Source: Chryseomicrobium sp. FSL W7-1435
GTDB lineage: Bacteria > Bacillota > Bacilli > Bacillales_A > Planococcaceae
Length of the DNA: 64,000 bases
Direction: 5' to 3'
Assembly: GCF_038595005.1 (NCBI RefSeq)
Contig: NZ_CP151997.1
Span: 1,860,001-1,924,000, forward strand
Shown one piece after another: positions 1 to 64,000 of the stretch. Position numbers and translations under genes: made by a program. The notes under the pieces are model-generated. The model was not told the DNA's origin. It made no database searches and worked only from the letters and a program-made list of their open reading frames with translations. Numbering within the stretch: the first letter of the stretch is position 1; every line of letters starts with the position of its first letter.

Positions 1-275
1 AGTTCTCCTGCCGATACTACATCTAGCGAAAGACCCTCTTCCTTCATCACTTCGTAGATTGCGATCGAAGAAAATGCTTTAGAAGCATAAGCTACTTGTG
101 CCTTCACATTTTGCTTCGTGAATGTATCTTTAAATTTGCGAGCTCTTTCACGAACTAAACCGATGTCGTAAACCACGACCGGTGTACCAAAATCCTTTGC
201 TAACTGAACAGCATCGAGCCCTGCAATCGTTAAATGTCCTTGCTGATTGGTGGTGTAGTGAAGCGTGTCATTCAT
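1..275 (-). CDS. lysA: Diaminopimelate decarboxylase, N-terminal part (cut by window edge)
   Basis: PLP enzyme that decarboxylates meso-diaminopimelate to L-lysine, the last step of lysine synthesis, in the cytoplasm. Only the first 91 residues are inside the window. They carry the alanine-racemase-like barrel start and the motif YASKAF, whose Lys66 is the expected PLP-binding lysine. The ATG follows a GAGGG ribosome binding site by 6 nt. It lies 71 bp downstream of sigF on the same strand and has its own promoter-like sequence. In B. subtilis the spoVA operon separates sigF from lysA; here it does not. Family assignment is secure; completeness cannot be judged. Confidence 0.93.
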   Translation of the reverse strand, partial: MNDTLHYTTNQQGHLTIAGLDAVQLAKDFGTPVVVYDIGLVRERARKFKDTFTKQNVKAQVAYASKAFSSIAIYEVMKEEGLSLDVVSAGE

Positions 276-312
276 GACAATCCCTCGCATTTCCTGCTAA
301 TTTACTACCCAC

Positions 313-341
313 ACTTTACCATAATGAAGTGATGGTTTCAA
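313..341 (-). promoter_or_regulatory. Probable sigma-A promoter of lysA
   Basis: On the minus strand TTGAAA (336-341) and TAAAGT (313-318) are separated by 17 bp, with the lysA ATG about 38 bp further on. No terminator is visible after sigF, so readthrough from the spoIIA operon is also possible. Confidence 0.5.
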
Positions 342-346
342 TGCGT

Positions 347-1090
347 TTACACGTAACTGGCGGGAATCCAACCTCGCAACCGTTCCAGTATTCTTTTTTC
401 CATGCGGGACACTTGCACTTGTGATACACCGAGTCGAGCAGCTACTTCTGTCTGTGTGAAATCAGAATAGAAGCGCATGCGAATCAAAAGTTGCTCTCGT
501 GGTTCAAGACGCTCAATCAGTTCCGTTAAGAAATAGTAATGAAACGGCTTTTCAGCTCGGTCATCTCGCATTTGATCCATTAACGTGATGCCATCATCCC
601 CATCAAGAATTTGTTCATGTAAAGATGCAGGATCTCTAAGCGCATCAAAAGCTAATACGATGTCTTCTGGTTTGGTATCTAATGCACTAGCCAGTTCATG
701 AACAGTTGGATACCGTTCATGTTGTTTTGAAAATCGTTCCATTTCATACTTAATTTTCAAAGTGGTCTCTCGAATGGAGCGACTAACTTTCAGAGTACTA
801 TCATCTCGCAGGTACCGCTGAATCTCACCAATGATCATGGGTACGGCATAGGTTGAAAATTTGACATCATACGATAAATCAAACTTGTCGACAGACTTAA
901 CCAATCCTATACAGCCAATTTGAAATAAATCATCAAGGTCAGCTCCACGATTCGAAAAGCGCTGTACAATACTCCATACAAGTTTGGTGTTGTGCTCAAT
1001 CATCTCTTTTCGGGCTACAACATCACCTGATTTGGATAACGTGAGCAGCTCTCTCATTTTCTCATGTGAAAGTGGTGGCTGCTTTTTCAT
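347..1090 (-). CDS. sigF: RNA polymerase sigma-F factor (forespore)
   Basis: First forespore-specific sigma factor of sporulation, held inactive by SpoIIAB. The 247-residue protein has sigma-70 regions 2 (around DLDDLFQIGCIGLV), 3 and 4, with the region 4.2 helix-turn-helix near the C-terminus (TEVAARLGVSQVQVSR). Length is close to the 255 residues of B. subtilis. It is third in the spoIIA operon; its ATG overlaps the TAA of spoIIAB by one base, implying translational coupling. It is followed directly by lysA rather than by the spoVA genes. Assignment is firm. Confidence 0.97.
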   Translation of the reverse strand: MKKQPPLSHEKMRELLTLSKSGDVVARKEMIEHNTKLVWSIVQRFSNRGADLDDLFQIGCIGLVKSVDKFDLSYDVKFSTYAVPMIIGEIQRYLRDDSTLKVSRSIRETTLKIKYEMERFSKQHERYPTVHELASALDTKPEDIVLAFDALRDPASLHEQILDGDDGITLMDQMRDDRAEKPFHYYFLTELIERLEPREQLLIRMRFYSDFTQTEVAARLGVSQVQVSRMEKRILERLRGWIPASYV

Positions 1091-1536
1091 TAGTGCACCT
1101 TTGAAAACGAGGCTGTTGGTGTAAATTGTTTGACCAAGCTGATAACGGTCCCAAAGCCTGCTTGTGACGTAATTTTTACTTCATCGCAAAAACTTTCCAT
1201 TATGGTAAAGCCCATTCCCGAACGTTCTTCATGAGCTTTGCTTGAATAGAGTGGCTCTTTGGCAAGTTCAACATTTTCAATTCCTAAACCTTCATCACGA
1301 ATATCCACTTGGACGTAATGACCCGTCAAAACAGCCTTCACCTCTATATAGCCTTCTTCATCTTCTTCATACCCATGAATGATGGCGTTGGTTACAGCTT
1401 CTGAAAGAGCAGTTTTAAATTCTGCCAGTTCATCCACAAGAGGGTCAATTGGCGACAAAAAAGAAGCAATGACTAGACGAGCTAGCGCTTCATTTTCACT
1501 TTTGGCAGGGAAGCGAATATCAATTCGATTGTTCAT
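1090..1536 (-). CDS. spoIIAB: Anti-sigma-F factor / SpoIIAA kinase
   Basis: GHKL-type serine kinase that binds and inhibits sigma-F and phosphorylates the anti-anti-sigma factor SpoIIAA. The 148 residues show the Bergerat-fold boxes in order: N box EAVTNAIIHGYE, G1 box DIRDEGLGIEN and G2 box GMGFTIMESF. The ATG sits 7 nt after GGAGG and overlaps the end of spoIIAA by 4 bp (ATGA). It is the middle gene of the three-gene spoIIA operon, and all expected ATP-binding residues look intact. Confidence 0.97.
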   Translation of the reverse strand: MNNRIDIRFPAKSENEALARLVIASFLSPIDPLVDELAEFKTALSEAVTNAIIHGYEEDEEGYIEVKAVLTGHYVQVDIRDEGLGIENVELAKEPLYSSKAHEERSGMGFTIMESFCDEVKITSQAGFGTVISLVKQFTPTASFSKVH

Positions 1537-1880
1537 CCTTGCACCTCCTTCCCCACAACTTGAATTTCGCGATCTTCCGTCACTATCAAAGAAGTGAGAC
1601 CCGCGTAGCTAAAGATTTTACGAATGGTCGTATTGGCATGCACAATCATTGTTTGACCACCAAACGGCTCCATCTCACGAATCCTACCCAAAATTAGACC
1701 AATCCCTGAACTATCCATAAAGCTGACGTGCTTCAAATCCCAGACAAGCATTTTTATCGGTTGTGTCACTAAACAAAAACTAATTTCTTTTCTAAGCGTT
1801 TTGATTGTATGGTGATCTAACTCGCCTTGGAGTCGGACTATAAGAGTTTGATCTCCTACTTTTTCAATCGTTGATAACAT
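1533..1880 (-). CDS. spoIIAA: Anti-sigma-F factor antagonist (anti-anti-sigma)
   Basis: STAS-domain protein that frees sigma-F by binding SpoIIAB when dephosphorylated. The motif FMDSSGIGLILGR contains the phosphorylatable serine (Ser57 in this numbering, equivalent to Ser58 of B. subtilis), and GELDHHT near the N-terminus is typical. I chose the ATG at 1880 because AGAGGAGG lies 7 nt upstream of it. An in-frame ATG at 1886 is only 1 nt from the same ribosome binding site. The result is 115 residues. It is the first gene of spoIIA. The dacF gene that precedes spoIIAA in B. subtilis is missing; pdp lies upstream instead. Confidence 0.96.
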   Translation of the reverse strand: MLSTIEKVGDQTLIVRLQGELDHHTIKTLRKEISFCLVTQPIKMLVWDLKHVSFMDSSGIGLILGRIREMEPFGGQTMIVHANTTIRKIFSYAGLTSLIVTEDREIQVVGKEVQG

Positions 1881-1904
1881 TTGCATTCCTCCTCTTTACA
1901 CAAC

Positions 1905-1935
1905 TTAATTCTCACTTAACTCGGCAGACTCCTGC
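1905..1935 (-). promoter_or_regulatory. Possible sigma-H promoter of the spoIIA operon
   Basis: On the minus strand AGGA (1930-1933) and GAAT (1908-1911) are 18 bp apart, which fits the sigma-H pattern (AGGA with GAAT about 17-18 bp apart). Sigma-H is known to transcribe spoIIA in B. subtilis. The implied start lies about 20 bp before the spoIIAA initiation codon. The flanking positions fit only partly. Confidence 0.45.
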
Positions 1936-1959
1936 TCGTCGACAAAACTAGAAAAAAAG

Positions 1960-2002
1960 ACAAAAAAAAAGACCTCATTCGACAAAGCGAACGAGGTCTT
2001 CC
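1960..2002 (-). terminator. Intrinsic terminator after pdp
   Basis: On the minus strand a 13-bp stem with one mismatch (AAGACCTCGTTCG pairing with CGAATGAGGTCTT) is followed by a run of T. It separates pdp from the spoIIA operon. Confidence 0.9.
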
Positions 2003-2007
2003 TAGTC

Positions 2008-3312
2008 TTATCCTGTAATGATTTTGTAAACAAGCGGCGGTGCATCTGTTGCTTGTTCAGAAATTGTTATGTTTGTTAAAAACTTCTCTTTTGCATCTTG
2101 GATATCTTCACTGTTAGCATAGAACGTCGCTAGCGCTTCTCCTTCTTTAACTGTATCCCCTACTTTTTTGTGAAGCATGATTCCGACAGCTAAGTCGATT
2201 TCTGATTCTTTTGTTGCACGACCTGCTCCGAGTAACATGGCAGCCGTTCCAATCTCATCTGCTTCCATATAGCTCACTGTTCCTGAAATAGGAGCTAAGA
2301 TATCTATTTTATGGGCAGCCTGTGGAAGTAGCTTTGGATTATCGACAACAGCAGGGTTTCCACCTTGCCATTCAATAAAGTCTTTAAAGATTTGAAGAGC
2401 GGAACCGTCTTCAATGACTTTTTCAAGCATTTGACGTGCCTCTTCTAGAGTTTCAGCTTTTCCTCCAACAACCACCATTTGACTACCAAGCACTAGACAT
2501 AGCTCTGTTAAATCATCAGGTCCTTGCCCTCTTAGAGTATCGATAGCTTCCTCAACTTCTAGAGCATTTCCTATAGCTCTTCCAAGTGGTTGGCTCATGT
2601 CTGAAATAATCGCCATTGTATTGCGGCCAACATTGTTACCAATGCGCACCATGGCTGTAGCAAGAGCTTCTGCGTCTTCAATTGTTTTCATGAAGGCGCC
2701 TTCTCCAGCTTTCACATCAAGGACAATCGCATCAGCACCAGCAGCAATTTTTTTGCTCATGATTGAGCTGGCGATTAGGGGAATACTACTTACTGTTGCC
2801 GTAACATCGCGCAGTGCGTAAAGTTTTTTATCAGCTGGTGTTAGATTTCCACTTTGTCCAATGACCGCTAATTTCAACTCATTTACTTGTTTTGTAAACT
2901 GTTCACTTGTAAGTTCTACATGAAACCCTTCGATAGCTTCCAATTTATCAATCGTTCCACCCGTATGACCAAGACCACGGCCACTCATTTTCGCAACAGG
3001 AACACCCACTGCTGCTACAAGAGGTCCAAGCACTAAAGTGGTCGTATCACCTACACCACCTGTAGAGTGCTTATCAACTTTAATACCATCGATTGCCGAT
3101 AAATCAATTTGATCGCCTGACTCGACCATCGCCATCGTTAGGAAAGCACGTTCTTGATCGGTCATATCTTGAAAATAGATCGCCATCAATAATGAACTCA
3201 TCTGATAATCAGGAATGTCCCCTTTTGTATAGCCATCCACAAAGAAGCGAATTTCTTGTTCAGTCAGCTCAAGGCCGTCACGTTTTTTTTCGATTAAATC
3301 AATCATTCTCAT
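2008..3312 (-). CDS. pdp: Pyrimidine-nucleoside phosphorylase
   Basis: Phosphorolyses uridine, thymidine and deoxyuridine to the base plus (deoxy)ribose-1-phosphate, feeding the pentose to DeoB. The 434 residues match the thymidine/pyrimidine phosphorylase family in length. They carry the phosphate-binding signature [13 protein letters not shown] near residue 80 and [16 protein letters not shown] near residue 110, with a C-terminal alpha/beta domain. The ATG has AAGGAG 8 nt upstream. It lies 12 bp after deoB and forms a salvage operon with it. In B. subtilis the purine nucleoside phosphorylase gene sits in this position, so this locus carries a pyrimidine-specific enzyme instead. Confidence 0.95.
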
Positions 3313-3324
3313 TGTACTATCTCC

Positions 3325-4506
3325 TTATTCCAACTCAGATGAAAAACTAGTTCCATATGAAGTAGGATTCGTTTTAAATAGTTCTGTTAATGTGGCACCG
3401 ATATCAGCAAAAGTAGCACGAGTTGGTAATTCTTTACCTGCTGCAAATTGTTTTGAGTACACTAGCAGTGGCACATACTCCCGTGTATGGTCTGTTCCTG
3501 GCATTGTCGGATCGTTTCCGTGATCAGCTGTGATAATCAACAAATCGTCATCACGTAAAAGCTGAAGCGTATCTGTTAAACGTACATCGAAAGCTTCTAA
3601 TGCGGAAGCGTATCCTTTTGGATCACGACGGTGACCAAACAATGCATCAAAATCAACTAAATTTAAGAAGCTAATTCCAGTAAAGTCGCGAAGCATCACT
3701 TCGTGTAGCTTGTCCATTCCGTCCATGTTGTCTTTTGTACGGATGGCTTCTGTAATTCCCTCACTGTTGTAGATATCATCAATCTTTCCAATAGCAATAA
3801 CATCTAATCCATTGTCTTGCAACTCGTTAAGAGCCGTGCGTCCAAATGGTTTAAGTGCATAATCATGACGATTAGTCGTACGTTGGAAGTTACCTGGCTC
3901 TCCTAAAAATGGACGAGCAATTACACGACCTACTAGGAATTCTTCAGACAACGTCAATTCACGAGCAATTTCACAGATTTCATATAGTTCTTTTAAAGAA
4001 ATAACTTCTTCATGAGCTGCAATCTGAAGAACAGGGTCTGCAGATGTGTAGACTATAATTGCACCCGTCTCCATGTGCTCTTTGCCTAACTCATCTAGAA
4101 TTTCTGTCCCACTAGCAGGTTTGTTACCTAAAACTTTACGTCCAGTTTTCTCTTCTAACTGAGCGATTAATTCTTGAGGAAACCCGTTTGGATAGACTTT
4201 AAAAGGTTGATCGACGTGAAGGCCCATTATTTCCCAGTGACCTGTCATTGTATCTTTCCCTACAGAGGCTTCTTCCATCTTGCCGTAAAATGCGAGTGGT
4301 TCTGACACCGCTTCCACTCCAGGAATCGTTTCAATATTACCTAATCCTAATTGCTGCAAATTCGGTAAATGCAATCCTCCTACCGCTTCTGCTGTATGAA
4401 CTAAGGTGTTTGATCCTTCATCACCGAATGCTTTTGCATCGGGAGCTTCACCAATACCCACTGAATCCATAACAATTACATGTACTCGCTTAAATGAATT
4501 AGACAT
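3325..4506 (-). CDS. deoB: Phosphopentomutase
   Basis: Mn-dependent alkaline-phosphatase-fold enzyme that interconverts (deoxy)ribose-1-phosphate and -5-phosphate. The 393-residue product, starting [20 protein letters not shown], has metal-binding motifs [13 protein letters not shown] at the N-terminus and [19 protein letters not shown] near the C-terminus, plus the catalytic threonine region DTMTGHWE. I chose the ATG at 4506 because GAGGG is 7 nt upstream and the length equals the B. subtilis enzyme (394); longer forms lack a ribosome binding site. It stands between xerD and pdp, all on the same strand. Confidence 0.96.
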
Positions 4507-4585
4507 CGATAATCCCTCACTTTTTATGTTATACGGTAATAGTAGCATCTTTTATGGAAAAAATACACGTCAGACCTCTTACATT

Positions 4586-5476
4586 TTAAGCTCTTGGATG
4601 AAATTCTTTATAGACTTCTTTCAGACGCTTCTTACCAATGTGCGTATAGATTTGAGTTGTTGATATATCAGAGTGTCCCAACATTTCTTGAACTGCGCGC
4701 AGATCTGCTCCATTTTCAATCAGATGCGTCGCAAATGTATGCCGTAATAAGTGTGGTGTAATTTCTTTTGTGAGATTTGCACGCAGTGCATGCTGCTTCA
4801 ATAGCTTTGCGATGCCTTGGCGTGTCAGTCGCTTACCTGCTTGGTTGATAAATAATGCTTTGTCATCGCCGCCAGGTTTGAACAATTTAGAGCGTGCTTG
4901 CTCCAAGTATGTAGTGATGAGATGAATAGACGTTTGGTTAAGCGGGATGATGCGCTCTTTTTGTCCTTTTCCGAGCACTCTAACAAATCCCATCGATAAC
5001 TGAACATCTTCGATATCGAGCTGTGTGCATTCCGAGATTCGCATTCCCGTTGCATAAAGCAATTCTACTAACGCGTAATCTCGGATTCCTTGAGGCTTTG
5101 ATTTTGGAATAGCCGCCGTGAGAGCATCAACTTCTTCAATCGTTAGGAATTTAGGCAGTACACTATCAAACTGCGGGTGTTCAATTTGGTAGGAAGGATC
5201 ATGGTTAGTCACACGTTCTCTTAATAAAAATTGGTGAAACGACCTAAGCGATGCGACTTTGCGTGAAATTGTACGAGCTGACTTCCCCTCTAACTTTTGT
5301 GAGCGAAGATGCTGAGCTACGGTTTCTTTTGTAACATCTTGAAAGCTCTGTATCCCCCACTCGATTAGTTGCTCAAGGTAGGCTGTTAAATCCGTGCGGT
5401 AAGCAGCCAGCGTGTTATCTGCCATTTGTTTTTCAATTCTAAGAAAATGTATGTAGTCTTCAAGTGCTTCTTTCAT
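4586..5476 (-). CDS. xerD: Site-specific tyrosine recombinase XerD
   Basis: Resolves chromosome dimers at dif together with XerC. The 296-residue product has an N-terminal SAM-like core-binding domain and a C-terminal catalytic domain. The catalytic residues are visible: Arg in ATGMRISE, Lys in GKGQKER, HxxR in HLLRHTFATHL, and His and Tyr in LGHSDISTTQIYTHI. I preferred the ATG at 5476 (AAGGTGA just upstream, length identical to B. subtilis RipX/XerD) over an in-frame GTG at 5485. It is the first gene of the xerD-deoB-pdp cluster, downstream of fur as in B. subtilis. Confidence 0.96.
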   Translation of the reverse strand: MKEALEDYIHFLRIEKQMADNTLAAYRTDLTAYLEQLIEWGIQSFQDVTKETVAQHLRSQKLEGKSARTISRKVASLRSFHQFLLRERVTNHDPSYQIEHPQFDSVLPKFLTIEEVDALTAAIPKSKPQGIRDYALVELLYATGMRISECTQLDIEDVQLSMGFVRVLGKGQKERIIPLNQTSIHLITTYLEQARSKLFKPGGDDKALFINQAGKRLTRQGIAKLLKQHALRANLTKEITPHLLRHTFATHLIENGADLRAVQEMLGHSDISTTQIYTHIGKKRLKEVYKEFHPRA

Positions 5477-5543
5477 TGGGTTCACCTTTTTCGTTTGAAG
5501 TATGGGTGGGTTTAAGTTGGCGGTCTCTGAACAATCGCCTCTG

Positions 5544-5682
5544 CATCTAGTAATAATATCGAGTTACGAAAGCCAGAAACACACTGCGGAATCAATCGCA
5601 CCCGCAGAGGCAAGTTCGCCTCCACGGGCACGCTTGATTTCCTCGGAGTTTCTAGAACGGCTTTCTTCACATCTAGTAATAA
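5544..5682. repeat. Palindromic MITE-like element flanked by 13-bp direct repeats
   Basis: The 13-mer CATCTAGTAATAA occurs at 5544-5556 and again at 5670-5682. Between the copies lie 113 bp that fold into a long imperfect hairpin. GAGGC/GCCTC pairs around the loop AAGTTC (about 5619-5624). CCCG/CGGG, AATCAA/TTGATT and GAAAGCC/GGCTTTC then pair outward. GC content is higher than in the surrounding intergenic DNA. The right direct repeat runs into the T-run of the fur terminator. Short reading frames on both strands are by-products of the palindrome. It has the structure of a small non-autonomous mobile or REP-like repeat; other genomic copies cannot be checked here. Confidence 0.6.
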
Positions 5683-5710
5683 AAAAAGGATAGCACAGTT
5701 GGCTATCCTT
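5681..5710 (-). terminator. Intrinsic terminator of fur
   Basis: On the minus strand the stem AAGGATAGC/GCTATCCTT with a 7-nt loop is followed by seven T. It lies 20 bp after the fur stop codon. Confidence 0.9.
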
Positions 5711-5730
5711 CTCGACTTCTACGTCATCAG

Positions 5731-6171
5731 TTATTTTGTATGGCAACGGTGGCAAATACCATGGAATGTTAAGCGATGATCTTTAATTTGAAAATTAAAG
5801 CGCGATTCCACTACTTGTTCCACATCGCCGAGTAAATCTTCTTGGATCTCATCAACAGCTCCACATTCCATACACACCAAATGGTGATGGAAATGAGCGG
5901 CACCTTCTTGGCGAAGGTCGTAACGAGAGACCCCGTCACCAAACTGAATTTTATCGACAACATTTAACTCATTTAAAAGTTCTAATGTCCGGTAAACTGT
6001 TGCAAGTCCAATATCTTTTGATTTGTCGCGTACTAATAAGAATACATCTTCTGCACTTAAATGCGCTTCTTCATTCTCAAGTAAAACACGAACGGTTGAT
6101 TCTCGTTGCGGCGTCAGTTTATAGCCGGCGCCGGATAATTGTTTTTTAATTCGATCGATTCGGCCTTCCAT
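5731..6171 (-). CDS. fur: Ferric uptake regulator Fur
   Basis: Fe(II)-dependent repressor of iron uptake genes. The 146 residues are very close to B. subtilis Fur, including the N-terminus MEGRIDRIKKQL, the winged helix GLATVYRTLELLNEL and the metal-binding HFHHHLVCMECGAVDEI. The C-terminal structural Zn site CHRC follows CMEC. This closeness separates it from PerR and Zur. The ATG follows TTAGGAGG with ideal spacing. It lies upstream of xerD, as in B. subtilis, and the leader has a strong promoter and a PerR-like box. Confidence 0.97.
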   Translation of the reverse strand: MEGRIDRIKKQLSGAGYKLTPQRESTVRVLLENEEAHLSAEDVFLLVRDKSKDIGLATVYRTLELLNELNVVDKIQFGDGVSRYDLRQEGAAHFHHHLVCMECGAVDEIQEDLLGDVEQVVESRFNFQIKDHRLTFHGICHRCHTK

Positions 6172-6194
6172 ATGACGCCTCCTAACATGAGACT

Positions 6195-6224
6195 AGTATA
6201 CCAAATGATATTTTCAAGTGACAA
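6195..6224 (-). promoter_or_regulatory. Sigma-A promoter of fur
   Basis: On the minus strand TTGTCA (6219-6224) and TATACT (6195-6200) are separated by 18 bp; transcription would start about 15 bp before the fur ATG. Confidence 0.65.
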
Positions 6225-6251
6225 GTGTAACTTCTTAGAACTCTTCTTTTT

Positions 6252-6266
6252 TTATAATTATTCTAA
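6252..6266. promoter_or_regulatory. PerR-type box upstream of fur
   Basis: TTATAATTATTCTAA matches the PerR box TTATAATNATTATAA at 14 of 15 positions including the free central base, with 7-1-7 symmetry. PerR represses fur in B. subtilis. The site lies about 28 bp upstream of the fur -35 hexamer and overlaps the stop codon of the upstream gene, so its effect on the fur promoter is uncertain. Confidence 0.5.
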
Positions 6267-6682
6267 TTAAAACCTAACAGTCTCACACCCATATGTACAG
6301 CAATAGCGAGAATGACGACCATTTTCCATCCAATAGACTTATAATGTAAGACAAACCATAGTAGTGCACTGCTTACACTAATAGAAATAAAGTAAACTGA
6401 ATAACCCACAAAACCTTGTTGGATAAATAGACCACTTGAACAATAGGCGGCCAGTGTCAAAAAGATAGCTCCTATAATTTTAACAAGTCTCCTTGTAGGC
6501 GTGTTAAATTGTAAAACAGCTACTAAAATTAATAGCCCATACAACACCCATCGTAGCCAAGTTGTTTCTAGTAAACTTGTGTTCATTTGTGCGGCTAAAC
6601 TAGGGTGCTGCTTGTATAGATAATAGCCTCCTAGACTTGCGGTTAAAAAAACTGCCCACCATTGCATAAATAAATGCTTCAT
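6263..6682 (-). CDS. Unknown multi-pass membrane protein
   Basis: I do not recognise a family. The 139 residues are strongly hydrophobic, with about five potential membrane helices (roughly residues 5-22, 43-60, 67-85, 91-111 and 119-136) and a short basic patch TRRLVK between helices 2 and 3. There is no signal peptide cleavage site and no conserved catalytic motif. The ATG has an excellent GGGAGGG ribosome binding site, so it is very likely translated. It follows nudF by 45 bp on the same strand and precedes fur. Possibly co-transcribed with nudF; no function is inferred. Confidence 0.75.
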   Translation of the reverse strand: MKHLFMQWWAVFLTASLGGYYLYKQHPSLAAQMNTSLLETTWLRWVLYGLLILVAVLQFNTPTRRLVKIIGAIFLTLAAYCSSGLFIQQGFVGYSVYFISISVSSALLWFVLHYKSIGWKMVVILAIAVHMGVRLLGFN

Positions 6683-6727
6683 ACTCTTCCCTCCCTTTAG
6701 GTAAGTGTATGAAGCAAGTTTTCTAGT

Positions 6728-7273
6728 TTAGAACCTGTGAAGTCTCCACCACTGAATGGCAAAAACGGTTTTTGCATCAAAAATCTTTTGACTTTGAATC
6801 CACTTTTCGGCGTCTGCTAAAGAACATTCGTGGAGTTCAACAAATTCGTCCTCGTCTAATAGCCGTTTCGCTTCTAGTTTTTTCAAACCTTGGGCCACAT
6901 AGATATGGATGATTTCATCTGCAAATCCTGGTGACGTGGCAAAGCTTTGTATATAATGCAGATCACTTGCAGTAAAGCCGGTTTCTTCTTCTAGCTCTCG
7001 TAATGCTGTGTCCTTAGGATCTTCTCCTGGCTCAATTTTACCAGCAGGTATTTCAATAAGTGTTCTTTCGAGAGCTTTTCGATATTGTTCGACAACCACT
7101 AACTTATTGTCTGATGTAATAGCAATTATTGCAACGGCACCAGGATGCTTAACAAGTTCACGTTTTGATTCTTTATTATTAGGTAAAAGCACATCATCTA
7201 CTTGCAAAGAAATTACTTTACCAGAATAAATGGGAGTAGTACGAAGTGTCTTTTCTTCAAAATTCATGGACAT
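6728..7273 (-). CDS. nudF: ADP-ribose pyrophosphatase, Nudix family (YqkG/NudF-like)
   Basis: Hydrolyses ADP-ribose to AMP and ribose-5-phosphate. The 181-residue protein contains a complete Nudix box, GKIEPGE followed by REL and EEETGF, around residues 90-112, and the N-terminal beta domain typical of the ADP-ribose branch. B. subtilis NudF (YqkG) has 185 residues and is likewise next to yqkF. The ATG is 7 nt after AGGAG. It is divergent from the aldo/keto reductase with 63 bp between starts, where both promoters must lie. Confidence 0.92.
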   Translation of the reverse strand: MSMNFEEKTLRTTPIYSGKVISLQVDDVLLPNNKESKRELVKHPGAVAIIAITSDNKLVVVEQYRKALERTLIEIPAGKIEPGEDPKDTALRELEEETGFTASDLHYIQSFATSPGFADEIIHIYVAQGLKKLEAKRLLDEDEFVELHECSLADAEKWIQSQKIFDAKTVFAIQWWRLHRF

Positions 7274-7336
7274 GTTCTCTCTCCTCTTTGAATATTTTCT
7301 CTCCTCATTGTACCATTATGTAAAGGAGGAGAGCAG

Positions 7337-8239
7337 ATGAAACATGTACAACTTGGTAAAAGCGATTTGACAATCTCCGAGCTTTCTTTAGGAGCCATGA
7401 CATTACCCGCCACCCAACAAGAAACAGATGCCATTATTCACACCGCTCTGGACGAAGGGATCAACTGGATTGATACTGCGGATCTATATGAGCAAGGTGA
7501 CAATGAAAAGCGTGTAGGAAGAAGCTTAGAAGGTAGACGAGAATTCGTACATCTGTCGACGAAAGTCGGAAATCGTTTTGTCGAAGGAAAAGAAGGTTGG
7601 AATTGGGACCCTAACCCCAAATGGATTGCTGAAGCAGTTGAAAACTCCTTAAATCGTTTACAAACCGATTATATTGACCTTTATCAACTACACGGAGGCA
7701 CAAAGGAAGATGATTGGGACGGGATCATCGAAGTATTTGAGAAACTACAAGATAGAGGCCTGATTCGTCACTATGGTCTATCCTCCATCCGCCCAAATGT
7801 CATTTATCCTTACTTTAACAACAGCCGTGCGATTAGTGTCATGATGCAGTATTCAGGATTAGACCGAAGAGGGGAGGATGTTTTTCCTTTTATAGAAGAA
7901 CATAACCTAGGTCTTCTTGTGCGCGGCGGACAGGCGAAGGGCTTATTGACAGACGCTGCGGTTGAAAAACTTAAAAAAGTTTCTAGCTACGGCAGTTATC
8001 AAGAAAAAGAGTTAGAAGAAACAGTCCATCAGATGAAAAATGCCTTACCAAACCTTGGAGCTGTTAGTTTGCATCATATTCTCCAGCAACCTGCTGTTAG
8101 TTCGGTAGTTATCGGTACTAGTAAATTAAACCAGTTACAGGATTCCCTTCAAAATTACAAACAAGCCGTGACAAAAGCGGAAATTGAGAAGTTTCAATCA
8201 TTTACACACCCTGAATCATTTAAAGAGCATGTCGAATAA
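7337..8239 (+). CDS. yqkF: Aldo/keto reductase (YqkF-like)
   Basis: NAD(P)H-dependent oxidoreductase of the aldo/keto reductase superfamily, probably acting on small aldehydes or ketones; the substrate is not predictable. The 300 residues show the family tetrad: Asp and Tyr in DTADLYEQGDNE, Lys in LSTKVGNRF and His in LYQLHGG. The C-terminal cofactor region is SSVVIGTSKLNQL. A strong AGGAGGAG ribosome binding site precedes the ATG. Its position between nudF and yqkE matches B. subtilis yqkG-yqkF-yqkE. It ends in its own terminator. Confidence 0.9.
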   Translation: MKHVQLGKSDLTISELSLGAMTLPATQQETDAIIHTALDEGINWIDTADLYEQGDNEKRVGRSLEGRREFVHLSTKVGNRFVEGKEGWNWDPNPKWIAEAVENSLNRLQTDYIDLYQLHGGTKEDDWDGIIEVFEKLQDRGLIRHYGLSSIRPNVIYPYFNNSRAISVMMQYSGLDRRGEDVFPFIEEHNLGLLVRGGQAKGLLTDAAVEKLKKVSSYGSYQEKELEETVHQMKNALPNLGAVSLHHILQQPAVSSVVIGTSKLNQLQDSLQNYKQAVTKAEIEKFQSFTHPESFKEHVE

Positions 8240-8258
8240 ATCGACATGCTCCATTTTT
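8225..8258 (+). terminator. Terminator of the aldo/keto reductase gene
   Basis: Perfect 11-bp stem GAGCATGTCGA/TCGACATGCTC with loop ATAAA followed by CATTTTT. The stop codon of the plus-strand gene lies inside the loop and stem. It also sits between the convergent ends of yqkF and yqkE. Confidence 0.85.
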
Positions 8259-8514
8259 AAAATTTGGAACCTTTTTCACCATACTGGTCCAAGAGTTCTT
8301 CAAAACTCATATTTTTTTCTCGTTGTTTTTTTTCGAATAATTTTTTAGCCTGTTCCTCTTCTTCGCGCCTTTGTTGCTCAGCAGTGAGAGAAGATTTGGT
8401 CTCTAGCAACTTTGTAAATACAGATTCTGATAGTTGATCTTTCAAAGTAAGTCGCTCGTCTGACTGTTTAGTGGTCGGTTGAGTAGATTGATTTTGCTTT
8501 CTCTTCTTTTTCAC
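8257..8514 (-). CDS. yqkE: YqkE-like small charged protein (DUF3886)
   Basis: Small cytoplasmic protein of unknown function, 85 residues, rich in Lys, Glu and Gln. It has a predicted long helix (about residues 40-70) and the conserved tail MSFEELLDQYGEKGSKF. The start is GTG at 8514 with AGAGGTG 7 nt upstream. It begins 2 bp after the stop of the thiolase gene, so the two are co-transcribed here. Identification rests on the sequence type and the location next to yqkF. Confidence 0.8.
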   Translation of the reverse strand: MKKKRKQNQSTQPTTKQSDERLTLKDQLSESVFTKLLETKSSLTAEQQRREEEEQAKKLFEKKQREKNMSFEELLDQYGEKGSKF

Positions 8515-8516
8515 TT

Positions 8517-9704
8517 TTATTCACCTCTTGAAACGATGGTAGCTACCCCTTGTCCTCCACCAATACATAAAGTAGCAAGGCCTGTCTTCGCGTCACGCTT
8601 TTTCATTTCGTGTAAAAGAGTGACAAAAATACGAGCACCACTAGCTCCAATTGGGTGACCAAGTGCTATAGCCCCACCATTTACATTTAATTTATCAGCA
8701 TCAAAGTGCAATTCACGATCAACTGCTAATGCTTGAGCTGCAAATGCTTCATTTGCTTCAACTAAATCCATATCTGAAACTGTATAACCTGATTTTTTCA
8801 TTACTTTAGTAACAGCTTCCACTGGACCAATTCCCATGATTGCTGGATCTACACCTGCAGAAGCATTGGCTACAACTGTAGCTAAAATAGGTAAGCCTAG
8901 CTCTTGTGCTTTTTGTTTCGACATAACGATAACTGCTGCTGCCCCATCATTAATACCTGATGCGTTACCTGCCGTGACTGAACCTTCTTTTTTAAATGCC
9001 GCTCGTAGATTGCCTAATTTTTCAGCTGTTGTTCCCTTTTTAGGGTACTCATCAACATTGAAGATGACTGGGTCACCTTTACGCTGTGGAATTTCTACAG
9101 AGACGATTTCTTCCTCAAATTTACCCGCTTCGATTGCGGCAGTTGCACGTTGTTGTGAACGAGCTGCAAACTCATCTTGTTCTTCACGAGTTAATCCATA
9201 GTTCGTACAAAGGTTTTCGGCTGTGACACCCATGTGGTAATCATTAAATGCACACCATAAACCGTCTGTAATCATACTGTCTACAGCTTGTTGATTGCCC
9301 ATACGGTAACCATCTCTTGCTCCCATCAATAAATAAGGAGCTTGACTCATATTTTCCATTCCACCCGCTACCACTATCTCAGCATCTCCTGCTTTAATAG
9401 CTTGAGTCGCTAAATGAACAGCTTTTAATCCAGAGCCGCATACTTTATTAATTGTCATAGCTGGTACTTGCTGAGGCAAACCCGCTAAAATAGATGCTTG
9501 GCGCGCAGGGTTTTGTCCCAGTCCAGCCTGTAACACATTCCCCATTATCACTTCATCGATCTGTTCATTTTGAAGACCGGCACGCTTAATGGCTTCAGCA
9601 ATTACAATTGCACCTAATTTTGTTGCTAGTACGTCTTTTAAAGATCCTTGAAATGAGCCTATAGCTGTTCGGACAGCGCTTACAATAACAACTTCAGTTG
9701 ACAT
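8517..9704 (-). CDS. Acetyl-CoA C-acetyltransferase (thiolase II)
   Basis: Condenses two acetyl-CoA to acetoacetyl-CoA, or cleaves it. The 395 residues contain the acylated cysteine in [11 protein letters not shown] near residue 88, the signature [11 protein letters not shown], the NEAFAAQAL motif, [16 protein letters not shown], and the second active-site cysteine in LCIGGGQG. Length and the short loop fit biosynthetic-type thiolases rather than long-chain FadA. I chose the ATG at 9704 (AGGAGG 8 nt upstream); an in-frame ATG at 9710 is too close. It is divergent from HMG-CoA lyase, suggesting a shared role in ketone-body or leucine carbon flow. Confidence 0.93.
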
Positions 9705-9781
9705 AATCATTTCCTCCTGTTCATCCCTCTTGCGACCTCTCCCTCACTATGCGTAAACTAGTATCAAGGGGGAATGGTTCC

Positions 9782-10642
9782 ATGATTAGTTTACCAAATA
9801 CAGTGACAATTATCGAGGTTGGACCGAGAGATGGTCTGCAAAATGAAAAAAACTATGTAAAAACTGAGCATAAACTAGCCTATATTCGTGCGCTTCAAGC
9901 GGCTGGAATTACTGAAATGGAAGTAACTTCATTTGTATCGCCAAAGTGGGTACCTCAAATGGCAGATGCCAATGAAATTATGGCTAGAATTGATCGTCTT
10001 GGGAAACAATTTGTGTTAACACCTAATGAACGCGGGATGGAAAACGCTAAAACCATGGGTGCTGACCATATAGCAGTTTTTGTGGGTGTCTCTTCAACTT
10101 TTAATCAAAAGAATATTAACAAAACAACTGCTGAAGCTGTAGAACAACTTCGAGCTCCTATAGCTGAACTGCTCAACCACAATATTTTTGTAAGAGCTTG
10201 TATATCAACTGCTTTTTATTGTCCTTATGAAGGCAAACAAGGCATTGATGATGTGATTTCTCTGTGTAGAGAATTTGTCGAAATGGGCGTCCATGAGTTA
10301 AGCGTAGCCGATACTGTCGGCAAGGCCTCTCCACTCGAAAGTTATACCTTATTCTCTTTACTAAAAAAAGAATTTCCTGATACTTTGATTACAGCACACT
10401 TCCATGACACAGAAAAAATGGCACTTGCTAATATCTTTGCCGCTTTACAAGCTGGGGTTGATCGATTTGATAGCTCTGCTGGTGGTCTCGGTGGCTGTCC
10501 GTTTGCACCTGGTGCAACTGGCAATGTCGCAACAGAACGTGTTGTCCATATGCTGCATAGAATGGGTATAGCAACTGGAATTGATGAAGATCTTTTAAAA
10601 GAGGCAGTTGCTGTCATCTCACCGCATGTGTCAATACACTAA
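9782..10642 (+). CDS. Hydroxymethylglutaryl-CoA lyase
   Basis: Cleaves HMG-CoA to acetoacetate and acetyl-CoA, the last step of leucine breakdown (YngG/MvaB type). The 286-residue TIM-barrel protein starts with TIIEVGPRDGLQNEK, the substrate and metal-binding segment. It contains the HMGL signature with catalytic cysteine GGLGGCPFAPGATGN near residue 230 and the metal-binding HFHDTEKMALAN. The ATG at 9782 has AAGGGGG about 9 nt upstream. The other leucine degradation genes are not in the window. It is transcribed away from the thiolase, with yqkD 44 bp downstream. Confidence 0.92.
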   Translation: MISLPNTVTIIEVGPRDGLQNEKNYVKTEHKLAYIRALQAAGITEMEVTSFVSPKWVPQMADANEIMARIDRLGKQFVLTPNERGMENAKTMGADHIAVFVGVSSTFNQKNINKTTAEAVEQLRAPIAELLNHNIFVRACISTAFYCPYEGKQGIDDVISLCREFVEMGVHELSVADTVGKASPLESYTLFSLLKKEFPDTLITAHFHDTEKMALANIFAALQAGVDRFDSSAGGLGGCPFAPGATGNVATERVVHMLHRMGIATGIDEDLLKEAVAVISPHVSIH

Positions 10643-10686
10643 CTTGGGGGTAAAGGGAGGTATCAACATAATCGGAGATGATGAAT

Positions 10687-11631
10687 ATGAAAAAGAGGGT
10701 CATCTTATGGACAAGCTTAGTAACGAGCCTCATCACTGCATTAACGACATTAATTGGATTTGTGGCAACAAATCGGTTGATGTACATTAAACAAAAAGAA
10801 CCTGATTTTATTTTAAATCGAGAAATTTCTGAAAAACGATTAGACCAATCTTGGTATGATGCTATAAAAAAAGAAGAAGTTTGGATTCAATCAAAAAATG
10901 GTTACCAATTGAAATCGATCTTTATTCAACCCCATGATACAAAGAACTATGTCATTATTTGTCATGGTGTAACCGAAAATAAGATTAATTCTTTGCGATT
11001 TGTCCGAATGTTTGAAAGGCTTGGCTATAATAGTGTTATTTATGATCACCGAAGACACGGTGACTCTGGAGGTAAAACCACAAGCTTTGGTCATTATGAA
11101 AAAATGGATTTAGAGGCTGTTGTAGATGCGCTTCGTGAGCGTGTTGGCGATGGTGGAGTTATCGGTATACATGGGGAGTCGATGGGAGCTGCAACCACAT
11201 TACTCTATGCTGGATCGATACGTGATGATGCAGATTTTTATATTTCTGATTGTGCATTCTCTGATTTTGAACGCCAAGTCCATCACGTGATGATGCAAAC
11301 TACACCCATCAGTTCCATGTTAACTGTGCGCCTTGCGAATTTGTTTATGAAATTACGTGAAGGATATACGTTTCGTCTAGTCTCTCCAATCGATGTTGTA
11401 GATCGCATTGAAAAGCCGGTCCTTTTCATTCATTCTAGACCAGATGATTTCATCTTGCCTGACATGGCTCAGGATTTATATGACAAAAAGCCAGGTGCCA
11501 AAGAGCTGAAATTTTTCGATAAAGGTGCCCATGCCAAATCTTTTAATGAAAACCCTGAAGAATATGAAATGACGGTACTAGATTTCTTAATTAAATATCA
11601 CCTTTATACAAACGAAAAGCAGCTCAATTGA
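10687..11631 (+). CDS. yqkD: Membrane-anchored alpha/beta hydrolase (YqkD-like)
   Basis: Serine hydrolase of unknown substrate. An N-terminal hydrophobic helix (about residues 5-28) anchors it or acts as an uncleaved signal. The hydrolase domain follows with YDHRRHGDSGGKTTS, nucleophile elbow GIHGESMGAAT (Ser in GESMG), acid region HSRPDDFI and C-terminal histidine in DKGAHAKS. It aligns closely with B. subtilis YqkD, especially HGVTENK and YDHRRHG. Several in-frame ATGs (10678, 10681, 10687) compete; 10687 has the best distance (9 nt) from GGAG. Probable terminal gene of the lyase transcript. Confidence 0.85.
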   Translation: MKKRVILWTSLVTSLITALTTLIGFVATNRLMYIKQKEPDFILNREISEKRLDQSWYDAIKKEEVWIQSKNGYQLKSIFIQPHDTKNYVIICHGVTENKINSLRFVRMFERLGYNSVIYDHRRHGDSGGKTTSFGHYEKMDLEAVVDALRERVGDGGVIGIHGESMGAATTLLYAGSIRDDADFYISDCAFSDFERQVHHVMMQTTPISSMLTVRLANLFMKLREGYTFRLVSPIDVVDRIEKPVLFIHSRPDDFILPDMAQDLYDKKPGAKELKFFDKGAHAKSFNENPEEYEMTVLDFLIKYHLYTNEKQLN

Positions 11632-11640
11632 GCTGCTTTT
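11615..11640. terminator. Bidirectional terminator between yqkD and yneF
   Basis: A perfectly self-complementary 26-mer: 13-bp arms whose centre is CAATTG, starting AAAAGC and ending GCTTTT. It gives A-stem-T structure on both strands. The yqkD stop codon is inside it and the yneF stop codon overlaps its right edge. Confidence 0.85.
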
Positions 11641-11875
11641 ACTTTTGTTTACCTGGTTTAGTTTGAACACGGTTCATTTGAGCCATCATTTGTTTCACTT
11701 GCTTCTCAGATGGTTTACGTCCCATTTGGGCCATCATCATACGAAGCATTTGTTCATTGATTGGCGGATTATCTTTTAGATATTTCATCATATATTGACG
11801 TGCTGCGAAAAATCCTCCAACAAGACCGAGAATAAGAGCAACGATAATCAACGTAATCGCAAGTGCTAAATTCAT
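11639..11875 (-). CDS. yneF: YneF family small membrane protein (UPF0154)
   Basis: 78-residue protein with one N-terminal membrane helix (about residues 2-24, [20 protein letters not shown]) and a cytoplasmic tail with the family signature [24 protein letters not shown]. Function is unknown. The ATG at 11875 lies 9 nt after AAGGAGG; an in-frame ATG at 11884 directly abuts the ribosome binding site. It lies downstream of tkt as in B. subtilis but is separated from it by a strong terminator, so it probably has its own promoter. Confidence 0.9.
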
Positions 11876-11979
11876 GTATGTCATCCTCCTTTGCTGGCTA
11901 ATCGACGTGTCTCAGACACCATTCACTAGTATACTACATCTTTCCCATGATTGACTAGAGTCAGAAAAAAAGAGACTCC

Positions 11980-12033
11980 TAAAAAGAAAGTCAGCATCTT
12001 CCCATGATTAATCTCTAGAGAAGATGCTGACTT
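11980..12033 (-). terminator. Terminator of tkt
   Basis: On the minus strand a 14-bp perfect stem (AAGTCAGCATCTTC with GAAGATGCTGACTT), an 18-nt loop and then TTCTTTTT. Part of the loop and stem is repeated imperfectly at 11935-11965. Confidence 0.85.
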
Positions 12034-12064
12034 ATTTAATTAAATTTCATTCAATTTTTTTGTA

Positions 12065-14053
12065 TTAGTTAAGTTCTTGGAAGCGTTTTGCTACATTGGT
12101 AGCTGTAAATCCGAACTCTTCCATGATTTTTTCGCCTGGTGCACTAGCTCCAAAACGATCAATCGCAAGAACATCTCCATCAAAACCAACATATTTGTGC
12201 CAGCCTAATGATGCACCCATTTCAATTGCTAAACGTTTAGTAATTGAACGTGGAAGTACTGATTCTTTATAGGCAGCATCTTGTTGTTCGAAACGGTCCC
12301 AAGATGGCATGGAAACTACAGATACTTCTACACCTTGTTGTTTTAACACTTTTTGTGCTTCAACCGCTAGACTAACTTCAGATCCTGAAGCCAATAAAAG
12401 TCCAGTAGGGTTGTCACCTGCTGATACTACATACGCCCCTTTGGCAACTCCTTCAGAAGCTCCAGATACAGTCCCTTCAAGGACAGGTAAATTCTGACGA
12501 GATAGCACCAGTAGAGTTGGCGTATCTGTTGACTCCACAGCTAATTGCCACGCTTCTTGCGTTTCAACTGCATCTGCAGGACGAATGATAGACAAACCTG
12601 GCATTGCACGCAGAGAAGCTAACTGTTCTACAGGTTCATGCGTTGGTCCGTCTTCCCCTACTGCAATGCTGTCATGCGTGAATACATAAGTGACAGGTAA
12701 GTTCATAAGAGCAGAGAGACGAATGGCTGGACGAACGTAATCGCTGAATACGAAGAATGTTCCACCGAACACTGTTAAACCACCGTGTAAGGCCATCCCA
12801 TTTAATGCTGCTCCCATAGCGAATTCACGGACACCGAACCAAATATTTTTCCCGTCATAGCTGTCAGCTGAGAAATCACCAACACCTTTGATAGTTGTTT
12901 TATTTGAACCGGCTAAATCGGCACTACCACCAAAGAATGATGGAAGATTTTTAGCGATGGCATTAATTGCTTCACCTGATGCTGAACGAGTTGCTACTGA
13001 AGCTCCAACTTCATACGTTGGTTTTACAGCATCCCAATCGATTGAGAATGTGCCATCGATTGCATGTTTCAACTGGCTAGCAAGATCTGCGTTTTGTGAT
13101 GTAAACTGTGTAAATAAGTCGTTCCACTTCGCTTCTTCTTCTGCACCTAGTTTGTCAGTAGCTTCTTTAAATGTTGCATAGACTGTGTCGTCCACATAGA
13201 AGTCTTCTTCGAATGTCCACTTGTATGCTTCTTTAACTAGTTTCGTTTCATCAGCACCCATAGGAGCACCGTGAGCATCAGCTTTACCTGAACGATTTGG
13301 AGAACCGAAACCGATAACAGTTTTCACTTCAATAATAGTAGGACGGTCTGATGTCTTAGCTTGTGCAATTGCTTGATCAATAGCCTCTACATCATTTCCA
13401 TCTTCTACGTATAGATAGTTCCATCCATAAGATTCAAAGCGCATTTTAACGGACTCTGAAAATGATTTATTTAAATCTCCATCGAGTGAGATATCATTGC
13501 TATCATACAAGACCACTAATTTCTTTAGCTTTAAGTGCCCTGCTAATGAGATAGCCTCTGCAGCTACACCCTCCATCAAGTCACCGTCACCACAAAGAGC
13601 ATACGTATAGTGGTCAACAATGTCATGAGTCGTATTGTACGTTGCGGCTAGATGAGCTTCTGCCATTGCCATACCGACAGCCATACCAATTCCTTGTCCT
13701 AAAGGTCCTGTAGTTGCTTCAACACCATCTGTATGGCCGAATTCTGGATGCCCAGGTGTTTTAGAGTCCCATTGACGGAATTTCTTGATTTCTTCCATTG
13801 GTAGATCATAGCCACTCAAGTGAAGTAAGCTATAAAGTAGCATAGAACCATGACCAGCTGAAAGAACAAAGCGGTCTCTGTTGAACCAGTTAGGATTTGA
13901 CGGGTTATGTCGTAAATGACGAGTCCAAAGAGTGTAAGCCATAGGTGCTGCCCCCATTGGTAATCCCGGGTGGCCAGAGTTGGCTTTATCAATCGCGTCA
14001 ATTGATAGTGTACGAATGGTACTGATTGCTAATAAATCTTTTTCTGCTTGCAT
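12065..14053 (-). CDS. tkt: Transketolase
   Basis: Thiamine-diphosphate enzyme transferring two-carbon units between sugar phosphates in the pentose phosphate pathway. 662 residues, the usual length. Visible motifs are [16 protein letters not shown] at the N-terminus, the ThDP/Mg motif [33 protein letters not shown], and the pyrimidine-domain segment [17 protein letters not shown] chose the ATG at 14053, 9 nt after GAGAGG; an in-frame ATG at 14062 abuts the ribosome binding site. A sigma-A promoter lies just upstream and a terminator follows, so it is probably monocistronic. Confidence 0.97.
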
Positions 14054-14086
14054 GAACGACATCCTCTCGATTTTAATTACTCTCTT

Positions 14087-14115
14087 AGTGTAGTAAACCT
14101 TTGCTGTTCTAGCAA
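14087..14115 (-). promoter_or_regulatory. Probable sigma-A promoter of tkt
   Basis: On the minus strand TTGCTA (14110-14115) and TACACT (14087-14092) are 17 bp apart, with about 33 bp to the tkt start codon. Confidence 0.5.
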
Positions 14116-14124
14116 CTACTTCTA

Positions 14125-14358
14125 CTAGTTCAGACGGTTATTATGCTTTGCTTGTTTAACTTTATCAGGAGTGACATCATTTCCTTCAGGGTCAACAATT
14201 TTAACATTTTCGATAGTTTTTCTCATAGTAGAACGAAACGTTTCTAGGTACTCTTTGCGCAGGGCAGTTTGTTCCTTCGCTTCTACCTCTGTTAATTTGT
14301 TTGTTTTCGATTTATTAGAAAGTTCACTTATACGAGCGAGTTTTTCTGGACTTAACAT
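14125..14358 (-). CDS. ynzC: YnzC family small cytoplasmic protein (DUF896)
   Basis: 77-residue helical protein. Its N-terminal helical hairpin [20 protein letters not shown] and the segment [16 protein letters not shown] are characteristic of DUF896/YnzC, which in B. subtilis is the third gene of the SOS-induced yneA-yneB-ynzC operon. The ATG is preceded by AAGGAGG. It follows yneB across a terminator-like hairpin, so SOS control of ynzC here would need readthrough. Molecular function is unknown. Confidence 0.92.
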
Positions 14359-14410
14359 GATATTCCTCCTTGCTTTCTATTACACGATAGGAGAATTTGT
14401 TGAAAAGTGC

Positions 14411-14440
14411 AAGAAAAAAGGCATTCCTAAGCGGAATACC

Positions 14441-14441
<1 letters not shown>
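14411..14441 (-). terminator. Terminator of the yneA-yneB operon
   Basis: On the minus strand AGGTATTCC/GGAATGCCT (one mismatch) with a 5-nt loop is followed by TTTTTT. It starts at the yneB stop codon. Confidence 0.8.
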
Positions 14442-15399
<958 letters not shown>

Positions 15400-15415
15400 G
15401 TATAATCACTCCTTA

Positions 15416-15429
15416 AGAATGTATGTTCG
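15416..15429. promoter_or_regulatory. LexA box A (yneA leader)
   Basis: AGAAT-GTAT-GTTCG fits the Gram-positive SOS box CGAAC-N4-GTTCG with two mismatches in the left half. It lies just downstream of the predicted yneA transcription start. Confidence 0.6.
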
Positions 15430-15442
15430 TATTTGTATATTC

Positions 15443-15472
15443 ATCATAATACGAACACACGTTTCTTGTCAA
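15443..15472 (-). promoter_or_regulatory. Sigma-A promoter of yneA
   Basis: On the minus strand TTGACA (15467-15472) and TATGAT (15443-15448) are 18 bp apart. LexA box B lies entirely within the spacer. Confidence 0.65.
15452..15465. promoter_or_regulatory. LexA box B (between yneA promoter hexamers)
   Basis: CGAAC-ACAC-GTTTC matches CGAAC-N4-GTTCG with one mismatch. Its position inside the yneA spacer would block RNA polymerase directly. Confidence 0.75.
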
Positions 15473-15480
15473 ACCATTTT

Positions 15481-15494
15481 AGAACCTATGTTTG
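15481..15494. promoter_or_regulatory. LexA box C (lexA promoter)
   Basis: AGAAC-CTAT-GTTTG fits the SOS box with two mismatches and overlaps the lexA -35 hexamer, consistent with autorepression. Confidence 0.65.
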
Positions 15495-15520
15495 CATTTC
15501 ATATGTCCAAATGCTATACT
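15492..15520 (+). promoter_or_regulatory. Sigma-A promoter of lexA
   Basis: TTGCAT (15492-15497) and TATACT (15515-15520) with a 17-bp spacer, about 41 bp before the lexA ATG. Confidence 0.65.
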
Positions 15521-15561
15521 TTAGATATGAAATAAGGATCGTGATTTGGAGGGGAACCCTA

Positions 15562-16185
15562 ATGAGAAAGGCTTCAAAGAGACAAGAAGATATTTTAGCT
15601 TTCATAAAAGAAGAAGTACGTAAAAAAGGATATCCGCCTTCCGTTCGTGAAATTGGTGAGGCTGTCGGGCTTGCTTCTAGCTCAACTGTTCATGGTCACC
15701 TTGCTCGCCTGGAAAGCAAAGGACTTATTCGAAGAGATCCAACTAAACCACGTGCTATTGAAATTTTAGAAGATGAGCAATTACAAGATATTTCACCTGC
15801 ATCTGTCTTACAAGTACCTTTAGTAGGTAAAGTAACGGCCGGGCAACCTATCACAGCCATCGAAAACATTGAAGAATTCTTCCCGCTTCCAACTACGTTC
15901 GGAACAGTGGATGATCAATTATTCATGCTGGAGATTATGGGAGATAGTATGATTGAAGCCGGAATTTTGAATGGAGATCATGTTGTCGTTAAACAACAAA
16001 ATTCGGCAAATAACGGGGATATCGTTGTTGCTATGACTGAAGATGACGAAGCAACCGTGAAACGTTTCTTTAAAGAGAAAAACTATTTTAGACTACAACC
16101 TGAAAATTCATCTCTCGAACCGATCATCGTCGATCGAGTTAGCATTTTAGGTAAGGTTGTGGGTGTGTACCGCCATATTCATTAA
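15562..16185 (+). CDS. lexA: LexA repressor
   Basis: SOS master repressor; RecA filaments stimulate its self-cleavage. The 207-residue product starts [15 protein letters not shown]. It has an N-terminal winged helix-turn-helix ([20 protein letters not shown]), the cleavage site Ala93-Gly94 in VTAGQP, and the serine-lysine dyad Ser129 (GDSM) and Lys167 (ATVKRFF). The reading frame extends upstream, but ATG 15562 follows GGAGGGG and matches family length. It is divergent from yneA with three LexA-type boxes between them, and is followed at once by a terminator. Confidence 0.97.
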
Positions 16186-16222
16186 AAAACTTCGCTGGAT
16201 TTTCCTCCAGCGAAGTTTTTTT
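16184..16222 (+). terminator. Terminator of lexA
   Basis: 16-bp perfect stem starting AAAAAACTTCGCTGGA with its complement ending in TTTTTT; the lexA stop codon overlaps its 5' edge. Confidence 0.9.
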
Positions 16223-16249
16223 GTTATGAATAAATGTGCAAAGTGTGTT

Positions 16250-16398
16250 TCAGTCTTCACTCTTCTTCATTTCTGTTGCCATTTTCAAGATGATGAGTGC
16301 AGCTAAGCATATAATTGCAATACCGATATCAAGGATTGAATCTCCATTGAACCATGAATCAATAGCCGTCACGATAAACACCACCATCAATAAAAAAT
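16250..16398 (-). pseudogene. C-terminal remnant of a small membrane protein, cut by the IS fragment
   Basis: Reading leftward from about 16398 to a TGA at 16250, a continuous frame encodes about 49 residues. There are two hydrophobic stretches, FLLMVVFIVTAI and ILDIGIAIICLAALIIL, and a charged tail KMATEMKKSED. No ribosome binding site or proper N-terminus is visible. The frame runs directly into transposase sequence, so the 5' part of the gene was probably lost when the IS inserted or a deletion followed. The family is not recognised. An intact 45-residue product from the internal ATG cannot be excluded. Confidence 0.5.
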
Positions 16399-17043
16399 AA
16401 GCACTATAAGTTGGCAGCAAATCGGAATACCGTTCAGAAAATCATGCAAAAGTACAATCTCCAGTGTCGTATCAAGCCTAAACGAAAATGGAGATCTCAG
16501 GGTGAGAGCATCATAATAGCTCCAGACCTTCTTAAGCGCGACTTCACGGCAAGTGCACCGAACAAGAAATGGGTGACGGACATCACCTATATCCAATATG
16601 GCAGCACTACGAAATACCTCTCAACAATCATGGATCTATTCAATAATGAAATCGTTGCCTACAAGTTATACGACCATCAACAGACGCCGCTCGTCATAGA
16701 TACCTTAATGGAAGCATTGGAACACCGTAGTAGCCCCGATGGGGTCATCATACACTCGGATCAAGGAAGTGTATATACTTCGTATGCCTACCAGGACTTC
16801 GTCAAGAAGAATGATCTGATAAGCAGTATGTCCCGGAGGGGAAACTGTTGGGATAATGCGGTGATTGAATCGTTTCATTCAAACCTAAAGTCAGAGGAGT
16901 TCCAGTATGTTAAATTCAATTCGTTAGGGAACCATGAGGTCACTGAGCGGATTAGAGACTATTTAAATTATTATAACGAAGAGCGTATCCAAGAAAAATT
17001 AGGCTACCTGACACCAATGAAATATGGTGTAAAGGCAGCCTAA
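16396..17043 (+). pseudogene. IS3-family transposase OrfB, 5'-truncated
   Basis: DDE/rve-type transposase of the IS3 family (IS150-like). Starting at KLAANRNTVQKIMQKYNL, the frame holds the end of the HTH_21 segment and the full integrase core. The catalytic residues are the first Asp in KKWVTDITYIQ, the second Asp in IIHSDQGSVYTS, and Glu in CWDNAVIESFHSNLKSE. The C-terminus LGYLTPMKYGVKAA is normal. About the first 70-80 residues of OrfB and all of OrfA are absent. A TTG at 16411 could be read as a start, but no ribosome binding site precedes it. Confidence 0.85.
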
Positions 17044-17080
17044 TCAAGATGTTTTATATGTGTCTCATATCGCTAGGTCA
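16396..17080 (+). mobile_element. 3' part of an IS3-family insertion sequence
   Basis: Contains the C-terminal two thirds of an orfB transposase and ends at 17080 with a probable right terminal repeat (read inward TGACCTAGCGATATGAGACA). The left end, orfA and the start of orfB are missing, so the copy cannot move by itself. It abuts a truncated membrane gene on the left and an integrase remnant on the right. The exact left junction is uncertain within about 10 bp. Confidence 0.75.
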
Positions 17081-17086
17081 GTCTAA

Positions 17087-17341
17087 CCTAAGAGTACCTT
17101 AGCAAGAGTTTTTGATCGCAGTTGTCTGAGGGCTATCGGAAAAGAATATCCTATTCACTCAACACGTCACAGCTATGTTGTATTGATGTTGGAGTTAGGT
17201 GTAGATGTCGAATTCATTCGTGAGCAACTTGGTCATGGTGGTCTCAAGGTCACTCGAGAAGTCTACATGCACGTATCGCGAAAAATCCAAACAAAAAACC
17301 TTACCCAGATAAATAATTATCTAAGTAAGGCAAGAGAATAA
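17087..17341 (+). pseudogene. C-terminal remnant of a phage/ICE-type tyrosine integrase
   Basis: An 84-residue frame lacks a start codon and follows an in-frame stop. It encodes the last part of a tyrosine recombinase: HxxR in PIHSTRHSYVVLMLELG, second His in FIREQLGHGGLKVTRE and catalytic Tyr in VYMHVSRK. The N-terminal and central domains and the first catalytic Arg are gone. It begins 7 bp after the IS end, so the IS or a deletion removed the rest. This is distinct from xerD and suggests a former integrated element beside glnA. Confidence 0.8.
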
Positions 17342-17369
17342 TTGATGAAAAATGAAGATTTTTAAAAAA

Positions 17370-17394
17370 CTTGGGGTGTTTCTGGGGTGCGGAA
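17370..17394. repeat. Short direct repeats beside the integrase remnant
   Basis: The heptamer TGGGGTG occurs twice with 4 bp between copies (in CTTGGGGTGTTTCTGGGGTG), about 30 bp after the integrase stop. Tandem short repeats next to an integrase gene can be arm-type integrase binding sites; that role is inferred. From here to the glnA stop at 17473 I see only AAACCCTT direct repeats (about 17434-17450) and a weak hairpin, with no clear glnA terminator. Confidence 0.35.
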
Positions 17395-17472
17395 GATTTT
17401 TCGTGTCAATCAGGACACCCATACTTTTTATCGAAACCCTTCAAACCCTTGATACCACTGGATTTGTAAGAA

Positions 17473-18807
17473 TTAGTACATCTTCAAGTACTGCTCGCGC
17501 TCCCAAGGGTGGACAGTTGTACGGAACATATCCCACTCAATTTCTTTCGCTTCTACAAAGTTGTCATAGATGTGTTCGCCTAAACCTTGACGAACCACTT
17601 CATTTTTAGACAATTCTTTAAGAGCAGATTGTAATGTACCTGGAAGGTTAGCGATTCCAACTTCCTCACGCTCTTTTTCATTCATGTTGTAGATGTTGCG
17701 ATCTACTGCTGGTGGTGGAGTTAATTTGTTTTTGATACCATCTAAACCAGCTTGTAAAATAACTGCCATTGCTAAGTAAGGGTTAGCAGCTGGATCTACA
17801 GAACGTACTTCAATACGTGTGCTTAAGCCACGTGAAGAAGGAATACGAATTAATGGGCTACGGTTTTGTCCTGACCATGCTACATAAACAGGTGCTTCGT
17901 AACCTGGTACTAGGCGCTTGTATGAGTTAACAGTTGGGTTTGTGATAGCTGTAAATCCTTGAACATGTTTCAGTACGCCTGCCATAAACTGTCTAGCAGT
18001 TTCGCTTAATTGCATGTCAGCATTTTCATCAAAGAAAGCATTTTCTTTGCCATTGAATAATGACAAGTTAAAGTGCATTCCTGAACCATTTACACCGAAT
18101 AATGGTTTAGGCATGAATGTTGCATGTAGACCGTGCTTACGAGCAATAGTTTTAACAACAAGTTTAAACGTTTGGATGTTGTCACAAGCTTCAACTGCGT
18201 TAGCGTATTTAAAGTCGATTTCATGTTGACCAGGTGCTACTTCATGGTGAGAAGCTTCAATTTCAAAGCCCATCTCCTCTAGTTCAAGTACGATGTCACG
18301 ACGGCAATTTTCTCCTAAATCCATTGGCGCTAAGTCAAAATAGCCACCGTGGTCATTCAATTCAAGAGTAGGTTCGCCTCTCTCATCTAATTTAAATAGG
18401 AAGAATTCTGGCTCTGGCCCAAGGTTGAATGAAGAGAACCCTAGTTCTTCCATCTCTTTAAGAACGCGTTTTAAGTTATTACGTGGATCTCCTTCAAATG
18501 GTGAACCATCTGGGCGGTTGATATCACAAATCAAACGAGCTACTTGCCCTTTACCTGTAATCCACGGGAACACTACCCATGTGTCAAGGTCTGGCACTAG
18601 GTACATATCTGATTCTTCGATACGCACAAATCCTTCGATTGAAGAACCGTCGAACATCATTTTGTTATCTAATGCTTTATCTAATTGACTTACTGGAATC
18701 TCAACATTTTTAATTGTTCCTAAAATGTCTGTGAATTGTAGTCGAATGTACCGCACATCATGCTCATTTACTAGATTCTTAATATCTTCTTTTGTGTACT
18801 TACCCAT
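17473..18807 (-). CDS. glnA: Glutamine synthetase type I (GlnA)
   Basis: ATP-dependent amination of glutamate to glutamine, a cytoplasmic dodecamer; the feedback-inhibited form also controls GlnR and TnrA in Bacillus. 444 residues, identical in length to the B. subtilis enzyme. Visible are [17 protein letters not shown] (Arg62 is the feedback-inhibition residue), [13 protein letters not shown], and the catalytic [20 protein letters not shown] followed by NRSPLIRIP. There is no adenylylation tyrosine loop, as usual in Gram-positives. The ATG at 18807 has AGGAG 10 nt upstream; an upstream in-frame GTG is too close. Second gene of the glnRA operon. Confidence 0.97.
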
Positions 18808-18827
18808 TCTTTTCACTCTCCTATTGA

Positions 18828-19220
18828 TTAATAAGATCTACCTTGATTGAAGAATCGCGATAGATCGCCTTGCCGTAAAGAGACACGCTGATTTAGTTGC
18901 GATTTCTTCAATTCTTCTTTAACGATTGAACGAAGCTCCGCATCTGAAATTTTATGTACGGAGGTGGCAGTAGGTTGTTGCTTCATTTCAAAGATCTGTT
19001 TGATACCTGCAATATTGACACCACTTGTCAGCAAATCTTTGATTTCAAGTAAAGTGTCAATGTCGTCCAATGAGAACATGCGCTGCTTTCCTTCAGTACG
19101 TGAAGGGAATATCAATTCATTCTCTTCGTAGTATCTAATCTGTCTAGCTGATAGGCCAGTTAGCTGCATGACGATGTTCATGGATAAAATAGGCATCGAT
19201 CTTCTCCATTGCTTTTCCAT
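18828..19220 (-). CDS. glnR: Glutamine synthetase repressor GlnR (MerR family)
   Basis: MerR-type repressor of glnRA and other nitrogen genes when glutamine is plentiful. The 130-residue protein has an N-terminal MerR helix-turn-helix ([20 protein letters not shown]) and the wing [18 protein letters not shown] short C-terminal regulatory tail ends [15 protein letters not shown], similar to the GlnR tail that senses feedback-inhibited GlnA. ATG 19220 is 6 nt after AGGAGG; longer frames run into the promoter. It precedes glnA by 20 bp, and two GlnR boxes lie in its promoter. Confidence 0.96.
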
Positions 19221-19247
19221 ACTGCACCTCCTCTCTTTGTTAACCTT

Positions 19248-19276
19248 AGTATATGTCATGTAAGCTAACATGTCAA
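19248..19276 (-). promoter_or_regulatory. Sigma-A promoter of glnRA
   Basis: Near-consensus on the minus strand: TTGACA (19271-19276), 17-bp spacer, TATACT (19248-19253). The spacer is itself a GlnR box. Confidence 0.85.
19254..19270. promoter_or_regulatory. GlnR/TnrA box 1 (fills the promoter spacer)
   Basis: TGTCATGTAAGCTAACA fits TGTNA-N7-TNACA exactly and occupies precisely the 17 bp between the -35 and -10 hexamers of glnRA. Confidence 0.85.
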
Positions 19277-19281
19277 CGATA

Positions 19282-19298
19282 TGTTAGCTTTTCTAACA
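19282..19298. promoter_or_regulatory. GlnR/TnrA box 2 (upstream of -35)
   Basis: TGTTAGCTTTTCTAACA fits TGTNA-N7-TNACA exactly, five bp upstream of the -35 hexamer. Centre-to-centre distance to box 1 is 28 bp. Confidence 0.85.
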
Positions 19299-19305
19299 TA
19301 AAATT

Positions 19306-20544
19306 TTACAAAGAGTTCAGTGCACGTATTACTGCATACTTTACATGTTCATACGTCAAACCACCTTGTATGAAAGCTGTATAAGGACTTCGAATAGGTC
19401 CATCAGCTGTCAGTTCAATGCTAGAACCTTGTATGAACGTACCTGCTGCCATGATCACATCATCTTCGTACCCCGGCATGTAGGCAGGAACTGGTGCAAA
19501 TTGTGCATTGATAGGTGATGAAGCTTGTATTTGCTGACAGAATTTAATCATTTCTTCAGCAGTTTGGAATGTCACAGACTGAATTAAGTCAGTACGTTTC
19601 TCCTGTGAGGATGGAGAGGACTGAAAACCTCGAGTCTCCAGCGCAGCGGCAGTGAAATAAGCACCTTTAACTGCTTGTAACACTACATGCGGCGCCATGA
19701 AAAATCCTTGGTACATATCTTGAAGAGCATGCAAAGAAGCTCCCGCCTCTCCACCTAAACCCGGAGAAGTCATACGAAACGCGCATTTTTCTACGATTTC
19801 TTTATTTCCTGCTATATACCCACCTATTTTAGCAAGCCCACCACCTGGATTTTTGATCAGTGAGCCAGCCATGAAATCAGCCCCCACTTCAATCGGTTCC
19901 AGTTCTTCCACAAACTCTCCGTAACAATTATCCACAAAGACTACTGTTTCTGAACTGTGTTTTTTGACAAACTCCACCATTTCTTTAATTTCAAATACTG
20001 TAAAAGACGGACGTGTCGCGTAGCCTCTTGAGCGCTGAATAGCAATTACTTTAGGTTGTTTTGTGCATGCTGCTTTCACTTGATCCCAATCAATCGCTTT
20101 GTTGTCTAGTAAATCGATATGGCGATAAGCAATCCCAAAATCTTTTAAAGAACCCGTATCTTGCTCACCCCCGTCAACAATAGAAGCCAATGTATCATAG
20201 GGCTGACCTGTCATATAGATCAGTTCATCTCCAGGTCTTAAAACGCCAAAAAGGGCGATTGTGATGGCATGGGTACCTGAAATGATTTGTGGTCTCACTA
20301 ATGCAGCTTCGGCTTGAAATACTTCCGCATATACTTTTTCAAGTGTGTCTCGACCTTCATCGTCATATCCATAACCAAATGAAGGATTCAAATGATGTTC
20401 GCTCACTTGGTGTTTCCAAAACGCTTGTAATACTTTTTGTTGGTTATGAAATGCGATACGTTCTGCCTCTTTATGTTGTTTGTGAACTCGCTGTTCAATT
20501 TGGTCGATAAAGAGCAATTGCTCATTCGTTACATAAGTTGTCAT
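19306..20544 (-). CDS. ynbB: PLP-dependent YnbB-like protein (aluminum resistance / methionine gamma-lyase-like family)
   Basis: 412-residue fold-type I PLP enzyme of the family annotated as aluminum resistance protein or methionine gamma-lyase related; the reaction is not established. Features are the glycine-rich GYGYDDEGRDTLE, cofactor-binding SGTHAITIALFGVLRPGDEL, Asp in VFVDNCYGEFVEE, and the Schiff-base lysine in MAGSLIKNPGGGLAKIGGYI. The neighbourhood hfq / ynbB / glnR / glnA matches Bacillus and Staphylococcus, although hflX, expected between hfq and ynbB, is absent. It ends 8 bp before GlnR box 2, without a visible terminator. Confidence 0.9.
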   Translation of the reverse strand: MTTYVTNEQLLFIDQIEQRVHKQHKEAERIAFHNQQKVLQAFWKHQVSEHHLNPSFGYGYDDEGRDTLEKVYAEVFQAEAALVRPQIISGTHAITIALFGVLRPGDELIYMTGQPYDTLASIVDGGEQDTGSLKDFGIAYRHIDLLDNKAIDWDQVKAACTKQPKVIAIQRSRGYATRPSFTVFEIKEMVEFVKKHSSETVVFVDNCYGEFVEELEPIEVGADFMAGSLIKNPGGGLAKIGGYIAGNKEIVEKCAFRMTSPGLGGEAGASLHALQDMYQGFFMAPHVVLQAVKGAYFTAAALETRGFQSSPSSQEKRTDLIQSVTFQTAEEMIKFCQQIQASSPINAQFAPVPAYMPGYEDDVIMAAGTFIQGSSIELTADGPIRSPYTAFIQGGLTYEHVKYAVIRALNSL

Positions 20545-20563
20545 GAAATAATCCGTCCTTACT

Positions 20564-20595
20564 GAAAAATAAGCTCGTCCAATTACGGACGAGCT
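20564..20595 (-). terminator. Terminator of hfq
   Basis: On the minus strand AGCTCGTCC/GGACGAGCT, loop GTAATT, then TATTTTT. Confidence 0.9.
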
Positions 20596-20600
20596 CTCTG

Positions 20601-20828
20601 TTAGTTTGTTGTGAGATTTAATTCAACGCGTTTGCTTGGCGCAAAAGTAGAAATTGCATGCTTATAGATGAGATGCTGTTTACCATCTGATTCTAACAGC
20701 ACTGTAAAGTTATCGTAAGATTTAATAAGTCCTTTTAATTGAAATCCATTTAATAAAAATACAGTAACAAATACTTCATTTTTTCTTAACTGATTCAAGA
20801 ATGTATCTTGCATATTGACGTTGGCCAT
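20601..20828 (-). CDS. hfq: RNA chaperone Hfq
   Basis: Hexameric Sm-like protein that binds small RNAs and A-rich mRNA segments. The 75 residues include the Sm1 motif ([21 protein letters not shown]) and Sm2 with the YKHAISTF signature, and it lacks the long C-terminal tail of enterobacterial Hfq. The ATG follows AAGGGGAG. It is downstream of miaA, the classic arrangement in many bacteria, and ends the long mutS-to-hfq gene run. Confidence 0.97.
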
Positions 20829-20878
20829 TTGATTACTCCCCTTCTGCTATGTTCTCTAACTAACATATTCGGCATGAC

Positions 20879-21793
20879 CTAGTCATTTCCCTTTAAAAAA
20901 GAGCAACAATCTTGTTCAATTTTTTGATAGTCTTGTTGCGGGTCATACCAATTGACAGGAAGCTTGTTGCGAAAGTAAGTAAGCTGGCGTTTCGCATACC
21001 GTCTCGTATTTTGCTGAATCGTTTCAGTAAGCTGTTCGCTACTCCAGTTTTTTTCAATCGCTTCTACAACTTCTTTATAGCCAATTGCTTTAAGAGATTG
21101 AGCATCTTTCGAAACAGTGTGAAGCAATCCCTTCACTTCAGTGACTAAACCATTCTTTAGCATGACATTCACCCTTTGGTTGATGCGATCATATAATTGT
21201 GTGCGATCACGGTTCAACCCAACAATGTAGAAGTTGTAATAAGGGGTAGTTCCCACGTCTTGTTGCTGTTGCAGTTTGGTTTTTCCAGAGGTCAAAACCC
21301 TCTCCAAAGCTCGAATAATGCGTTGTTTATTTTGGTAGGGAATTTCTTTAGCCGCTTCGCTATCTAGCTGATTGAGTTGCTCCCATAACTGTTGATTTGT
21401 TTGGAGCTCCAGCCTTTTTCGTAGTTCTACATCTTGAGGACTTGTTTCAAACCGGAAATCATACAAGACAGATTGGATATACAAACCTGTACCCCCGACA
21501 AGAATTGGTACACAACCTCTTGCTGAAATTTCTTCAATCTTTTGTCGAACAAGAAGTTGATACTCCGCCACGGAAAAGCTTGCATCCGGTGGTAGGATAG
21601 AAAGCAAATGATGAGGAACACCTTCCATTTCAGATTCAGAGATTTTCGCTGTTCCTATCGTTAAATCTTGATACACCTGGAGAGCATCTCCATTGATGAT
21701 CTCTCCATTTAGTTTTTTAGCGAGTTGGATACTGGTCTCCGTCTTGCCCACTGCTGTAGGACCAAGAATGACGACCACTTGTTGATTTTTCAT
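20879..21793 (-). CDS. miaA: tRNA dimethylallyltransferase MiaA
   Basis: Adds a dimethylallyl group to A37 of tRNAs that read UNN codons; MiaB, encoded at about 35-36 kb, then methylthiolates the product. 304 residues with Walker A GPTAVGKTETS at the N-terminus, DALQVYQDLTIGTAK, the interface GGTGLYIQSVLYDF, and the C-terminal zone RRYAKRQLTYFRNK. The ribosome binding site is weak (GGGTGG), but the gene starts 4 bp after the lipase stop, so translational coupling is likely. Confidence 0.96.
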   Translation of the reverse strand: MKNQQVVVILGPTAVGKTETSIQLAKKLNGEIINGDALQVYQDLTIGTAKISESEMEGVPHHLLSILPPDASFSVAEYQLLVRQKIEEISARGCVPILVGGTGLYIQSVLYDFRFETSPQDVELRKRLELQTNQQLWEQLNQLDSEAAKEIPYQNKQRIIRALERVLTSGKTKLQQQQDVGTTPYYNFYIVGLNRDRTQLYDRINQRVNVMLKNGLVTEVKGLLHTVSKDAQSLKAIGYKEVVEAIEKNWSSEQLTETIQQNTRRYAKRQLTYFRNKLPVNWYDPQQDYQKIEQDCCSFLKGND

Positions 21794-21797
21794 TGCT

Positions 21798-22699
21798 TTA
21801 AAGCCACCCTATTATCTGATCGTAAACTGTTTGTCGCGTTTTCCCATTCAAAATTTCATGTCTCTCGTTTTCGATTAAGACAAGTTTTACATCTAAAAAG
21901 CCTGCTTTTTCATAGCTTTTCGCAACGGCACGAACACCTTTCCCGTAGTTTCCTACCGGGTCATCTGAACCTGCAATGAGTAAAATTGGTAAATCTTTGC
22001 GCATAGCTTTGACCGATTGGTTTTTATGAATAGTTTGTAGCCCTGTAAGTAAATCTGCGTACAGTTTATTCGTTGAAACAAATCCACATAGAGGATCTGC
22101 AATGTAGGCTTGAACGACAGAAGAGTCTGTAGATAACCAATCAAACTCTGTAGTAGTCAAGTCAATGGCCTTATTGTAATTCCCAAAGGTTAACTTGTTT
22201 AACAATACTGCATCTTTCCTCGCACCCGCACCTCTAGAACGGAAACGTGCAATTGCTGAACCAACTGTACCCATTATTCCTGGGTTTCCACCAGTTCCTA
22301 CTAGAACGAGCTTATCGATAGCAGCAGGATATTTTTGAACATACCTTCTAGCTAAAAATGAGCCCATACTATGACCTAATAGAATAATTTTATGGTGTGG
22401 TTTGGCTTGTTTGTGCAGGTAAATCAATTCATTGATATCATCTACAACACGTTCAAAACCATTTTCTTCCGCAAAATAGCCTAATTTCCCTGAACGGATT
22501 CCAGTTTCACCATGCCCCCGATGATCAGGGACACATACCTCAAAACCCTTAGCGACTAGAAACTCAGCATAATCTTTGTAACGGCCTGAATGTTCGGCTA
22601 GACCGTGTAAGATGAAGATAGTGGCTACTGCTTCATCATTTGGAAAAGTTCTCATAAAAACAGGATGCCCATCGGTCATTTCATGCCAATTTGTATTCA

Positions 22700-22700
<1 letters not shown>
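21798..22700 (-). CDS. Lysophospholipase / monoacylglycerol lipase-like alpha/beta hydrolase
   Basis: Serine hydrolase of the Hydrolase_4 type (YtpA-like). The 300 residues show the oxyanion segment FILHGLAEHSGRYKD, PDHRGHGETG, nucleophile elbow LLGHSMGSF, acid in IAGSDDPVG and His in ENERHEILNG. It probably cleaves monoacylglycerols or lysophospholipids. It starts on the last base of glpD (TAATG), so it is coupled with glycerol catabolism and could supply glycerol from lipids. A similar gene sits between glpD and miaA in staphylococci, as I recall. Confidence 0.88.
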
Positions 22701-25851
<3,151 letters not shown>

Positions 25852-27621
25852 CTACATAACTCTTTTAAACATTTTCTCCACTTCATAACTTGAAAAGTGG
25901 ATAACAACTGGGCGTCCATGTGGACATGTGTAGGGTTGTTCACAATTCTTCAAGTCTTGAAGTAGCGTATTCATTTGTTCTAAAGGTAAATAATGATTCG
26001 CTTTAATTGATAATTTACAACTCATCAAGATGGCCGCTTCTTCTCGAAGCTTAGCCACGTCAACTTGTCGTTTATCTAAGACGGTTTGAATCATCGTCTC
26101 AATAATTTGACGTTCTTGATTTTTAGGGAACCATGAGGGGTGTTCTCGGACTACAAAACTGGACTGGCCAAAGTCCTCTACTTGAATCCCTACAGCTTGT
26201 AACTGCTCCCGATTTTCTTTAATCCGCAACGCTTCGTCAAGAGAAAAATGAAATGTCAAAGGCAGCAAAAGAAGTTGCAGCTCTTGATGGTTCACTTCCC
26301 CTACTTTCTTACGGTAAAACTCATACTTGATTCTCTCTTGAGCAGCATGTTGGTCAATTAGGTAAAACCCATCACTAGCTTGTCCTACAATATAGGTGCC
26401 GTGAATTTGACCCACTACATCCATATCCGGAAGTTCTGGTGCTTTTGACTCTTCACTTTTTACCTGTTGTGGTGCTTCGACTTTAGTAGTAGCAGAGCTA
26501 TCGTTTAATGCCGTTGGAGATTCAACTGGAAGCACCCATTCATCATAAGTCGCCTCTACTTTTTCTTTTGCAAATAAAGTAGATTGAATGCTAGATGCCG
26601 TGTCAACTTTAGGTGGACTAGCTTTTGGAATTTCCTGTCGTTGTCGAATGGCATCACGAAGCGTTTTCGTGACAAATAATTCGAGCTCTTTCTCTTTACT
26701 GAGTCGGATTTGATGTTTAGCAGGATGTACATTCACATCTGTCAACAAAGGATCGACAGTTACAGAAAGTAAAGTTATGGGATAACGACCTATAGGGAGA
26801 TAGGTGTGATATGCCTCTTCAATCGCCCGATTTAAACCGAAATGTTTGATCCAACGGCCGTTTATAAAAATCGTTAAATAGTTTTTAGATGCGCGAGTAA
26901 TAGTTGGTTGCGAAGTTAAGCCGCTGATTTTAAAATCTTCATTCTCAGCCTCGAAAGGCACCATATGTTTGACGGTGGCTGTTCCATAAATGGCTGCCGC
27001 GACTTGCTGAAGACTGCCGCGACCTGAAGTTTGGAGCAACACTTGGCCATTATGAGACAGTGTAAACGCTATGCTGGGATAACTGAGCGCAAGTCGGTTG
27101 ATTAAATCAATCGAATGTCCGAGCTCCGTTTGAATGGATTTAACATGCTTCAGACGAGCCGGTGTGTTGAAAAATAGCTGTTCAACTCGGAATATTGTTC
27201 CTTTTCGGAGAGGGCCATCTACTACCTCTGTTATACGACCGCCCTCTAATTGAATCACAGTTCCTTGCTCAATTCCTGTAGAAGTCTGCATCGTTATTTT
27301 CGAGACTGCCGCAATACTAGCCAAAGCTTCTCCTCTAAACCCTAGGGACCGAATTCGGAATAACTCGTGTTCATTTGTTAATTTTGAAGTGGCATGGCGT
27401 GAAAAGGCGAGCTCTGCATCTTGTCGGTCCATACCTTCTCCATTATCCGTTACTTCAATTTTTTGTAGCCCTGCTTCAAGTAAATCGATTTGAATGGAGG
27501 AGCTATTGGCATCAATAGCATTTTCAACGAGCTCTTTGACAACGCTCGCTGGCCGTTCCACTACCTCTCCTGCAGCAATCTTATTGGATAATAGTTCATC
27601 CATGACTCTAATTTTGGTCAA
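25852..27621 (-). CDS. mutL: DNA mismatch repair endonuclease MutL
   Basis: Couples MutS mismatch recognition to strand incision. 589 residues, slightly shorter than B. subtilis (627). The N-terminal GHKL ATPase has NKIAAGEVVERPASVVKEL, DNGEGM and RSLGFRGEALASI. The C-terminal endonuclease domain has the metal motif DQHAAQERIKYE and CPHGRPVVIHF. Start is TTG at 27621 with GAGG 5 nt upstream; the N-terminus MTKIRVMDELLSNKIAAGE then matches the family. It begins 7 bp after mutS. Confidence 0.96.
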   Translation of the reverse strand: MTKIRVMDELLSNKIAAGEVVERPASVVKELVENAIDANSSSIQIDLLEAGLQKIEVTDNGEGMDRQDAELAFSRHATSKLTNEHELFRIRSLGFRGEALASIAAVSKITMQTSTGIEQGTVIQLEGGRITEVVDGPLRKGTIFRVEQLFFNTPARLKHVKSIQTELGHSIDLINRLALSYPSIAFTLSHNGQVLLQTSGRGSLQQVAAAIYGTATVKHMVPFEAENEDFKISGLTSQPTITRASKNYLTIFINGRWIKHFGLNRAIEEAYHTYLPIGRYPITLLSVTVDPLLTDVNVHPAKHQIRLSKEKELELFVTKTLRDAIRQRQEIPKASPPKVDTASSIQSTLFAKEKVEATYDEWVLPVESPTALNDSSATTKVEAPQQVKSEESKAPELPDMDVVGQIHGTYIVGQASDGFYLIDQHAAQERIKYEFYRKKVGEVNHQELQLLLLPLTFHFSLDEALRIKENREQLQAVGIQVEDFGQSSFVVREHPSWFPKNQERQIIETMIQTVLDKRQVDVAKLREEAAILMSCKLSIKANHYLPLEQMNTLLQDLKNCEQPYTCPHGRPVVIHFSSYEVEKMFKRVM

Positions 27622-27628
27622 GCTATCC

Positions 27629-30142
27629 TCACTCCTCTACGACTTGCTTTTGAAGGGCAAATAGAATGTTCATCGCTTCTATTGGTGTTAATTCCAGTAC
27701 ATTCATCTGTTGAAGTTGTTGAATCACTACATGGGGTTCCTGAATGACTGGTTCTTGGATAGTTGAAAGTTGTTGGAAATCAAATAGTGATAATTGACGA
27801 TCTTCTTGCTCCTCATAATCCGTTAATAGTTGTTGTGCTCTCTGAATAATCACGGAAGGTAACTCCGCAAGTTCCGCCACATGAATACCGTAACTTTTAT
27901 CGGCCGCACCATCTTTCACTTTATGTTGAAAGACGACTTTTCTATCTTGTTCTGTTGCAGCGACATGCACGTTTTTAAGTCGTGCCAATTGTCCTTCAAG
28001 TTCCGTTAATTCATGGTAGTGCGTTGAGAAAAGTGTATTGGCTCCAATTTTATCATGAATATACTCCATCATCGCCTGGGCAAGACTCATTCCATCGTAC
28101 GTCGATGTTCCACGCCCAATTTCATCGAACAGCAATAAACTGTTGGCAGTGGCACCAACGATAGCATTTCGAGACTCCACCATTTCAAGCATGAACGTGC
28201 TTTGTCCACCCGCCAAATCATCGGCAGCACCGATACGTGTAAAGATCTTATCTGTAATTGGTAATCTCGCTAACTTGGCTGGAACAAATGAACCCATTTG
28301 GGCCATGATAATCGTGATTGCGATTTGACGCATATAAGTACTCTTACCAGACATATTAGGGCCCGTGATAAGCAACATATTTTGAGAATCAGTCAGCACA
28401 CAATCATTAGCAACATAATGATGATTGTTCATCATTTTCTCAACTACAGGATGCCGTCCCTCACGAATTTCCATTTGAATACCTTCTTCAAATAGTGGAC
28501 GCGTCAATTGGTAGCGATTCGCACATGTCGCAAATGCTTGAAGAACATCTAGTTCGCTAATTTTATCAGCCACTTTTTGTAAAATGGGAATGTGGGATTG
28601 AATGTTTAGTCTTAGTTCTTCAAATAGTTGTGTTTCAAGTACAAATGCTTGTTCTTGAGCATTTAGAATCAAGGTTTCTTTTTCTTTTAACTCTTCGGTT
28701 ATAAACCGCTCCGCATTGGCAAGTGTTTGTTTGCGTATATAGCGACTTTCGTCTGCTAGATGGACCATCGATTTTGTTAATTCAATATAGTATCCAAAAA
28801 TTCGGTTGTAGCCAATTTTTAAATTTTTAGCGCCAGTAATTTGACGCTCTTTTTGTTCTAATTCCGCGAGCCAGTCTTTACCATTTGTCGATAGATAGCG
28901 TAATTCATCGAGTTCATCAGAATAACCAGAGCGAATGACACCTCCATCTTTCAGTGACAGTGGGGGTGTTTCAGCGATAGCTCTCTCTAAAAGTTCACGA
29001 CATTCTACAGGATCTTCTAATGTTACTCCTAGCTGCGAAAGATATTCTGAGCTTGATTGGATTAACAACTCTCGAATCACGGGGACTTGTTGAAGTGTTC
29101 GACGCAGTTGCGCGGCATCTTTTCCAGATAAAGTGCCAAAGCTCACTTTTCCCACTAATCGTTCCATATCATAGACGCTGGTGAGAGCTTCTTTGATTTC
29201 TTCGTGGGTCATAAATTCTTCGAGTAGGGCTTCCACTCGATTTAACCGTTTTTCGATTTGCGCTTTGTGCGCTAGAGGCTGGTGAATCCATTGTTTTAAT
29301 TTTCGCGAACCCATGGCTGTTTTTGTTTCATCCAGCAACCAAACTAACGTCCCTTTTTGCTCACCTGAACGAATGGATTGAATCAATTCTAAATTGCGTT
29401 TAGATGCGCTATCGATGCTCAAAAATGCCGTATCTTCGTAATGATCAAATTGCTGCAAATGCGTCAATGTGCGTTTCTGCGTCATTCGTAAATAAGAAAC
29501 GAGTAACAAGCTGGCCTCATTTGAGAAGTTTTCCTCATGAGTAAGCAATTCATTTAAGTAAACGGATAAGTGAATATCATAGAGTTCGCTCAACTCTTCT
29601 AGTAACAATAAGTCATGTGGTTGTATTACTAATTCCTTAATATTAAGTTCTTGCGCTTTGGCAAATAACGTACGAGGGTCTGCCGACAAAGTTGTTGAAT
29701 AGGCTTGCCCCGTGGCAACGTCTAAATAAGCTAACTGAATGGGATCTGTTAGTATAGCAGCCCCTATGAAATGATTAGATGCTGATGAGATGGTTTTCCC
29801 TTCAAACAGTGTGCCAGGTGTGATCACTTGGACAACTTCCCGTTTGACGATACCTTTTGCCACTTTCGGATTCTCCACTTGTTCGCATACTGCTACACGG
29901 TAGCCTTTACTGACTAGAGTTTCGATATACCCGGCTGCTGCGTGATAAGGAACACCACACATTGGAATACGTTCTTTAGCCCCCGCATCTTTACCTGTTA
30001 ATGTGATTTCTAATAGTGAAGCTGCTCGCTTGGCATCTTCAAAAAACAACTCGTAAAAATCACCGAGACGGAAAAATAAAAACTCATTTTTATACTGCTC
30101 TTTAATTGCTAAGTATTGTTGCATCATGGGTGTATATGTCAT
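27629..30142 (-). CDS. mutS: DNA mismatch recognition protein MutS
   Basis: Recognises base mismatches and small loops. 837 residues from the ATG at 30142. The N-terminal mismatch-binding Phe-x-Glu motif is in GDFYELF. Connector, lever and clamp domains follow, then the ABC-type ATPase with Walker A TGPNMSGKSTYMRQ, signature STFMLEM, Walker B LLFDEIGRGTSTYDG and THYHEL. A TTG 24 nt further upstream is in frame, but AAGGCGG precedes the ATG. Operon with mutL; cotE lies immediately upstream, as in B. subtilis. Confidence 0.97.
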   Translation of the reverse strand: MTYTPMMQQYLAIKEQYKNEFLFFRLGDFYELFFEDAKRAASLLEITLTGKDAGAKERIPMCGVPYHAAAGYIETLVSKGYRVAVCEQVENPKVAKGIVKREVVQVITPGTLFEGKTISSASNHFIGAAILTDPIQLAYLDVATGQAYSTTLSADPRTLFAKAQELNIKELVIQPHDLLLLEELSELYDIHLSVYLNELLTHEENFSNEASLLLVSYLRMTQKRTLTHLQQFDHYEDTAFLSIDSASKRNLELIQSIRSGEQKGTLVWLLDETKTAMGSRKLKQWIHQPLAHKAQIEKRLNRVEALLEEFMTHEEIKEALTSVYDMERLVGKVSFGTLSGKDAAQLRRTLQQVPVIRELLIQSSSEYLSQLGVTLEDPVECRELLERAIAETPPLSLKDGGVIRSGYSDELDELRYLSTNGKDWLAELEQKERQITGAKNLKIGYNRIFGYYIELTKSMVHLADESRYIRKQTLANAERFITEELKEKETLILNAQEQAFVLETQLFEELRLNIQSHIPILQKVADKISELDVLQAFATCANRYQLTRPLFEEGIQMEIREGRHPVVEKMMNNHHYVANDCVLTDSQNMLLITGPNMSGKSTYMRQIAITIIMAQMGSFVPAKLARLPITDKIFTRIGAADDLAGGQSTFMLEMVESRNAIVGATANSLLLFDEIGRGTSTYDGMSLAQAMMEYIHDKIGANTLFSTHYHELTELEGQLARLKNVHVAATEQDRKVVFQHKVKDGAADKSYGIHVAELAELPSVIIQRAQQLLTDYEEQEDRQLSLFDFQQLSTIQEPVIQEPHVVIQQLQQMNVLELTPIEAMNILFALQKQVVEE

Positions 30143-30203
30143 GTGGATAACCGCCTTTGCGTTCAATCAATGTAGTGTAAGTATAGCAGACTTTTTCATG
30201 ACA

Positions 30204-30235
30204 GAAAAAAGGAACCTATCGCTAGGTTCCCTTTA
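30204..30235 (-). terminator. Terminator of cotE
   Basis: On the minus strand GGAACCTA/TAGGTTCC with loop GCGA, then TTTTTT; the cotE stop codon lies at its 5' edge. Confidence 0.9.
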
Positions 30236-30724
30236 AAAAGGTGATGAACTCTCATCATGAGAATTTTGTTCAAAATGAGAGTTTTGTTCAAATGTCTCGA
30301 CACAAATGGCGGTTTCGCCAATTACTTCAACATGTACCCAGTGCTCGGTTTCGACACACACTTTTCCGTCATCATCGATTTCCACTGTCTCACACTCTGG
30401 GTCGTCAATTGATTTTACGTACACATCTTCTCGAGAGACAGGCTTAGCATCGTAGGAAATCGGCACCAGTCCTTTGTAATGAATGGCTTCAGCATGAACC
30501 GCTGTTTTTTTAGATCCCGCGTAGGCATACCAGATGTTCACTTCAAATTGGCCAATGATTTCTACTTCCTTATTCCCTTTTTTCACCTGGTAATGATGAT
30601 TGACTATCCAACAACCTAATATGCGGTTTGGACGTTGAGGAAGAGAAACAATGGCTTTATTCTCAAGTTTTTTCTTCCCGTGTCCAATAATCGCCTTCGT
30701 GATGATATGGCGATAGTTCTTCAC
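30233..30724 (-). CDS. cotE: Outer spore coat morphogenetic protein CotE
   Basis: Organises the outer layer of the spore coat in the mother cell. The 163 residues match CotE in YRHIITKAIIGHGKKK, RILGCWIVNHHYQ, the INVWYSY-like VNIWYAYAG and VHVEVIGETAICVE, with an acidic, Ser-rich tail. The tail carries a perfect hexapeptide duplication FEQNSHFEQNSH. I chose the GTG at 30724, 5 nt after AGGAGG; an ATG at 30730 nearly abuts it. It lies directly upstream of mutS as in B. subtilis, but a TRAP transporter cassette now separates it from ricA (ymcA). Confidence 0.93.
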   Translation of the reverse strand: MKNYRHIITKAIIGHGKKKLENKAIVSLPQRPNRILGCWIVNHHYQVKKGNKEVEIIGQFEVNIWYAYAGSKKTAVHAEAIHYKGLVPISYDAKPVSREDVYVKSIDDPECETVEIDDDGKVCVETEHWVHVEVIGETAICVETFEQNSHFEQNSHDESSSPF

Positions 30725-30744
30725 ACACATGCCTCCTCTTCTTC

Positions 30745-30771
30745 ACTGTATGCAGAGAAACCAAAAAACGT
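30745..30771 (-). promoter_or_regulatory. Possible mother-cell (sigma-E/sigma-K) promoter of cotE
   Basis: On the minus strand CATACAGT (30745-30752) fits the -10 pattern CATAnnnT. The dinucleotide AC (30770-30771) lies 17 bp upstream, as in sigma-K promoters. cotE is transcribed by both factors in B. subtilis. It overlaps the upstream terminator. Confidence 0.4.
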
Positions 30772-30798
30772 GCATCTCTTATTAAGAGATGCACGTTA
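30763..30798 (-). terminator. Terminator of the TAXI transporter operon
   Basis: On the minus strand an AACGTGCATCTCTTA arm pairs with its complement over at least 14 bp, followed by TTTTTT. Confidence 0.9.
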
Positions 30799-30801
30799 AA
30801 A

Positions 30802-32817
30802 TTAAGCTGCTGCTGGTTTTTGAGTAAACTTATCTTTCGTTGTAAATTGAATCGCTAGTAAGATTACGAACAATACTAATCCAATTGTATCTGACAAACC
30901 TTCTGGATAGACTAAAAGTAATCCTGCAACTAAAGCCACAATACGCTCATACCAGAATACTTTGCGGTACCAGAACCCAATGACAGCGGCTCCAATTGCA
31001 ATCATACCTGAGATAGCTGTAAAGAGAACCCAAGCAATTTCTAAAGGTGTGGTATCAATCATCAGAAGTTGAGGTGAGAAAACAATCATATACGGAATTA
31101 TGAATGCCGCAATGGCTAGTTTAGCTGCACTGACCCCTGTTTTGATTGGGTCTCCTCCTGATACACCTGAAGCAGCAAACGCTGCAAGGGCGACGGGTGG
31201 AGTAATATCTGCCACAATACCAAAGTAGAACACGAAGAAGTGAGCAGACAAGGCAATCACTAATGGCACTGTAGCTCCTGCAGGCTCATCCATCATTAAC
31301 AATGTAATAATGGCTGGTGCAGCAATTGTTGACGTAATAACATAATTGGCGGTTGTCGGTGAACCCATACCAAGAATGATGGAAGCAATCATTGTGAAGA
31401 ACAAGGTAAGTAAGATGCTACCACCTGCTGCACTGATTAGCCCGTTCGCAAGACCGAGACCAAGCCCCGTCTTCACAACGACCCCAACAATGATACCCGC
31501 AGCTGCAGTTGCCGCAGCGACAGCAAGTGCTGTTCGTGCACCATCAACCATAGCGTCAATAATATCTTTAAAGCTTAAACGAGTTGATTTATCGATAGCG
31601 CTTAGAACGATTGCCAATACAATCCCCCAAAGGGCTGCCTGCATCGTTGGAACTCCAACAAATAGCATGATAATAATTCCTATAATAGGACCTAGTAAAT
31701 AAATCTTCTTTAAGACTTCTTTGCGGTCAGGCATTTGATCATCAGGTAAACCCTTCAGTCCTACACGCTTCGCTTCAAAGTGAGTCATAATCCATACGCC
31801 CGAGAAATAAAGAATAGCAGGAATAGTTGCTGCTTTCGCAATTTCCCAATACGTGATTCCATTACCAATAAATTCAACCATTAAGAAAGCAGCTGCCCCC
31901 ATGATAGGTGGCATGATTTGACCACCGGTTGAAGCAGCCGCCTCAACACCACCGGCAAACTCTTTGCGATAGCCAAGCTTTTTCATCATAGGAATTGTGT
32001 ACGAACCTGATGTAACAACGTTGGCTACAGAAGATCCTGAAATTGTACCTTGTAAAGCACTGGAGAAAATAGCAACTTTGGCTGGACCACCTGTCAATTT
32101 ACCAGCAAATGTTACAGCTAGATCATTGAAGTATTGACCAACGCCTGTTTTGACCAAAAATGCCCCAAACAATAAGAAAACAAAGATAAAGGTAGCCGAT
32201 ACACTTAACGGAGTACCTAAAATCCCGTCTGTTGTAAAGAACATCAGTTGAACGATACTTTCAATGGATTGTCCGCGGTGAGCTAAGAATCCAGGGAAGT
32301 ATGGCCCGAAAAATGCATACACTAAGAATACACCGGCAATAATTGTAATTGGAAGACCGACTGCACGACGAGCAGCTTCTAAAGTTAAAACAACTGCCAG
32401 TATACCAATAATGAAATCTGGGGTTTGTAAGTTACCAACTCGTAACACTAAATCATCAATAAACAATGGCCAGTAAAGTCCAACGGCTATCGAAAGTAAG
32501 GCTAATATGTAGTCATACCACGGAATCGATGGCTTATCTGCCCACTTTCTTCTAGCGGGGAATAGTAAAAAGATTAATGCTAGCGCAAATCCTAAGTGAA
32601 TCGAGCGCTGGATGTAAGCTGTATATTGTCCGTTAATAGCCGTGTACAATTGAAATAATGTAAACACTAGTAAAAAACAGTAGACAATTTTACGCATAAT
32701 ACCTTGATGGTCACGTGTGTTCGATTCCGCATCATACTTTGCTAAAATCGCTTTTTGTTCTTCTTCAGAAAGTAAATCCACATCTTGTTTTTCTGGTTTC
32801 TGTTTATTCTCTTCCAT
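30802..32817 (-). CDS. TRAP transporter, fused 4TM/12TM permease (TAXI type)
   Basis: Membrane component of a tripartite ATP-independent periplasmic-type transporter that uses ion gradients for organic acid uptake; the substrate is unknown. The 671-residue protein has a cytoplasmic N-terminus, a DctQ-like small unit (about residues 40-160) and a DctM-like large unit. The large unit carries the TRAP signatures GTISGSSVANVVTSGS, EAAASTGGQIMPPIMGAAAF and GMGSPTTANYVITS. ATG 32817 has AAGGAG 9 nt upstream and overlaps the DUF1850 gene by 14 bp. This fused architecture is typical of TAXI systems. Confidence 0.93.
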   Translation of the reverse strand: MEENKQKPEKQDVDLLSEEEQKAILAKYDAESNTRDHQGIMRKIVYCFLLVFTLFQLYTAINGQYTAYIQRSIHLGFALALIFLLFPARRKWADKPSIPWYDYILALLSIAVGLYWPLFIDDLVLRVGNLQTPDFIIGILAVVLTLEAARRAVGLPITIIAGVFLVYAFFGPYFPGFLAHRGQSIESIVQLMFFTTDGILGTPLSVSATFIFVFLLFGAFLVKTGVGQYFNDLAVTFAGKLTGGPAKVAIFSSALQGTISGSSVANVVTSGSYTIPMMKKLGYRKEFAGGVEAAASTGGQIMPPIMGAAAFLMVEFIGNGITYWEIAKAATIPAILYFSGVWIMTHFEAKRVGLKGLPDDQMPDRKEVLKKIYLLGPIIGIIIMLFVGVPTMQAALWGIVLAIVLSAIDKSTRLSFKDIIDAMVDGARTALAVAAATAAAGIIVGVVVKTGLGLGLANGLISAAGGSILLTLFFTMIASIILGMGSPTTANYVITSTIAAPAIITLLMMDEPAGATVPLVIALSAHFFVFYFGIVADITPPVALAAFAASGVSGGDPIKTGVSAAKLAIAAFIIPYMIVFSPQLLMIDTTPLEIAWVLFTAISGMIAIGAAVIGFWYRKVFWYERIVALVAGLLLVYPEGLSDTIGLVLFVILLAIQFTTKDKFTQKPAAA

Positions 32818-33319
32818 CAATCTTTTCTCCTTTCCAAACATCTGCAATTGAAAGTTTTGCTACTTCTATACGATAAGAATGCCCAGTTGGGACTTGTTGC
32901 TTCAAATCGTAGATTTTATTATCGTACCGTAATTCAAGTTTTTTGTGAATGGATGAATTATACAGTGTAAAAGAATCTGTAAATGTATCCTCTGAAGTGA
33001 GTACCCATTTACCATTGATACGCTCAAATGTTTGATTCTCTTCAGCATAGCCTGGCATACCAACAGCCAAATCTTCATAAATCATTTTGACAAACTGAAT
33101 ACGTCCGTCTTCTACTATTCTATAAAACTCGTTGACGTCTGATAAATGAATGGAATGTGTAAATGTCACTTGAAAATCTTTTACCTGTTTGACAGGAATG
33201 TAATAAAAGACTCTTTCGTTCGTTCTTGTTTCACTCAGTACTAATGCTTGTTGGGTGGGTATAAAAAAAGCCACCATAAGCAGAACTGCCGCAATCAATC
33301 CAAGTGTAGCCTGTTTCAT
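32804..33319 (-). CDS. DUF1850 protein of the TAXI-TRAP transporter
   Basis: 171-residue exported or membrane-anchored protein of unknown function. One N-terminal hydrophobic helix (about residues 5-23) precedes a beta-rich domain with the DUF1850 hallmark VTFTHSIHLSDVNEFYRI. DUF1850 genes regularly accompany TAXI-type TRAP permeases. The start is ATG 33319, 8 nt after GAAGGTG. It lies between the binding protein and the permease and is coupled to the permease by a 14-bp overlap. It may help assembly or substrate transfer at the outer membrane face; that is inference. Confidence 0.85.
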   Translation of the reverse strand: MKQATLGLIAAVLLMVAFFIPTQQALVLSETRTNERVFYYIPVKQVKDFQVTFTHSIHLSDVNEFYRIVEDGRIQFVKMIYEDLAVGMPGYAEENQTFERINGKWVLTSEDTFTDSFTLYNSSIHKKLELRYDNKIYDLKQQVPTGHSYRIEVAKLSIADVWKGEKIDGRE

Positions 33320-33397
33320 AAATCTCACACCTTCAGGAACATAAGCCCAAATCCAAAATTAGTTTTCGAGTTTCGGCTTATGACCTATTGATAAGGA

Positions 33398-33427
33398 TGA
33401 AAAAAGCAATGGCCGAAACCATTGCTC
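33398..33427 (-). terminator. Internal terminator/attenuator between binding protein and DUF1850 gene
   Basis: On the minus strand AGCAATGG/CCATTGCT with loop TTTCGG is followed by TTTTTC. Placed inside the transporter operon, it would lower permease expression relative to the binding protein. Confidence 0.8.
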
Positions 33428-33435
33428 GTCATTAC

Positions 33436-34410
33436 TTATTGCTCGTCAAAATACTTTTGTGCACCCGGGTGAATATCGATTCCGATACCATCTAAAGCAG
33501 TTTCAGCTTTGATAAATGCGCCCTTAGCATGCGTGATTTGATCTGTGTTGCCATAGATAGCAGCAGTAATTTCATACACAAGATCTTCTGGTAGTTCATT
33601 TGAAACAGCAAGCATTGCTAATACAGAAACTGTAGGAACATCTTCTGTTAATCCATAAGTACCTGAAGGAACCATATCTTCAGCGTAGTATGGATATTTC
33701 TCGATTAATTCAGCAGCTTTTTCAGCTGTAACAGGAACGATGTTTACATCAGCAACTGCATTCAATGCTTCAACAGCACCAGTTGGTGTACCTGAAGTGA
33801 TAAATGCTGCGTCAATTTGACCAGCTTGTAAGCTCTCTTGAGACTCACCGAAGTCAAGTGCCTGCGCGTCAACGTCATCCATCGTCATCCCATGGATTTC
33901 AAGAATTTGCTCAGCATTTGCATAAGTACCAGAACCTGGTGCTCCTACAGAAACCTTTTTACCACGAAGATCTTCTACAGAAGTAATCCCAGTGTTTTCA
34001 AGAGTAACAATTTGAATTGTCTCAGGATACAATGCACCGATTGCTGAGATGTCTTCAATTGCGCCATCTTCAAACATGAATGTACCTTCTGTTGCATAGA
34101 AAGCTACATCTGTTTGAACGAAAGCGATTTCTGCGTTTCCGTCTTTAAGTGCTGTCATGTTAGCAGCTGATGCTTGAGAAACTTCAGCAGTTGTTTGAAT
34201 GCCAGTTTCTTCTGTGATCAAGTTAGCAAACGTACCACCTAGCGGATAGTATGTACCTTGTGTTCCGCCAGTAACTACACTTAGGTAAGGAAAATCTTCT
34301 TTCGTTTTCTCACCTGACGATTCTCCTCCGCCATCTCCGCCTCCACATGCAGCCAACAATAATGCTGAAGCAGCGAAAGTAGTTCCTAGAAACTTAAACT
34401 TTTTGTTCAT
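33436..34410 (-). CDS. TAXI-family TRAP transporter solute-binding lipoprotein
   Basis: Extracellular substrate-binding lipoprotein of the TAXI type (TRAP-associated extracytoplasmic immunogenic protein), 324 residues. The signal peptide MNKKFKFLGTTFAASALLLAAC places the lipidated cysteine at residue 22. A Gly/Ser/Glu-rich linker and then the TAXI start VVTGGTQGTYYPLGGTFANL follow. AFVQTDVAFYA and DLRGKKVSVGAPGSGTYANA are also characteristic. The start ATG 34410 follows GGGAGG. First gene of the three-gene transporter operon inserted between ricA and cotE. The substrate (C4-dicarboxylate or glutamate-like) is not predictable. Confidence 0.93.
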   Translation of the reverse strand: MNKKFKFLGTTFAASALLLAACGGGDGGGESSGEKTKEDFPYLSVVTGGTQGTYYPLGGTFANLITEETGIQTTAEVSQASAANMTALKDGNAEIAFVQTDVAFYATEGTFMFEDGAIEDISAIGALYPETIQIVTLENTGITSVEDLRGKKVSVGAPGSGTYANAEQILEIHGMTMDDVDAQALDFGESQESLQAGQIDAAFITSGTPTGAVEALNAVADVNIVPVTAEKAAELIEKYPYYAEDMVPSGTYGLTEDVPTVSVLAMLAVSNELPEDLVYEITAAIYGNTDQITHAKGAFIKAETALDGIGIDIHPGAQKYFDEQ

Positions 34411-34440
34411 TTTGTTTCCTCCCTTTTCTCGAATAGGTTT

Positions 34441-34455
34441 TGGACCCGCTTTCAT
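34441..34455. promoter_or_regulatory. Possible CcpA cre site upstream of the TAXI operon
   Basis: On the minus strand ATGAAAGCGGGTCCA fits the minimal pattern TGNNANCGNNNNCA but lacks the usual A/T-rich right half. It lies about 30 bp before the binding-protein start. Catabolite control of organic acid uptake would make sense; evidence is weak. Confidence 0.3.
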
Positions 34456-34462
34456 TTTACCA

Positions 34463-34504
34463 TAAAAAAAAGGCAGTGTGTCGATCTAACTAAGACACAC
34501 TACC
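34463..34504 (-). terminator. Terminator after ricA
   Basis: On the minus strand GGTAGTGTGTC pairs with GACACACTGCC (one mismatch), 11-nt loop, then eight T. It closes the miaB-ricA unit before the transporter operon. Confidence 0.9.
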
Positions 34505-34517
34505 TAAGCAATTCAGA

Positions 34518-34943
34518 TTACTCAGAAGAGTTGTTTTTCTTCAGTGCTGACCCAGTCACACCTTGAAGTAAGTCGCCACCTGTTGATTCAATAATTTCAT
34601 TTGTCACTTTATTGGAGATTGAATGAGCGACTAATTGAAGGAGATTATTTACTTCTACTTGCGACTGTTTGAATTCTTGAACGATTGGAATTGCGTCAAT
34701 TTCTTCTTCGACTTTCGCAATCTTTGATTCAACCAGTTTTAGCGCCTTTTCTTTCTCAAGATGTTGGAAGTTTACAGCTTGTTTTTGTAGACTCTTTAAG
34801 CTCGCAATCTTTTCTTTCACTTTTTGGTTTGCATTGATTTGTGCTTCTGCACGTTTAAAGAAATCAACTTCTTCAGTCTGTGCAATCATAGTTGCGATTT
34901 CATGTGCCTTTGCAATGATATCTTGTTTTGTATATTGACTCAT
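34518..34943 (-). CDS. ricA: RicA (YmcA), subunit of the RNase Y-modulating Y-complex
   Basis: 141-residue helical Com_YlbF/YmcA family protein. With YlbF and YaaT it forms a complex that directs RNase Y processing and promotes competence, biofilm formation and sporulation in B. subtilis. Central coiled-coil helices (about residues 40-110) and the conserved tail [16 protein letters not shown] are visible. AGGTGG lies 7 nt before the ATG, which overlaps miaB by 4 bp. Its partner nuclease gene rny lies 6 kb away in the same cluster. Confidence 0.93.
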
Positions 34944-36478
34944 ACGAGTTCCACCTTTTCTGTGTTGGCAAGCTCAACAAACTCTCCATTGAGTGACCAT
35001 GTTTTAGCCTCTGTAATTTTAACAAGTACCAGCTTACCAATCAACTCTTTTGGACCGGTAAAGTTTACAAGCTTACTTTTCCGAGTATAGCCTGCTAGTA
35101 CTTCTGGATTTTTTTTGCTCTCACCCTCAACTAATACTTCAACAAATTCATCTTGATGTTTTAGCAGAGCTTGAGCCGAAAGTTCATTGACGACTGCATT
35201 TAAGCGATGTAATCTATCTTTCTTCACGTGCATCGGTACGTTATCTTGCATCTTAGCTGCTGGAGTTCCCTCCCGCGGTGAGTAAATATACGTATAGGCT
35301 AGTTCAAAGCCTACCTCTTGATAGAGAGACAATGTTTCTTCAAATTGCTCCTCTGTCTCATTTGGAAAACCGACGATGATATCCGTAGAAAGAGACAAAT
35401 TCGGTATACGTTCTTTCATACGACGAACTAGATCAAGATACTGTTCGCGACTGTACTTCCTCGCCATGATTTTCAGCACATCCGACGAACCTGATTGAAC
35501 GGGTAAGTGAATATGTTCCACTAAATTTCCGCCTTGCGCTAGAACATCTATCAGATGATCATCAAAATCACGTGGATGACTCGTTGTGAAGCGAATTCGT
35601 GGAATATCAATTTTGTGTAAGTCGTTCATTAAGTCCGCAAGTCTGTAATTCATATCATCAAAATCTTTGCCGTAAGCATTTACATTCTGACCGAGCAATG
35701 TAACTTCTTTGTAACCCGCTGCAGCTAGCTCACGAACTTCTTGAATAATATCCACGGGCAATCGACTACGTTCTTTTCCTCTAGTGTAAGGAACGATGCA
35801 GTATGTACAGAACTTGTCACAGCCGTACATAATGTTGACCCATGCTTTGATCTGGCCTTTCCTCTTGCGCGGAAGGTTTTCAATGATATCCCCTTCTTTA
35901 GACCAGACTTCAATGACCATTTCTTTTGAGAGATAGGCTTCATGAAGAATGTGCGGTAAGCGGTGAATGTTATGCGTGCCAAAAATCATGTCCACTTGGT
36001 CATATGTTTTTAAGATCTTTTTAACCACTGCTTCTTCTTGAGACATACACCCGCAAACACCGATTAGTATATCGGGATTTTGCCGCTTCAATTTCTTGAA
36101 ATGGCCAAGTTCACCAAAAACTTTGTTCTCAGCGTTTTCTCGAATGGCACATGTATTCAGTAATAAGACGTTTGCATCTTCTACAGTGTCAGTGGGTTGA
36201 TAACCTAAACCGAGAAATATCCCTGCCATTACTTCTGTGTCATGTTCATTCATTTGACAACCATACGTACGAATATAAAACTTTCGGTTTTGACCCATTC
36301 CTCTAAATTGTTCATCTATAACAAAATCGGAATGATAGGCAATTGTTTCTTTTCCTCGTTTTTTTGCATCTTTTAATGAGGGCGGTTGATAGACGGTTTG
36401 AAAGTACTGACTGTAATCTTTTTCTACTTTTTCGGCAGGTTTGATTTGAGAGCTGTGCAACCTTGATTCTTCATTCAT
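34940..36478 (-). CDS. miaB: tRNA-2-methylthio-N6-dimethylallyladenosine synthase MiaB
   Basis: Radical-SAM methylthiotransferase that converts i6A37 to ms2i6A37 in tRNA. 512 residues. The N-terminal UPF0004 domain has [13 protein letters not shown] with further cysteines in [12 protein letters not shown] and [10 protein letters not shown]. The radical SAM cluster motif is [17 protein letters not shown] (CxxxCxxC), and a TRAM domain is at the C-terminus. ATG 36478 has AGGGG 10 nt upstream; an upstream in-frame ATG lacks one. The N-terminal extension [20 protein letters not shown] is typical of Bacillus MiaB. Confidence 0.97.
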
Positions 36479-36574
36479 GGTTCCGCATCCCCTTTCATTC
36501 AGTTTCATCTTTCTAAGTATAGCGAAATTGGGACGCACTGCCTATACTGTTCACAGCTTTGTGCAATTCAAAAT

Positions 36575-36603
36575 CAAAAAAGCCGCCTCACAAGGAAGCG
36601 GCT
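36575..36603 (-). terminator. Terminator after korB
   Basis: On the minus strand AGCCGC/GCGGCT closes an imperfect stem-loop followed by TTTTTT. Confidence 0.8.
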
Positions 36604-36608
36604 GTAGC

Positions 36609-37475
36609 CTATAAGAATTCTGCTTGAAGAGCTTCGAATTGTTCTTGGCTCATCGTTAGGTTTTCTTCGACAAGAGGAGTTTGAGAATAGTCCGTTAGAC
36701 GCTCCTGGTATGAAGCCGTCTCTTGATCTTGGTAAATGATACCCGTCACTAGACCTTCTGTTTCCATTACAACCTGCATCGCTTGCTCACGATTTGTTGA
36801 GTCGTAATCTTCACGCTCAGAAAGCTTTACAAGATTTTCTTTAAACCAGTCATACGTATTGATTTTATTGTACGTTACACAAGGGCTGAAAACATTAATG
36901 AATGCAAACCCTTTATGCTTGATACCTGCTTCAATAATTGCAGTTAGTTCTTTAATGTCTGAAGAGAATCCTTGAGCAACAAACGTAGCACCTGCTGAAA
37001 GTGCCATTTCCATTGGTTTCAATGAAGGTTCAATCGCACCACCAGGAGTTGACTTTGTTTTAAATCCAGCCGCAGAGCGTGGTGATGTTTGTCCTTTTGT
37101 TAACCCGTAAATTTGATTGTCCATTACAATGTAAGTGATATCAATATTACGTCGAATTGAGTGAATGGTATGCCCCATCCCAATGGCAAAGCCATCCCCA
37201 TCTCCACCTGAAGCAATAACGTGCAAATCACGATTAGCCATTTTAAGACCTTGAGCTATTGGAAGCGCACGTCCATGAATCCCGTGGAAACCATATGAAT
37301 TAATATAGCCAGAAATACGACCTGAGCAACCAATTCCCGAAACTACAGCGAGTTCATGGGGCTCAATACCGACATTGGCTGCCGAACGTTGAATAGCTGC
37401 TTGGACAGAAAAATCGCCACAGCCGGGACACCAGTTAGGTTTCACATTATTACGAAAATCTTTAAAAGTCGCCAT
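36609..37475 (-). CDS. korB: 2-oxoacid:ferredoxin oxidoreductase, beta subunit (KorB-like)
   Basis: ThDP and 4Fe-4S subunit of a CoA-dependent 2-oxoacid (probably 2-oxoglutarate) ferredoxin oxidoreductase. 288 residues. Cysteines in PNWCPGCGDFSVQAA, SGIGCSGRISGY and FSPCVTYNK are expected to hold the cluster, and the ThDP motif is GGDGDGFAIGMGHTIHS with a following MDNQIYGLTKGQ. The ATG is directly adjacent to the korA stop and has AAGGAG. Together with KorA it can replace or bypass the 2-oxoglutarate dehydrogenase step. Confidence 0.93.
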   Translation of the reverse strand: MATFKDFRNNVKPNWCPGCGDFSVQAAIQRSAANVGIEPHELAVVSGIGCSGRISGYINSYGFHGIHGRALPIAQGLKMANRDLHVIASGGDGDGFAIGMGHTIHSIRRNIDITYIVMDNQIYGLTKGQTSPRSAAGFKTKSTPGGAIEPSLKPMEMALSAGATFVAQGFSSDIKELTAIIEAGIKHKGFAFINVFSPCVTYNKINTYDWFKENLVKLSEREDYDSTNREQAMQVVMETEGLVTGIIYQDQETASYQERLTDYSQTPLVEENLTMSQEQFEALQAEFL

Positions 37476-39215
37476 TTACAGCATCTCCTTCACTTGATTC
37501 TCGAGCTGACGCGGTAAGAATGGCGTGCCATCATAACGCAGTACATTCTTAATCTTTTGATGCCCACCAACATTCATTTTGATAATCGACGCCAGTTGCC
37601 CAGTTGCGTTATTTTCAACAACGAACACCTGTTTAGCCGACTCAATAAGGGCGTGCATCTCTTCAGCTGGGAAAGGTTGTATTAATCGAATATGAGCATG
37701 ATTCGTTGAAATTCCTTGCTCGTTCAATGAACTTTGTAATTCTTCTAATACACCACGTGTTGAATTGAATCCTACTACTAATACATCAGGATTTTCATGT
37801 GGCGTGTTTGTGTAGATAGGTTGATCAAACTGAATGGCTTGAAGCTTCTTCATTCGTTTATCCATTTGATGTTGACGGTTGCCAGCAGCTTCAGATGGTT
37901 TGCCTGTTTCATCGTGCTCAACACCCGTCACATGGTGAATGGCATGTTTCATACCTGGCAATACGCGAGGTGATACACCATCTTCAGTCACTTCATAGCG
38001 CTTAAAATATGATTTTTCTTCAGCTTCAGGAACTTGTTCACCAGATAATAGTTTGCCGCGTGTCACTTGAATAGCATTGTAGTCAAACGGTTCAACAGTT
38101 TGTTTACCAAGTGATAACTGCAAGTCTGAGAGAATAATGACTGGACATTGCAATTCTTCTGCAATATTAAAAGCTTGGATTGTGTCGTAAAATGCTTCTT
38201 TACCAGTACTTGGCGCGATGACAACCTTTGGAATGTCTCCATGCGTACCAAAAATCATTTGCATCAAATCTGATTGTTCTTGTTTAGTTGGAAGTCCTGT
38301 CGAAGGGCCTCCTCGTTGTGTGTCCACAATTACAAGAGGCTGTTCTGTCATACCTGAGAGGCCAATAGCCTCCATCATTAAAGATAATCCAGGTCCAGCA
38401 GAAGCTGTGAAAGCACGAACTCCTCCGTAGTTAGAACCGATTGCCATAGTTGCAGCAGCTATCTCGTCTTCTGTTTGAATAACAGTACCTCCGAAAAGAG
38501 GTAGTTTCTTAATTAGATATTCCATAATTTCTGATGCTGGTGTAATAGGGTAAGCGGCCATAAAACGAACACCAGCTGCTAAAGCACCAAGTGCTATTGC
38601 ATCGTTACCAATCATGTAGAGGCGACGCTGACCATCAGCTTCTTCAAGCTCATAAGCTTGTGCTTTGTCAGGTGCCATTTCCACTAATTTAGCATAGCCC
38701 TGTTCAATAGCTTGCATGTTTTTTGCAACGACTTCTTCACCTTTTTTTGCAAATATTTCTTTCACGACTGCTTCAAAAACTGCTACATCTAATTTAAGTA
38801 AAGCGGCTGATGCACCGATTGCTACCATATTCTTCATCAAAGATGTACCCAATTCAGATGCAATTTCTGTGAATGGGATGGCAATGACAGGTGCTTTTGA
38901 ATCTTCTGGTTGCTCCGGATTGAATTTTGCATCGGCAAGAATAATACCTGTTGCTGTTAATTCTTTATAATTTAAATCAATTGTCTCTTGATCAAATGCA
39001 ATTAAGATATCTAAATCATCTGCGATGGTACGGACTTCCGTAGGTCTCACAGTTATTTTATTGTTAGTGTGTCCACCTTTAATACGAGATGAAAAGTGGC
39101 GGTATCCATATAGATAGTAACCAAGGCGGTTCATGGCCATCGAGAAAATTTCTCCGGTACTCTCAATGCCTTCCCCTTGTTGCCCTCCTACTTTCCAAGC
39201 GAGCTGCTGCAACAT
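37476..39215 (-). CDS. korA: 2-oxoacid:ferredoxin oxidoreductase, fused gamma-alpha subunit (KorA-like)
   Basis: 579 residues. The N-terminal gamma domain (about 1-185) starts WKVGGQQGEGIESTGEIF. The alpha domain has the pyrimidine-domain signature AAYPITPASEIMEYL, then QTEDEIAAATMAIGSNYGGVRAFTASAGPGLS, and a C-terminal domain II. Gamma-alpha fusion is normal for this Gram-positive form. AAGGAG lies 8 nt before the ATG. Upstream is a perfect inverted repeat that may be regulatory. The korAB-miaB order is also found in Staphylococcus. Confidence 0.93.
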   Translation of the reverse strand: MLQQLAWKVGGQQGEGIESTGEIFSMAMNRLGYYLYGYRHFSSRIKGGHTNNKITVRPTEVRTIADDLDILIAFDQETIDLNYKELTATGIILADAKFNPEQPEDSKAPVIAIPFTEIASELGTSLMKNMVAIGASAALLKLDVAVFEAVVKEIFAKKGEEVVAKNMQAIEQGYAKLVEMAPDKAQAYELEEADGQRRLYMIGNDAIALGALAAGVRFMAAYPITPASEIMEYLIKKLPLFGGTVIQTEDEIAAATMAIGSNYGGVRAFTASAGPGLSLMMEAIGLSGMTEQPLVIVDTQRGGPSTGLPTKQEQSDLMQMIFGTHGDIPKVVIAPSTGKEAFYDTIQAFNIAEELQCPVIILSDLQLSLGKQTVEPFDYNAIQVTRGKLLSGEQVPEAEEKSYFKRYEVTEDGVSPRVLPGMKHAIHHVTGVEHDETGKPSEAAGNRQHQMDKRMKKLQAIQFDQPIYTNTPHENPDVLVVGFNSTRGVLEELQSSLNEQGISTNHAHIRLIQPFPAEEMHALIESAKQVFVVENNATGQLASIIKMNVGGHQKIKNVLRYDGTPFLPRQLENQVKEML

Positions 39216-39295
39216 GTTAATCTCTCCTTCATGTGTACGTGATCTAATCCTTCATTAGTTTATCATGAAGCAATTGTTTACTCTATGTATAGTAT

Positions 39296-39315
39296 CTGAA
39301 ATTGCCCAATTTCAG
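39296..39315. promoter_or_regulatory. Perfect inverted repeat upstream of korA
   Basis: CTGAAATTG and CAATTTCAG are separated by CC on the plus strand (20 bp in all), 80 bp before the korA start codon. No T-run follows on either strand, so it looks more like an operator than a terminator; no known consensus is recognised. Confidence 0.4.
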
Positions 39316-39355
39316 TCTAATGGCGTATAAAAAGAATCATTTTGCCACAATCCCG

Positions 39356-39385
39356 TCAAAAAGCAGAGAGCATAAGCTCTCTGCC
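39356..39385 (-). terminator. Terminator of spoVS
   Basis: On the minus strand GCAGAGAGC/GCTCTCTGC with a TTAT loop, followed by TTTTTGAC. Confidence 0.9.
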
Positions 39386-39387
39386 GT

Positions 39388-39657
39388 TTAATACTTTTTC
39401 TTTTTCTCAACAAGTAGTTTTAACGCGGTTCGCTCTTCGCCACCGATTTCAATATCTGCGAAAGCAGGACTGCAATAGAGATCTTGCCCACTCGGTGCTA
39501 CAAATCCTCTAGCAATGGCAATGGCCTTCACAGCTTGGTTCAATGCCCCTGCTCCAACGGCTTGCATCTCTGCATACCCTTTTTCACGAATGACAGCTAC
39601 AAGTGCACCTGCAACAAGGTTCGGATTAGATCGTGATGAAACTTTAAGTGAGTCCAT
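39388..39657 (-). CDS. spoVS: Stage V sporulation protein S (Alba-like)
   Basis: 89-residue Alba-fold nucleic-acid-binding protein needed for dehydration and coat assembly in B. subtilis sporulation. The core AVGAGALNQAVKAIAIARGFVAPSG is nearly identical to the B. subtilis protein. I selected ATG 39657 (AAGGG upstream, N-terminus MDSLKVSSRSNPN); a longer in-frame form adds 13 residues without a good ribosome binding site. It lies downstream of ymdB and has its own terminator. Confidence 0.96.
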   Translation of the reverse strand: MDSLKVSSRSNPNLVAGALVAVIREKGYAEMQAVGAGALNQAVKAIAIARGFVAPSGQDLYCSPAFADIEIGGEERTALKLLVEKKKKY

Positions 39658-39729
39658 TTCTCTTTCCCTTCCATCAAAGCTTTGGACGGTGTCCATACTT
39701 TAACTTATGTTACGAGAGTAATGATTAGA

Positions 39730-40524
39730 CTACTGTTGAAACGGTTGGTCGTCATTAATATAGATACGTTCTTGGTGCTCTGCCTTCCCTTGCTCGTTCA
39801 GTTCTACAAAGTAGCCACTGATGACAGCTCGCCCTGTCTTAGGAACTTCAAATCGTGCTGGTAGGTTTGTTTTGAATTTATACAATACGCTCTCACGGCC
39901 CATTCCTAAAATGCCGTCGTAAGGACCTGTCATTCCCACATCCGTGATATAAGCAGTACCTTGTGGCAAGATACGGTTGTCTGCGGTCTGTACGTGGGTG
40001 TGCGTTCCCACAACAACAGATGCACGACCATCTAAATGCCAACCAAATGCAATTTTCTCGCTGGTTGCTTCTGCATGAAAATCGACAAAAATATAAGGGC
40101 TGATTTTCTGAGCTTCTTCCACCATAGAATCAACCATCTTAAATGGACAGTCATGCGCAGGCAAAAAGACGCGACCGTGCAAATTCATCACGGTTAATTC
40201 TTTTCCATTTTTAGAGATGGTCACATGTCCTTTACCCGGTGCTTCTTCCGAAAAATTTGCTGGGCGAATCAAATAATCAGCGTCATCTATGAAATCGAAA
40301 ATTTCTTTTTGATCCCATGTGTGATTTCCCATTGTCACGACATCAACACCCATGAATAATAATTCATCGTAGATTTTTTTTGTGATGCCTCGACCTGCTG
40401 CAGCATTTTCTCCATTCACAATAATGGCATCTGGTTGGTACTTTCGCTTTAATCTTGGTAAATACGACTCCAATGCATCACGTCCGATTGAACCGACGAT
40501 ATCACCTATAAATAAAATTTTCAT
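39730..40524 (-). CDS. ymdB: YmdB metallophosphoesterase
   Basis: 264-residue calcineurin-type phosphodiesterase, reported to hydrolyse 2',3'-cyclic nucleotides and to influence biofilm versus motility fate in B. subtilis. Metal ligands appear in FIGDIVGSIGRDA (Asp), VNGENAAAGRG (Asn), TMGNHTWDQ (Asn-His), DFHAEATSEK, and GTHTHVQTADNRI near the C-terminus. It lies immediately downstream of rny and before spoVS, as in B. subtilis. A terminator after rny means part of its expression may come from a separate promoter. Confidence 0.95.
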   Translation of the reverse strand: MKILFIGDIVGSIGRDALESYLPRLKRKYQPDAIIVNGENAAAGRGITKKIYDELLFMGVDVVTMGNHTWDQKEIFDFIDDADYLIRPANFSEEAPGKGHVTISKNGKELTVMNLHGRVFLPAHDCPFKMVDSMVEEAQKISPYIFVDFHAEATSEKIAFGWHLDGRASVVVGTHTHVQTADNRILPQGTAYITDVGMTGPYDGILGMGRESVLYKFKTNLPARFEVPKTGRAVISGYFVELNEQGKAEHQERIYINDDQPFQQ

Positions 40525-40546
40525 TTGTCCTTCTTCACTCTCCTAC

Positions 40547-40582
40547 ATAATAAAACCATACGCAGGACAGACCTGCGTATGG
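40547..40582 (-). terminator. Terminator of rny
   Basis: On the minus strand CCATACGCAGG/CCTGCGTATGG with a 5-nt loop followed by TTTTATT. Confidence 0.85.
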
Positions 40583-40585
40583 CTG

Positions 40586-42142
40586 TTATTTAGCATATTC
40601 GACAGAACGTGTTTCACGGATCACAGTAACTTTGATATGACCTGGGTAATTTAATTCCTCTTCAATGCGCTTACGAATATCGCGAGCAAGGCGATGAGCA
40701 GAAATATCATCAATCACGTCTGGCTTTACAATAATGCGAATTTCTCGGCCCGCTTGAACGGCAAATGATTTTTCAACGCCATCATACGACTCTGAAATTT
40801 CTTCAAGTTTTTGCAAACGTTTAATGTAATTTTCAAGAGTTTCACTACGTGCACCTGGGCGAGCTGCTGATAAAGCATCAGCCGCCGCAACCAATACAGC
40901 AATTACAGAGGTTGCCTCTGTATCCCCATGGTGAGAAGCGATACTGTTGATGACGACTGGGTGCTCCTTGTACTTCTTAGCAAGCTCAACACCAATCTCT
41001 ACGTGACTACCTTCCACTTCATGATCAATCGCTTTTCCGATATCGTGTAACAATCCAGCACGACGGGCAAGCGTCACATCTTCGCCAAGCTCTGCTGCTA
41101 ATAAGCCAGCTAAGAAAGCAACTTCAGTAGAGTGCTTCAAGACATTTTGACCATAACTTGTACGATAGCGTAAACGTCCTAAAATTTTAATTAAGTCAGG
41201 GTGAAGATTGTGAATCCCCACATCAAATGATGTTTGCTCCCCAACTTCACGGATGTATTCATCCACTTCACGACGAGATTTATCTACCATCTCTTCAATA
41301 CGGGCAGGGTGAATACGACCATCTTGTACAAGCTTCTCGAGTGCAAGTCGTGCTGTTTCTCGTCGAATCGGGTCAAAACCTGACAGAATGACTGCTTCTG
41401 GTGTGTCATCGATAATTAAATCAATACCTGTGAGTGTTTCGAGTGTCCGGATGTTTCGCCCTTCACGACCGATAATACGTCCCTTCATCTCATCATTTGG
41501 CAAGTTGACAACAGATACTGTTGTTTCTGCCACATGATCAGCTGCAAAACGCTGCAGTGCAAGAGATAAAATTTCACGTGAGCGCTTGTCCGCCTCTTCT
41601 TTAGCACGCGTTTCAAATTCTTTTGTCATCACAGCAATATCTGTCGACAATTCATTTTCAACTTCGCGTAAGATCAAGCTGCGTGCTTCTTCACGTGTTA
41701 GAGCTGAGATACGCTCTAATTGAAGCTGTTGTTTGTGAACAAGCTCTTCCACTTTACTCTCTTTTTGTTCAATATGCTGTTGTCTTTCCACTAACACTTC
41801 TTCTTTACGTTCTAGACCTGCTTCTCGCTTGTCGAGTGTTTCATCTTTGCGATCAAGATTTTCTTCTCGTTGAACAAGGCGATTTTCTTGTTTCTGAAGC
41901 TCAGAACGTCTTTCACGAATGTCAGCTTCTGCTTCTGTGCGCAATGTGTGTACTTCGTCTTTTGCTTCTAGAAGTGCTTCTTTTTTAAGTGCTTCCGCTT
42001 CGCGCTTTGCTTCTTCTAGAATCAGTTCAGAGGACTGTTTCGCTCCAGTGACTTTGGAATCATTAAGTTTTTTAAGATACCAATACCCAACAACGGCACC
42101 GACAAATAGACCAAGCAAAGCGGGAATGATAATTTCAATCAT
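40586..42142 (-). CDS. rny: Ribonuclease Y
   Basis: Membrane-anchored endonuclease that starts decay of many mRNAs in Firmicutes. 518 residues. An N-terminal membrane helix ([19 protein letters not shown]) is followed by a long charged coiled coil (about 30-190), a KH domain ([18 protein letters not shown]), an HD domain with [10 protein letters not shown], and a conserved C-terminal domain ending SVEYAK. The ribosome binding site is GAGGGGG. Its modulators include RicA, encoded 6 kb downstream in the same cluster. Confidence 0.97.
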
Positions 42143-42273
42143 GCAGACACCCCCTCTTGCTATTTGTTGTTTTCAGTCGGCTGACTACTGTCTGCCTGGT
42201 TTCGTTTTAGCATGAAAAATAATAGAAAATACAAACTCATTGTATCGATATAAAAAATCACTGTCAAGTTGAT

Positions 42274-42310
42274 GGAAAAAAGCGCCCGTCAAAAGACGAG
42301 CGCAAAAAAA
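42274..42310 (-). terminator. Terminator of recA
   Basis: On the minus strand GCGCTCGTC/GACGGGCGC (one G-T pair) with TTTT loop, then TTTTTT. Confidence 0.85.
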
Positions 42311-43369
42311 TTATTCTTTATCAAGTACTAATTCAAAATCCTCTTCCTCTTCTTCACTATGAGCAGCGATTGTGTAAGAACTTGCCGCCATTCCTAGTGA
42401 CTGACGAATCTGAGAAGCGATTGTATGTCTGATTGACTCGTTTTCTTTCAAGAATTGTTTAGCATTCTCACGGCCTTGTCCTAAACGATCATCATTGTAC
42501 GCATACCAAGATCCGCTTTTTTGAACGATATCTAAATCTGATCCCATATCGATGATTTCACCTTCTTGTGAAATACCTTCTCCGTACATGATGTCTACTT
42601 CTGCAGTACGGAATGGTGGAGCTACCTTATTTTTCACTACTTTAATTTTTGTCTTGTTCCCCATGATGTCAGTACCATGTTTAATAGCTTCTGCACGACG
42701 AACTTCTAAACGAATTGTACTGTAGAATTTCAGTGCACGGCCACCCGGAGTGACTTCTGGATTTCCGAACATAACGCCAACTTTTTCACGAATCTGGTTA
42801 ATAAAGATGGCAATGGTGTTTGATTTGTTGATTGCACCAGAAAGTTTACGCAATGCTTGTGACATCAAACGTGCTTGTAAACCGACATGAGAGTCCCCCA
42901 TCTCGCCTTCAATCTCTGCTTTTGGAACTAACGCAGCTACTGAGTCAATTACAAGAATATCGACTGCGCCACTACGTACAAGTGCTTCAGCAATTTCAAG
43001 TGCTTGTTCTCCAGTGTCCGGTTGTGAAAGAAGTAGCTCATCAATGTTTACGCCTAATTTTTGTGCATAGACAGGATCCAGTGCATGCTCTGCATCGATA
43101 AATGCAGCAGTTCCACCCGAAGCTTGTGCTTCTGCGATTGCGTGCAATGCAACAGTTGTTTTACCTGAACTTTCAGGACCGTAGATTTCTACGATACGAC
43201 CACGTGGGTAGCCGCCAACACCAAGCGCTGCATCAAGTGCTAGTGAACCACTTGAAGAAGTTTGTATTTCACGGTCAGTTTTTTCACCGAGTTTCATAAC
43301 GGAACCTTTACCGAATTGTTTTTCTATTTGTTTTAAAGCCATCTCTAAGGCTGCTTTACGATCTGCCAA
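42311..43369 (-). CDS. recA: Recombinase RecA
   Basis: Strand-exchange ATPase and co-protease for LexA cleavage. 352 residues with Walker [15 protein letters not shown], Walker [13 protein letters not shown], the L2 loop region [25 protein letters not shown]-type segment, and an acidic tail [14 protein letters not shown]. The start codon is TTG at 43369, 9 nt after GGGAGG, giving the family N-terminus (M)[16 protein letters not shown]; no ATG fits. It has its own promoter with a LexA box upstream, in addition to possible readthrough from cinA. Confidence 0.97.
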
Positions 43370-43411
43370 AATTAAATTCCTCCCAAGAAATCAATTATTG
43401 TTTCTATACTT

Positions 43412-43440
43412 ACTATACTCCTTTAATGAGAAAAACACAA
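43412..43440 (-). promoter_or_regulatory. Sigma-A promoter of recA
   Basis: On the minus strand TTGTGT (43435-43440) and TATAGT (43412-43417) are 17 bp apart; the start codon is about 43 bp after the -10. Confidence 0.6.
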
Positions 43441-43448
43441 GAAAAAAG

Positions 43449-43462
43449 CGAACGTTTATTCG
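43449..43462. promoter_or_regulatory. LexA box upstream of recA
   Basis: CGAAC-GTTT-ATTCG matches CGAAC-N4-GTTCG with one mismatch and ends 8 bp upstream of the -35 hexamer, fitting SOS control of recA. Confidence 0.75.
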
Positions 43463-43508
43463 TGTTTTTTCACACAACTCTATTTTGGCAAAATTGAATT
43501 TTGTGCAT

Positions 43509-43539
43509 AGAGAAAACCCATGGAATTTAGCCATGGGTT
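43509..43539 (-). terminator. Terminator of cinA
   Basis: On the minus strand AACCCATGG/CCATGGGTT with a 7-nt loop followed by TTCTCT; a weak T-run, so partial readthrough into recA is likely. Confidence 0.65.
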
Positions 43540-43549
43540 CATGAGGATT

Positions 43550-44794
43550 TTATTTATTTTCGTTTTGAACTAATTGTAAGAGATAATGAATGGCAAATTT
43601 GACCGCGCGAATACGGTTGGTGTTACGCATACCGGACAGGTGTAACTGATAGCTGTGTGTTAAACCTTTGTAAGCTATACCAATCCATACCGTACCTACA
43701 GGCTGGCCAGCATGTTCATCTGGTCCAGCAGCCCCGGTTATACCTATGCCAATATCTGTTGCAAACTGACGGCTCACATTCAGAGCCATCTCCTCAGCCA
43801 CTTCTTTACTAACCACCGAAAATGCAGCAATCGTTTCTGGACGAACGCCAAGTTGTTTGACCTTAGCTTCTTCATTATAGACAACCAATCCTCCTGCAAG
43901 TGCTTGACCCATACCGGGAATAGAAGCTAGTTCTGCTTGAAATAAACCTGCAGTCATGCTCTCTGCTGCTGAGATTGTTAAGTTGTTGTCGATAAGGGTC
44001 TGCTTAAGTTTGGATGCAAGTGAGTCATTGTTGTAGCCATAAACATAGTGGCCCACGCGATTAAGTATCTCTGCTTGTACATCTTTGATAGCTTCCCATG
44101 CCTGTTGTTCTGTTTCACCAGTAGCAGTGAGTCGAATGGTTACTTCACTATCCGTTGCTAATGGCGCTATCGTTGGATTAGTCTGCGACTCAATCAAATC
44201 TTCCAAACGAGTTTCCAGCTCTGCTTCTCCAATACCATAGAAACGAATGACATGCGAGAAGATCATCCGGTTTTGATAAATATCTTTTGCAATAAGTGGT
44301 TTCGCTTCGAACTGAAACATCGGTTCTAGCTCGTTTGGCGGCCCCGGAAGTAGAATATACGTATGCGTATCATTCTGATAGAACATACCTGGAGCCATCC
44401 CATGATGATTTTTAAGCACCGCAGCTCCTTCAAAGACCAAAGCTTGTTGCTTATTATTTTCTGTCATTGCACGACCACGCTTGGAAAAAAACTCTTCAAT
44501 GTACCCCATAGCTTCTTGATCAATCACTAATGATGTGCCTAGATGAGTTGCGATTGTTTGTTTTGTTAAATCATCTTTTGTTGGCCCCAAGCCACCCGAA
44601 AAAATGAGAATGTCCGCACGCTGTTCAGCAATCTTAATAGCATCAAGTAAGCGCTGTTTATTATCTCCAACAACCGTGTGAAAATGAATATTGATTCCCA
44701 TTTCAGCAAGTTGTGTCGATAAAAAACGAGCATTCGTATTGACGATTTGTCCAAGCAGTAGCTCTGAGCCTACTGCAATAATCTCAGCACGCAT
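43550..44794 (-). CDS. cinA: CinA family protein (MoCF-like plus nicotinamide-nucleotide amidase domains)
   Basis: 414 residues. The N-terminal MoCF/COG1058 domain has EIIAVGSELLLGQIVNTNA and FSGGLGPTKDDLTKQ. The C-terminal PncC-type domain has SAAESMTAGLFQAELAS and GITGAAGPDEHAGQPVGTVW. CinA is competence-induced in Bacillus and Streptococcus, and the C-terminal domain deamidates NMN in related proteins. AAGGAGG lies 7 nt before the ATG. The order pgsA-cinA-recA matches B. subtilis. Confidence 0.95.
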   Translation of the reverse strand: MRAEIIAVGSELLLGQIVNTNARFLSTQLAEMGINIHFHTVVGDNKQRLLDAIKIAEQRADILIFSGGLGPTKDDLTKQTIATHLGTSLVIDQEAMGYIEEFFSKRGRAMTENNKQQALVFEGAAVLKNHHGMAPGMFYQNDTHTYILLPGPPNELEPMFQFEAKPLIAKDIYQNRMIFSHVIRFYGIGEAELETRLEDLIESQTNPTIAPLATDSEVTIRLTATGETEQQAWEAIKDVQAEILNRVGHYVYGYNNDSLASKLKQTLIDNNLTISAAESMTAGLFQAELASIPGMGQALAGGLVVYNEEAKVKQLGVRPETIAAFSVVSKEVAEEMALNVSRQFATDIGIGITGAAGPDEHAGQPVGTVWIGIAYKGLTHSYQLHLSGMRNTNRIRAVKFAIHYLLQLVQNENK

Positions 44795-44806
44795 AGTGTA
44801 GCCTCC

Positions 44807-45385
44807 TTATTTTGAATCCAGCAAGACACGACGATTTAAATAGAAGTAATCGTAACCAGACCATACAGTGAACACTAATGAAATGTATAGCATAATCGTG
44901 GCAAATGGGAAGCCAATTAATTCAAAACCAATATTACCAAGTAATAAAGCAGAGATGGCAACAATTTGTGTCCACATCTTAATTTTACCTAGTTGGTTTG
45001 CGGCAACAACCTCACCACCACCGGCTAATATTAAACGTAAGCCTGTAACTGCAAATTCGCGGCTAATAATGATAATTACAATCCACGCAGGTGCTAAATC
45101 AAACTCCACAAGTAATATTAACGCAGCCGATACTAACAACTTATCTGCTAGTGGATCTAAAAACTTACCCATGTTCGTTACAAGATTATGTTTCCGCGCA
45201 ATGTAACCATCAATAAAATCTGTGATAGAAGCAAAAATAAAAATAATGGCTCCTATTAAGTGACCGACCGGAATCGTAGCACCTAGCAGTGTTAATTCTC
45301 CGAACCCGAAATCAATTAACATGAACACCATAAAAATAGGGATTAAAAAAATTCGGAATAACGAAATTTTATTTGGTAAATTCAT
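44807..45385 (-). CDS. pgsA: CDP-diacylglycerol--glycerol-3-phosphate 3-phosphatidyltransferase
   Basis: Makes phosphatidylglycerol-phosphate at the membrane. 192 residues, several membrane helices, and a complete CDP-alcohol phosphotransferase motif: Asp59-Gly60, Ala63-Arg64, Gly73, Asp77 and Asp81. ATG 45385 has AAGGAG 8 nt upstream; the frame continues upstream but without a ribosome binding site. It lies 12 bp before cinA and downstream of the rodZ-like gene. Confidence 0.96.
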   Translation of the reverse strand: MNLPNKISLFRIFLIPIFMVFMLIDFGFGELTLLGATIPVGHLIGAIIFIFASITDFIDGYIARKHNLVTNMGKFLDPLADKLLVSAALILLVEFDLAPAWIVIIIISREFAVTGLRLILAGGGEVVAANQLGKIKMWTQIVAISALLLGNIGFELIGFPFATIMLYISLVFTVWSGYDYFYLNRRVLLDSK

Positions 45386-45402
45386 GATTGTCTCTCCTTT
45401 CA

Positions 45403-45440
45403 CTAAGAAAACAGGCCCTGCCCTTTGGCGGACAAGGCGT
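45403..45440 (-). terminator. Possible weak terminator between rodZ-like gene and pgsA
   Basis: On the minus strand an imperfect GC-rich hairpin (CGCCTTGTCC pairing with GGGCAGGG via G-T pairs, loop GCCAAA) is followed by TTTTC. It may only attenuate. Confidence 0.4.
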
Positions 45441-45443
45441 CTG

Positions 45444-46295
45444 TTATTCACTCCAGTTGAAATATAAATTTTCTGAGTTACGACCAGTTTGGAATTCTAC
45501 CGGTGTGTCATTAACAAAAACTTGAGCAGCTGAAGTCACACCGACACGAACTCGATAGGTTCCGTTTGCTGGTACTTCAAAGGAATAACTAGCATCTTCT
45601 GCTGTATAAACTCGAGCAACAGGAAGTAACTCTTCTCGAGCTTGATTTTGAATGGATAACCAAGAATCTCCTGAAAAATCAATGCGAATAGTTAATGATT
45701 CTGTTCCCGTCACATCATAAAATGAGTCTTCCCCTTGAGCACCAGTTGGAGTGATCGACACTTCTGACTCTGGCTCAGCTTCAGTCTCTTCTTCTACTGA
45801 CTCTTCTGTTTCTTCTTCCTCTTCACCTGCTGGCGTTGATTCTGGTTGTTGCGTCTCAATCACGATTTCAGTTTCTCCTACTTCCTCTACAGGGGCATCC
45901 ACTGGCGCACGCTGTGAAAGTAGATACGCAATAGCTAAAATAGCCACCACGAACAATGCCACTAAAATCATTGGGAAAATTTCCATTGCACGACTACCTG
46001 AACGATAGGAACGTCGTGAGGCAGTGGAAGCTGCCATTTGAGGAGCGGCAGTTTTGGCCGCTACCGGTAAATCATTTCGATATTGTTCTATAATTTCATC
46101 GCCATTCAAACCGACTGCCTCTGCATATTGACGAACGAAAGCGCGCACATAAAAAGGGCCCGGCATCGATTCATAGTTGCCTTCTTCTATTCCATGTAAA
46201 TAGCGTTTTTGTATTTTGGTTAACGCTTGTATATCTTCAATAGAGAGATTTTTATCAGTTCTCGCTTGACGAAGACGAGCACCTAATTCTGACAC
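45444..46295 (-). CDS. ymfM: RodZ-like helix-turn-helix membrane protein (YmfM)
   Basis: Cell-shape protein that links MreB to the membrane in related bacteria. 283 residues. The N-terminal HTH_25 domain is SELGARLRQARTDKNLSIED through residue 75, with a basic stretch and one membrane helix (about 105-125) after it. A very acidic linker (about 130-180) leads to a C-terminal DUF4115-type beta domain. I chose the GTG at 46295 (AGGTG 6 nt upstream), which gives the family N-terminus; a GTG at 46304 is too close to its ribosome binding site. Part of the ymf-pgsA cluster. Confidence 0.88.
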   Translation of the reverse strand: MSELGARLRQARTDKNLSIEDIQALTKIQKRYLHGIEEGNYESMPGPFYVRAFVRQYAEAVGLNGDEIIEQYRNDLPVAAKTAAPQMAASTASRRSYRSGSRAMEIFPMILVALFVVAILAIAYLLSQRAPVDAPVEEVGETEIVIETQQPESTPAGEEEEETEESVEEETEAEPESEVSITPTGAQGEDSFYDVTGTESLTIRIDFSGDSWLSIQNQAREELLPVARVYTAEDASYSFEVPANGTYRVRVGVTSAAQVFVNDTPVEFQTGRNSENLYFNWSE

Positions 46296-46313
46296 ATCAT
46301 TCACCTGCCTTTT

Positions 46314-47114
46314 TTAAAATTCAAATCCACCGAACCCACCAAATCCGCCAAAATCATTATTTCCCTGATTTCTTTCCATCATTTCATAAGTGATTTCTTC
46401 ATCAGGCGAATGGCGAAGCTCAATAATATAATCAAAATCTTCAATTGAGTACTCTGAGTGTTGCACAAACATATCCGGATGCTCGACTACTTTAATAGTG
46501 GGCATACGCATCATTTCTTTTACCAATTGATGATGTCGCTCATCGGATGATTTTCTAGTCACAATGCCATCTAAAATAAAGATGTTTTGTTTGCTAAATT
46601 CATCCCCCATCAACTGGCTACGTACGGTTTGCTTGATCATAGTTGACGACAGAAAAATCCATTTTTTATTGGCACAAACACTGGACGCCACAACGGACTC
46701 TGTTTTTCCTACGCGCGGCATTCCCCGTATCCCTATTAACTTGTGACCGTCTTGTTTGAATATTTCTGCCATGAAATCGACTAGCAAACCTAAATCATCT
46801 CGCACAAAACGAAATGTTTTGCGATCATCTAAATCACGCTGTATGTAGCGACCATGTCTAACAGCTAGACGGTCGCGAAGTTTTGGCTCTCTGTATTTCG
46901 TGAGTTGAATCGTTTCCATTGTTGAAATAATGTGTTCAAAACGATCTATGCTCGACTTAGATTGTGCATTAAGCAACATGCCACGCCGTCCTTCATCAAC
47001 ACCGTTAATGGTGACAATTGTTATGCGAAGCATACCCAATAGCGATGCAATATCGCCTAAAAGTCCTGGTCTATTAATTTGAATTTCATACTCAAAAAAC
47101 CATTCGGTTGACAT
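46314..47114 (-). CDS. ymfK: YmfK family protein (DUF3388): ACT-like domain plus P-loop
   Basis: 266 residues. The N-terminus (about 1-75) resembles an ACT regulatory domain (YEIQINRPGLLGDIASLLGML). The middle has a Walker A-like GIRGMPRVGKTESVVAS with a plausible Walker B IFILDGIV. Function is unknown, and the family is restricted to Bacillales as far as I know. The C-terminus carries a tandem Phe-Gly-Gly tail (FGGFGGFGGFEF). Position between ymfI and ymfM is as in B. subtilis. Confidence 0.9.
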   Translation of the reverse strand: MSTEWFFEYEIQINRPGLLGDIASLLGMLRITIVTINGVDEGRRGMLLNAQSKSSIDRFEHIISTMETIQLTKYREPKLRDRLAVRHGRYIQRDLDDRKTFRFVRDDLGLLVDFMAEIFKQDGHKLIGIRGMPRVGKTESVVASSVCANKKWIFLSSTMIKQTVRSQLMGDEFSKQNIFILDGIVTRKSSDERHHQLVKEMMRMPTIKVVEHPDMFVQHSEYSIEDFDYIIELRHSPDEEITYEMMERNQGNNDFGGFGGFGGFEF

Positions 47115-47148
47115 AATTGCTCCTCCTTGCCTTCTTTACCGTAAATGC

Positions 47149-47874
47149 TTAGCTGGTAAGATTCCATCCTCCATCAACTGCAATACACTGGCCAGTAATG
47201 AATCCGCTGTCCGTTGAAAGAAGAAAAGCTACGGCATTCGCCACATCTTCTGGACGTCCTTTGCGTTTTACCGGAATGGATTGAATCGTTATCTCTTCAT
47301 CCTCTACTGTCAAATGTTCATGAATAGAAGACTGGATATAGCCTGCTTCAATCATATTCACTCTAATTGGAATCGTTGCCCATTCTCTTGCCAGACTTTT
47401 CATGAGTCCAATTTGCGCTGCCTTCGCTGCACTATAAGCTACTTCCCAAGCTGCCCCCTTAGCCCCAAATATGGAACCTATAAAAACTACAGAACCATTT
47501 GTTAACTTTGGGTAGAAGCTTTGAAGTAGAAGTTGAGGACCCACCACATACTGGTCAAACATTGATTGAGTCTGCTCGCGAGTCGTAGCAATAAATTCTT
47601 CATAAACAGTTTTTCCATGTGCAAAAACAATGGCGTCCAACTCAAATATAGAGGAGAAGTCAAAGTGTCCTCTAGATTCTATTGAAAAGCAAAGTGTATT
47701 AAACATTTGATCCGGAAAGTTAGTTTGCAACTCCTGCTGTAAAGCTTGGATTTTGTCTATAGATTGAACATAATGCAGATAGATATTCCATCCTTCTGAA
47801 GCTAACCGACGTGCACAAGCTTCCCCTATGGAGCCGGAAGCACCAATGACTAGAGCAAACTTATTCGTTCTCAT
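47149..47874 (-). CDS. ymfI: Short-chain dehydrogenase/reductase YmfI
   Basis: 241-residue Rossmann oxidoreductase. The NAD(P) motif is VIGASGSIGEACARRL at the N-terminus. The active-site Tyr/Lys are in EVAYSAAKAAQIGLMKSLA, with a serine in VVFIGSIFGAKGA, and the C-terminus is TGQCIAVDGGWNLTS. It is annotated as 3-oxoacyl-ACP reductase-like, but the substrate is unknown. The chosen ATG (47874) overlaps the ymfH stop by 14 bp and lacks a good ribosome binding site, suggesting coupled translation. An upstream in-frame ATG would add 18 residues. Confidence 0.88.
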   Translation of the reverse strand: MRTNKFALVIGASGSIGEACARRLASEGWNIYLHYVQSIDKIQALQQELQTNFPDQMFNTLCFSIESRGHFDFSSIFELDAIVFAHGKTVYEEFIATTREQTQSMFDQYVVGPQLLLQSFYPKLTNGSVVFIGSIFGAKGAAWEVAYSAAKAAQIGLMKSLAREWATIPIRVNMIEAGYIQSSIHEHLTVEDEEITIQSIPVKRKGRPEDVANAVAFLLSTDSGFITGQCIAVDGGWNLTS

Positions 47875-49156
47875 TTGACGGAAGAATGACAAACTGGGTA
47901 TGTCTTGCCGTGTTTTGCAACTGTTCATAAGCTCTTTGCAAATCTTCTAGAGTAAGCGTTTCAACGACAGGTAGCACTTGGAATAATTCCATGTCATTAA
48001 AGCGATAGCGTGTGAATTGGTTCGCTATATATTCGATTGAATTTAAAGAGCGCATAAACAATCCTATCTTACGTTTTTTTGTTCTTTCGAGTTGTTCTTC
48101 AACTGATGGATATTCTGAAAACGGTACTGCGAGTTGCTCACGAATAACTTTAATTAATTCATCAGGTTGAACAGTGTCTGATCCGATCATTGTGAATCCA
48201 TAGCTGCCCTCTAAAGAAAAGTCTGCCGAATACGATTCATCAATTAAACCTAGTTCATACGTTTTCTCAAAAAATGATGAAGACCTGCCAAACAAAATAT
48301 CTAGCACTGACTGCATGGCTAGCTCATAACGAAGCATTTCTTCACCAGAGACTGCTTTGATTGGCGCTTTGATCCCAAAGAGAACCTTTGGTTGAACGAC
48401 ATCCATTGTCATTTCTCTGTAAGGCACAGCTACTTCGTCTGGCTCTGCAGGTAGCATATGCACAACTTCCGGTTTGTCTTGGAATTGTTTTGAAACTTGG
48501 TTTTTTTTCACTAATTCCAAGAATGCCTTAGGCTCAACTGCTCCTACAGCAAACAATACCATGTTTGATGGGTGATAAAATGTTTCGTGGCACAAATACA
48601 AATGCTCCGCCGTAATATCTTGAATGGACTCTACAGTTCCTGCAATATCAATTTTCACAGGATGTTGATGGTACATATTTTCTATTGTACCAAAATACAA
48701 GCGCCAATCCGGCATATCATCGTACATTGTTATTTCTTGAGCAATAATGCCTTTTTCTTTATTCACAGTTGCTTCTGTAAAGTAAGGCTGCTGAACAAAA
48801 TCAAGAAGCGTATTTGTATGCTTGTCAATTTTATCAGTAGCTGAAAAAAGGTATGCCGTTCTAGTGAAGGACGTGAAAGCATTTGCAGAAGCTCCCGCCT
48901 CACTAAACTTTTGGAATACATCCCCATCTTCTTTCTCAAACATCTTATGTTCTAAAAAATGAGCAATTCCATCGGGTACGCGCACTTCATCTTTTCCTGG
49001 AGGAACAAAATGATTATCAATCGAACCGTATTTCGTTGTAAATGTCACATATGTTTTTGAAAAACCAACTTTAGGCAAGACATATACATCAAGCCCGTTT
49101 GGTAATTTTTCATGATAAAGCGTCTCATTTAATTGTTCAAAATGGAGTTCATTCAC
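47861..49156 (-). CDS. ymfH: M16-family zinc protease-like protein YmfH
   Basis: 431 residues of the insulinase/pitrilysin family. The inverted zinc motif HxxEH is present (GIAHFLEHKMFEKEDG), with a downstream glutamate in VNKEKGIIAQEI, so this member should be catalytically competent. The start is GTG 49156 with AGGAGG 8 nt upstream. It follows ymfF without a gap; the two probably form a heterodimer like other M16B pairs. The physiological substrate is unknown. Confidence 0.92.
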   Translation of the reverse strand: MNELHFEQLNETLYHEKLPNGLDVYVLPKVGFSKTYVTFTTKYGSIDNHFVPPGKDEVRVPDGIAHFLEHKMFEKEDGDVFQKFSEAGASANAFTSFTRTAYLFSATDKIDKHTNTLLDFVQQPYFTEATVNKEKGIIAQEITMYDDMPDWRLYFGTIENMYHQHPVKIDIAGTVESIQDITAEHLYLCHETFYHPSNMVLFAVGAVEPKAFLELVKKNQVSKQFQDKPEVVHMLPAEPDEVAVPYREMTMDVVQPKVLFGIKAPIKAVSGEEMLRYELAMQSVLDILFGRSSSFFEKTYELGLIDESYSADFSLEGSYGFTMIGSDTVQPDELIKVIREQLAVPFSEYPSVEEQLERTKKRKIGLFMRSLNSIEYIANQFTRYRFNDMELFQVLPVVETLTLEDLQRAYEQLQNTARHTQFVILPSNENE

Positions 49157-50419
49157 TTAATTGACCTCCTTCGTAGTTAAGAAATACGTATGAATTTTTG
49201 TGATTGTTTTTGCCAGTTCGCTGACATCTTGTTTAGAGATTGTCTCCCATTTGGCAGCCCATCCATCTAATGAGAAGGAAGGATCAATTTCTTGATAAGA
49301 TTCAAATACTTCAATTAATCCCCGTGCGGAATCTTTTATTTCCATCAATTGATTTTTCAACATCGATTTAGTTTGTAAAAACTCACGATCAGAGATTTCC
49401 CCTTGTTTGACGAGCTCTAATTGTTGATCAATGACAGATTCTGCTTTTTCCTTTTGACTCGGATCAATGCCGCTAACAGCAAACAACAACCCATAAGAAG
49501 AAGCAAAAGAGCTCGATGCATAATAAGCAAGACTCTCTTTCTCACGAACATTCGTGAATAATTTGGAGTGTGGATACGCTCCTAATACACCGTTCAATAC
49601 TTGCATTGCTGGGAATTCTGCTGATGCCGACGTGATAGGTGTTTCATAAGCAATGTGGAGTTTTGCTTGTTTCATATCCATTGCTTCAACCGTTTCATTA
49701 AAAGGCGTTTGTAGAACTTGAGTTTGAGTACGACTGCCAAATTCACGTTGCGTAAAAGGTAGGCTAGCTTGTAGAGCATTCTTATACCCCTCTGGATCAA
49801 TATCCCCGACTACATAAATAGAGATATCATCATGCTGAATCATGGACTGGTAGGCTTCTTTGATCTGATCTAGTGTAATGGCTTGTATGAAAGTTTTCTC
49901 TCCCATTGCCGAAATTGACGCTGGATGATTTGGTCGAATAAGTTCGAGTAATCTGTGTTGCGCGTATCGTGATTTATCTTCATATAATGAATCGACTCGT
50001 GTAATCACTTGCTTTTTCTCACGATCAAAGATGCGTTCATCAAAATCCTCACTTAAAAAACTAGGCTTAAACAGAATGGCATGAATAAGTTCGAGGACCT
50101 CTTCTGTTAAATTACGTTCATTTAAATACGTATCATTTACAAAATCGGCATTCAAATACACCGTATGTTTATCTCCACGCTTCATTGTGTCGAGATAGAT
50201 AGAAGTTCCGTACAACTCATCGAGCTTTTGACGGAATGCACTATTGGTATTTGTTAACTGATTGCTATACTGCAATAAATTTGAAAGGACTGTTCGTAGC
50301 CCTGCATTTTCTGCAGATAGTGCTGTTGTCATTTTGATTGAAAGTGTAATCGTTTTGAACTGTTTAGTAGGCATCGTATATAAACGCACGCCAGGAACAA
50401 TAGTTTGAGTGGTAAACAA
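49157..50419 (-). CDS. ymfF: M16-family partner protein YmfF (no zinc motif)
   Basis: 420 residues with the M16 fold (LRTVLSNLLQYSNQLTNTNSAFRQKLDELYG, a C-terminal YYASSSFASSYGLLFAVSGI). HxxEH is absent, as is usual for the non-catalytic partner. The start is TTG 50419, 8 nt after AAAGGGG. It precedes ymfH with no spacer. It is separated from the nucleoside transporter genes by a terminator, so an own promoter is likely, but none is clear. Confidence 0.88.
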   Translation of the reverse strand: MFTTQTIVPGVRLYTMPTKQFKTITLSIKMTTALSAENAGLRTVLSNLLQYSNQLTNTNSAFRQKLDELYGTSIYLDTMKRGDKHTVYLNADFVNDTYLNERNLTEEVLELIHAILFKPSFLSEDFDERIFDREKKQVITRVDSLYEDKSRYAQHRLLELIRPNHPASISAMGEKTFIQAITLDQIKEAYQSMIQHDDISIYVVGDIDPEGYKNALQASLPFTQREFGSRTQTQVLQTPFNETVEAMDMKQAKLHIAYETPITSASAEFPAMQVLNGVLGAYPHSKLFTNVREKESLAYYASSSFASSYGLLFAVSGIDPSQKEKAESVIDQQLELVKQGEISDREFLQTKSMLKNQLMEIKDSARGLIEVFESYQEIDPSFSLDGWAAKWETISKQDVSELAKTITKIHTYFLTTKEVN

Positions 50420-50486
50420 TATAAAGGCCCCTTTCTCTACCGTTTAGTGTACCACTATCATCTAGCTACGACTATTGTTTAGCCAT

Positions 50487-50516
50487 GAAAAAAGACCTCC
50501 AAATTGGAGGCCTTTT
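50487..50516 (-). terminator. Terminator of the nup operon
   Basis: On the minus strand AAAGGCCTCCA pairs with TGGAGGTCTTT, short AT loop, then TTTC. Confidence 0.8.
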
Positions 50517-50523
50517 CAATAAA

Positions 50524-51486
50524 TTAGCGTTTCCCTTTAATATATGGTTTACCAATCGCTTTAGGAGCGCTTGCTTTTCCAATAAACCCAGCTAATGCAA
50601 GGATAGTCAAGACATACGGTAAGATGTCTAGATACACACTTGGCACTTGGCTGATGAAGTCAATGGATCCACCCACAATTTTGAGTGACTGTGCTAAACC
50701 GAAGAATAGCGCTGCCCCCATTGCACCCAGTGGATGCCATTTACCAAAAATCATAGCCGCTAATGCCATGAATCCTTGACCATTGATTGTCGATTGAGAG
50801 AACTCATATGAAATCGTCTGTGCATAGGCAGCTCCACCAATACCTGCAAGCATACCTGAGATGACAACCGCAATATAACGCATACGGTTTACTTTTACAC
50901 CCATTGTATCTGCCGCCATTGGATGTTCACCGACTGAACGAAGTCGAAGTCCAAATGGTGTTTTGTAGATAACAAACCAAGCAAGAATAGCAATCGTAAT
51001 TGCCAAAATAGACGTTGCATACACATCATTAAAGAACATTGGACCGATTACAGGAATTTCGCTTAATCCCGGAATATCAAAACGAATGAATTGTTGAGAA
51101 ATATAATCCGTTTGGCCTTTATCATAAATCAGTTTTACAGCAAAGATCGATAATGCTACTCCAAGCATGTTGATGGCAACCCCTGAGATTACTTGATCTG
51201 CACGGAATGTAATGGATGCAACCGCATGGAGTAGTGAGAAAATTCCTGATACGACCATGGCTGCAAGAAGCGCAAACCAAATCGTCATTCCACCAAGCTG
51301 ATCGGCAAATGTTAAATTGAACACAATCCCAACAAATGCTCCCATCACCATAAGTCCTTCTAACCCGATGTTGACAACCCCTGACTTCTCAGAGAACACA
51401 CCACCGATTGCTACAAAGATAAGAGGTGCTGCATAGGCGATCGAAACGGGGATAATGAAATAAAGTGCATCTAAAAAGGCGCTCAT
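50524..51486 (-). CDS. nupQ: Nucleoside ABC transporter permease (NupQ-like)
   Basis: 320-residue integral membrane subunit of the BMP/CUT2-like BPD_transp_2 type, with 8-10 hydrophobic segments. Typical motifs are GVFSEKSGVVNIGLEGLMV and RSVGEHPMAADTMGV. It partners with NupP to form the channel for nucleosides. AGGAGG precedes the ATG, which follows the nupP stop immediately. Last gene of the operon nupN-nupO-nupP-nupQ. Confidence 0.92.
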   Translation of the reverse strand: MSAFLDALYFIIPVSIAYAAPLIFVAIGGVFSEKSGVVNIGLEGLMVMGAFVGIVFNLTFADQLGGMTIWFALLAAMVVSGIFSLLHAVASITFRADQVISGVAINMLGVALSIFAVKLIYDKGQTDYISQQFIRFDIPGLSEIPVIGPMFFNDVYATSILAITIAILAWFVIYKTPFGLRLRSVGEHPMAADTMGVKVNRMRYIAVVISGMLAGIGGAAYAQTISYEFSQSTINGQGFMALAAMIFGKWHPLGAMGAALFFGLAQSLKIVGGSIDFISQVPSVYLDILPYVLTILALAGFIGKASAPKAIGKPYIKGKR

Positions 51487-52536
51487 TTATTTCGCCTCCT
51501 TTTTCTTGCCGATTTTTTCTAAGAACAAACGAATGACATACCCAGATGCTACGAAGAAAATGATGACTGCAATTACAATCGATACAATTTCTACTGGTAC
51601 ACCTGCTTCGTTTGGCATGTTAAGAGATCCGTATTTCAATGCACCAAATAAGGCTGCACCAAATACGACACCAAGTGGCGTATTGGCGCCTAATAAGGCA
51701 ACCGCAATTCCATCAAAACCAATTCCAGTGAATCCACCTTTAACGTTGGCATACTGGAAAGTTCCTAATGCTTCCATCGCACCTGCAAGACCAGCAAACA
51801 TCCCAGCGATTACCATCGACATGATAATGTTACGGCTCACGTTCATACCTGCGTATTCTGAAGCATTTTGATTAAATCCAACCGCTTTTAACTCAAACCC
51901 TGTTTTTGTTTTCTCTAAAATGAACCACATGACGAATACCATCGCAAGGGCAATTAGGATCCCGTAGTGTAAACGAGAGAAGTCTGTAAGTCCTTGTAAA
52001 AAAGGCGATGCTAGAGAAGCACTCTCTGCAATACGACCTGTATTGTCCCCACCATCTGAAATTGAGCGAATCAATGCGTTTGTAACAAATAGTGCAATGT
52101 AGTTCATCATAATTGTGACGATTACTTCATGAACTTGAAGTTTTGCTTTTAATAGGCCTGGAATCAATCCCCAGAACGCTCCCGCTAAAGCCGCTGCAAT
52201 AAGTGCAAGTGGCAAATGCACAATTGTTGGTAGATCCGTAAATGTTACACCTACCCATGCTGCTGCAAACCATCCGACAATGAGCTGTCCTTCAACTCCA
52301 ATGTTGAAAAGGCCTGTGCGGAATGCAAACGCAACTGCAAGTCCAGCTAAAATATACGGTGTAATTTGACGAATCGTCTCTCCGACGGCATACGCGTCTC
52401 CAAAAATACCCCTCCACAATGCTCCATAGCCTTCGATTGGATCATATCCACTGAAAAGCATAATAATTGCTCCTACAATAAGACCCAATACGACGGAAAC
52501 AACAGGCACGAGGATGTTGATTACTCTATTCGACAT
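51487..52536 (-). CDS. nupP: Nucleoside ABC transporter permease (NupP-like)
   Basis: 349 residues with about ten membrane segments and BPD_transp_2 motifs FRTGLFNIGVEGQLIVG and FNQNASEYAGMNVSR. Pairs with NupQ. The ribosome binding site is AGGGGGAG. The gene overlaps nupO by 11 bp, consistent with a single transcript. Confidence 0.92.
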   Translation of the reverse strand: MSNRVINILVPVVSVVLGLIVGAIIMLFSGYDPIEGYGALWRGIFGDAYAVGETIRQITPYILAGLAVAFAFRTGLFNIGVEGQLIVGWFAAAWVGVTFTDLPTIVHLPLALIAAALAGAFWGLIPGLLKAKLQVHEVIVTIMMNYIALFVTNALIRSISDGGDNTGRIAESASLASPFLQGLTDFSRLHYGILIALAMVFVMWFILEKTKTGFELKAVGFNQNASEYAGMNVSRNIIMSMVIAGMFAGLAGAMEALGTFQYANVKGGFTGIGFDGIAVALLGANTPLGVVFGAALFGALKYGSLNMPNEAGVPVEIVSIVIAVIIFFVASGYVIRLFLEKIGKKKEAK

Positions 52537-54073
52537 GAGTTGTCTCCCCCTGTTTTGATCGTTTCTGCTTTGCTTGTCCTGCCATTAACAGACCAAGCTC
52601 TTGCTCCGTAGTTTGTTTTGGATCAAGTGTATCGATGATATAGCCGTCGTACATAACCGCGATACGATCTGAAACGTTCATGACTTCGTCCAATTCATAC
52701 GATAGTAGTAATACAGCTTTACCGTTATCTCGTTGTTCAATTAGGCGTTGGTGAATGAACTCGATAGCCCCAACGTCTAGACCTCGCGTAGGAAGTGCAG
52801 CAATAAGAATTTCCGGATCACGATACACTTCCCGACCAATAATTGCTTTTTGCTGATTTCCTCCAGAAAGTGAGCGAGCTAATGCATCTTCACCTGTAGT
52901 ACGCACGTCGTAATCAGCAATAATTTTTTTCGCAAGTTCAGAAACTTTGTTGTAATTCATAATGCCATTTTTTGCAATTGGCTCTTTATAGTACGTTTGC
53001 AGGGCAATGTTGTGGCCAATTGGGAAATCCAAGATAAGACCATGCTTATGACGATCTTCTGGAATATGTCCGATACCACTTTCCGTTACTTGGCGTGGCT
53101 TCAATCCTGTTATGTCCTTACCGTTAAGAGAAATCGTACCGGATTTAATTTTGCGAAGTCCTGTAATGGCTTCAATCAATTCACTCTGACCATTTCCGTC
53201 AATTCCCGCAAGTCCAAGAATTTCACCTTTTCGAACAGTGAGTGATAGGTTTTTCACCTTATCGATGCCACGGTAATCTTGTACTGATAGATCTTTAATA
53301 ATAAGTGTATCTTCACCTGGAGTGGCATCTTTTTTCACTGTTTTAAATTCTACTTGGCGACCTACCATAAGAGATGCCAATTCATCAGGATTTGTTTCTG
53401 TTGTAACAACTGTTCCAATCCCTTGTCCTTTTCGGATAACTGTAACGCGATCAGACACTTCCATGATTTCTTTTAGTTTATGCGTAATTAAAATGATGGA
53501 TTTTCCTTCTGCAATTAATCGTTTCATGATCTGAATCAAATCATCGATCTCTTGTGGCGTTAGAGAAGCAGTCGGCTCGTCAAAAATTAGAATTTCCGCT
53601 CCACGATAAAGCGTTTTCAAGATTTCGACACGTTGTTGCATACCGACTGAAATATCTTCAATTTTTGCATTTGGGTCAACATCAAGCCCGTACATTTCAG
53701 ATAGTTCCGTGATTTTTTTTGCAGCTACTTTTTTGTCTATGACGCCGCCCTTAGTTAATTCATTACCAAGAATAATATTTTCTGTTACCGTAAAGTTTTC
53801 CACTAACATAAAGTGTTGGTGAACCATACCGATTCCCAAATCATTTGCGATATTTGGGTTTGCTATATTTACAGTCTGACCTTTTACACGGATTTCACCG
53901 GCTTCAGGCTGATAGAGACCAAAAAGAACATTCATCAATGTGGATTTTCCGGCACCATTTTCTCCGAGAAGCGCATGGATTTCTCCCTTTTTTAATTGCA
54001 GGGTGATATTATCATTTGCTACGAAGTTCCCAAACTCTTTTCGGATGTTCAGCATCTCGATTACATACTCCAC
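52526..54073 (-). CDS. nupO: Nucleoside ABC transporter ATP-binding protein, double NBD (NupO-like)
   Basis: 515 residues with two ABC domains. The first has Walker A LGENGAGKSTLMNVLFG and signature SVGMQQRVEILK; the second has a degenerate Walker A GIDGNGQSELIEA and signature SGGNQQKAIIGRE. This is the usual pattern for simple-sugar/nucleoside importers. The start is GTG 54073, 8 nt after GGAG, giving MEYVIEMLNIRKEFGNFVAN, nearly identical to B. subtilis NupO. It is separated from nupN by a terminator-like hairpin. Confidence 0.95.
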   Translation of the reverse strand: MEYVIEMLNIRKEFGNFVANDNITLQLKKGEIHALLGENGAGKSTLMNVLFGLYQPEAGEIRVKGQTVNIANPNIANDLGIGMVHQHFMLVENFTVTENIILGNELTKGGVIDKKVAAKKITELSEMYGLDVDPNAKIEDISVGMQQRVEILKTLYRGAEILIFDEPTASLTPQEIDDLIQIMKRLIAEGKSIILITHKLKEIMEVSDRVTVIRKGQGIGTVVTTETNPDELASLMVGRQVEFKTVKKDATPGEDTLIIKDLSVQDYRGIDKVKNLSLTVRKGEILGLAGIDGNGQSELIEAITGLRKIKSGTISLNGKDITGLKPRQVTESGIGHIPEDRHKHGLILDFPIGHNIALQTYYKEPIAKNGIMNYNKVSELAKKIIADYDVRTTGEDALARSLSGGNQQKAIIGREVYRDPEILIAALPTRGLDVGAIEFIHQRLIEQRDNGKAVLLLSYELDEVMNVSDRIAVMYDGYIIDTLDPKQTTEQELGLLMAGQAKQKRSKQGETTHVE

Positions 54074-54158
54074 TTGTATCACTCCAATTCTACTTTCTAA
54101 ATAACACATGAAAGATTTAGTTTGACTAGATCTTTCATCTATTATTTGGAATTTTAGC

Positions 54159-54200
54159 TAAAAAAAGAACATAAAGACCGATTCTCAATCGGTCTTTATG
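54159..54200 (-). terminator. Terminator/attenuator between nupN and nupO
   Basis: On the minus strand ATAAAGACCGATT/AATCGGTCTTTAT (13-bp perfect stem, 3-nt loop), then GTTCTTTTTTT. It would keep the binding protein more abundant than the ABC and membrane subunits. Confidence 0.8.
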
Positions 54201-54215
54201 ATTCTTGCCGTTCAA

Positions 54216-55298
54216 TTACTCCATTGTTTCTGGAACAGTGATTTCACCGTCGATAATTTGTTGTTGGAATTCTTCGATTTGAGCCATAATATCTTCTGGA
54301 ATTGCTCCACGAGAATCAGCAAGGCCAACGCCTTCTTCAGCTAAACCGTAAACTGTTTGCTCTCCACCAGGGAATTCTCCAGCTGCAGCTTGTTCAGAGA
54401 TGCGGTAAACCGCTTGGTCAACACGCTTCAACATAGAAGTTAGTGTTACGTTTGTATCGCCAACAGCACCTTCTTCGTATTGGTCAGAGTCAACTCCGAT
54501 AACCCATACAAATGCGTCAGCATCTTTTGTTTTACGCTCTTTCGCTTCTGCGAATACTCCATTACCAGTACCACCAGCTGCGTGGAAAATAATATCTACG
54601 CCTGAAGAGTACATGCGGTTTGCAGTTGTTTTACCAAGAGAAGCATCATCGAATGAGCCCGTGTACTGAACATCTACTTCGATTGATGGATCTACTGCTT
54701 CAACACCAGCAAGGAAACCAGCTTCAAAGCGCTCGATTACTGGAATTTCCATTCCACCAACAAAACCGATTTGCTTTGATTCAGACATTAATGCTGCAGC
54801 AACTCCTGCTAGGAATGCTCCCTCTTGCTCTTTGAAAAGAACAGATGCAACATTTGGCTGATCTACAACTGCATCAATGATTGCAAGTTGTGCTTCCGGT
54901 TGTTGCATAGCGATATCATTTACAGCTGCTTCCATTAAGAAACCAATTCCGAATACCACGTCAAAGTCACGACGAACTAGGTTGTTAAGGTTTGTTACGT
55001 AGTCAGCGTCTGAAGCTGATTGTAGGTAATCATAACCGCCATCGCCTTGCTCTAGGCCGTTATCTTCCCCAAACATTTTAATACCTTCCCAAGCAGATTG
55101 GTTGAATGATTTGTCATCCACTCCACCTACGTCAGTAACCATTGCTACTGAGAAATCAGATGTTTCTTCTGTCTCTGTATCCCCACCAGTTGAACCAGTG
55201 TTGTTTTCTGTAGTTTCTTCATCAGAACCACACGCTGCAAGAAGAGTACCTGCTGCTAACATTACTGAAAGACCTAAACCGTATTTGCGTTTTGACAC
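54216..55298 (-). CDS. nupN: BMP-family nucleoside-binding lipoprotein (NupN-like)
   Basis: Extracellular substrate-binding lipoprotein for nucleosides, 360 residues. The signal peptide ends LLAAC with the lipidated Cys23, followed by an acidic Thr/Glu linker. The BMP domain has TDVGGVDDKSFNQSAWEGIK, VFGIGFLMEAAVNDIA, DIIFHAAGGTGNGVFAEA and WVIGVDSDQYEEG. The start is GTG 55298, 8 nt after GGGGG. It lies 45 bp after the GntR regulator ymfC, and a 12-bp dyad shared with the ymfC leader lies in the gap. Confidence 0.94.
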   Translation of the reverse strand: MSKRKYGLGLSVMLAAGTLLAACGSDEETTENNTGSTGGDTETEETSDFSVAMVTDVGGVDDKSFNQSAWEGIKMFGEDNGLEQGDGGYDYLQSASDADYVTNLNNLVRRDFDVVFGIGFLMEAAVNDIAMQQPEAQLAIIDAVVDQPNVASVLFKEQEGAFLAGVAAALMSESKQIGFVGGMEIPVIERFEAGFLAGVEAVDPSIEVDVQYTGSFDDASLGKTTANRMYSSGVDIIFHAAGGTGNGVFAEAKERKTKDADAFVWVIGVDSDQYEEGAVGDTNVTLTSMLKRVDQAVYRISEQAAAGEFPGGEQTVYGLAEEGVGLADSRGAIPEDIMAQIEEFQQQIIDGEITVPETME

Positions 55299-55325
55299 GT
55301 TAAAAACCCCCAAAATTAGTTTCTT

Positions 55326-55337
55326 ATTAGTAGGAAT
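55326..55337. promoter_or_regulatory. Candidate YmfC operator in front of nupN
   Basis: ATTAGTAGGAAT, an imperfect dyad of form ATTnnTAnnAAT. The identical 12-mer occurs inverted at 56120-56131 in front of ymfC. It lies just downstream of a possible nupN -10 (TGTAAT on the minus strand). Confidence 0.45.
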
Positions 55338-55343
55338 TGACGA

Positions 55344-56072
55344 TTACACCCGTTTACGAATTACGTGAAAGCTAAACTTATCTGCCCGAAAATAATTCTT
55401 CGAGTAGAGAACTACGCGATCTTGCTCATCGTAATGAAGCTGCTTCAACACAAGAAGTGCCGTTTCTGGCTCACAGTTTAATGTCGGTGAAGCCACATCA
55501 TGGTAGCCCATTGGATCGATAAACGTAACGGCGTGAGAGACGCGAAGGTCACCTGACTGTTCTAATGCAGAGAATAAGGAACCTTCTTGACGGCTTAAAT
55601 AATCTTCTGGAAGATATTTAGCTGGTACTTTATCTACACAATAGACGACAGGATCACCATCTGCTGTTCTAACACGCTCAATCGAAACGATTAAATCTTC
55701 CTTTGCGCAACCAAAACGTTGAATGTCTTCTTCTGTTGGAAGCGATTGCAAAGAACTTAAATAAATAACTCCAGGTTCCATTCCTGCTTGCTTAATCATG
55801 GATGAAACACTGGAAAGATGCTCGATACCAGAAGTAAATACAGGTTTTGAATTAATAAATGTACCTACTCCATGGCGTCTGACAATCACATTCTCTTCCT
55901 CGAGCAAACGAAGAGCTTCGCGCAAAGTGGCTCGGCTGACACCCAGCATTTTTGCGAGTTCGAATTCAGAGGGAAGTTTTTCCTTCTCTTTGAACACACC
56001 ATTGTCTATATCTTTCTTAATTCGATCGATAACTTGCAAATATAAATGCCGTTGATCAATCTTAATTGACAC
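55344..56072 (-). CDS. ymfC: GntR-family (HutC/UTRA) transcriptional regulator YmfC
   Basis: 242 residues. The N-terminal winged helix-turn-helix is [29 protein letters not shown] with a wing [12 protein letters not shown]. The C-terminal UTRA effector domain is about residues 85-240 ([14 protein letters not shown]-type segment). The start is GTG 56072, preceded by GGTGGT at 8 nt. It lies between spoIIIE and the nucleoside-binding lipoprotein gene. Together with the shared dyads, this suggests it controls itself and the nup operon, with a nucleoside-related effector (inference). Confidence 0.9.
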
Positions 56073-56098
56073 GTGCAACACCACCAATAACCAAAGAG

Positions 56099-56112
56099 AT
56101 CAGACCTCTGAT
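56099..56112. promoter_or_regulatory. Short perfect inverted repeat in the ymfC leader
   Basis: ATCAGA-CC-TCTGAT, between the predicted ymfC start site and its start codon. Could be a second regulator site or part of a leader hairpin. Confidence 0.35.
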
Positions 56113-56119
56113 GTAAAAC

Positions 56120-56144
56120 ATTCCTACTAATCAGTCATACTATA
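56120..56144 (-). promoter_or_regulatory. ymfC promoter -10 with adjacent candidate operator
   Basis: On the minus strand TATAGT (56139-56144) is followed 7 nt later by ATTAGTAGGAAT (56131 down to 56120), placing the dyad at the transcription start. The -35 (TTTATT, 17 bp upstream) is poor. Confidence 0.45.
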
Positions 56145-56218
56145 CCATTTTAAATCTTAAAAATAAATAGTTTTTTCACTTAAATTGCAAAACTTTTAAT
56201 CTTTTTGTAATCATTTTG

Positions 56219-58519
56219 TCATACTTCTTCCGTATCGTATGTCCCACGGTTCATTAAAACCTGTCGTGGTTTGGAGCCTTCGTATGGTCCAACAATACCA
56301 GCTAATTCTAATTGATCAATGATTCGAGCAGCTCTTGAGTAACCAACTCGGAAGCGACGTTGAATCATCGAAACGGAAGCCGTTTGCATCTCCATCACTA
56401 GTTGGGCCGCATCATCAAATAAATCATCCCGCTCTTCTTGATGTACGGTTTCTTCAATTTCTGAAGGAATCATTTCTTCCACATAATTTGCTTTTTGTTG
56501 TTCAATTACTGCATCAACAATACGTTCGACTTCCGAATCGGAAACAAAAGCACCTTGTACACGAACAGGTTTTGAATTTCCCGAAGGATGAAACAACATA
56601 TCGCCTCTACCTAGTAATTTTTCTGCTCCACCCATATCAAGTATAGTACGAGAGTCAATGGCAGACGATACGGAGAAGGCTATTCGAGAAGGTATGTTTG
56701 CTTTAATAATACCTGTAATGACATCGACACTTGGTCGCTGAGTGGCAATGATCAGGTGAATACCTGATGCTCGCGCCATCTGAGCTAAACGGGTGATAGA
56801 ATCTTCCACATCGTTTGAAGCTACCATCATTAAATCGGCTAACTCATCGACAAATACGACAATGAATGGGAGCTTGGCATGCTGTTCTTCATTTTCACTA
56901 TTCCATTTATCTACAAACTGATTGTACCCTTCCATATTTCGAGTACCAGTATGTGAAAACAGATCATAGCGGCGTTCCATCTCTGAAACAATTTTCTTCA
57001 AGGCTTGAGATGCTTTGCGAGGATCCGTTACTACTGGTGCCAGTAGATGCGGAATACCGTTATAGACATTTAGTTCTACCATTTTTGGATCAATCATCAT
57101 CATTTTTACTTCATGTGGTTTAGCACGCATCATTAAACTAACAATAATGCCATTCATACACACACTCTTACCAGATCCCGTTGAACCCGCTACTAATAAA
57201 TGGGGCATTTTGTTAAGTTCAGCAACAACTGCTTTTCCAGTAATATCGCGTCCAAGTGCAACCGCCAATTTTCCTGGGTTACTTACAGTGCTCTCTTCAA
57301 GAACCTCTCGCAAACTTACCATTGCTACTTCTAAATTCGGCACTTCAATTCCAATGGCTGATTTACCAGGAATTGGTGCTTCAATTCGAATATCACGCGC
57401 AGCTAAAGCTAGAGCTAAATCGTCACTCAAGCTGACAATTCTACTTACCTTCACTCCAACATCAGGCAACACTTCATATTTTGTAACGGCTGGTCCTAAA
57501 TGAACTTGTGTCACTTTTGCTTTGACACCGAAGCTTAAGAAAGTTTGCTCTAATTTTTTAGCATTTGTTTGAATAGCCCCTAATTCTGAACTTTGATCGG
57601 TATGTGGTGAAGGCGTCAGTAAATCAAAGCTCGGTAAAATATAGGCTTCATTTTCTAGTTCTTGCCCAACCAAATTGATTTCTACTTCTTTTAGTACCTC
57701 TTCATCCCCCGTTGGTTCTGCTTCTACTTTAGTTGGTTTTGGTCTTTCATTGAAAGCAGAAATAATAGGTGCTTGTTGCGGTACATCTTCTTGCAAGTCA
57801 ACCTCTGTAGTGGTTAAAACACTTTCCTCGGTCGATGCTTGTGGAAGGGTGTTCTCTTTTTTACGAGTGACTCGTGGTTGCTTTGTCTTTGGCTCCTGCG
57901 CTTTCGTTTGCATCCATTCTCGAACAGAATCAAAACCAGAAATTCCAAGCTCTTTAGAATGCTTGGCAAGCCACGGAATAAGTGCCTTTCCTGTAATTAA
58001 AATTAATCCAATCGAGATGAGAATCCAAGCAACGATTACAGCACCATTCTGAGCAAGCAGTGCTCTCGCTGCAGCATACAACATACCACCTATTAATCCA
58101 CCACCAACGTTTGATGTGACAGTATCAGAAAATAAAACAGTAATAGTTTCTTTCATTACGGAAGGAGCGACATCAAATCCCATTTCCGCTCGTTGTTCCA
58201 TCATAAAATGGTGACTGATCATCAACACTCCGGTGAACGCAATAAGTGCGCCCGTCGTTATACGGTTTGTCCATTTTGGAAACGATTGTTTGACCATCAT
58301 CCAAAGTGCATAGAGAATCATAAAGAACGGTAATGCCCCGTGCCAATTACCAAATAATGATTGGCCTATAAAATGTATGCCTCCGCCAACTGGACCGTAT
58401 TGGAAAAGCCCAATGACAGCTAAGCCAATTAGTAGAATCCCGATAATTTCAAATAGCAAGGGATGCATGGGTGTCTTTTTCTTTTTTGCTGGTTTTCGTT
58501 TCGTTTGTTTTCGTGCCAC
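56219..58519 (-). CDS. spoIIIE: DNA translocase SpoIIIE/FtsK
   Basis: Septum-located DNA pump that moves the chromosome into the forespore. 766 residues. The N-terminus is basic (MARKQTKRKPAKKKK) with about four membrane helices (to about residue 180), followed by a variable linker (about 200-300). The FtsK alpha/beta motor has Walker A LLVAGSTGSGKSVCMNG and Walker B FIVVFVDELADLM. A C-terminal winged-helix gamma domain binds SRS/KOPS-type sequences. The start is GTG 58519, 5 nt after GAGGTGA. Located between rnjB and ymfC; tepA (ymfB) is absent. Confidence 0.95.
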   Translation of the reverse strand: MARKQTKRKPAKKKKTPMHPLLFEIIGILLIGLAVIGLFQYGPVGGGIHFIGQSLFGNWHGALPFFMILYALWMMVKQSFPKWTNRITTGALIAFTGVLMISHHFMMEQRAEMGFDVAPSVMKETITVLFSDTVTSNVGGGLIGGMLYAAARALLAQNGAVIVAWILISIGLILITGKALIPWLAKHSKELGISGFDSVREWMQTKAQEPKTKQPRVTRKKENTLPQASTEESVLTTTEVDLQEDVPQQAPIISAFNERPKPTKVEAEPTGDEEVLKEVEINLVGQELENEAYILPSFDLLTPSPHTDQSSELGAIQTNAKKLEQTFLSFGVKAKVTQVHLGPAVTKYEVLPDVGVKVSRIVSLSDDLALALAARDIRIEAPIPGKSAIGIEVPNLEVAMVSLREVLEESTVSNPGKLAVALGRDITGKAVVAELNKMPHLLVAGSTGSGKSVCMNGIIVSLMMRAKPHEVKMMMIDPKMVELNVYNGIPHLLAPVVTDPRKASQALKKIVSEMERRYDLFSHTGTRNMEGYNQFVDKWNSENEEQHAKLPFIVVFVDELADLMMVASNDVEDSITRLAQMARASGIHLIIATQRPSVDVITGIIKANIPSRIAFSVSSAIDSRTILDMGGAEKLLGRGDMLFHPSGNSKPVRVQGAFVSDSEVERIVDAVIEQQKANYVEEMIPSEIEETVHQEERDDLFDDAAQLVMEMQTASVSMIQRRFRVGYSRAARIIDQLELAGIVGPYEGSKPRQVLMNRGTYDTEEV

Positions 58520-58540
58520 ATTATTCACCTCACTTACTAG

Positions 58541-58580
58541 TGTAAAAAAGGGTTTCCTCCCCGAAAGGTGGAAACCCTTT
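58541..58580 (-). terminator. Terminator of rnjB
   Basis: On the minus strand AAAGGGTTTCC/GGAAACCCTTT with a 12-nt loop, then TTTAC. Confidence 0.75.
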
Positions 58581-58585
58581 ACGCC

Positions 58586-60250
58586 TTAATATTCCATAAT
58601 GATCGGAATAATCATCGGTCTTCTTTTTGTTTGTTGGAATAGATAAGAATGGAGTGTATCACGTATTTCTTGCTTGATGTTTGTCCATTCGAAAGATTCT
58701 TTATTTGTGTATTTTTCAACTACTGTTTTTACTTTTTGTTGTGCTTCTAGCAACAGTTCTTCTGATTCCCGTACATAAACAAACCCACGTGAAAGAACCT
58801 CGGGACCTGATGCAATTTTTCTCTTCTTACGGTCTAGTGTCACTACGACGATAAAGATACCATCTTGTGAAAGTAGTTTACGGTCACGTAAAACGATGTT
58901 TCCAACGTCACCAATTCCAATACCGTCAATTAAGACATTCCCAGCCGTTACACGGCCACTCATGCGAACTTTCCCGCTTTTAAATTCGACTATGTCTCCT
59001 TTATCAGCAATGAAAATTTGAGATTTAGTCATTCCCGTTTGCTGTGCCAATTTTGAATGGGCAATCAACATACGATACTCCCCTTGAACAGGAATAAAGT
59101 ACTTAGGCTTTAAAAAATTAATCATCATTTTTAAATCTTCTTGACTACCATGGCCAGAAACGTGAACATTCTTTGCAGAAGTTAAGACGCGCGCTCCCGC
59201 TTTCGCTATACTATTCATCGTTTGATACATACTTACTTCCATCCCTGGTGATGGTGTGAAAGTAATAAGAACCGTATCTTTTTCATTAATTTTAATTTCA
59301 CGGTGTTGCTTGCGAACCATTTTTTCTAGAGCTTCTAGCGGCTCACCTTGAGTACCTGACACGATGATGACTAATTTATCTTCATCGATTGTACTGATCT
59401 CTTTCAAGGGAATTAAAACATCTTCCCCGACAGTCATGTAGCCTAAGTCCATTGCAATCTTCATCGTAGTTTCAAGAGTCCTACCAGCAAAAGCTACTTT
59501 TTTACCCGTTTCTTTTGCTTTATCAAGAACTTGTTGAATACGGATAAAGTTGGATGCATAAAGCGCTACAATTACACGACCTTCTGCCGTATAAAATGTT
59601 TCAGATAATTGATTGGCTACAACTGTTTCAGATGTTGTGTACCCTGGACGTTCTGCTTCAGTTGAATCAGAAAGCAACATAAATACCCCTTGTTCACCTA
59701 ACAGAGCAAGTTTTGCTAAATCCGGAGCATATTTCCCTTGAGCCGATTGATCAAACTTAAATTCACTCGTGTAAACGATTGGTCCTTCTGACGTATGGAA
59801 TACGATTCCAAGGGTATCGGGAATACTGTGTGTTACATGGAAAAACGTCACATGCGTACGGTTGAAATTCATACGGCTTGCATTAGTTACTTCAAAGAAT
59901 TTAACCGGTTGTTTTGGTTTTAAATCTTTTAAATGTAATTTAGCTAGCGCAATTGTCAGCTTAGAACCATAAACTGGTGCTGAAATTTTTTGTAGCAAGT
60001 AGGCAATTGATCCAATTGCATCTTCATGACCATGCGTTAAGAAGATTCCTTTTACACGATCTTTGTTTTCTTCTAAATAAGTTAGGTCAGGAATGACGAT
60101 ATCGATTCCTAGCATTTCATTCTCTGGGAACATGAGACCGCTATCTACAACAAAGATCTCATCATCGATTTCAACGATATACATTGCCTTCCCTATTTCT
60201 CCTACTCCACCTAGTGGAATGACTCGTAATGTTTCATTAACAGTTTTCAA
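58586..60250 (-). CDS. rnjB: Ribonuclease J2
   Basis: Beta-CASP metallo-beta-lactamase RNase that pairs with RNase J1. 554 residues. The metal motif reads LTHGHEDAIGS, with Ala in place of the second conserved His of HxHxDH, a J2-type deviation consistent with its weak activity. Other motifs are SIPDTLGIVFHT, the beta-CASP HVSGHGSQEDLKMMI, and a C-terminal dimerisation domain. The start is TTG 60250, 7 nt after AGGAGG. Downstream of dapA, as in B. subtilis (ymfA). Confidence 0.94.
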   Translation of the reverse strand: MKTVNETLRVIPLGGVGEIGKAMYIVEIDDEIFVVDSGLMFPENEMLGIDIVIPDLTYLEENKDRVKGIFLTHGHEDAIGSIAYLLQKISAPVYGSKLTIALAKLHLKDLKPKQPVKFFEVTNASRMNFNRTHVTFFHVTHSIPDTLGIVFHTSEGPIVYTSEFKFDQSAQGKYAPDLAKLALLGEQGVFMLLSDSTEAERPGYTTSETVVANQLSETFYTAEGRVIVALYASNFIRIQQVLDKAKETGKKVAFAGRTLETTMKIAMDLGYMTVGEDVLIPLKEISTIDEDKLVIIVSGTQGEPLEALEKMVRKQHREIKINEKDTVLITFTPSPGMEVSMYQTMNSIAKAGARVLTSAKNVHVSGHGSQEDLKMMINFLKPKYFIPVQGEYRMLIAHSKLAQQTGMTKSQIFIADKGDIVEFKSGKVRMSGRVTAGNVLIDGIGIGDVGNIVLRDRKLLSQDGIFIVVVTLDRKKRKIASGPEVLSRGFVYVRESEELLLEAQQKVKTVVEKYTNKESFEWTNIKQEIRDTLHSYLFQQTKRRPMIIPIIMEY

Positions 60251-60338
60251 TTGATTTCCTCCTATATAAGTACCCGTACCTTCTCACTATTCTTCATTAT
60301 AGCCTACTCCTGTCGTTTTAGAAAGTATCGATAAAATA

Positions 60339-60366
60339 GAAAAAAGACTGAGTTTCCTCAGTCTTC
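60339..60366 (-). terminator. Terminator of dapA
   Basis: On the minus strand AAGACTGAG/CTCAGTCTT with GAAA loop, then TTTTTT; the dapA stop codon is within the stem. Confidence 0.9.
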
Positions 60367-61266
60367 GATGGTTTGAAGTAAATTATTCCGATTCGTTTCA
60401 AAAGTTGTCCATAGTTGATCAAATTGCGCTTTCTCTTCATCAGTCAGTGTTAACAGTGGTAAACGTACCGCATCCGAATAGCCATGAAGTTTTGATAGAG
60501 CATACTTGACAACCGTTGGATTTGGCGAAGTAAATAAACCATCAAATAATGGCTGCAGAAGTTGATGGTATCGAGCAGCTAGTACATGATTCCCTGCATC
60601 AAAAGCTCGGAACATCTCTTGCATCTCACGTCCTACGATGTGAGAAGCGACAGATACAATCCCTTTGCTACCTATTGCATACAGTGGAAGCGACAAGCCG
60701 TCATCTCCACTATATACACCAAATTGAGATTCACTTTGTGAAATTACTCGAGTGATTTGACCAACATCTCCACTTGCTTCCTTCATCCAGAATATAGAGG
60801 GATGTTGACTTAACTCTGCTGTAGTCTCAGCCGACATATTGATCACGGATCTGCCTGGAATGTTATAAAGCATAAGTGGCTTCTCAGCAGCATCTGCAAT
60901 CGCAGTGAAGTGCGCGACGAGGCTGCGTTGATTCGGCTTATTGTAGTAAGGAGCTACTACCATGCAGCCATCCACACCTAACACTTCTACTTGTTTTGTA
61001 AAAGCAATTGTTTGAGCTGTGTTGTTGGAACCTGTACCAGCAAGAACTGGTACACGACCATTGACATACTCGACTACTGCTTGAATAACAGCAAGCTTCT
61101 CTTCTTGAGAGAGCACAGGTGATTCTGCCGTTGTTCCATTGACCACTATACTCTCTGTGCCCGTGTCGATTAGATGATTCACTACGCTTTCCAGTTGGTT
61201 GAAATCTACTTCACCTGTGACGGTAAAAGGTGTGATAAGCGCAGTTGATACTTTTCCTAAATTCAC
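60358..61266 (-). CDS. dapA: 4-hydroxy-tetrahydrodipicolinate synthase
   Basis: Condenses aspartate semialdehyde with pyruvate, the first step specific to diaminopimelate/lysine and dipicolinate. 302 residues of the TIM-barrel DHDPS family. Visible are STALITPF, NGTTAESPVLSQEEK, the tyrosine in LMLYNIPGRSV and the Schiff-base lysine in FWMKEASGD. The start is GTG 61266, overlapping the asd stop by 4 bp (GTGA). In B. subtilis dapG (aspartokinase I) lies between asd and dapA; here the genes are directly fused in translation order. Confidence 0.96.
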   Translation of the reverse strand: MNLGKVSTALITPFTVTGEVDFNQLESVVNHLIDTGTESIVVNGTTAESPVLSQEEKLAVIQAVVEYVNGRVPVLAGTGSNNTAQTIAFTKQVEVLGVDGCMVVAPYYNKPNQRSLVAHFTAIADAAEKPLMLYNIPGRSVINMSAETTAELSQHPSIFWMKEASGDVGQITRVISQSESQFGVYSGDDGLSLPLYAIGSKGIVSVASHIVGREMQEMFRAFDAGNHVLAARYHQLLQPLFDGLFTSPNPTVVKYALSKLHGYSDAVRLPLLTLTDEEKAQFDQLWTTFETNRNNLLQTIED

Positions 61267-62303
61267 TTTGACACCCCATTCAGTTCAATCATTTTTTCGG
61301 CTATTTGGATAGAATTCAAAGCAGCACCTTTCAGTAAATTATCTGCCACTATCCATAAATGGATGCCCGTCTTCTCGTTTGGATCTTTTCGAATTCTTCC
61401 CACGAAAACAGGGTCTGTATTTTCTGCATAAAGAGGCATTGGGTAGTGCTGGTTAGCTGGATCATCTTGTACAACTATCCCGTCAGCCTGCGACAGCAGC
61501 TGGATAATTTCCTCATAGGATAACTCCGTCTCAGTCTCTAAATACACAGATTCTGAATGACCTGTCACGACAGGTACACGAACACAAGTTGCAGCAATTG
61601 CTAGTGAAGGCAATTCCATTATCTTTTTCGTTTCATTCATCATCTTCATTTCTTCAAATGTGAAACCATTGTCTTCAAATACATCAATTTGCGGCAAGAG
61701 ATTGCCAGCAATCGGATAATGTTTTGGTTGGCTCTTAACTGGCAACACCTGTGGATTTGGTTGCTCTATCCCTAATTGATGACTTTCTTTCTTTAACTCT
61801 TCAATAGCTGCCGCTCCTGAACCCGATACTGCTTGGTATGTTGAAACGATGACTTTTTTGAGACCGGCTTGCTGACGAAGCGGCTCTAAAGCACAAACCA
61901 TTTGAATAGTTGAGCAGTTGGGATTCGCAATAATCCCTTTGTGATTTTGCAGAGCTTGTGGATTTACTTCTGGCACAACAAGCGGTGTTTCAGGGTCCAT
62001 GCGGAATGCGCTTGTATTGTCGATTACAACTGCCCCTCTTGCAACCGCCTCTTTAGCTAGTTGACGAGAAACATCTCCTCCTGCAGAGAAAAATGCAAAG
62101 TTTACACCCTCAAAGGCTTCAGGTGTTGCTTCCTCTATTACATAGGACTGACCATTTATATCAAGCTGTTGACCAGCAGATCGTTTTGACGCCAGTAGTT
62201 TTAAATGGGAGTAGGGAAAATTCCTCTCAACTAATTTCTCAGCTATTTTTTGACCTACTGCTCCTGTCGCTCCAACAATGGCGACTACATATCTCTCACT
62301 CAC
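61263..62303 (-). CDS. asd: Aspartate-semialdehyde dehydrogenase
   Basis: NADPH-dependent reduction of aspartyl phosphate. 346 residues with the nucleotide motif VAIVGATGAVGQKIAEKL at the N-terminus, catalytic cysteine in IIANPNCSTIQM, YQAVSGSGAAAIEEL and the histidine in VRVPVVTGHSES. The start is GTG 62303 (MSERYVVAIV), 6 nt after GGGGAG; a longer frame upstream is not needed. It forms a coupled pair with dapA. A 105-bp gap separates it from dpaB. Confidence 0.96.
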   Translation of the reverse strand: MSERYVVAIVGATGAVGQKIAEKLVERNFPYSHLKLLASKRSAGQQLDINGQSYVIEEATPEAFEGVNFAFFSAGGDVSRQLAKEAVARGAVVIDNTSAFRMDPETPLVVPEVNPQALQNHKGIIANPNCSTIQMVCALEPLRQQAGLKKVIVSTYQAVSGSGAAAIEELKKESHQLGIEQPNPQVLPVKSQPKHYPIAGNLLPQIDVFEDNGFTFEEMKMMNETKKIMELPSLAIAATCVRVPVVTGHSESVYLETETELSYEEIIQLLSQADGIVVQDDPANQHYPMPLYAENTDPVFVGRIRKDPNEKTGIHLWIVADNLLKGAALNSIQIAEKMIELNGVSK

Positions 62304-62408
62304 ACAAAACTCCCCTTCCTGCATTCATAATGGCGATATTGTATCATATACGGTATGAAAATTCATTAAATTAAATAAATATTACTATAAATTATATTTC
62401 GGAAGAGA

Positions 62409-62999
62409 TTAACTATAAGAAATGAGTAGGGGCTGGAGTTGTTCTCCATCAAGTGCAGCTTCTACAGTTTTGGCAAGTTTTGAAAAGTCAGCTACAAGAG
62501 AAGTAGGTTTTTTAACCGGATCATCTTGCCCTAAAGGAATGAGGTAAATGTTTTTACTACGCAACAGCGCCATAACATTTGGTCCGTTCATTCCTAGTGC
62601 GTCATTTGTAGAGACACCGACGACTACTGGCTTTCGGTTTCTAAGAGTGGCCTTGGCAGCCATCAATACAGGTGAATCTGTTTGGGCATTGGCAAATTTA
62701 CTCAGTGAATTTCCTGTGAGGGGAGAAATCACCATACAATCGAGCGGCGTGATGGGTCCAAAAGGTTCCGCCCCTGCTATCGTAGTGACTACTTTGCGAC
62801 CACATAATTCTTCAAGTTTAGCTACCCACTGTTCTCCACTACCAAAGCGAGTATCTGCTGATAACACAGAGTACGTAACGATTGGATGCACTTCTGCCCC
62901 TTCATTAAGTAATTGTGTAATCATCCCCTCTAATTCAGGAAATGTACAATGCGAAGCGGTCACCCCAAAACCTATCCTTTTATTAGCTAAAGTACTCAG
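62409..62999 (-). CDS. spoVFB: Dipicolinate synthase subunit B
   Basis: Flavoprotein-like subunit of the mother-cell enzyme that oxidises dihydrodipicolinate to dipicolinic acid for the spore core. About 196 residues. The N-terminus STLANKRIGFGVTASHCTF matches SpoVFB, and ISPLTGNSLSKFANAQTDSPVLMAAKATL is typical. No ATG, GTG or TTG fits: a CTG at 62999 is 7 nt after AAGGGG and aligns with the family initiator, overlapping dpaA by 17 bp. Alternatives are TTG 63020 or ATG 63038/63047, none with a convincing ribosome binding site. Confidence 0.9.
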   Translation of the reverse strand: MSTLANKRIGFGVTASHCTFPELEGMITQLLNEGAEVHPIVTYSVLSADTRFGSGEQWVAKLEELCGRKVVTTIAGAEPFGPITPLDCMVISPLTGNSLSKFANAQTDSPVLMAAKATLRNRKPVVVGVSTNDALGMNGPNVMALLRSKNIYLIPLGQDDPVKKPTSLVADFSKLAKTVEAALDGEQLQPLLISYS

Positions 63000-63741
63000 T
63001 GAAAATCCCCTTCCGTTCAAATAATTGAATAAAGTCATTTGCTGCATCCAGCGGGTACACTTTGCCAGGTAATGCTAATAGATGATAGTATAAAACATCT
63101 ACCGGCTGCTGGATGCCACCTGGCAAAGATGCAAGGTCAATGACACAATGAGCATTGTTTGCAGTTTTTGAATCTAACCATTGATACGGAATTGTATTGA
63201 TGCATAGACAATCCAACTTTAGAGACGTTAGTAAATCAACTGCTTGAAATCCTTGTTGCCGAGCCTCTGCTTGCTGACTGATAGACCGCGTTCGAATTCT
63301 CACTTCTCCACCCAATGCCTTCAATTTAACAGCAAGGGTTTTTGCTACTCGACCATACCCTGCGATTTCCCAAAAATAAGAAGAAATTCGTCTAGGCATG
63401 TGGTGATAAAACCAATGCAGAAAACTTTCGGCAGTCAAATCGGCATTCATCCACAACCAATCTTCATCAGCCGTATAGGTGGTCACGTTTTGTGAATTAA
63501 AGTCAACAAAACTATGTTTGTTACCACTCCAAATCTCTTTAACGTTGGAAGGAATGATTAACTCTGTTTGATCATGCACCATTCCTATAGCAAGAAACAG
63601 CAAATCGACTTGGTTATTTTCATCATTTGATTGGCAAAAAGTATTCCAGTTCATGTATTGTTCAGTAGCAATTCCCTTGTGTTGCAGTTGCTCTGCTAAT
63701 GCTGTGTATCGGCTATCTTCTCCAATAATGACTATTCTCAT
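62983..63741 (-). CDS. spoVFA: Dipicolinate synthase subunit A (divergent)
   Basis: Rossmann-fold dehydrogenase-like subunit of dipicolinate synthase. 252 residues, about 45 shorter than B. subtilis SpoVFA, with loops shortened throughout the N-terminal half. The C-terminal half keeps LDCLCINTIPYQWLD, VIDLASLPGG and LALPGKVYPLDAANDF. The dinucleotide motif reads EIAGYGRVAKTLAVKL, with Ala where the third Gly is usual. The ATG overlaps ymxH by 4 bp. Identification rests on the C-terminal motifs and its location before dpaB and asd. Confidence 0.85.
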   Translation of the reverse strand: MRIVIIGEDSRYTALAEQLQHKGIATEQYMNWNTFCQSNDENNQVDLLFLAIGMVHDQTELIIPSNVKEIWSGNKHSFVDFNSQNVTTYTADEDWLWMNADLTAESFLHWFYHHMPRRISSYFWEIAGYGRVAKTLAVKLKALGGEVRIRTRSISQQAEARQQGFQAVDLLTSLKLDCLCINTIPYQWLDSKTANNAHCVIDLASLPGGIQQPVDVLYYHLLALPGKVYPLDAANDFIQLFERKGIFTEYFS

Positions 63742-63977
63742 GAATTTTCACGCTGGAATAAGACATATTCATTTCCAATCACTTGTATGTCTTGCCATGA
63801 AATAAAAAATAGTGTGTCTCGATTTTTACCTTTCCAAGTCTTCGGGCTTTTCACTTCAATCCCTAACAATTCTCCTGTCTGTGGTTCAATGACAAGTTCC
63901 GCATGTTCAAGTAGGCCATATTTTTTTCCGTCCTGCATTCCTACTAATTCTTTTCTTACTAGCTCCGATAAACGCAT
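63738..63977 (-). CDS. ymxH: YlmC/YmxH family PRC-barrel-like protein
   Basis: 79-residue small sporulation-associated protein of the YlmC/YmxH family, a PRC-barrel-like beta fold. The start MRLSELVRKELVGMQDGKKYG, and LEHAELVIEPQTGELLGIEV, are typical. Molecular function is unknown. In B. subtilis ymxH also lies just before spoVFA. The ribosome binding site is GGGGGG, and the gene overlaps dpaA by 4 bp. Confidence 0.9.
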   Translation of the reverse strand: MRLSELVRKELVGMQDGKKYGLLEHAELVIEPQTGELLGIEVKSPKTWKGKNRDTLFFISWQDIQVIGNEYVLFQRENS

Positions 63978-64000
63978 AAAACCCCCCTTATCCCCTACTA

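Follow-up and report, generated by a model that had tools for sequence, protein, structure and literature searches.

A CTG codon as the putative translational start of the dipicolinate synthase gene dpaB in a Chryseomicrobium genome

Where does translation of dpaB begin in Chryseomicrobium sp. FSL W7-1435? The question is raised by a gene cluster on the minus strand of the window, that is, the whole stretch of 64,000 nucleotides analysed here (contig NZ_CP151997.1, positions 1,860,001 to 1,924,000; all coordinates below are those of the window), where the earlier note had found no ATG, GTG or TTG at the position expected for the start and had pointed to a CTG instead. The genes are arranged in the order ymxH-dpaA-dpaB-asd (Table 1). 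This order is that of the spoVFAB (dpaAB) operons of Bacilli, which also share the short or overlapping dpaA/dpaB junction and the Shine-Dalgarno (SD) sequence inside or beside the end of dpaA; unlike them, the present locus has CTG in place of ATG, GTG or TTG, two codons upstream of the start that is usual in the bacterial family. Read from the CTG, DpaB scored 288.8 bits against the NCBIfam profile NF006161 (cut-off 156) and 287.1 bits against TIGR02852 (cut-off 229), covering the latter over its full length (positions 1-187 of 187), and it matched the PDB entries 3mcu and 3lqk with E values of 1.3e-76 and 2.1e-72. By these profile scores it is a member of the dipicolinate synthase subunit B family (TIGR02852/NF006161), and its gene adjoins dpaA and precedes asd, which is the neighbourhood of that subunit. 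DpaA reached 76.7 bits against NF006162, under the cut-off of 261; the DpaA proteins read in relatives of the bacterial family have 253-294 residues and about 30-41% identity to the one found here.

Table 1. Coordinates of the features at the ymxH-dpaA-dpaB-asd junction (SD energies in kcal/mol)
Feature	Position	Strand	Remarks
dpaB (spoVFB), dipicolinate synthase subunit B	62409..62999	-	read from CTG: 196 aa plus stop
candidate CTG initiation codon of dpaB	62997..62999	-	proposed from SD, spacing and family alignment
Shine-Dalgarno core AAGGGG (longer pairing CGGAAGGGGA)	63007..63012	-	-11.5 kcal/mol against the anti-SD; 7 nt before CTG
dpaA (spoVFA), dipicolinate synthase subunit A, 252 aa	62983..63741	-	last 17 nt overlap the CTG-read dpaB
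alternative dpaB start ATG	63045..63047	-	16-residue extension; without SD (-1.2)
alternative dpaB start ATG	63036..63038	-	weak SD (-3.1)
alternative dpaB start TTG	63018..63020	-	without SD (+0.3)
predicted N-terminal peptides of the extended DpaB readings			MQQMTLFNYLNGR or MTLFNYLNGR
ymxH (YlmC/YmxH family), precedes dpaA	63738..63977	-	TIGR02888 52 bits, cut-off 44.2
asd, aspartate-semialdehyde dehydrogenase, downstream of dpaB	61263..62324	-	NF011456 485.9 bits, cut-off 223

The dpaB frame is open from directly after a stop at 63077-63075 and is intact throughout. A listing of its codons along the minus strand confirmed that no ATG, GTG or TTG occurs at the expected start: the canonical codons upstream of the CTG are the ATGs at 63047 and 63038 and the TTG at 63020, and the next one downstream, GTG 62963, falls within the first conserved motif, GFGVTASHCT. 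The CTG itself, the AAGGGG ending 7 nt before it and the 17-nt overlap with dpaA, all claimed earlier, stood when the coordinates were re-checked. Each candidate start was scored by the pairing energy of the 17 nt upstream of it with the 16S rRNA 3' end, for which we assumed the general sequence rather than that of this genome. The energies for the CTG and the three upstream codons are given in Table 1; GTG 62963 reached -6.3 kcal/mol. Against a background of the 46 ORFs of at least 200 aa in the window, the score of the CTG was matched by 0.06% of the internal codons (16,281 in all) and, when NTG codons alone were counted, by 1 of 998, and the SD in front of it is thus more than chance. The neighbouring codons share this SD in the score (AGT 62996 with the same energy, ACT 62993 with -8.4), their spacings by the script's count being 9 and 12 and that of the CTG 6. 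As is looked for in a natural CUG start, there is no SD-backed canonical start near the conserved N-terminus and an SD is placed at normal spacing. On sequence evidence the best dpaB start is CTG 62999, as supported by its SD, its spacing and the length of its product; no other candidate has a ribosome-binding site.

Gene finders that allow ATG, GTG or TTG alone would call an extended dpaB, and translation could indeed begin at ATG 63047 or 63038 (or TTG 63020) through reinitiation or coupling without an SD, adding 7-16 residues to the protein. The frame is open there and the codons are canonical, but their pairing energies are poor and the extension finds no counterpart, since neither the dpaB profiles nor 3mcu/3lqk align with anything before residue 19 of the ATG 63047 reading. 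Nor is the extension a feature of the bacterial family, which supports the CTG: of 130 relatives, 103 have a stop in the dpaB frame somewhere between the ATG 63047 position and their start. The remaining 27 have no such stop, so the open frame in this genome is unremarkable. We regard an upstream start as very unlikely.

Concerning the relatives, dpaB was present in 162 of 220 genomes of the bacterial family, the present one included; the start regions read in 137 of the remaining 161 comprise 130 distinct sequences. All 130 have canonical starts (69 ATG, 31 GTG and 30 TTG). Relative to the CTG column, 127 of them begin two codons downstream, two begin one codon downstream and one begins in the column itself; the usual column is occupied by ACT in this genome. 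Outside the family, 52 loci gave 51 distinct sequences, in 46 of which the start lies one codon downstream of the CTG column; the script chose a canonical start in all 51, although the choice for L051 is unreliable, as only part of that sequence matched and the start position had to be extrapolated. A CTG-started dpaB was therefore seen in none of the 130 family sequences and none of the 51 from outside, and the parts of the literature available to our search yielded none either; a search of a plasmid collection returned one weak match only. The CTG is conserved in no sequence available: the three congeners examined are without the gene, other genera have canonical starts, and a search for a second strain of the species found none. 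In one relative, L018, the same column likewise holds CTG, but there the codon follows the SD immediately and an ATG comes two codons later. The earlier proposal that the CTG lines up with the usual N-terminus holds to within two residues and not for the exact position. The resulting DpaB of 196 aa compares with typically 194-198 aa in relatives without an open upstream start, its N-terminus lies at most two residues from every family start, and it exceeds the aligned start of 3mcu by one residue. The SD energies at the family starts average -11.9 kcal/mol (sd 1.3), and 38 of the 130 are weaker than -11.5. By this alignment of family starts, the genome has kept an SD of ordinary strength and begins dpaB two residues before the family norm. 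In one relative (L123 in G098) the usual start position of dpaB is occupied by ATA and two consecutive ATGs precede it by two to three codons, a natural shift of the start.

Two further kinds of candidate were discarded. Long open frames had suggested DpaA-DpaB fusions in G155, G190, G197, G220 and G230, but in all five a stop lying two codons ahead of the CTG column closes the dpaB frame. Elsewhere in the window, CTG 47778 in the frame 47149-47946, presumably encoding an SDR-like protein, was rejected because it would remove the conserved nucleotide-binding start and because an ATG with a weak SD sits where such a protein should begin. That plausible ATG of the minus-strand gene, besides its poor SD, overlaps the preceding gene.

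The rarity and weakness of the codon speak against a CTG start. According to PMC11497404 (from its reference 22), CUG accounts for 0.024% of bacterial start codons, and in E. coli its yield is 0.86% of that of AUG, which is little for an enzyme required in large amounts. Belinky and others (2017; PMC5622118) counted switches to CUG at 2 of 61,358 AUG, 1 of 5,080 GUG and 1 of 2,468 UUG reconstructed starts. These switches resemble the dpaB case in that a canonical start was replaced by CUG; unlike theirs, the ancestral dpaB start codon is beyond reconstruction because the sampled congeners have lost the gene. Closer in architecture are infC, ccpN and cvfC1 of Staphylococcus aureus, where, according to PMC13009471, weak AUA or AUU starts are combined with strong SDs at normal spacing, and ccpN and cvfC1, behind extended SDs, reach about 10-30% of AUG. 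Those yields indicate that in a Gram-positive bacterium a strong SD may raise initiation at a weak codon far beyond the E. coli value, and by analogy it could do so for CUG itself. In contrast to the putative CTG of dpaB in a single genome, the ccpN and cvfC1 starts are conserved and were demonstrated by ribosome profiling and reporters (same source).

The earlier note had gone further and suggested that the CTG could set a low DpaB:DpaA ratio, a selected throttle for which the weakness of CTG in E. coli (PMC11497404) and the throttling of S. aureus ccpN and cvfC1 by non-canonical starts and extended SDs (PMC13009471) might be invoked. This found no support here: the CTG is conserved in no relative read, its SD is level with the mean of the relatives, and the relatives pair strong starts with equal SDs. 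DpaA and DpaB are moreover thought to act jointly, which also speaks against such a ratio. With sporulation being lost in the genus, drift or damage at the start accounts for the CTG as well as regulation does. A selected throttle is thus highly improbable.

A start-codon lesion is the main rival to a working CTG. According to it, sporulation is being lost in the genus and a mutation in this strain or species has turned the dpaB start into CTG, leaving DpaB in traces or absent and any spores that form poor in dipicolinate (DPA). The congeners lend it weight. No dpaB was detected in G001-G003 (no match at E <= 0.001), and two of them carry deletion remnants before asd: G002 (L099, about 1045-1410) has short stretches of ymxH, interrupted by a stop, and of dpaA and dpaB, and G003 (L100, about 2647-2921) has pieces of the same three genes. 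Upstream of asd in G001 (L098) no ymxH-dpaA-dpaB remnant rose above noise. The three also have spoIVA only as fragments, several of them with stops (L094, L095 and L096), SpoIIE fragmentary or absent, SpoVAD as weak short matches inside other proteins only and, in two of them, one sigmaE/sigmaK-like fragment each. In the present genome SpoIVA is full length with 470 bits (cut-off 459.9), as are SpoVAD (345 bits, under the cut-off of 411.8, as in two other dpaB-bearing family members) and SpoIIE (279 bits, under its cut-off as also in G012), and two sigmaE/sigmaK-like genes are complete, the one named sigK presumably being so from its place. Spo0A is intact in all four species sampled, each of which has one gene for a small acid-soluble spore protein (SASP). 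Among these four congeneric species, ours is the only one whose sporulation programme looks intact. SpoIIIAA was useless as a marker, without a true match in this genome, the three congeners or G012; loss of SpoIIIA components in spore-forming Planococcaceae has been published (PMC7924749).

Against a lesion, the DpaB frame and its SD are intact and relative-rate tests give no sign of a faster-evolving DpaB. The further sporulation genes examined here have full frames and canonical starts, such codons being available in spoIIE, sigE, sigG, the sigK-like gene, spoIVA, spoVAD and the SASP gene. A lesion is on balance rather unlikely. It is distinctly unlikely, too, that sporulation has been caught in mid-loss, with the DPA synthase genes of the congeners deleted, dpaB reduced here to a trickle through the CTG as a first step of decay, the spores consequently poor in DPA and the rest of the programme intact. 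As a separate observation, the sigmaK-like gene (L213) has a full frame of 247 codons in which no canonical start is preceded by a strong SD, the best energy being -2.4 and that of the ATG giving 241 aa being -2.2.

The measures of selection on DpaB do not agree. Mean identity to four outgroups was 0.598 here and 0.590 for the other family members, patristic distances to the outgroups gave no acceleration, and 16 Tajima tests of DpaB against four members of genus g4 all had p > 0.4. Conversely, of 63 DpaB columns that are invariant elsewhere, four differ in this genome, and the pairwise distances scaled by Asd are the highest of 38 taxa for DpaB (1.18 vs 0.71), DpaA (5.63 vs 3.17) and YmxH (4.50 vs 1.99). 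These columns and distances hint at relaxed selection; they count against the CTG start, and the distances would suit a lesion. In trees, ymxH, dpaA and dpaB of this genome are basal in the family whereas asd groups with genus g4 with 0.995 support, by either a long-branch effect or a different history, and this discordant placement of asd could cause the conflict among the rate measures, of which we trust the Tajima tests most. Neither the broken frame nor the loss of conserved sequence that would mark a pseudogene was found, allowing for the 4 of 63 columns and the Asd-scaled rate. DpaB thus appears to be an intact protein under selection, perhaps weaker than in other genera.

In spite of the rarity of CUG, its absence from every other dpaB read and the base-call error or strain mutation that may lie behind this site, we favour a weak but working start over an early lesion, and give a probability of about 0.6 to the reading that dpaB of this seemingly sporulation-competent genome is translated from CTG 62999-62997. 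Ribosomes would initiate at the CTG by means of the strong SD inside the end of dpaA, probably assisted by those terminating dpaA 17 nt further on, a translational coupling that the overlap makes plausible. Formylmethionine would be inserted at the CTG to give a DpaB of normal length. The codon most likely arose by a single-base change from ATG, GTG or TTG, together with the two-codon shift of the start, under weak selection on sporulation, and need not be a regulatory device. The use of the CTG, its weakness and the help from coupling are what we infer from the sequence.

Whichever reading is right, gene finders restricted to ATG, GTG and TTG would assign DpaB a wrong N-terminus. If the codon is a lesion, the genus provides a brief succession of stages between an intact and a deleted DPA synthase. 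If the CTG is used, dpaB would be one of the few bacterial genes with a CUG start and a readable phenotype, namely the DPA content and heat resistance of the spores, and the efficiency of CUG could be measured in a natural setting.
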